DNA of 34,776 nt from Mollicutes bacterium (GTDB taxonomy: Bacteria > Bacillota_I > Bacilli_A > Izemoplasmatales > Izemoplasmataceae), in assembly GCA_003557505.1 (NCBI GenBank), contig PWOH01000113.1, forward strand, positions 1-34,776. The letters run 5' to 3'. The position numbers were made by a program, and so were the translations under genes. Below, in pieces: positions 1 to 34,776 of the stretch. Position 1 is the first letter of the stretch, and every line of letters starts with the position of its first letter. Under the pieces are notes generated by a model, which saw nothing but the letters and a program-made list of their open reading frames with translations, did no database searches and was not told the DNA's origin.

Positions 1-2162
1 CCAGGTTCAACCATGGATAATTGTAAACGACTGCGGTTAAGATCCACACCGACAACCCATACATCCACAACATCTCCGACTTTCACTACATCTAGGGGAT
101 GTTTGACAAACTGTTTAGTCAGTTTTGAAATATGAACCAACCCATCTTCTTTAACACCACAATCCACAAAGGCACCGAAGTCCACAACATTACGTACTGT
201 CCCTCGGAGTTTCATGCCTTCTTTGAGGTCTTCTAAGGATAAGACATCACTTTTTAGTATGGGCGCAGGGGCATCATCCCTTGGGTCTCTTAACGGTGAA
301 ATCAATGACGCAAAGATATCTTCTATCGTGGGAATACCCGCATTTGTGCTTTCTGTAAAATCTTTCGCCTTTAATGGTTTGATTTTCTCTCTTAAGGCAT
401 CCGTACCAATCATACTCAGATTGGCATCAACACTATCCAATATTTTCATCGCAACTTCATAACTTTCCGGGTGAATTGACGTCTTATATAACGGATTATC
501 ACCCTCAGCGATGCGTAAGAATCCAACGGATTGTTCAAAGCTTTTATCTCCGAGTCCAGAAACTTTTTTAAGTTGCTTACGATTGGTAAAGGCCCCGTTA
601 TCCTCACGATATCCAACAATATTTTTAGCAACCTTCGATGAAATACCCGAAACATAATTTAGTAGTGAAGGCGAAGCAACATTTAAGTCCACGCCGACTT
701 GGTTAACCGCTGTTTCCACAGTAAAATCTAGTGAGTCCGAAAGTTTCGATTGACTGACATCGTGTTGATATTGACCAACGCCAATACTTTTAGGGTCAAT
801 TTTAACCAGTTCAGACAGGGGATCTTGAAGCCGTCTTGCAATACTGACGGCACTTCTTTCTTCAACCTGAAGATCAGGAAATTCTTTTTTAGCAAGTGGT
901 GAGGCACTATACACAGACGCACCTGCTTCATTGACAATGGTATAAAAGACTTCTTTATCGGTCTTCTTCAACAACTCAACCACAAAGGCTTCGGTCGGAC
1001 GAGACGCTGTTCCGTTTCCAATAGCCACAATATCGATTGAATATTTATCAATCATCTTAAGAACTTTTTCTTCCGCCTTTTGGGTCGCTGCATCAGAAAC
1101 ACTATCACCCGTTTTCTTTGCGTGCGGATAAATAACATCAACGGCTTTTAAAGTCCCCATTTCATCTAAAGTCGCCAGTTTACACCCTGTTCTGTAGGCC
1201 GGATCGATTCCTAATACTTTCTTCCCTTTAAGTGGCGGCGAAAGCAATAAGGCGCGTAAGTTCTCACTGAAAATATGAATCGCATGATCTTCGGATTTTT
1301 CAGTAAGCTCACTGCGTAGTTCTCGTTCAATTGAAGGGGCAATTAAACGTTTATAGGCATCTTTATAGGCCGCTTCAACAATCGCTTCAGAAGGCGTGGA
1401 ACTTGAGATAAACTGACGGTGAAGGTAGTCGTGAATGCGGGTTTCATCCATATCAACTTTCACCCGTAAGACTTTTTCTTTTTCACCACGATTTAACGCC
1501 AGCACTCTGAAGAGTTTAATGTGTTTAATAGAATCTTTGAAATCATAATACATTTCATAGATTTTTTGTTCGTCCGAGGCATCTTTTTTGAGTTTTGAAA
1601 TAATCTGACCGTTTGAAAAGGTTTGATTGCGAATCCATTTTCTCACTTTCGCATCATCACTGATGCGCTCAGAAATAATGTGTGAAGCGCCTTCAATCGC
1701 CGCTTCGACAGATTCAACTTCATCGGTTAAAAAAGCCTTTGCGGCTTCTTCAGGATCAAAGTCAGGCTTGAACTCAAGAATAAGATCGGCCAATGGTTCA
1801 AGGCCTTTTTTAATCGCAATGGTCGCTTTGGTTTTTTTCTTCTCTTTAAACGGACGATAAAGGTCTTCAACATCAATTAGCTGTTTGGCTGCGATAATCG
1901 CAGTTTTCAACTCATCCGTAAGCAACCCTTTTTCATCAATGAGACGAATAACATCCTCTTTACGTTCTTTTAACTGCGTTTGATATTGATAAGCCTTGTC
2001 AATTTCGCGAATAGACTCCTCATCAAGTCCACCGGTCATCTCTTTACGATAACGTGCGATAAAAGGAACGGTATTGTCCTTCAATAGGGTCAATACCGTT
2101 TCAACGTACTTATCCTTAATGCTTAAGCGTTTCGATAGTTCTGTAATAATAGTTTGTTCCAT
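1..2162 (-). CDS. tex: Tex-like RNA-binding transcriptional accessory protein, C-terminus truncated by window edge
   Basis: Open minus frame from ATG (2160-2162, RBS GGAGG) to the window edge. N-term MEQTIITELSKRLSIKDKYVETVLTLLKDNTVPFIARYRKEMTGGLDEE is typical of Tex. A C-terminal S1 domain (GMKLRGTVRNVVDFGAFVDCGVKEDGLVHISKL) is encoded around 60-220. Absent from the ORF track because it has no stop inside the window. Confidence 0.95.
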   Translation of the reverse strand, partial: MEQTIITELSKRLSIKDKYVETVLTLLKDNTVPFIARYRKEMTGGLDEESIREIDKAYQYQTQLKERKEDVIRLIDEKGLLTDELKTAIIAAKQLIDVEDLYRPFKEKKKTKATIAIKKGLEPLADLILEFKPDFDPEEAAKAFLTDEVESVEAAIEGASHIISERISDDAKVRKWIRNQTFSNGQIISKLKKDASDEQKIYEMYYDFKDSIKHIKLFRVLALNRGEKEKVLRVKVDMDETRIHDYLHRQFISSSTPSEAIVEAAYKDAYKRLIAPSIERELRSELTEKSEDHAIHIFSENLRALLLSPPLKGKKVLGIDPAYRTGCKLATLDEMGTLKAVDVIYPHAKKTGDSVSDAATQKAEEKVLKMIDKYSIDIVAIGNGTASRPTEAFVVELLKKTDKEVFYTIVNEAGASVYSASPLAKKEFPDLQVEERSAVSIARRLQDPLSELVKIDPKSIGVGQYQHDVSQSKLSDSLDFTVETAVNQVGVDLNVASPSLLNYVSGISSKVAKNIVGYREDNGAFTNRKQLKKVSGLGDKSFEQSVGFLRIAEGDNPLYKTSIHPESYEVAMKILDSVDANLSMIGTDALREKIKPLKAKDFTESTNAGIPTIEDIFASLISPLRDPRDDAPAPILKSDVLSLEDLKEGMKLRGTVRNVVDFGAFVDCGVKEDGLVHISKLTKQFVKHPLDVVKVGDVVDVWVVGVDLNRSRLQLSMVEP

Positions 2163-2173
2163 AAAAACCTCCG

Positions 2174-2578
2174 TTATGGTGTGTAAGTTTCCGCAATAAT
2201 ATCCTCAAATAACGCTTGAATTGGTGCAACGCCGACAATCGGACCATCTAGGACTTCCCCATCTTGCATCACGACGATGCTTGGTACATGGCTAACTGGC
2301 GCAGGGGATTCTCCTGTAGTTTGATATGAAAGTACCATCGGTATTTTGTCTTGATGATTCTGATAATAATCTGCAATATCATCGAAGAGATCCTGACAAG
2401 CGGGACATTGAGGTAAATAATAATATATTAAATACGGTTCGCCTGTTTCATCATACGTCGATAACTCCGAAAAATCATCGATATGGGTCATATCATCATA
2501 ATCAAAACCACCACAAGCCACTAACAACATCGTTGAAAAGGCAAGCATGGCTGTGAGAATATATTTTTTATAGTTCAT
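2174..2578 (-). CDS. Thioredoxin-like lipoprotein with CPAC active site
   Basis: Signal peptide with lipobox LLVAC; YLIYYYLPQCPACQDLF thioredoxin active site; later VPSIVVMQDG (cis-Pro region). Start moved to ATG 2578 (RBS AGGAG) instead of the TTG at 2587. Confidence 0.85.
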   Translation of the reverse strand: MNYKKYILTAMLAFSTMLLVACGGFDYDDMTHIDDFSELSTYDETGEPYLIYYYLPQCPACQDLFDDIADYYQNHQDKIPMVLSYQTTGESPAPVSHVPSIVVMQDGEVLDGPIVGVAPIQALFEDIIAETYTP

Positions 2579-2653
2579 TAAAACCAACTCCTGTTTTTTC
2601 TCATTGTAAGTGAATAAGCTCAGCTTTACAAATAATTAGCCCGTAAATATCAA

Positions 2654-3487
2654 TCAATCCATGTAAGATTCAAAATCAATCGAATCAGCGTTTTCCAGGA
2701 AAGCCAAGATGTCTTCCTGACCATAAAATGCTTCTTTGATTTGTTCATTTGCTAAAATCAATAATGCCGGTTCACTAAACAACATATCATCGCTGCGTAC
2801 ACCAATCATATCATAGAGATTCGCCACAAAAAAGGGAACCTCATTGTTAATGTCTGATCCAAACGATAATACTGTTTCATTGATGGCTGCACTTGCTTCA
2901 GAGGTCCCTGAATCATCTCGGCCATAAACATAAACAATATTCGGCTCATCCCAAGCCATATCACGAATGTCATCCCAATTATCCAAATGGTCAAAATCGC
3001 TGTAGGCATACGCTCCAAAGGTTTGTGTGTCTTCTTCTAAAGTTCCACGCGTGAGGGGCATCCAATAATCATCATTCCTATAGGCCTCGATAAAATTCAT
3101 AATAGGCACAGCTCCGTAAAAACGATCTTCGATTTGACCATTCTTAACAACCATTAGTTTAGGACCACGAGACGCAACATTAATGGGTCTTTCTCCACTG
3201 ATTTCACGAAATGAAAAAACATGCATATCAAACGCATGATCACCTTCTTTTGCGAACACAAATAATTCTTCGTTAATCAATTGTGTCCCCTGTGATTCAC
3301 AACCAAAGGTATCTTGGTCATACATATACACCAGTTCATAACTGTCTTGACCAATTTCAGTGAACGCTTCCCACGTATCGACACGGGTAAAATCCCGATA
3401 GCTATAGCCGCCGTAACTAGGGCCACCACATGAAGCCAATAATATAAAGCCACTTAACACTGTAATTAACATCATTGTACGTTTCAT
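2654..3487 (-). CDS. Lipoprotein with two tandem degenerate thioredoxin-like domains
   Basis: Lipobox ILLASC; two internal repeats (SYRDFTRVDTWEAF... and AYSDFDHLDNWDDI...) aligning by eye to each other and to the neighbouring CPAC protein. Confidence 0.75.
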   Translation of the reverse strand: MKRTMMLITVLSGFILLASCGGPSYGGYSYRDFTRVDTWEAFTEIGQDSYELVYMYDQDTFGCESQGTQLINEELFVFAKEGDHAFDMHVFSFREISGERPINVASRGPKLMVVKNGQIEDRFYGAVPIMNFIEAYRNDDYWMPLTRGTLEEDTQTFGAYAYSDFDHLDNWDDIRDMAWDEPNIVYVYGRDDSGTSEASAAINETVLSFGSDINNEVPFFVANLYDMIGVRSDDMLFSEPALLILANEQIKEAFYGQEDILAFLENADSIDFESYMD

Positions 3488-3849
3488 TGTTTGTCACCTC
3501 TATAAAGCATACACACAGCGACCGCGTAATTCTCTGAATGGGAAATACTGATTAATACTGTGTCTTCTTCTTTGTATTTTGATTGAACATATGGCGCTCC
3601 TGAAGGCGCATTTAAGATGCTGACATCCCTAAAATTAAGGGGTTCTTCAAATATTTGATAAGCCTTTGAATACGCTTCTTTCGCCGCAAATCGTCCCGCT
3701 AAAAATTCAATTTTACGATCTGTTCGACTAATACGCTCGTACAACGTTTTTTCCGCATCAGAAAGCACACGGTTAATAAATCGTTCATCAATAATCGTCT
3801 TAATACGTTCAAATTCAACGATATCAATGCCTAATCCATCACTTTTCAT
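3484..3849 (-). CDS. acpS: Holo-[acyl-carrier-protein] synthase
   Basis: GLGIDIVEFERIK and FLAGRFAAKEAYSKA motifs typical of AcpS; 121 aa. Confidence 0.95.
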   Translation of the reverse strand: MKSDGLGIDIVEFERIKTIIDERFINRVLSDAEKTLYERISRTDRKIEFLAGRFAAKEAYSKAYQIFEEPLNFRDVSILNAPSGAPYVQSKYKEEDTVLISISHSENYAVAVCMLYRGDKQ

Positions 3850-4789
3850 ATTCTTCCAAAGCCTCCTGTGCTATATGGTTAATGTTTCTAAACCGATGAT
3901 TCAATCCTGATTTGGAGATTTGCTTGGTGAAATGTTCAACTGATAACTCACTTAGCTCAACCAATGATGCCTCCGGATAAGTCTTTCTAAGAAATATGGC
4001 TTCTTTCACACTTTTGGGTAACTTTGATTCGTCGACCAATTTATCGATAATTTCAATATTTTTCAGTTGTTTATTTGCCGCTTCAAAGGTTTTATTCTGA
4101 TTGGCTAGTTCCATATTCATTACACGGGTAATCGAATTGACAAAATCTCTTTTGATTCGTTCATCCTCATAAGTGAAAAGCGCGTTAGAAGCCCCCACTA
4201 ATCGTAAGAAATCTGATATTTTCTCCGAATCCTTAATATAGACTAACACCCCGCGTTTTTTCTCATGAACTTTAGCTTTTAACTCATAGATATTCAATAA
4301 GTTCATCAAATCTTCCGCATACGCTTTAGAAGGAACCGATATTTCCATATGATACGATGAAGAATGGGGATGATTAACCGAACCGCCCGCAAGGAATGCA
4401 CCTCTTAAAAAGGCCCGTTGACAACATTCTTTAGTGATAATACTATCGTCAATAGACTGCGCAAACCCATGGTCTTCATCCATCAAACCAAGTTCACGAA
4501 TAATCATGTTCACTTTTTCTTTAACGACCATTAAATATTGATTTTTCTTTTGTAATCTAACGCCTTGTTTACTCAAGACATCAATGTTTACCGGATATAA
4601 AGCTTTTAACATTTGAATCGCTTTTCTCGCAATAGGTAAAGATGTCGTTTGATAGACGACACGCATGCCTTCACTACTTAATGAAAGATAGCCATTGATT
4701 GCCAACATCGCCGATAACGAGGCTACCATACAATGTTTATCTTGTTTGATATGAAGTAATTCTTTTTTCGTATCGGATGTAAAAGACAT
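3839..4789 (-). CDS. whiA: WhiA-family DNA-binding protein (LAGLIDADG-like + HTH)
   Basis: [40 protein letters not shown], and C-terminal HTH [29 protein letters not shown]. Confidence 0.95.
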   Translation of the reverse strand: [316 protein letters not shown]

Positions 4790-4800
4790 TGTTAGCCTCC

Positions 4801-5436
4801 TTATGCGCGTTTTTTATATAAGTTTAAAAATAATCCCAACATGACCCCTAATAGCGCAGCAAAGAAGGGTCTATACGTTTCATTTAACAAAAACGTAATC
4901 GTATGGGCAGGAATCCAAAACAAAGGAATTGTCCTCATAAGCATACCAATAAATGCGGGATAGTCAATAGCCTTCAAGGTACTTTTCAAATCAAAGACGC
5001 TAGATTCAATGCGCGATTCAATGATTTGATCGGTAATCCTATGAAATAACATCATCGTTGGCGCAAAAAATGCGTTCATTAATACACTCGTGAACAAGGC
5101 GAACATAAAGATATTTCCTTCAAAGGGAAGTATATTATTCGCTTGCAAGGTTTCTACGCCAGCAGGAAAGATTTGGAACACCAATACCACAAATACCCCA
5201 ATAATTCCCCAAACCATCATTTTCCAGAGTAACCCAGTTACTTTATAATCGTGAAATCGAATCCGCCGCGACAGCACATCACCAATCGAAGCAAACAGAA
5301 AAAATTTAAAAAACCCACCAATTAACAAAAATTCATCTGTGAACGTGAAAAAAAGCTCATGGGTAAAAGGAATGACCAAGAAAGTCACCACACCAATAAG
5401 CGCTAGCAGAAATATATAATCTTGTCGTTTAATCAT
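4801..5436 (-). CDS. Multi-pass membrane protein, possibly Mpv17/PMP22-like
   Basis: About 5 hydrophobic segments; motifs GD(V)LSRRI, FFAPTMMLFHRITD and WIPAHTITFLLNETYRPFFAALLGVMLGLFLN reminiscent of the Mpv17/PMP22 signature. Confidence 0.7.
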   Translation of the reverse strand: MIKRQDYIFLLALIGVVTFLVIPFTHELFFTFTDEFLLIGGFFKFFLFASIGDVLSRRIRFHDYKVTGLLWKMMVWGIIGVFVVLVFQIFPAGVETLQANNILPFEGNIFMFALFTSVLMNAFFAPTMMLFHRITDQIIESRIESSVFDLKSTLKAIDYPAFIGMLMRTIPLFWIPAHTITFLLNETYRPFFAALLGVMLGLFLNLYKKRA

Positions 5437-5954
5437 AACAACACTCCAATATAGGTCAATACCACATCGATAAAAAACAATATAATCAAACCATTAATAA
5501 ACGCTCCGCGTACTGACATTAAAAACGGGTGAATAAACGGATGAACATAGTAGACGGTAAAGGCACTAATAAGCCCAAAGATACTGGTAGGCAACCAGCA
5601 GGTATAAGGGCTTTTACACACTGAAAAGGTTTCGGTGTAATCCCACAAATTAAGGCCATACATTCGGAAAAACATGTGCCCACTAACAGCTTCCATCATA
5701 TACGTGGTCACAATGCCAGTGATTATAAGCAGGATGATTTGGAGTGGAAATAAGGAAACGTATTTCTTAAGTTGCTGATAAACTAACAACGTTAAAACAA
5801 CTCCAACACCATACATCGGTTGATACGGTCCAAAAAGAACACTGTTGTCTATCCAGTATCCTCTAAAAATCAAATTAATCAAACGTTCCAAGCCATAACC
5901 GGCAATACTGTAGACAATTATCAAATATACTGTATTTCGCAAAATAATCACCAC
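5433..5954 (-). CDS. Membrane protein of the putative ABC-transporter type IV (CmpB-like) family
   Basis: Four or more TM segments; GYGLERLINLIFRGYWIDNSVLFGPYQPMYGVG...YMMEAVSGHMFFRMYGLNLWDYTE. Start uncertain: GTG 5954 is very close to a TATAAT, and a downstream TTG is possible. Confidence 0.65.
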   Translation of the reverse strand: MVIILRNTVYLIIVYSIAGYGLERLINLIFRGYWIDNSVLFGPYQPMYGVGVVLTLLVYQQLKKYVSLFPLQIILLIITGIVTTYMMEAVSGHMFFRMYGLNLWDYTETFSVCKSPYTCWLPTSIFGLISAFTVYYVHPFIHPFLMSVRGAFINGLIILFFIDVVLTYIGVLL

Positions 5955-5964
5955 TATTATTATA

Positions 5965-6013
5965 ACGTATCTTCAAAGAAAAAACGATGCTTTATCGCAT
6001 CGTTTATCTTTTG
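5965..6013 (-). terminator. Intrinsic terminator after trxB
   Basis: 9-bp stem AAACGATGC (5982-5990)/GCATCGTTT (5997-6005), loop 6 nt, followed on the minus strand by TTTCTTTG. Confidence 0.8.
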
Positions 6014-6931
6014 TTAGTTTTCTAGGTTTTCAATGTATTTCGCAACATTTTGAGCCGCAATCGCACCATCGGCTGTCGCCGTTACAATTTGGCGAAGTTC
6101 TTTTTCAATGACATCACCAATCGCATAGATGCCTGGTAATCCTGTTTCCATTAATGCATTCGCTTTAATGTAGCCTTGTTGGTTGGTTATACCCAAGTCT
6201 TGAATAAAGCTTGTATTAGGAATTTGACCAATAAAGACAAAAACACCGTCTGTTTTAAATTCTTCCGTTTCATCAGAGTGTACATTTTTAAGGGTTACAC
6301 TTTCTAATTTATCGGATCCATTAAAACTGGTTACTTCATAGCCGAGTTTAAAGTCGATCATATCATTCTTTTGTGCTTTTTCAACAGTTCCTTTGTGGGC
6401 TTGCAGAGAATCTAAAATGTTTACAACCGTTACTTTTACATTCATGCTCGTAAGGTAGATAGCCTCATCGATGGCACTATTCCCCCCACCAAGCACAATG
6501 ACTTCTTTATTTTTAAAGAAGGCACCATCACAAACAGCACAGAAGCTAATCCCTTTGCTTTGAAATTTATCTTCATTCGCTGCACCGACTTTACGGGGCT
6601 TAGTGCCACTACCGATAATGACCGCTTTGGCTTTAAAAACCTTCCCGTCTTGCGTATGTACTTCTTTATGGGTTTCTTTATCGACGATGCCATTGACATC
6701 ACCGTACTGATATTCAACCCCCAATTCTTGCGTGTGCGTAAACATTTTTTCACTTAATTCAAACCCTGTAACTTTTCCAACACCAGGATAGTTCTCAATT
6801 TCAAACGTATCGACCATGTAGCCGCCTGGAGAAGACTTCTCAATCATCATCGTTTTTAAGTTGGCACGTTGTGTATAAATTGCGGCAGTCATCCCACCGG
6901 GTCCTGCGCCAATAATAATTACATCGTACAT
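6014..6931 (-). CDS. trxB: Thioredoxin reductase
   Basis: FAD-binding GAGPGGMTAAIY, redox motif CAVCDGAFF, NADPH motif GGGNSAIDEA, C-terminal GIYAIGDV. Confidence 0.97.
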   Translation of the reverse strand: MYDVIIIGAGPGGMTAAIYTQRANLKTMMIEKSSPGGYMVDTFEIENYPGVGKVTGFELSEKMFTHTQELGVEYQYGDVNGIVDKETHKEVHTQDGKVFKAKAVIIGSGTKPRKVGAANEDKFQSKGISFCAVCDGAFFKNKEVIVLGGGNSAIDEAIYLTSMNVKVTVVNILDSLQAHKGTVEKAQKNDMIDFKLGYEVTSFNGSDKLESVTLKNVHSDETEEFKTDGVFVFIGQIPNTSFIQDLGITNQQGYIKANALMETGLPGIYAIGDVIEKELRQIVTATADGAIAAQNVAKYIENLEN

Positions 6932-6951
6932 AAAATAATCACCTCGATTTT

Positions 6952-7878
6952 CTATTGTACCGCATTTTCTTCTAAAATTTCAACATAATGCTTACGGCGA
7001 ACCACAAAATGATTCACCACAAGGAATGCGATACCGCTCAAGGCCATAATGATGCTGATAACTTGGGCTGCACGAAGGTTTGTGTTGCCAACAAAAAGTG
7101 CATCTGTTCGCATAAATTCGATGAAGAATCGTCCCACAGAATACCAAATTAGATAAAAAGCCAATAAATCACCACTGCGTAAAAATGGCAAGCGACGAAT
7201 CACAAAAATGATTCCTAGTCCGAGTAGATTCCATAATGATTCGTAAAGGAACGTGGGATGATGATAATAAGTCCCTTCACCACCGGGCGTATTATACATA
7301 TTATTAACGATGAAATCCGGTAATCGTAAGGTATTGCTTAAAAATGAATATTGTTCATCCAGTGATAAATTAGCTGTACCGTTGGTCATTCCACCAATGA
7401 CACCACCATGCGCTTCTTGATTGAAAAAGTTTCCCCAACGACCAAATGATTGACCAATCAAAAATCCTGGCGCAATCAGATCAAAGACTCTATAAATATC
7501 AATTTTTCTTACTCTCGTATAGATGATAGCAGCAACCAAGGCAACAATAAAGCCACCGTGAATCGCAAGACCACCTTCAGTAATCCTAAAGATACGGCCT
7601 AAATCACCACTATAACGTTCCCATTCAAAAATGACATAATAGATTCTGGCCCCTAAAATAGCTAGTGGCAATATAATGATCAAACCATCAACAATATAAT
7701 CTGATTTAATCCCAAGTTTTTTTCCTTCTTGAATGCCCATGATCAATGCACCGAGTACACCAAGTAAAATCATGAAACTATACATGTAAACCGTAATTGG
7801 CCCGATGCTAAATAATTCATTTGACAACGGCGAATGTGTCGGGTCCAGATGGGCTGCGGTTAAAATAGTGTTTAACAT
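6952..7878 (-). CDS. lgt: Prolipoprotein diacylglyceryl transferase
   Basis: GGLAIHGGFI, GRWGNFFNQEAHG, YHHPTFLYESLWNL, GRFFIEFMRTD. Confidence 0.97.
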   Translation of the reverse strand: MLNTILTAAHLDPTHSPLSNELFSIGPITVYMYSFMILLGVLGALIMGIQEGKKLGIKSDYIVDGLIIILPLAILGARIYYVIFEWERYSGDLGRIFRITEGGLAIHGGFIVALVAAIIYTRVRKIDIYRVFDLIAPGFLIGQSFGRWGNFFNQEAHGGVIGGMTNGTANLSLDEQYSFLSNTLRLPDFIVNNMYNTPGGEGTYYHHPTFLYESLWNLLGLGIIFVIRRLPFLRSGDLLAFYLIWYSVGRFFIEFMRTDALFVGNTNLRAAQVISIIMALSGIAFLVVNHFVVRRKHYVEILEENAVQ

Positions 7879-7890
7879 ATAAATCCCTCA

Positions 7891-8820
7891 TTATTTTTTT
7901 GTATTTTTATTCTTTATTTCATTGGATATCGCATCAGTAAAGTCTTTTGCCATATTCGTCCCTAAAAATTTAAGACGCGCATTCATCGCAGCAACTTCAA
8001 CTAATGATGGGACACTTCTAGCAGCGGTAATCGGTATTTTAACACTGACAACTTCAGTATCGAAAATTGTTTCGGTCTGAGCGTCTAATCCTAGACGATC
8101 ATATTCCACGTCATCTTCCCATTGCATAAGTTCTACAATAAGCATAATGTTTTTGTTTTCTTTATATGCGGAGGCTCCAAACAATTTCACAACATTGACG
8201 ATCCCAATTCCACGAATTTCTAAGTGTTCACGGAGTAATTTCGGCGCTTCACCCACAAGGTTCCCAACTTCTTTTTGATAGACATCCACACGGTCATCCG
8301 CAACAAGCTGATGGCCTCTTCTAACAAGTTCTAAGGCAACCTCACTTTTTCCTACACCACTTTTTCCTTTAATGATAACGCCAACCCCGTTAATATCAAC
8401 AAGGGTTCCGTGAATGGATTTACGAGGGGCTAACTTACCATAGAGGTACTGATATAACTTACTGAATAGTTCACTGGTCTTTAAATAGCTCTTTAAAACG
8501 GGCACATTATATTTATTACCCATTCTGATGAATACATCCGGTACTTCAACGTGTTTAGAAAAGATAAACGCTGGCGGTTGTCTTTCAAACAGCATCTCAA
8601 CTCGTATTTCTTGGTCTTCTTGGGATAGCCATCCAAAGAAGGTGACTTCTTTACTCCCGAATATTTGCACACGGTCGTCTTCAAAGAAATCAAATAATCC
8701 GGCCAACTCAATCCCGGGTCGGGTGAGTTGTGGGTTTTTAATATTCGTGTTTAACCCAGATTCACCACTTACAATCTCCAGTTTGAACTCAGCAATTAAA
8801 TCATTAACAATTAGTCCCAT
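7891..8820 (-). CDS. hprK: HPr kinase/phosphorylase
   Basis: Walker A GKSGVGKSEVALELVRRGHQLVADDRVD and LEIRGIGIVNV signature. Confidence 0.97.
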   Translation of the reverse strand: MGLIVNDLIAEFKLEIVSGESGLNTNIKNPQLTRPGIELAGLFDFFEDDRVQIFGSKEVTFFGWLSQEDQEIRVEMLFERQPPAFIFSKHVEVPDVFIRMGNKYNVPVLKSYLKTSELFSKLYQYLYGKLAPRKSIHGTLVDINGVGVIIKGKSGVGKSEVALELVRRGHQLVADDRVDVYQKEVGNLVGEAPKLLREHLEIRGIGIVNVVKLFGASAYKENKNIMLIVELMQWEDDVEYDRLGLDAQTETIFDTEVVSVKIPITAARSVPSLVEVAAMNARLKFLGTNMAKDFTDAISNEIKNKNTKK

Positions 8821-8821
8821 G

Positions 8822-9433
8822 TTACCACCTCATCATATAGCGTAAAATAATATTGCGAATAAAATGTGAAAGTAAATACCTAAATACTACAAACGACCCA
8901 ATGAATATGACAAATGTCGTTTCATTGGTGAAATTGAACATGCCAATAAATAAGTAATGTTCGAGTAAATAAAACAGTGTTAGATATCCGAAAAAGAAGA
9001 TGAAACCAAGTGTCTTTAAGACAAATTTGAAGTGATTAAAGACAATATAATGTCTAAATAACACTTCTATCAAGGTATAGACACCGACAAACGCCAAGAG
9101 GTCAACTAAATGTCCGGAAAAGCTGACAAAATCAAAAATCTCACTAAGTCCATAGATAACCACTAAGTTCAAAAAGAAATACATCGCAAAGTTAATAATG
9201 CCATTTTGATGAAATCTTGATCCGAACTCTATCATTATCATACCACGTGTACTGCGATTACTTTTCTGTGAGGACTGTTTCTTTTGTTCGAGCTCTTTGA
9301 GTTGTTTCAACAAATCCTGGATTTCCTTTTCTTTTTCTTCGCGTGACTTTTTATCCTTTTCTTCTGATTGATTATTGTTTTCTTCGTTTTTTGGTTGTTT
9401 TTCTTCCCCGTTTTTTTTCTCTTCTTCGCTCAT
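8822..9433 (-). CDS. Membrane protein with highly charged K/E/Q-rich N-terminus and ~4 TM helices
   Basis: N-term ~60 aa of KEEE/NNQSEEKDKK repeats followed by hydrophobic segments; located between uvrA and hprK. Confidence 0.75.
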   Translation of the reverse strand: MSEEEKKNGEEKQPKNEENNNQSEEKDKKSREEKEKEIQDLLKQLKELEQKKQSSQKSNRSTRGMIMIEFGSRFHQNGIINFAMYFFLNLVVIYGLSEIFDFVSFSGHLVDLLAFVGVYTLIEVLFRHYIVFNHFKFVLKTLGFIFFFGYLTLFYLLEHYLFIGMFNFTNETTFVIFIGSFVVFRYLLSHFIRNIILRYMMRW

Positions 9434-9434
9434 A

Positions 9435-12248
9435 CTATGCCCCTTTTAGTACCGTTTTTAAATATTTCCCTGTATGTGATGCTTCAACGTTACAAATTTG
9501 TTCTGGTGTCCCTTCAGCAATAATCTCACCGCCAGCGGCACCACCTTCTGGCCCAAGGTCGATAATATGGTCTGCAACTTTGATCACATCGAGGTTATGT
9601 TCAATAATAACGACAGTCGCCCCCTGAGAAACGATATTGTCAATGACTTCTAACAAGCGTTTGACATCATCGGAATGAAGCCCTGTGGTTGGTTCATCGA
9701 GTATATACAGTGTGTCTGAGGTAATGCGTTTGTGTAATTCTTTGGCCAGTTTGACACGTTGGGCTTCTCCACCACTGAGTGTTGGAGCGGGTTGACCGAT
9801 TTTAAGGTAACCAAGGCCCACATCAATCAAGGTTTGCAGTTTATGTTTGGCCTTGGGGATGTTTTCAAAGAATATCACCGCTTCTTCAATGGTCATATCT
9901 AAAACATCCGCAATAGTTTTTCCTTTATACGTAACTTGCAAGGTCTCTTGATTATAGCGTTTCCCATCGCATGATTCACAAGGAACGTAAACATCAGGTA
10001 AGAAATGCATTTCTATTTTCAAGACGCCATCACCATTACATTTTTCACAGCGGCCGCCTTTGACATTAAAAGAAAACCGTCCCTTTTGATACCCACGAAT
10101 CTTCGCTTCGTTGGTCATGGCGAAAATATCACGAATATTGTCAAAGACCCCGGTATAGGTTCCGGGATTACTGCGTGGGGTTCGCCCGATTGGTGATTGG
10201 TCAATATTAATCAGTTTACCGATATGGGCAGAGCCGTTAATACGGTCAAATTCACCTGCCATTAAAGGCTTCGGATACAGGAGATTGTGTAAGCCTTTAT
10301 ATAAGCATTCGTTGACCAAAGAGCTTTTTCCCGATCCACTCACACCACTTACAACACTCAACACACCTTTAGGGAATTTAACATCAATGTTTTTGAGGTT
10401 GTTTTCTCTTGCGCCTTTGATGGTAATGGATTTTCCGTCACCCTTGCGGCGTTGCTTAGGAACTTCAATACGTTTTTTTCCAGACAAATACTGCCCTGTT
10501 ATCGAATGATCAGCTTTAAGAATTTCATCGTATGTGCCTTGGAAGACCAATTGGCCACCATGTTCTCCAGCGCCAGGCCCAATATCGACAATCTGATCTG
10601 CTAGCTGCATGGTTTCTTCATCATGTTCCACAACGATTAATGTATTGCCTAAATCACGCATGCTTTTAAGGGTGTCAATCAACCGACGGTTATCGCGTTG
10701 ATGAAGACCGATAGAAGGCTCATCAAGAACATAAAGTACCCCAGTAAGTTGTGAGCCAATTTGTGTAGCCAAGCGAATACGTTGAGATTCTCCGCCTGAA
10801 AGCGTCGCCGCTCTTCTAGATAAGGTCAGATAATCAAGTCCGACATTTTTTAAAAATGCCAATCGTGAGGTAATTTCTTTAAGAATCATTGCTGATATTT
10901 TTTGTTCTGTTGAGGTTAAGTCCATCGACTCAATAAACTTCAGTAACTCCTGCACGGACATGTCGGTCATTTCAATGATATCCAAGCCTTGAATCTTAAC
11001 ACTCAAAGCCGCTTCATTTAACTTTTTCCCATGACATTTCCCACAGGTTTTTTCTGTCATTAATGTTTCAATCCACTCCCGCATAAAGCGTGAAGTCGTT
11101 TCAATATAACGCCGTTCAAGGTTATTGATGACGCCTTCATAATAATCATATTTTTCATGTTGAACTTTTTTCGTCTTCCCTTGAAATCTAAACTCAAGGG
11201 GCTCATCCGACCCATAGAAAATTAAGTCTCTTTGAGCTTTTGTGTAGGTTTTAAACGGCTTTCTTAAATCAATTCCATAATGCTTACCCAACACTTCCAG
11301 TTGTTTAAAATGATAAGTGTTCGTGTTTTGCCATCCTTTTATAGCGCCTTCATAAACACTTAAGTCTTCATTGTGGACTAAGAGGTTAGGGTCTATCTTT
11401 TTCTTATAGCCTAATCCCCCACACGCGTCACACGCACCGTAGGGTGCATTAAAGGAAAACAGTCGTGTTTCTAACTTTCCAATTGAAAAATCACAATGTG
11501 GACAAGCAAAATGTTCACTGAACGTATGGGGTTTCCCATTGATAAGAACAATCACTTTGCCTTCTCCCATTTTCGCGGCGGTTTCCAACGAGTCATATAG
11601 ACGCGAGCGGACTTTATCACGAAGTTTTAAACGATCAATGACAACGTCAATCGTATGGGTTTTATTTTTTTCTAAATTAATGTCACTATCAACATCGACA
11701 ATCTCGCCGTTAAGGCGAATGCGCACGTACCCATCTTTCTTCAACTGTTCCAGCGTTTTTTGATGAGTCCCTTTTTTACCTTGAATAAGCGGTGCCAACA
11801 CTTCAATTCGGCTGCCTTCCTCTTTTTCAAATATGCGATTACGCATCTCTTCAATGGATTGTGAAGTAATTTCTATGTCGTGTATCGGACAAAAAGGTTT
11901 ACCGACTCTTGCATATAATAACCTAAGATAGTCATAAATCTCTGTGACCGTACCCACAGTACTTCGGGGATTTTTACTTGTTGTTTTTTGGTCAATCGAT
12001 ATAGCCGGCGACAATCCCTCAATGCTTTCTACATTTGGTTTTTCCAAATTCCCCAAAAACTGTCTTGCATAGGCGCTCAAACTCTCAACATAACGCCTTT
12101 GGCCTTCTTTGTAGATAGTATCGAAGGCTAGTGAGGTTTTCCCTGATCCACTTAACCCTGTCATGACAATAAACTTGTCTTTAGGTAAAGTAATATCAAG
12201 ACTTTTAAGATTGTTTTCTTGTGCGCCTTTGATTACAATGTTTTTCAT
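9435..12248 (-). CDS. uvrA: Excinuclease ABC subunit A
   Basis: GLSGSGKTSLAFDTIYKEGQRRYVESLSAYARQFL, two ABC signatures (LSGGESQRIRLA, LSGGEAQRVKLA), zinc motifs CPHC/CDAC and CEKC/CESC. Confidence 0.98.
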   Translation of the reverse strand: MKNIVIKGAQENNLKSLDITLPKDKFIVMTGLSGSGKTSLAFDTIYKEGQRRYVESLSAYARQFLGNLEKPNVESIEGLSPAISIDQKTTSKNPRSTVGTVTEIYDYLRLLYARVGKPFCPIHDIEITSQSIEEMRNRIFEKEEGSRIEVLAPLIQGKKGTHQKTLEQLKKDGYVRIRLNGEIVDVDSDINLEKNKTHTIDVVIDRLKLRDKVRSRLYDSLETAAKMGEGKVIVLINGKPHTFSEHFACPHCDFSIGKLETRLFSFNAPYGACDACGGLGYKKKIDPNLLVHNEDLSVYEGAIKGWQNTNTYHFKQLEVLGKHYGIDLRKPFKTYTKAQRDLIFYGSDEPLEFRFQGKTKKVQHEKYDYYEGVINNLERRYIETTSRFMREWIETLMTEKTCGKCHGKKLNEAALSVKIQGLDIIEMTDMSVQELLKFIESMDLTSTEQKISAMILKEITSRLAFLKNVGLDYLTLSRRAATLSGGESQRIRLATQIGSQLTGVLYVLDEPSIGLHQRDNRRLIDTLKSMRDLGNTLIVVEHDEETMQLADQIVDIGPGAGEHGGQLVFQGTYDEILKADHSITGQYLSGKKRIEVPKQRRKGDGKSITIKGARENNLKNIDVKFPKGVLSVVSGVSGSGKSSLVNECLYKGLHNLLYPKPLMAGEFDRINGSAHIGKLINIDQSPIGRTPRSNPGTYTGVFDNIRDIFAMTNEAKIRGYQKGRFSFNVKGGRCEKCNGDGVLKIEMHFLPDVYVPCESCDGKRYNQETLQVTYKGKTIADVLDMTIEEAVIFFENIPKAKHKLQTLIDVGLGYLKIGQPAPTLSGGEAQRVKLAKELHKRITSDTLYILDEPTTGLHSDDVKRLLEVIDNIVSQGATVVIIEHNLDVIKVADHIIDLGPEGGAAGGEIIAEGTPEQICNVEASHTGKYLKTVLKGA

Positions 12249-12260
12249 GTTTACACGTCC

Positions 12261-16422
<4,162 letters not shown>

Positions 16423-16439
16423 ATAAAAATCACCTATGC

Positions 16440-16450
16440 AAATTATACCA
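16440..16450 (-). promoter_or_regulatory. Extended -10 promoter for the pcrA-ligA-uvrA operon
   Basis: TGGTATAAT (reverse complement of 16442-16450) just upstream of the pcrA start; no good -35. Confidence 0.5.
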
Positions 16451-16486
16451 AAAAACACAGCTTTTTCCTACTGAAAAAACCGCATT

Positions 16487-16515
16487 AAAAAAGCCAACCG
16501 CGAGGTTGGCTTTGT
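16487..16515 (-). terminator. Intrinsic terminator after csp
   Basis: 9-bp perfect stem AAGCCAACC (16491-16499)/GGTTGGCTT (16504-16512), tetraloop, U-tract on the minus strand. Confidence 0.85.
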
Positions 16516-16523
16516 TTAACAAC

Positions 16524-16721
16524 TTATAGAGTTTCGATATTTTCGGCTTGAGGACCTTTTTGTCCTTCGACTACGTCGAAAGTAACTTTTTGTCCTTCTT
16601 CAAGAGTTTTGAACCCTTCTTGGTTGATGTGTGAATAATGTGCGAAGACATCATTTCCTTCATCAGTAGTGATGAAACCGAAACCTTTTTCTGCGTTGAA
16701 CCATTTAACTGTACCAGTCAT
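16524..16721 (-). CDS. csp: Cold shock protein (CspA family)
   Basis: [32 protein letters not shown], with RNP1 (KGFGFI) and RNP2-like (VFAHY) motifs. Confidence 0.98.
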
Positions 16722-16829
16722 ATGAATGTTCCTCCATTCTTAATTGTATTTCTTAAACGCCTTGTGCCTTCATAAGAATAGTGAAACATTGTGCTATCCT
16801 TGGTGCATAGTTTGTTTAAGTTCTACTCC

Positions 16830-16857
16830 ATAATACACTAAATTTTACATAATGCAA
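16830..16857 (-). promoter_or_regulatory. Sigma-A-like promoter of csp with ~100-nt 5' UTR
   Basis: -35 TTGCAT (16852-16857), 16-nt spacer, -10 TATTAT (16830-16835) on the minus strand; csp ATG at 16721. Confidence 0.6.
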
Positions 16858-16895
16858 GGGATTTTGCATTTTTTTTGTATGGAAACGCTTGTTTA

Positions 16896-18533
16896 TTATT
16901 TTTTACGTTTGAATGATGATTTTAATGCAACGGTGCGGTTAAACACTAGTTTATCTTGGGTTGAATCATCATCTGCACTGAAGTAACCGAGTCTGGTGAA
17001 CTGAAATGCTTCATTTTTAGCAATATCTATGTCACCTTCAATAAAGCCTTGTTTGATGGTTTTAGAATGTTTGTTGATTCTATCTTCTAAGGGTTTGCTA
17101 TCATCGGTATCATGCATCAAATCTTCATAGATACGAATTTCAGCGGGTTGTGCGGTTTTAGCATCAACAAAGTGAATGTTTCCATTTGGTTTGCGCGCAT
17201 TGAATCCTGAACCACTTTTTGTCTCAGGATCATAGGTCGCATAAATCGTTTGAACGTTGCCGGATTCATCGTATTTAACCTCATTAGCTTTAATGAAATA
17301 AGCATGCATTAATCGGACTTCAATGCCTAAAGATAGACGTTTCCATTTTTTATTAGGTTTTTGTTCTAAAAAGTCATCTCTCTCAATGTATACTTCAGAG
17401 GAGAAACTTAGTGCTCGGGACCCTAACGCTTCATTTTCTCGGTTATAGGGTGCTTCTAAGCGTTCGCTTTTGTCTTCGGGGTAATTAGTAATTACAACTT
17501 TAATCGGATCAATCACCGCATTTATGCGTCGTGCTTCCGTTTTTAAATAATCGCGAATGTACTCATCAAGCATATGCAGTTCGGTTTCCCCTTCACTCTT
17601 GGGTAACCCAAGCGCTTTGACAAAGTTGTGGATCGCCATCGGCGGAACACCGCGGCGTCGTAAACCACTTAATGTAATCAAGCGTGGGTCATCCCAACCA
17701 TCAACAACGCCATCGTCAACTAATTTTCTAATGGCACGTTTTCCAATGACTTGATTCGCGATTTTAAGTTTTCCAAATTCAATTTGGCGTGGGACACTTT
17801 CCATTTCGGTATGTTTGACAAACCAGTCATAAAGGGGTCTGTGGTCTTCAAACTCTAATGAACAAAGCGAATGGGTAATGCCTTCAATCGCATCTTCTAT
17901 AGGATGGGCAAAGTCATACATTGGATAAATGCACCAGTCATTTTTCGTGTTATGGTGATAACTTCTTTGAATACGGTAAATGATAGGGTCACGCATATTA
18001 ATATTCGGACTTGCCATATCAATTTTAGCACGTAAAACCTTCTCACCATCTTTAAAATCGCCGTGTTTCATGCGTTCAAATAATTCCATGTTTTCATCGA
18101 CACTACGATTTCGATAAGGACTTTCTTTCCCAGGTGATGTCAAATCACCTCGGAAGTCCTTTATTTCTTCTGGGGTAAGGTCACAAACATACGCTAAGCC
18201 CTTTTCAATTAATACTTTCGCGCGTTTATACATTTCTTCAAAATAATTACTGGCATAATAAAGGTTATCCCAGTGACATTCTAACCAGGCGATATCACGT
18301 TTGATGCCTTCGACAAACATCGCATCTTCTTTAATGGGGTTTGTATCGTCAAAACGCAAGTTAAACGTTCCCCCGTAATCCTTACTTAAAATGTAATTCA
18401 TTATGATTGCCCGCGCATGCCCCAAATGTAAAAGTCCATTGGGTTCTGGTGGGAATCTGGTCGCAATTTGCGTGTGTTTACCGGTTTCTAAGTCTTTTTC
18501 TATGATTGTTCGAATAAAGTTTTTATTTTCCAT
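16896..18533 (-). CDS. glnS: Glutaminyl-tRNA synthetase
   Basis: [87 protein letters not shown]. Confidence 0.96.
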
Positions 18534-18695
18534 ACGTGAATCACCTTTCTTTCCATTGCATTATACTAAAAACTCCTCAAAAAAGAAAGAATTTGATTAC
18601 AGAAAGTCCCTTCAAGTAAAAGAAGGTATACTAAACCTTAAGTTTCCCAAGAAAAAAGGCAGGAGACAGTGTCTACTACCTTACTAGGAACAGCT

Positions 18696-20498
18696 TTAAT
18701 TTTGGAAGAAGTCGCCAAATTCATCCACAACGTTTTCATCCATTTCACCATAGAAGCTATCCATGAAACTATCTTGATTTTCCGGACTCATTTGTTCATA
18801 AGCATCGAAGAGTTCCTCGACAAGTTCCGGATCAACGTCTCCATTGTCATTGAGCGCTGTTTGAATCGATGCAACAGACTCAAGAACCGCTTCTTCTGGA
18901 GATCCTGGCTCTGGATTTAAATTATCATCTAAGTTTCCCAGGATAGTAGGGCTTGAGAAAGCATCCTGCAGTGAGTTACTAAAGGCCGATAAAATCAGGT
19001 CTAAGTTTTCATTACTGGCTTTTAAATCAAGTAATATACCATCATTGTTAATTTCAAAGCTATCGATGGTAATATTATCCTCAACCGTTCCAACTTCCAT
19101 GAAGTTCTCTAATGTCTCCGTTGAAATCACTAAGTTACCAACTTCAGTGAATATCGCAAATTCTACATCTCCTATTGACGCAAAGGCATCGCGGAATTTC
19201 TCTAAACGCTCTGAATTGGTGGCTTCATCAATTAAAATAAACTCATCGGCTGTTTTCCCTTCGGCATCACCGATTGCAACTCTGCTTAATTGATACTCTA
19301 TGCGATCCGCTTCAAGTTCAACGACATCCCAGCGCATATCAACGACTGACTTGATTGAATCAATTTCAATCAGACCATAAATTTTGATGTCTGTCTCTCC
19401 AAAATCAAACCAAAGGCCTTGCAGACCGACACTCATCATACGCCCATTGACTTCACGGTCAATGCGGAACCCTTCAAAGCCATCAAAATTATCATAAAGC
19501 ATCTTATTAAAGTGACGCTCTTTTATTTCATATCGGGTATCACCTGTAAGTGCGCGGTTAAAGGTGTATTGATCAAAACGTGTTTTCATAAAACGGCCCG
19601 AATCAAACAAATCCGGATTATAGCCTTGTTCATCATGCATATCATAAAGGTAAGGTGGAATATCTTCATCATCATCACTTCTGATTTGTGAAATACCCAT
19701 CGTAATATGAATCAAACGGTTTTGAATTTCAAAATGCACAAGTCTTCTTTCAAAGACAATATTAAGCATCTCTGCAAACAAATCCATCATGGCATCGTCA
19801 TTACCATCTAAGTTTTCAAGCATTTCAGCTTTATTAATTGTTAGAGAAAGATTATCAATAGCTAAGTCTACACCGGGGAAATCCTCTTCATCAAGATTGG
19901 TCTCTACATTCGCAACCGAAAGAATTCGGGTAAACAGTCCTCTTGTCAACGGTAACGACCCAATTCTAACGCGGTCAAACTCCAGGTAATACTCATCTTC
20001 GCGGTCTTCAAGCGTGAAACGGGCTTGAAGGTTGGTTTTAAACGTAAAGCCATCAGGTCTTCCCGCCTCAAGTGCAAGATTAAATGTAAACTGACCCTCA
20101 GAAGAATCCCCTAACGTAATCCAAGCGCCCTTAATTCTATACACAAGATTATCATTGATTTCATCTTCGATAACATAAAGACAATCAGAGCTTTCACAAG
20201 ATTCTAGAGGAAGATATTGATCATTTTGACCTTGTAATAATGTGAATATCGCGGTATTAATCACATCTTCATGCACCGGAATGACCAAATCATCTTCCCG
20301 CGCACTGTTTTCTTGGTAGTCATTTAACGCAACATCTAGATCTTCATAGAAAGCACTCATCGCATCAGCGTCTTCACTGTAAATCGTTTTATCAAAATCT
20401 TCCCAACTTGACCCATCATACATCAAAAGCAGTAATGTTAAAGGAATCGCTAAAACAAGTCCAATCGGAACAAAAATAATAAGTAATAATTTTTTCAC
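18696..20498 (-). CDS. Membrane-anchored, strongly acidic 600-aa protein of unknown function
   Basis: GTG start with RBS AGGAGGG; single N-terminal hydrophobic helix (LLLIIFVPIGLVLAIPLTLLLLM) then a long D/E-rich hydrophilic chain; no family recognised. Confidence 0.85.
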   Translation of the reverse strand: MKKLLLIIFVPIGLVLAIPLTLLLLMYDGSSWEDFDKTIYSEDADAMSAFYEDLDVALNDYQENSAREDDLVIPVHEDVINTAIFTLLQGQNDQYLPLESCESSDCLYVIEDEINDNLVYRIKGAWITLGDSSEGQFTFNLALEAGRPDGFTFKTNLQARFTLEDREDEYYLEFDRVRIGSLPLTRGLFTRILSVANVETNLDEEDFPGVDLAIDNLSLTINKAEMLENLDGNDDAMMDLFAEMLNIVFERRLVHFEIQNRLIHITMGISQIRSDDDEDIPPYLYDMHDEQGYNPDLFDSGRFMKTRFDQYTFNRALTGDTRYEIKERHFNKMLYDNFDGFEGFRIDREVNGRMMSVGLQGLWFDFGETDIKIYGLIEIDSIKSVVDMRWDVVELEADRIEYQLSRVAIGDAEGKTADEFILIDEATNSERLEKFRDAFASIGDVEFAIFTEVGNLVISTETLENFMEVGTVEDNITIDSFEINNDGILLDLKASNENLDLILSAFSNSLQDAFSSPTILGNLDDNLNPEPGSPEEAVLESVASIQTALNDNGDVDPELVEELFDAYEQMSPENQDSFMDSFYGEMDENVVDEFGDFFQN

Positions 20499-20509
20499 TA
20501 TGGTTTCCC

Positions 20510-20560
20510 TCCTAAAAGAAAAACACCTTTTCTTTTATTATACGAAAAAGGTGTTAAATC
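20510..20560 (-). terminator. Intrinsic terminator after tsaD
   Basis: 10-bp perfect stem AACACCTTTT (20522-20531)/AAAAGGTGTT (20546-20555), followed on the minus strand by TTTCTTTT. Confidence 0.75.
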
Positions 20561-20571
20561 TCATAACATTA

Positions 20572-21567
20572 TTACTCAGAAAGATTTAAACGAGAGTAGC
20601 CATTCATATCCATCGCATCAATCTTTTTAAAACGTTGATAATAGTAGTAACCAGCAATGCCCATCATTGCCGCATTATCGGTGCAATATTTAAATGGTGG
20701 CACGCTGACTTCAACATCTTTAAAGTGGGTTTCAACTTCACTTCTTAAGTGTTTATTCGCAGCGACACCCCCCGCAACAATTAACATTTTCGCCTGATAA
20801 TCATCAACGGCCTGACGACTTTTCTCAATCAAGTGTCGTACAGCGGCATGTTGGAATGAAGTCGCAAGGTTTTTCTCGTTAATCGGTTCTTTTTTCATGC
20901 GTAAACGATTAATCATGTTAATGACGTGACTTTTAAGTCCGCTGTAAGAAAAATCGTATAATTGTTCTGTCTTAATATGTGGCATCGGATAGGTGGCTTC
21001 ACCCTCCGCAGCTAACTTATCAATAATCGGCCCACCCGGATAGCCTAACCCGAGCACTCTGGCCACTTTATCATAAGCTTCTCCAACCGCGTCGTCTTGC
21101 GTTTCCCCAAGCTTCTCAAAATCATAGTGTTCCTTCATAAGGATTAACTCGGTATGACCTCCTGAGACCACCAAGGCGATTAAAGGAAACTTCATTTCAC
21201 TTTCAATTTGGTTCGCATAAATATGGCCTGCGATATGATGCACACCGACAATCGGAATATTATGCGCAAACGCAAACGCTTTGGCCGCATTGATGCCTAC
21301 CAATAAACTCCCAATTAAACCGGGTCCTTTGGTTACCGCAACCAAATCAACATCTTGAGCAGTAATGCCCGCTTGATTCAAGGCTTGTTCAAAAACAACA
21401 CTAATGCCTTTCACATGTTCACGAGATGCAATCTCGGGCACAACCCCCCCAAAAGAGGCATGCGTATCTATTTGTGAAAGCACAATATTACTTAAAATCA
21501 CCTTACCATCTTTATTGATACTAACACTTGTTTCATCACAAGAGCTTTCAACTGCTAAAACAATCAT
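20572..21567 (-). CDS. tsaD: tRNA N6-threonylcarbamoyladenosine (t6A) synthase subunit TsaD
   Basis: ESSCDETSVS, GVHHIAGHIYAN, VSGGHTELIL, VAGGVAANKHLR. Confidence 0.98.
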   Translation of the reverse strand: MIVLAVESSCDETSVSINKDGKVILSNIVLSQIDTHASFGGVVPEIASREHVKGISVVFEQALNQAGITAQDVDLVAVTKGPGLIGSLLVGINAAKAFAFAHNIPIVGVHHIAGHIYANQIESEMKFPLIALVVSGGHTELILMKEHYDFEKLGETQDDAVGEAYDKVARVLGLGYPGGPIIDKLAAEGEATYPMPHIKTEQLYDFSYSGLKSHVINMINRLRMKKEPINEKNLATSFQHAAVRHLIEKSRQAVDDYQAKMLIVAGGVAANKHLRSEVETHFKDVEVSVPPFKYCTDNAAMMGIAGYYYYQRFKKIDAMDMNGYSRLNLSE

Positions 21568-22007
21568 TGTTGACCTCCTATTGGTTTGACCATCAACAAG
21601 GCATCGGTGCCATCCTCATAATAATTCGCACGCACTGCTTGTTTTTCAAAACCAAACATTTCATAAAAACGAATAACATCTTGTTTCGCTTCACTGACTT
21701 CTAATGTTAAGTTTTCAACCTGTTTTGCCTGACAAAATTCAATAATTTTTTCCATCAATGCTTGCCCGTAGCCTTGGGATTGATGTTCACTCAATACGGC
21801 AATATTGATGATTTCTGCATTAGGTTTAGTAATCCATATTCCTGCGTAAGCTAGCCGTTTCCCATCATTTTCCAAGATAAAGTAACGCGCCAGGTCATTA
21901 TATAATATTTCATCGGTTAACATCTGTTTTTCCAAAGATTTTCCAAAGACTTCTCGTTCTAAATCATAAACAAAACGAATGTCACTCATATCCATTTTAC
22001 GAATCAT
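21564..22007 (-). CDS. rimI: GNAT acetyltransferase, RimI-like
   Basis: GNAT fold with motif A EHQSQGYGQALMEKII, ...LEVSEAKQDVIRFYEMFGF; located between tsaB and tsaD. Confidence 0.88.
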   Translation of the reverse strand: MIRKMDMSDIRFVYDLEREVFGKSLEKQMLTDEILYNDLARYFILENDGKRLAYAGIWITKPNAEIINIAVLSEHQSQGYGQALMEKIIEFCQAKQVENLTLEVSEAKQDVIRFYEMFGFEKQAVRANYYEDGTDALLMVKPIGGQQ

Positions 22008-22612
22008 TTGTTTTGCTCCTGATTGCGTTCTGCTTCCGTTTTTCTTAAGTAAACAGGCGACAAATCATGTACATTGTCTACAGCCTCTAAGAGTTCACTG
22101 TTTAACACAACATTAAGATCAGGCATCACTGCATTTACGGGGTGGTCATATGTCCATGAATCCAGCATAGTGGTTAAATCTGCATACGTATCCGCTTTGA
22201 GACGAACCAGTGTTTCATCCGTTTTTTCAAACACGCCACCAAAGGCTTGGTTTCTTCTAGCATCAACATAGGCAAATATAACACCGTTATCAGCACCGCT
22301 AGCTAGCAGTGCCGGCGTTGAAATCTTAAAGACCGGGATATTGTGACTCCACGCAAACATCTTCGCCACAACCACCCCAATGCGTACACCGGTATAAGAC
22401 CCCGGGCCAATCCCGACAATCACAGCCGCTAAATCCTGAATCTTCCAAGAAGCTTTATCAAACATTTTCGCAATATTGTCCATCAACGTCACAGAGTGAT
22501 CATTATTGCCTTTTTGATAAATACTATCGACTAAGACATTGTCTTCATAAAGTGCGATATATAAATACGGAGTCGCCGTATCAATGACTAAGCGCTTTAA
22601 CGATTTGTTCAT
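22004..22612 (-). CDS. tsaB: t6A biosynthesis protein TsaB
   Basis: IDTATPYLYIALY, VGIGPGSYTGVRIGVVVAKMFAW. Start set to ATG 22612 (RBS AGGAAG) rather than GTG 22621; overlaps the tsaE end. Confidence 0.95.
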   Translation of the reverse strand: MNKSLKRLVIDTATPYLYIALYEDNVLVDSIYQKGNNDHSVTLMDNIAKMFDKASWKIQDLAAVIVGIGPGSYTGVRIGVVVAKMFAWSHNIPVFKISTPALLASGADNGVIFAYVDARRNQAFGGVFEKTDETLVRLKADTYADLTTMLDSWTYDHPVNAVMPDLNVVLNSELLEAVDNVHDLSPVYLRKTEAERNQEQNK

Positions 22613-23030
22613 ACTGCCCACTTCCTTCTATGGTTATTTTTCTTGAGGTATCACCGGTCCACTCAATGGAAAGTGAAAGATATTCACTTGGCAAGAGACT
22701 TTCGATGTTCTTATACCATTCCACAACACACACACCATCACTCTCGAGATATTCCTCCACATCAGAATCACTAAACTCCCCAACCAGACGATACGCATCA
22801 ATGTGATAAAGATTGACATCATTCTCATAGATTTTCATAATCGTGAAAGTCGGTGAATTAATTCGGCCTTGAACGCCTAAGCCTTCACCCAAAAACTGTG
22901 TAAACGTCGTTTTCCCAGCCCCTAAATCGCCTTCAAGACAAATTAGAAAGCCTGGCTTACTATAACTAGCGATTTGTAATGCCAAATCACGCATCGCTTC
23001 AATTGTTTCAATATGAATCGTTGTTTTCAT
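22581..23030 (-). CDS. tsaE: t6A biosynthesis ATPase TsaE
   Basis: LEGDLGAGKTTFTQFLGEGLG, NSPTFTIMKIYE, YHIDAYRL. Confidence 0.96.
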   Translation of the reverse strand: MKTTIHIETIEAMRDLALQIASYSKPGFLICLEGDLGAGKTTFTQFLGEGLGVQGRINSPTFTIMKIYENDVNLYHIDAYRLVGEFSDSDVEEYLESDGVCVVEWYKNIESLLPSEYLSLSIEWTGDTSRKITIEGSGQYEQIVKALSH

Positions 23031-23079
23031 GTCGTTTCCTCATTTCTCTATCAAATCGCCAATCGATTACAGTATTTCA

Positions 23080-23088
23080 TGCTATAAT
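23080..23088 (+). promoter_or_regulatory. Extended -10 element for the lipid kinase gene
   Basis: TGCTATAAT ahead of the ORF starting at 23122 (RBS aaaggg); the -35 is poor. Confidence 0.5.
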
Positions 23089-23121
23089 AAGCATACACTC
23101 CAGTAAAAGGGACTGACGTTA

Positions 23122-23994
23122 ATGTATATTATATTATATAATCCTTTATCTAAAAATAAAAAAGCCAAACGAACGACAAAAAAAGTCGTTGACGCCTTTA
23201 AAAAGGAAAAGGTGCCTTTCAGGTTGAAAAGTCTATTAAAAATAAAGGACATCGAAGATTATATCAAAAAAACCCCGAAAAATATAAAAATTTTACTTTT
23301 AGGTGGAGATGGCACCATCAATACCTTCATCAATAAAACGTTTAATCTCGCCATTGAAAACGAAATCTATTTAAAAGGCAATGGATCGGGCAATGATTTT
23401 TTACGCTCACTGAAACGTCAAAAACCGACAAAACAGGCCATCATGCGACTTACATACAATGACAAAAATCGCTATTTCATGAACGGCAGTGGCTTTGGGC
23501 TTGATGGACAGATCGCACATTTAGTGAATCAATCCGTCCGAAAAAATCGTTTTAATTACTTTGTGAACACCTTAAAATCATTCTTTACCTTCAAACCGAA
23601 ATATACCGAAGTTTCTATTGACTCGAAATTGTATACTTTTAAAAAGGCCTATTTAGTGAATGTCAACAACGGTGAATGTATCGGGGGTGGGATGCGGATA
23701 ACTCCACAAGCTAGATTGGATGAACCTTCTGTAGATGTGGTTGTCGTTCATCGTATTCCCAAGCCTTTCTTATTCTTTATTTTCCTAAGTGTTTACTTTG
23801 GCAAACACACCTTCTTTAAACGCTATGTCTTTTATAAAAAAGGCAAACACGTTAAAGCCACGATGTTTTCACCCCAAGTTTCCCAATGTGATGGGGAAAC
23901 GTTTGAGAAGACCAGTGAAATCGAAATCAGTCCCACAAATAAATTTGCGAACTTCAAAGTTTTCGATATGAATGATGTTTTAAAAAACACGTAA
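23122..23994 (+). CDS. Diacylglycerol kinase / YegS-family lipid kinase
   Basis: YNPLSKNKKAK N-term, LLLGGDGTINTFIN, GNGSGNDFLRSL, IGGGMRITPQARLDE. Confidence 0.92.
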   Translation: MYIILYNPLSKNKKAKRTTKKVVDAFKKEKVPFRLKSLLKIKDIEDYIKKTPKNIKILLLGGDGTINTFINKTFNLAIENEIYLKGNGSGNDFLRSLKRQKPTKQAIMRLTYNDKNRYFMNGSGFGLDGQIAHLVNQSVRKNRFNYFVNTLKSFFTFKPKYTEVSIDSKLYTFKKAYLVNVNNGECIGGGMRITPQARLDEPSVDVVVVHRIPKPFLFFIFLSVYFGKHTFFKRYVFYKKGKHVKATMFSPQVSQCDGETFEKTSEIEISPTNKFANFKVFDMNDVLKNT

Positions 23995-24019
23995 CCAAGC
24001 GGTTAACGTGTTTTTTTAT
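23981..24019. terminator. Bidirectional terminator between the lipid kinase and pgi genes
   Basis: Inverted repeat AAAAACACGTAACC aagc GGTTAACGTGTTTTTTT (one bulge), A-tract on one side and T-tract on the other, between convergent genes. Confidence 0.8.
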
Positions 24020-24020
24020 A

Positions 24021-25340
24021 CTATTTAAGCCGTTTTTTAATCGCTTTGGTTTCCGCTTCGAATCCCGGTTTTTCTAATAAAGCAAACATATTTTTCTTAT
24101 ACGCCTCAACACCAGGTTGATCAAATGGATTGACATCAAGAAGATAACCACTTAGTGCACAGCTTAATTCAAAGAAATACACAAGATAACCAAAGCTGAA
24201 AGCATTCATTTCATCGATTTCTAAGAGGATGCTTGGTGCGCCACCATCCATATGGGCGAGTAATGTGCCTTGCATCGCTTGTTTATTGATGGTATCAACG
24301 CTTAGGTCGCTTAGGTAGTTCAAGCCGTCCAAATCATCAGCGGTTTTCGGAATTTTAAAGTCCTCTTTCGGCTTCTTGATTGAAACAACGGTTTCAAAGA
24401 GATGACGTTCGCCTTCTTGAATATATTGACCCAATGAATGTAGATCGGTCGTAAAGCCTGCGCTTGAAGGATAAATCCCTTTATTCTCTTTTCCTTCTGA
24501 TTCACCGAATAATTGTTTCCACCATTCGGCAATAAAGGCCATCTTCGGTTCGTAATGGATGAAGAGTTCGACATTTTTCCCACTGTCATATAATGCGTTT
24601 CTAGCCGCTACATATTGATAGACAGGATTTGATTTTTCCCTAGAATTAAACGTTTCCCGTGCTTTTATCGCACCATCTAACATCGCTTCAATGTCAATGC
24701 CTGCGGCTGCGATTGGTAAGAGTCCTACTGGAGATAAGACACTATAACGTCCACCGACGTCATCGGCAATCACAAATGAGTCATAGCCTTCTTGGTTGGC
24801 CAAATAACGAAGCGCGCCTTTTTCCTTATCTGTTGTTGCTACAATTCTATCTTTGGCATTGGCTTTTCCGTAACGTTCTTCAAGTAGTGTCTTAAAGAAG
24901 CGAAAGGCTAAAGCGGGTTCCGTTGTGGTCCCTGATTTTGAGATCACGTTGATGGAGAAATCTTTATCTTTTAAGTAGTCTTTAAGATCTTGCATATATT
25001 CACCACTGATTTGGTGGCCGGCAAAGATGATTTCCGTATCAATTGCGTTTTTAAAATGTGGAGTCAGTGCTTCATACGCAGCTTTAGCGCCTAAGTATGA
25101 CCCACCAATTCCAATGACCAGTACAACATGTGATTGTGAGGATAGCTTAGTGGCAACGCGTTTGATTTCCGGTAAATGTGCTTTCATTTCGTTGGCTAAT
25201 TCTAACCATCCTAAAAAATCATTGCCTTTGCCGGATTTGTTTTCCAGTACTTCGTGGGCTTTTTTAATTCGCTCAAAATAGCCGTTTCCCACCTTTTTTT
25301 CATAGTTACCCAAATAGGATAGGTCTACAGTTAACATCAT
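24021..25340 (-). CDS. pgi: Glucose-6-phosphate isomerase
   Basis: [73 protein letters not shown]. Confidence 0.97.
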
Positions 25341-25355
25341 ATCACTCCTAATAAT

Positions 25356-25694
25356 TTAGTCCTCATGTGAGCGTTCGTTTAGATCGAAGGAATCAATCCA
25401 TTGTGATAAGTTTTCTTTCAAGGGCTTAAAGCCACTTTTTAAGTGAATTTCTAACCGTTTCTTCCTTGTGTGCAGTCTTTTGTAACTCAGGGAAACTTTA
25501 GAATCATCTTTTTGATCGATGACCATGAATTTGTAGGTTTTGCCTTCACTTAAATAGTCCTCAACTGATTTTACGTAGTTGTCACTGACCTCAGAAATAT
25601 GAACCAATCCGTCGAGAGATTCGTCGATTTGTACAAACGCTCCATAAGATTTAATCGCTGTGACGCGTCCTTTGACAATGTCACCTTTTTTCAT
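25356..25694 (-). CDS. S1-domain RNA-binding protein (YugI/GSP13/CvfD-like)
   Basis: KKGDIVKGRVTAIKSYGAFVQIDESLDGLVHISEVSDNYVKSVEDYLSEGKTYKFMVI; adjacent to pgi. Confidence 0.9.
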   Translation of the reverse strand: MKKGDIVKGRVTAIKSYGAFVQIDESLDGLVHISEVSDNYVKSVEDYLSEGKTYKFMVIDQKDDSKVSLSYKRLHTRKKRLEIHLKSGFKPLKENLSQWIDSFDLNERSHED

Positions 25695-25726
25695 GATTAA
25701 ACACCTCTATGGAATAGCTGTAATTA

Positions 25727-25735
25727 GTATACCAT
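25727..25735 (-). promoter_or_regulatory. Extended -10 promoter for the S1 protein-pgi unit
   Basis: TGGTATACT on the minus strand, directly after the upstream terminator. Confidence 0.45.
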
Positions 25736-25768
25736 AGAAAAAGGAAATCAAAAACTGATTTCCTTTTA
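25733..25768 (-). terminator. Intrinsic terminator overlapping the pgpA-like stop codon
   Basis: 12-bp perfect stem AAAAGGAAATCA (25739-25750)/TGATTTCCTTTT (25756-25767), 5-nt loop. Confidence 0.75.
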
Positions 25769-26278
25769 TCCGTAACGATGAGCGATTGAACTTGCGGCAG
25801 CTGCTGCAATGGCGCCAACAATATCATCCAAAAAGGTATTACACACACCTTCTTTTTTCCCCTCATCATCAAGTCTTTTGATGACACCGGGTTTGAGTTT
25901 GTCGACATATCCAAAATTGGTAAATCCGATGGAGCCATAGACGTTCACAATCGCCAAGGCTAACACTTCATCAACACCATATAATCCATAATCGTTGAGT
26001 AGCATGCTTTTGAGTGGCTCGTCCATATCTCCACGTTCCGCAAAAATATCTAACTCTAAACCCGTCAAAATTGCGTTTTGAACTTCACGTTTCATCACAA
26101 CACGCTCAACATGTTCAAGGCATATTTCAAACGTTAATTTTGAGACATACTTTTTTTGCAAATCATACGTTATTTCAGCAATTTCCGAAAGCTCAACGCC
26201 GCGTTGTGACATCATCTTCACTACCGTATCACGGGTCTTCGTATCATTCACACGGTCATCTTGATAAATTTCTGCCAT
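25766..26278 (-). CDS. Phosphatidylglycerophosphatase A family protein (YutG-like)
   Basis: VYGSIGFTNFGYVDKLKPGVIKRLDDEGKKEGVCNTFLDDIVGAIAAAAASSIAHRYG matches the PgpA/YutG C-terminal region; located beside nifU-like and yutD-like genes. Confidence 0.85.
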   Translation of the reverse strand: MAEIYQDDRVNDTKTRDTVVKMMSQRGVELSEIAEITYDLQKKYVSKLTFEICLEHVERVVMKREVQNAILTGLELDIFAERGDMDEPLKSMLLNDYGLYGVDEVLALAIVNVYGSIGFTNFGYVDKLKPGVIKRLDDEGKKEGVCNTFLDDIVGAIAAAAASSIAHRYG

Positions 26279-26292
26279 ACTATCCCTCTATT

Positions 26293-26547
26293 CTAAAGTT
26301 GCTCAACACCAATAATGCCAGGTACCTCTTCTAAAAGAATCGCTTCAACACCATCTGTCAATGTAGTATCAATTAATGAGCACCCAACACAAGCACCAAG
26401 CATTTCTACATAAACGATGCCATCCTCATACTTCACGAAACGAATATCGCCACCATCACGTTGGATATAGGGTCTAATTTTTTCAATGACTTCAGCGGCT
26501 TGTTTCTCAATTTCTTTTTGATCCATGTATAACACCTCTTTCTTCAA
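26293..26547 (-). CDS. NifU C-terminal-like Fe-S scaffold (YutI-like)
   Basis: VIEKIRPYIQRDGGDIRFVKYEDGIVYVEMLGACVGCSLIDTTLTDGVEAIL with CxxC. Confidence 0.95.
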   Translation of the reverse strand: MKKEVLYMDQKEIEKQAAEVIEKIRPYIQRDGGDIRFVKYEDGIVYVEMLGACVGCSLIDTTLTDGVEAILLEEVPGIIGVEQL

Positions 26548-26588
26548 GTGTATTATACAAAAGAACGAGAATAGGATGGGAAAAAACG

Positions 26589-26888
26589 CTAATCTTTATT
26601 TTTTTTAACCCGTTGTAAGATAAAGTAAGGCGCATGAGGTGTCGCGCTTTCCATTAAATAATCAAAAATCTGATCTTTGTTTTTATTACTAAATCCTTTT
26701 AAACGTAACATATCCGAACTGTAATCACCGACAATAAATTCATAACGATCAAGATAATCAACATACCGTTCTGTGAAACTGGCCGTCTCAAAACATTCAC
26801 GATAATCTTTAATCAACTCAAAATCGCCGTATTTCGTTTCAATATACTCATAATTCTTAGTTTCATTTTCACTCATAATATCATCCAA
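26589..26888 (-). CDS. yutD: YutD-family protein (DUF1027)
   Basis: DYRECFETASFTERYVDYLDRYEFIVGDYSSDMLRLKGF...YFILQRV resembles YutD; beside yutG- and yutI-like genes. Confidence 0.8.
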   Translation of the reverse strand: MDDIMSENETKNYEYIETKYGDFELIKDYRECFETASFTERYVDYLDRYEFIVGDYSSDMLRLKGFSNKNKDQIFDYLMESATPHAPYFILQRVKKNKD

Positions 26889-27383
26889 TCATAACTTTTT
26901 AATTGTTGGGCCAGGGCTAAGTAACACTATTGCTTCTGCTTGAATAGATTCATGGTTCCCAATGCTATCGACACCTTCACCGGTAGTTGCTTTAATAGAG
27001 ACTTGATCAATAGAAATCTCCAAAATCGCGGCTATGTTTTTGCGCATCGCATCAATATGTGGCGCGAGTTTCGGACTTTCCAGAAATACCATGGTATCGA
27101 GGTTATTGATTGCATAACCTTTCTCTTTAATCATGGCATAGACTTGCTTTAATATCTTTTGCGAATCATAGTCTTTGTACGCATCCGCTGTATCCGGAAA
27201 ATGCTTCCCCAGATCTCCAAGTGCCAAAGCCCCTAGTAATGCTTCACTAATCGCATGCAATAAGACATCTCCATCACTGTGGGCCACACTTTCGTAGGGG
27301 GATTTGATTGCTAAACCGCCTAAAATTAGCCGTTTCCCAGTTGTTAGACGATGAATGTCACGACTAAAGCCTATCTTTAGCAT
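26889..27383 (-). CDS. ispF: 2-C-methyl-D-erythritol 2,4-cyclodiphosphate synthase
   Basis: GFSRDIHRL, AHSDGDVLLHAISEALLGALALGDLGKHFPD, KATTGEGVDSIG. ATG at 27383. Confidence 0.97.
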   Translation of the reverse strand: MLKIGFSRDIHRLTTGKRLILGGLAIKSPYESVAHSDGDVLLHAISEALLGALALGDLGKHFPDTADAYKDYDSQKILKQVYAMIKEKGYAINNLDTMVFLESPKLAPHIDAMRKNIAAILEISIDQVSIKATTGEGVDSIGNHESIQAEAIVLLSPGPTIKKL

Positions 27384-28032
27384 CAAGAATCAACTCCAAT
27401 AATTCCAGATCATTTTGGGTCGTAAATTTAATATTTCTTTGATCCCCTTCAACAACCTTGGCGGGAATAGCTAACGCTTGTTGCACCAAACTCGCATCAC
27501 ACGTAATTTCACTGTGGTTAAGGCTTGCGGCATGGGCTTTAGTAATTACCGAGGCATGAAAGCCTTGCGGGGTTTGAATTCTCACTAATGATTCTCTGGA
27601 TATATCATTTTCAATAAACTGATTATGCACACGTTTGACGGTATCATAAACAGGCAGTGCCAATGTCACAGACTGCGTGGATTTCAAGGCATCCAGTATC
27701 GCAGTGATATTATCTTCGGCGATAAAGGGGCGCGCCCCATCATGAATAAGCACAAACTCTGAATTTACTGCTTCTAGACCGTTTTTTACACTCTGTGTCC
27801 GTGTTTCTCCGCCTTCTATGACAATGACCTTATTTTGTGGGAAACAATGCCTTACAGCGGATATATCATCTTTAGCCGCAACGATGATCACTTGTGAGCA
27901 CCGAGTATCCTGTAAAAATACTTCACTGGCATGTTCGATGATGCTTTTACCAGCAATTTGATGTAAGACTTTATTGTGGCCAAGTTTACTGCGACGGCCT
28001 TTACCGCCTGCTACAATAATGACATCATACAT
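27364..28032 (-). CDS. ispD: 2-C-methyl-D-erythritol 4-phosphate cytidylyltransferase
   Basis: VAGGKGRRSKLGHNKVL, GGETRTQSVKNGLEA, LIHDGARPFI, IQTPQGFHA. ATG at 28032 gives an 8-nt overlap (ATGTATGA) with the upstream gene. Confidence 0.95.
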   Translation of the reverse strand: MYDVIIVAGGKGRRSKLGHNKVLHQIAGKSIIEHASEVFLQDTRCSQVIIVAAKDDISAVRHCFPQNKVIVIEGGETRTQSVKNGLEAVNSEFVLIHDGARPFIAEDNITAILDALKSTQSVTLALPVYDTVKRVHNQFIENDISRESLVRIQTPQGFHASVITKAHAASLNHSEITCDASLVQQALAIPAKVVEGDQRNIKFTTQNDLELLELILDAKDRL

Positions 28033-28570
28033 CGCTATCATGACGGCTTTCATACACTTGATTGTCGGTCACTAATATATCAACGGGGATATCGTGGGCG
28101 CGATTTGGCAGTGCTTCAACACGGAAGTTCTCAAAGACTACGCCTACTTTCAATCCCTGATAATCTTTCAAAAAGGCATCATAATACCCTTTCCCATAGC
28201 CTAATCGGTAAAGCCCGTCATCATAAACCAATCCCGGCACAATTACCGCATCAAGGACTTCTTTGACAACTGGCTTGGCATCCGCAGGTTCCATGACACC
28301 AAGTTGTCCTGGTTTAAAATGCCCTGAATCTTTATAAAAGACAATTTCTTTATTTTCGATTTTTGGATAATAAAGCGTATAGGTATCTTCTAAACTGCGC
28401 ACATCCACTTCATTGCCAATAGGGTTAAATATCCCCAGTTGCTTGATGTTATATGCTTTAAGGACATCGCGCAGAGAAGCTACCAACATATGATTTAACA
28501 TTTTTTTGGTGGCAGGGTCCATATTATTGCGGGTTTCTAAAAATATTTTGCGGAGCGTTTGTTTATCCAT
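28025..28570 (-). CDS. 5-formyltetrahydrofolate cyclo-ligase
   Basis: VIVPGLVYDDGLYRLGYGKGYYDAFL signature. Confidence 0.95.
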   Translation of the reverse strand: MDKQTLRKIFLETRNNMDPATKKMLNHMLVASLRDVLKAYNIKQLGIFNPIGNEVDVRSLEDTYTLYYPKIENKEIVFYKDSGHFKPGQLGVMEPADAKPVVKEVLDAVIVPGLVYDDGLYRLGYGKGYYDAFLKDYQGLKVGVVFENFRVEALPNRAHDIPVDILVTDNQVYESRHDSDV

Positions 28571-28574
28571 AGTA

Positions 28575-29726
28575 TCACCTGATTATGAAGTAGTTGTCTG
28601 TCGTATTATCTTCTAATGCGATATTCAGTGCTTTATCGGCACGTTCAGCAATTTCATCAACGGGTTCATCAAACATTTTGACATGCAGGATACCAAAACA
28701 CGGATACACACTTTCGGTCACATTGCCAAACGTCATGGTGTGATTGATTAAATCGCCACCTTCTTCAAGTGCTCGTTTTAACATTTCCACTTTGCGATGA
28801 TCTGTAATCACCATGGCGAAACGAATTCCGGATAACCTGAAGACAGAATGAATATCTTTTAAAAAGTGGTAAGCTAGTTTTTTAATATATTCGCCCATCA
28901 GTAAGTCTCCGATATCACGCCCATACTGTGAATTGACTTGTGGGATATTGGTCATCTCAAAGGTTACAATCGAATAAGGACTGCGTTTGCGGTTTAAGGA
29001 CTGAATATGTTCGTAATATGCACGATCAATGGTTAGATTGTTTAGCACTTCAATATTGGTTTCAGGGTAGCGTTTAACATCAACCCCTTTTACCACGTTA
29101 ATATACATTTTACGGTTGTGTTGTTGGAGTCTGAACCCTTTTTCTTTAAACCAATGGTAATCGCCTTCTTTTTTAATGCGATAATGGACGGTATATGTTG
29201 GTTTTTTTCTTGAGACTTTCTGAATCGCTTCCAGATAAGATTGTTTATCATCCGGATGCATTTTCATTAACAACGCTTCAAACGAAAACTCGTTATCATC
29301 AAAAGGAATCAGTTTAAGATAATTTTGCGTGCCAAACATCGTATCGTCATCACTTCTAAAAGCAATCCCATCATCAACGAGTTCCAGCATATGAATGAAT
29401 CGTTCTCTTAAGAGTTCACTACGTTCCGCCAAATTATCATAGTCTTTTTTTAACGTTTTGAGTTTATCTTTCGTTTTATCTTTTTTTGAGAGATTTTTTC
29501 CATCAAAAATAAGTAAACTAAATGCAAAGCCTACGTAGATATAGCTTTGGAGGTAAAGAAAAGTAATGTCCGCAAGTTCCAAGATAACGAATAAAATATA
29601 CGCCGTAAGTGCAGGAACGAACAACAAAATATCAAGATCGCCTTTTTTATTACGGATTTTTTTAACGATGATAAAAAATAACCATGTAGCCATAATGATG
29701 ACTTCTAGTGTGATATATTCCCTCAT
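28575..29726 (-). CDS. Membrane protein with TM helices, PAS domain and degenerate GGDEF domain
   Basis: N-terminal hydrophobic helices; PAS_3-like stretch MHPDDKQSYLEAIQKVSRKKPTYTVHYRIKKEGDYHWFKEKGFRL; GGDEF-like fold (RAYYEHIQSLNRKRSPYSIVTFEMTN...YGRDIGDLLMGEYIKKLAYHF...FRLSGIRFAMVI) with SGIRF in place of GGDEF. Confidence 0.75.
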   Translation of the reverse strand: MREYITLEVIIMATWLFFIIVKKIRNKKGDLDILLFVPALTAYILFVILELADITFLYLQSYIYVGFAFSLLIFDGKNLSKKDKTKDKLKTLKKDYDNLAERSELLRERFIHMLELVDDGIAFRSDDDTMFGTQNYLKLIPFDDNEFSFEALLMKMHPDDKQSYLEAIQKVSRKKPTYTVHYRIKKEGDYHWFKEKGFRLQQHNRKMYINVVKGVDVKRYPETNIEVLNNLTIDRAYYEHIQSLNRKRSPYSIVTFEMTNIPQVNSQYGRDIGDLLMGEYIKKLAYHFLKDIHSVFRLSGIRFAMVITDHRKVEMLKRALEEGGDLINHTMTFGNVTESVYPCFGILHVKMFDEPVDEIAERADKALNIALEDNTTDNYFIIR

Positions 29727-29752
29727 ACGGCCCTCCTATCCCAAAGGTACAA

Positions 29753-30493
29753 TTAATTTTGCAGGTATTTCTCTAAGTAAAGCACTAATGATTCATGCGA
29801 GAGGTCTTGATCAAGGTATCCGTCAATCGTTACACTGACTTGCCCGGTCTCTTCACTAACAACAACGGTCAAGGAATCGGTAATCTCACTGATTCCAATC
29901 GCCGCACGGTGTCTTGACCCCAAGTATTTTGGAATCTTCACAGATTCACTTGGCGGGAAGTAAGCACCAGCACATTTAATGATATTTTCTTTTATAATAA
30001 TCGCCCCATCATGAAGCGGCGTCGCCGGCATAAAAATACTACTCATCAATTCACTGCTTAGTGGCGCTTCGATTTGAAACGCATTTTCAATATAATCTTT
30101 CAAAGAGTCACTGCGTTCAAAGGTAATAATGGCACCGATTTTATGACGAGATAAATAATCAATCGCATGTAAGAGTTCTTGTTTGGTATCTTCTTCAATG
30201 GCATTGGAAATCAGAAGTCCGCTTTTGACCCCGACTACTTCCATTATAACTTTAAACTCACTTTGGATAATAATAATTATTAAAATAATGATTGGAACCA
30301 CACGAATCATGACCATCAGCCAATGATCGATGCTTTCAATATTCTGAAATATTTCATAAATAAATATTGTGGAAAATATAAGAAGCACCACTTTTATGAG
30401 GCGATAAGTCCCTAAATTTATCTTCGTACGTATCGTCATGGTAAATATAGCTAAAAGAAAGATATTTAGCGAAAAAACATCATATGTTTCCAT
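29753..30493 (-). CDS. cdaA: Diadenylate cyclase (c-di-AMP synthase) CdaA
   Basis: N-terminal TM helices, then DAC motifs PLHDGAIIIKENII and GSRHRAAIGISEITDSLTVVVSEETGQVSV. ATG 30493 with RBS GGAGG. Confidence 0.96.
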   Translation of the reverse strand: METYDVFSLNIFLLAIFTMTIRTKINLGTYRLIKVVLLIFSTIFIYEIFQNIESIDHWLMVMIRVVPIIILIIIIIQSEFKVIMEVVGVKSGLLISNAIEEDTKQELLHAIDYLSRHKIGAIITFERSDSLKDYIENAFQIEAPLSSELMSSIFMPATPLHDGAIIIKENIIKCAGAYFPPSESVKIPKYLGSRHRAAIGISEITDSLTVVVSEETGQVSVTIDGYLDQDLSHESLVLYLEKYLQN

Positions 30494-30547
30494 TGACTTC
30501 ACCTCCTAGAAAACGAGAAAAATTGCTTTTAAATTGTATCAAGACTG

Positions 30548-30556
30548 ATTATACCA
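30548..30556 (-). promoter_or_regulatory. Extended -10 promoter for cdaA
   Basis: TGGTATAAT on the minus strand 55 nt upstream of the cdaA ATG. Confidence 0.5.
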
Positions 30557-30687
30557 TAGAATATAATTAAATAATTGTGTTTCATAATTTCAGCTAAAAT
30601 TTTTAGAAAAATCATTAAAGGGCATTGTCATGCAATATTCATAGTGATGTGCAAATGTCAAGTCTTAAAGTTGCTGTCATATTGAAG

Positions 30688-30693
30688 TATAAT
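30688..30693 (+). promoter_or_regulatory. -10 element of the ribonucleotide reductase gene
   Basis: TATAAT 38 nt upstream of ATG 30732 (RBS GGAGGG); the -35 is weak. Confidence 0.4.
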
Positions 30694-30731
30694 TAATATC
30701 ACCATCAGAATCAAAATGGAGGGAATTTTTT

Positions 30732-33260
30732 ATGGCTAAATATCCAGAATCATTAATCAAATCAATCAACCACGACATTGCTGAACGTTTCACTCACCTT
30801 TATCCTATCACAAATGACATGGAAAAGTCATTTGATGGTGTATCAAGATTAGTAATGCTCGATCGATATACACAAAAAGACTTAAACCTCACCACATTAA
30901 AGAAAGGCGACTTGGTCATCACCATTGTTCGAGACGACCCAAAGTTTCCTGCACGTGGCGTAGGAATTGTAGAATCAATCAATGGAGAAGAATTGACCAT
31001 AAAAGTTGAACCCGACTACCTGGCAAGTACAGAAGATGCCGATGAAAATGGTTGCATTGTTCGAAGACTGCGTCAAGTTGATAAACCACTTGAACTTTAT
31101 TTCGAGCAAATCGCAAAAAGGCTAGCGAATCATCTTGGCGAAGATGAATCCCAAGCGATCAAAGACAAATTTTATGAAGAAGTTTCCTCATTGAACCTTG
31201 TGCCTGCAGGAAGAGTCCTTTTTGGGGCTGGTTCTCAAACAGAGGTAACATTCTTCAACTGTTTCGTAATGCCTTTTATCCACGACTCACGTGGCGGGAT
31301 TTCTGAGCACCGTAAACAAGTGATGGAAATCATGTCCAGAGGCGGAGGGGTTGGGACCAACGGCTCAACATTACGCCCAAAAAATGCTTTAGCCAAAGGG
31401 GTTAACGGAAAATCAAGCGGATCAGTTTCTTGGTTAAATGATCTCTCGCAGTTAACGCACCTTGTTGAACAAGGTGGTTCACGACGCGGTGCGCAAATGA
31501 TCATGCTCGCTGATTGGCATCCTGATATTATTGATTTCATCGTTTCTAAGATGCAAAACCCAATGATTCTTCAGTTTTTAACTGAAACCATTGAAGATCC
31601 TCGCATCAAAAAAGCCGCTCAGGATAAATTAAAATTTGTTCCGCTTAATGATGAAGAAGTCGAAATTAATGAATATATTTTAGAACAAGCCAAAAAAGAC
31701 GAGTCACAGTTTTCTAAGAAAATTGTCGATAAGGCCTGGGAACGTTTAAATAAAGGTGGACATTATGAAGTTAACGATCCTGAGTTCTTAAGTGGCGCGA
31801 ACATTTCTGTGGCCATCACGAAAGAGTTCATGGAAGCTGTTGAAAATGACGATGTCTATGACCTTCGTTTCCCTGATGTAGACAGCTACACCGGTGACGA
31901 CAAAGAAGCCTATGATAAAAAGTGGGGCGAGATCGGTGATGTAAGAACTTGGGAAGAGATGGGGTACGCGGTTAAAACCCATTATACCCTTAAGGCCAAG
32001 GACTTATGGAACCTGATTAACATTTGTGCAACCTACTCTGCAGAACCTGGTATCTTCTTTATCGATAACGCCAACGCAGAAACGAACGCCGTTGCCTATG
32101 ATAATAAAGTTGTTTGTACCAACCCATGTGGTGAACAACCCTTAGCACCTTATTCAGTTTGTAACCTAGCCGCGCTTAACCTTGCGAACATGGTCGACCA
32201 TGAAGCCAAAGACGTTGATTGGGACAAACTCGCAAATACCATTCAAACCGCAGTCAGACTGCAAGATAATGTCATTGATAAAACCCATTATTTCCTTGAT
32301 GAAAACGAAGCCCAAGCCCTTGGTGAAAGAAGAATCGGTCTGGGTGTTATGGGACTACATGACCTCCTAATTTGGTGTAATCGCCGTTACGGAGCCAAAG
32401 ACGGACTACAATATATTGATAAATTATTCAAGTTCATCGCAACGACTGCCTATGAAACCAGTATTGAACTGGCTAAAGAAAAAGGGCCGTATCCATTCTT
32501 AAAAACACAAGAAAACCGGGAAAAAATGGTCGCAAGTGGCTATATGCAAAAACTACCAGAACACATTCGCCAAGGTGTCTTGGATCACGGTATCAGAAAC
32601 TCACATCTATTGACTATCGCACCAACCGGATCAACAGGAACGATGGTCGGTGTCTCAACAGGCTTAGAACCATACTTTGCGTTTAGTTACTTTAGAAGTG
32701 GACGTCTCGGTAAATTCATCGAAGTCAACGCACCGATTGTTGAAAGCTATCTTGAACAATATCCTGGCTACACCAAAGAAACCTTACCTGATACTTTCGT
32801 CAGTGCCATGGAACTCTCTCCAGAAGCGCATGTGGATGTGCAAACTACCATTCAGAAATGGGTAGACTCATCGATCTCCAAAACGGTTAACGCCCCAGAA
32901 GGCTATACAGTAGAAGAAGTTGAACAAGTCTACAGACGTCTATATGCTGGGAACGCCAAAGGTGGAACAGTTTATGTGGATGGTTCACGCGATGCACAGG
33001 TCTTAAGTTTAAGCAAAGACGATAAGAAATCTAAGCCAACTCAAGTTGAAATTAAAGACTTCGGCCTAAATGTCGAAGAGAAAAAAGAGAAAAAGAAAAA
33101 AGAAACAGACGATAAAAACCTTCGTAGTGACAGACAAGATAGAAACATCGGGGTTGAAGCCGGTGATATTTGTCCAATCTGTTTAGAAGGAACCGTAGAA
33201 AATCTTGGGGGTTGCCATACTTGTACAAACTGTAACGCCCAGCTCAAATGTGGATTATAA
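30732..33260 (+). CDS. nrdJ: Adenosylcobalamin-dependent (class II) ribonucleoside-diphosphate reductase
   Basis: FFNCFVMP, RGGGVGTNGSTLRP, CTNPCGEQPLAPYSVCNLAALNL (NxCxE), IAPTGSTGTMVGVSTGLEPYFA, C-terminal CPIC...CHTCTNC; no NrdF-like partner in the window. Confidence 0.9.
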   Translation: MAKYPESLIKSINHDIAERFTHLYPITNDMEKSFDGVSRLVMLDRYTQKDLNLTTLKKGDLVITIVRDDPKFPARGVGIVESINGEELTIKVEPDYLASTEDADENGCIVRRLRQVDKPLELYFEQIAKRLANHLGEDESQAIKDKFYEEVSSLNLVPAGRVLFGAGSQTEVTFFNCFVMPFIHDSRGGISEHRKQVMEIMSRGGGVGTNGSTLRPKNALAKGVNGKSSGSVSWLNDLSQLTHLVEQGGSRRGAQMIMLADWHPDIIDFIVSKMQNPMILQFLTETIEDPRIKKAAQDKLKFVPLNDEEVEINEYILEQAKKDESQFSKKIVDKAWERLNKGGHYEVNDPEFLSGANISVAITKEFMEAVENDDVYDLRFPDVDSYTGDDKEAYDKKWGEIGDVRTWEEMGYAVKTHYTLKAKDLWNLINICATYSAEPGIFFIDNANAETNAVAYDNKVVCTNPCGEQPLAPYSVCNLAALNLANMVDHEAKDVDWDKLANTIQTAVRLQDNVIDKTHYFLDENEAQALGERRIGLGVMGLHDLLIWCNRRYGAKDGLQYIDKLFKFIATTAYETSIELAKEKGPYPFLKTQENREKMVASGYMQKLPEHIRQGVLDHGIRNSHLLTIAPTGSTGTMVGVSTGLEPYFAFSYFRSGRLGKFIEVNAPIVESYLEQYPGYTKETLPDTFVSAMELSPEAHVDVQTTIQKWVDSSISKTVNAPEGYTVEEVEQVYRRLYAGNAKGGTVYVDGSRDAQVLSLSKDDKKSKPTQVEIKDFGLNVEEKKEKKKKETDDKNLRSDRQDRNIGVEAGDICPICLEGTVENLGGCHTCTNCNAQLKCGL

Positions 33261-33263
33261 ACC

Positions 33264-33294
33264 GAAGAGGTGCCTATGTGGCGCCTCTTTTTTA
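33264..33294 (+). terminator. Intrinsic terminator after nrdJ
   Basis: Stem GAGGTGCC (33267-33274)/GGCGCCTC (33280-33287) with T6 tract. Confidence 0.85.
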
Positions 33295-33367
33295 GTTTAA
33301 AGGAAACGCTAAACATGTTAAAATACAAGTGATCTCATCATGTCTAAAATACAATGGAGGCATACGC

Positions 33368-34609
33368 ATGAAAAAAGCAGTAAGTGTTGGGTTAGATCAT
33401 TTTAAAAAAGGCATGCTTTCTTACTATATGGATGAACTGGAGAATTTAGCATCATCTTTAAACATCGACGTCGTTAAACGTTTCACTCAATCCAGTGAAC
33501 AGCGAACCCCTGCCTACAAAATTGGTAAAGGGAAATTAGAAGAAATTCGTGAATTTGTCCAATATAACGAGATTGATTATGTCATTTTCAATGAAGAGTT
33601 AACCAACTCACAAATTAGAAACATAGAAGAAATACTTGATTTACCCGTAATTGATCGAACACTGCTTATTTTAGATATCTTTGCGAAACGCGCAAAAACA
33701 AAAGAAGCGATGCTGCAGGTGGAAATTGCCCAACTTAAATATCTTAAGCCCAGACTTTCAGCCATGCGTTCATCTTTTGAACAACAACAAGGTGGCATTG
33801 GACAAAAAGGTCCCGGGGAAAAAATGTTAGAACTCGACCGACGAAAAATCGAGCGTGATATCCGCAAACTAGAAGCGCAATTAAAAAACATTGTAAGAAC
33901 CAGACAAACCAATCGGTTAAAACGAAAGTTCGGTCCCATTAAAAATGTTGCGATTGTGGGGTATACTAACGCTGGGAAAAGTACGCTCATGAATACCCTC
34001 CTCAATCATTCCACCAAAGAACCCAATCAAGACCATTTAGTCGAAGATAGATTGTTTGCGACCTTGGAAACTTCAACACGGCGTGTACAGTTTAAAGACA
34101 AAAAGGCATTCACCCTTACTGATACCATCGGTTTTATCGCACAGCTCCCTCACGAACTAGTCGATTCGTTTAAGGCAACCCTTGAAGAAATCAAAGAAGC
34201 GGACTTATTGATTCATGTAATCGATTTTTCTCACCCTTATTATCTCGATCAAATACACACCACTCAAAAAGTCCTCTCCGAGCTTGGCGCTGATGAGATG
34301 GAAACCTTATACCTCTTTAACAAAATCGACCTTACAAGTGATATTTTACCGCATTCATACAAACCCGCTGTAAAAGTTTCCCTAAAGGATGGCACCAATA
34401 TCAAGCATCTTATCGATGAAATTCACAAAACTTTATTTAAAGATGATACAACAGTGATTTACCGTATCCCACAAGACCGTGGGGATATCATCAATGATTT
34501 AAACACCTACGCTGAGATTCTCACGACACACTATGAAAATGACTCAGTGATCATCAAAGCCAAAGTCGATATGGTCATTAAAGGGCAATTAAAACACTAT
34601 GAAGCATAA
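33368..34609 (+). CDS. hflX: GTPase HflX
   Basis: GPGEKMLELDRRKIERDIRKLEAQL, Walker A GYTNAGKSTLMNTL, DTIGFIAQLPHELVDSFKATLEE. ATG 33368 with RBS GGAGG preferred over 33329. Confidence 0.96.
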   Translation: MKKAVSVGLDHFKKGMLSYYMDELENLASSLNIDVVKRFTQSSEQRTPAYKIGKGKLEEIREFVQYNEIDYVIFNEELTNSQIRNIEEILDLPVIDRTLLILDIFAKRAKTKEAMLQVEIAQLKYLKPRLSAMRSSFEQQQGGIGQKGPGEKMLELDRRKIERDIRKLEAQLKNIVRTRQTNRLKRKFGPIKNVAIVGYTNAGKSTLMNTLLNHSTKEPNQDHLVEDRLFATLETSTRRVQFKDKKAFTLTDTIGFIAQLPHELVDSFKATLEEIKEADLLIHVIDFSHPYYLDQIHTTQKVLSELGADEMETLYLFNKIDLTSDILPHSYKPAVKVSLKDGTNIKHLIDEIHKTLFKDDTTVIYRIPQDRGDIINDLNTYAEILTTHYENDSVIIKAKVDMVIKGQLKHYEA

Positions 34610-34610
34610 A

Positions 34611-34651
34611 AAATAAGGATATCCCAACATAAGAAGGGATATCCTTTTTTC
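34611..34651. terminator. Terminator after hflX, probably bidirectional
   Basis: 11-bp perfect stem AAGGATATCCC (34615-34625)/GGGATATCCTT (34636-34646), T-tract on plus and A-rich left flank; convergent genes. Confidence 0.85.
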
Positions 34652-34668
34652 CGGCATTAATATATTAA

Positions 34669-34776
34669 TTATTCTAGTTCAAAGCTTGTGCTTGCTTGCG
34701 CTGATTCGTCATCTAAGCGCGCATCGGCAGTTACACTGTATACACCTGCTGTGCTTTGACGACGCAAACGATAGCG
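34669..34776 (-). CDS. C-terminal fragment of an unidentified protein, possibly a secreted beta-sandwich protein
   Basis: Open minus frame RYRLRRQSTAGVYSVTADARLDDESAQASTSFELE* running off the window edge, convergent with hflX and separated by a terminator. Confidence 0.5.
   Translation of the reverse strand, partial: RYRLRRQSTAGVYSVTADARLDDESAQASTSFELE

Follow-up and report, generated by a model that had tools for sequence, protein, structure and literature searches.

A degenerate PAS-GGDEF membrane sensor encoded downstream of cdaA in Izemoplasmatales and related bacteria

We describe a degenerate PAS-GGDEF membrane sensor that is encoded in an alternative cdaA operon of a Mollicutes bacterium. 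The protein, named Q in this analysis, has 383 residues and belongs to a large family. Its conservation over the full length in relatives down to approximately 25% identity rules out a chance open reading frame. Our search of open-licence papers found no description of Q or of its cdaA arrangement, and nothing on c-di-AMP in Izemoplasma. A PHROGs search with Q gave weak matches only, to families of unknown function. The window, the whole 34,776-nucleotide stretch of DNA analyzed here, contains the following features in and around the Q gene:

29753-30493, minus strand: cdaA, a diadenylate cyclase with an N-terminal TM region, 246 residues from its ATG (DAC, TIGR00159, AGGAGG)
28575-29726, minus strand: Q, a TM-PAS-degenerate GGDEF membrane protein of 383 residues (open reading frame, Pfam, family search)
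29508-29708, minus strand: three predicted TM helices of Q, residues 7-26, 30-48 and 56-73 (AlphaFold, hydrophobic sequence)
29379-29477, minus strand: signaling helix of Q, residues 84-116, with a conserved SELLRxRF (AlphaFold, conservation)
29082-29369, minus strand: PAS domain of Q, residues 120-215 (PAS_3 match, model, PAS neighbors in the PDB)
28581-29057, minus strand: degenerate GGDEF domain of Q, residues 224-382 (GGDEF match, model, structural neighbors DgcZ, DosC and PA0861)
28818-28832, minus strand: SGIRF replacing GG(D/E)EF, residues 299-303 (sequence; degenerate in all aligned relatives)
28025-28570, minus strand: presumed 5-formyltetrahydrofolate cyclo-ligase-like gene, separated from Q by 4 nt (open reading frame, conserved neighbor; named from its sequence)
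27364-28053, minus strand: ispD, overlapping the cyclo-ligase-like gene by 29 nt (IspD, 204.5 bits)
26889-27386, minus strand: presumed ispF, overlapping ispD by 23 nt (open reading frame, conserved neighbor; named from its sequence)

The gene upstream of Q, taken for a c-di-AMP synthase gene in a preliminary description made from the DNA letters, is indeed one: its product scores 134.9 bits against DAC and 181.1 bits against TIGR00159, just below that model's cut-off of 188.8. The position of AGGAGG places the cdaA start at the ATG at 30493 and not at the GTG at 30502, and this is the sole diadenylate cyclase gene found in the genome. In the CdaA of this group, which scores just below the curated cut-off, the end of the TM region has no FQPEIR-like motif, which was seen in most CdaR-linked CdaAs. 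Q begins with ATG, with GGAGGG upstream, and the 26-nt gap to cdaA that was first described is correct. Because cdaA, Q, the cyclo-ligase-like gene, ispD and ispF lie on one strand, the first three spaced 26 and 4 nt apart and the following ones overlapping by 29 and 23 nt, the arrangement suggests a single transcription unit from cdaA through ispF. A promoter and terminator scan gave no excess over shuffled sequences. The c-di-AMP riboswitch RF00379 was detected in 5 of 28 Q genomes and was not found in the window's own genome, for which it is therefore uninformative. The preliminary description had pointed out that CdaR was missing beside cdaA and had proposed a search of the genome for cdaR, glmM and gdpP. 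By profile search, no YbbR/CdaR was found anywhere in the genome; a GlmM-like gene below the model cut-off lies on contig C110, unlinked to cdaA, and a complete gdpP is present.

The proposed architecture of TM segments, PAS and degenerate GGDEF, with the DHH/DHHA1 part missing, was borne out by domain searches and structure prediction. In Pfam, GGDEF (38.8 bits, residues 229-372) and PAS_3 (29.9 bits, residues 149-207) both match above cut-off, and neither DHH nor DHHA1 nor the YbbR domain matches Q. An AlphaFold model built on 44 relatives has a mean pLDDT of 86.5, with the fold well predicted, and a pTM of 0.45, with the relative placement of the domains uncertain. When the PDB was searched with Foldseek, Q matched the PAS-GGDEF proteins DosP and PA0861 and the diguanylate cyclases DosC and DgcZ; GdpP was absent among the 50 best matches. 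The GGDEF fold is thus present according to PF00990, the model and Foldseek, and it is degenerate: these checks revealed no canonical or unrelated cyclase domain. Q shares the succession of PAS and GGDEF with the PAS-GGDEF(-EAL) sensors PA0861 and DosP/DosC, its best structural neighbors, but differs from them in having no EAL domain, a lost catalytic site and linkage to cdaA.

For the active site, we aligned the Q family with GGDEF domains from the window's own genome, using the residue numbers and roles of PleD (E370, D327, K442/R446, N335). The SGIRF signature was confirmed at residues 299-303, and a GG(D/E)EF motif with its metal-binding D/E is lacking in Q. The equivalent of catalytic E370 is I in every Q sequence of families f1 (40), f3 (24) and f2 (7) and L or I in most remaining members, so that almost all members have I or L. 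Also mostly lost across the family are the metal position equivalent to D327 and the phosphate positions equivalent to K442 and R446, and in the family as a whole the R and D of an RxxD I-site are not jointly held in both columns. The equivalent of guanine-contacting N335 is kept in all Q sequences of f1, f2, f3, f12, f16 and f22 and, f18 and f7 aside, in almost every member. Given that catalytic, metal and phosphate positions are lost, diguanylate cyclase activity of Q is very unlikely. Nucleotide binding is conceivable; judging from the residues present, binding of GTP is doubtful because those that hold the phosphates are mostly lost too. Q resembles degenerate GGDEF regulators that bind nucleotides in its dead active site and retained guanine-contacting Asn, and differs from them in this loss of phosphate-binding residues.

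At a threshold of E<=1e-15, Q occurs in 123 of 395 genomes of the class. It is found throughout Izemoplasmatales (families f1, f2 and f3), further in f5, f12, f16 and f22, and in a weaker form in f18. Scanned members of f12 and f16 include long forms of approximately 506-539 residues with a second PAS match, and in the f7 genome G093 the Q slot (L202:5398-6582) holds a 395-residue protein with a PAS-like match and no GGDEF match. Conserved linkage to cdaA in relatives, chosen beforehand as a point on which the preliminary description should stand or fall, holds: with a single locus counted for each genome, 79 genomes of eight family-level groups (f1, f3, f5, f7, f12, f16, f18 and f22) have cdaA on the same strand upstream of the Q match, at 24-3491 nt. 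The remaining loci are at contig or locus edges, in f2, or in genus g52 of f18; in G115 (f18), cdaA and Q are unlinked. Downstream of Q, ispD is found in nearly all groups; three of six f12 genomes have cdaA and Q with no ispD nearby. Among sampled genomes without Q, cdaA and ispD were not seen juxtaposed except in G113. There the Q gene, flanked by mgsA and the folate gene (L214:3128-4640), is fragmented by frameshifts and represents either a pseudogene or an assembly error. Between cdaA and Q there may be mgsA (f5 and part of f18) or a CrtI/carotenoid-isomerase-like flavoprotein (part of f1, and f3). This flavoprotein, which is absent from the window's genus, is mostly approximately 780 residues long (L053:4454-6802, L081:2205-4547; 695 in L072); its C-terminus is hydrophobic, and it may include an SCP2-like part. 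When Q was compared with CdaA, IspD and control neighbors by mirror trees, CdaA did not stand out: the controls yutD and ispF scored as high, which makes the comparison uninformative.

Two groups have lost one of the usual neighbors. In f2, no DAC domain was found in any of seven genomes, yet all seven keep Q beside ispD with its conserved motifs. GdpP is kept in five of these seven genomes despite the lack of a DAC domain, with DHH motifs present in both copies checked (L219, L220). Conversely, IspD is missing from all four genomes of genus g5, and the order cdaA-flavoprotein-Q is kept in both that were read. Incompleteness of metagenome-assembled genomes may hide a gene in a single genome, but not plausibly in seven of seven or four of four. 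Q is therefore strictly dependent on neither neighbor, and its link to cdaA is real and deep but not exclusive.

The position of Q invites comparison with CdaR. Papers on the system describe the cdaA-cdaR-glmM operon as conserved in Firmicutes and call the mechanism of CdaR unclear. CdaR is reported to bind CdaA through membrane segments and to regulate it (PMC8573169, PMC10243994), and from this the analogy with Q draws its force. Like CdaR, Q resides in the membrane and its gene comes immediately after cdaA, with the slot held by one or the other in different groups. Unlike CdaR, it has no YbbR domain and no sequence relation to CdaR, and its sensor domains, which come after the TM region, presumably face the cytosol, in contrast to YbbR domains, which lie outside the cell. 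YbbR/CdaR was found in 120 of the 395 class genomes, and only one of these, G280, also has Q, by a weak match; approximately 37 such genomes would be expected if the two were independent. Sampled CdaR genomes have cdaA, then cdaR and usually then glmM. Since the cdaAs linked to CdaR fall into a single group of the CdaA tree, the backbone of which is weak, the mutual exclusion may reflect a single ancient divergence or a few events rather than many replacements.

The reading that we tentatively favor is that Q, as a sensor without catalytic activity, would work through contact with another protein, most likely CdaA, in the slot of CdaR; the sensory regulator of CdaA suggested in the preliminary description thus stays plausible. 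Its three predicted TM helices feed a signaling helix, a PAS sensor domain and then a dead GGDEF fold that, as sequence and model show, has lost metal, phosphate and catalytic residues. Because such a protein should be unable to make c-di-GMP by the known mechanism, protein contact is its most likely mode of action. The PAS domain, perhaps with a nucleotide in the old GTP pocket, might change the conformation of Q, which in the membrane could modulate CdaA oligomerization and hence c-di-AMP output. CdaA is the most likely partner because the Q gene comes after cdaA in all eight family-level groups named above, in CdaR's slot; the association also persists across unrelated intervening genes (the CrtI-like flavoprotein and mgsA) and, in g5 and three f12 genomes, where ispD is missing or not nearby. 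The near-complete mutual exclusion of Q and CdaR points the same way. It is possible, although we hold this with somewhat less assurance, that CdaR gave way, throughout an entire branch of the class, to another type of CdaA regulator that is unrelated to it and would use a dead GGDEF domain to couple a signal sensed by PAS to the synthesis of c-di-AMP. A sensor in CdaR's slot, in lineages with no detected CdaR, offers an independent handle on the membrane control of CdaA, and Q may be an overlooked c-di-AMP regulator in many wall-less bacteria and their relatives. Its distribution provides concrete test cases, including f2, which has Q and lacks the cyclase.

CdaA as the partner meets its main obstacle in family f2. 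The unlinked genes of G115, the mirror-tree result, the possibly few events behind the Q/CdaR exclusion and the absence of a GGDEF match in the G093 protein also speak against it. Nearly as likely is that Q, still a dead-GGDEF membrane sensor, serves another membrane target or the isoprenoid or folate genes, with cdaA as a neighbor in a housekeeping cluster. Such a partner would fit the pairing of Q with ispD in genomes that have no DAC domain, and the presence of ispD after Q in almost every group; the flavoprotein between cdaA and Q in f1 and f3 adds to an isoprenoid theme, and the tight packing from Q to ispF, where genes overlap or almost touch, suggests a common transcript. It sits poorly with g5, where Q stays with cdaA in the genomes read despite the missing IspD, and with the sampled Q-less genomes other than G113, in which cdaA and ispD were not seen juxtaposed; nor is a biochemical tie between a dead GGDEF protein and IspD known. 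That Q is still an enzyme, either a diguanylate cyclase or an ATPase, is the least probable of the readings considered: the degenerate GGDEF domain of GdpP has weak ATPase activity (PMC10243994), but in Q the metal-binding, catalytic and phosphate-binding residues are mostly missing family-wide.

Two further readings involve GdpP (YybT), whose N-terminal half shares with Q its TM segments, PAS domain, degenerate GGDEF domain and c-di-AMP context. Q differs in lacking DHH/DHHA1, in having three predicted TM helices, in matching PAS_3 and ordinary GGDEF models and not PAS_GdpP/GGDEF_GdpP, and in coexisting with a true GdpP in the same genome. The preliminary description had suggested a GdpP-derived receptor, that is, GdpP without its DHH/DHHA1 part. 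This suggestion found no support, and we regard it as quite improbable: in a set of 17 Q proteins drawn from several lineages, all of which match PF00990 and PAS_3, there was no match to the GdpP-type models PF21370 (PAS) and PF24898 (GGDEF), on which the GdpP of the same genome scores 85.5 and 40.4 bits. The hhalign probability between Q and that GdpP is 3%, the N, G and GD/GN motif positions kept in Q are missing in GdpP, and the two sets of GGDEF domains form separate clades in the domain tree, each monophyletic at 100/100. An AU test did not reject the union of Q and GdpP in one clade (p-AU 0.29). A GdpP origin is thus unsupported rather than excluded, and GdpP and the Q family look like parallel cases of one architecture. 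Unlikely, if less so than descent from GdpP, is that Q acts as a partner or decoy subunit of GdpP and tunes c-di-AMP breakdown, not synthesis. The shared architecture and the GdpP retained in f2 would suit this role; on the other hand, GdpP is equally frequent in genomes without Q, gdpP never adjoins Q in the loci read, and the two profiles barely match.

The complete GdpP of the window's genome is fused to ribosomal protein L9. The in-frame fusion has 808 residues (L110:1283-3706, G000:C69), and a dnaB-like helicase gene comes after it. Across the order and in several class members there are GdpP open frames approximately 800-840 residues long, consistent with an L9 fusion. Elsewhere in the same genome (L111:373-2278, G000:C108), two tandem DHH-family genes of NrnA/Pde2-like size overlap by 35 nt.
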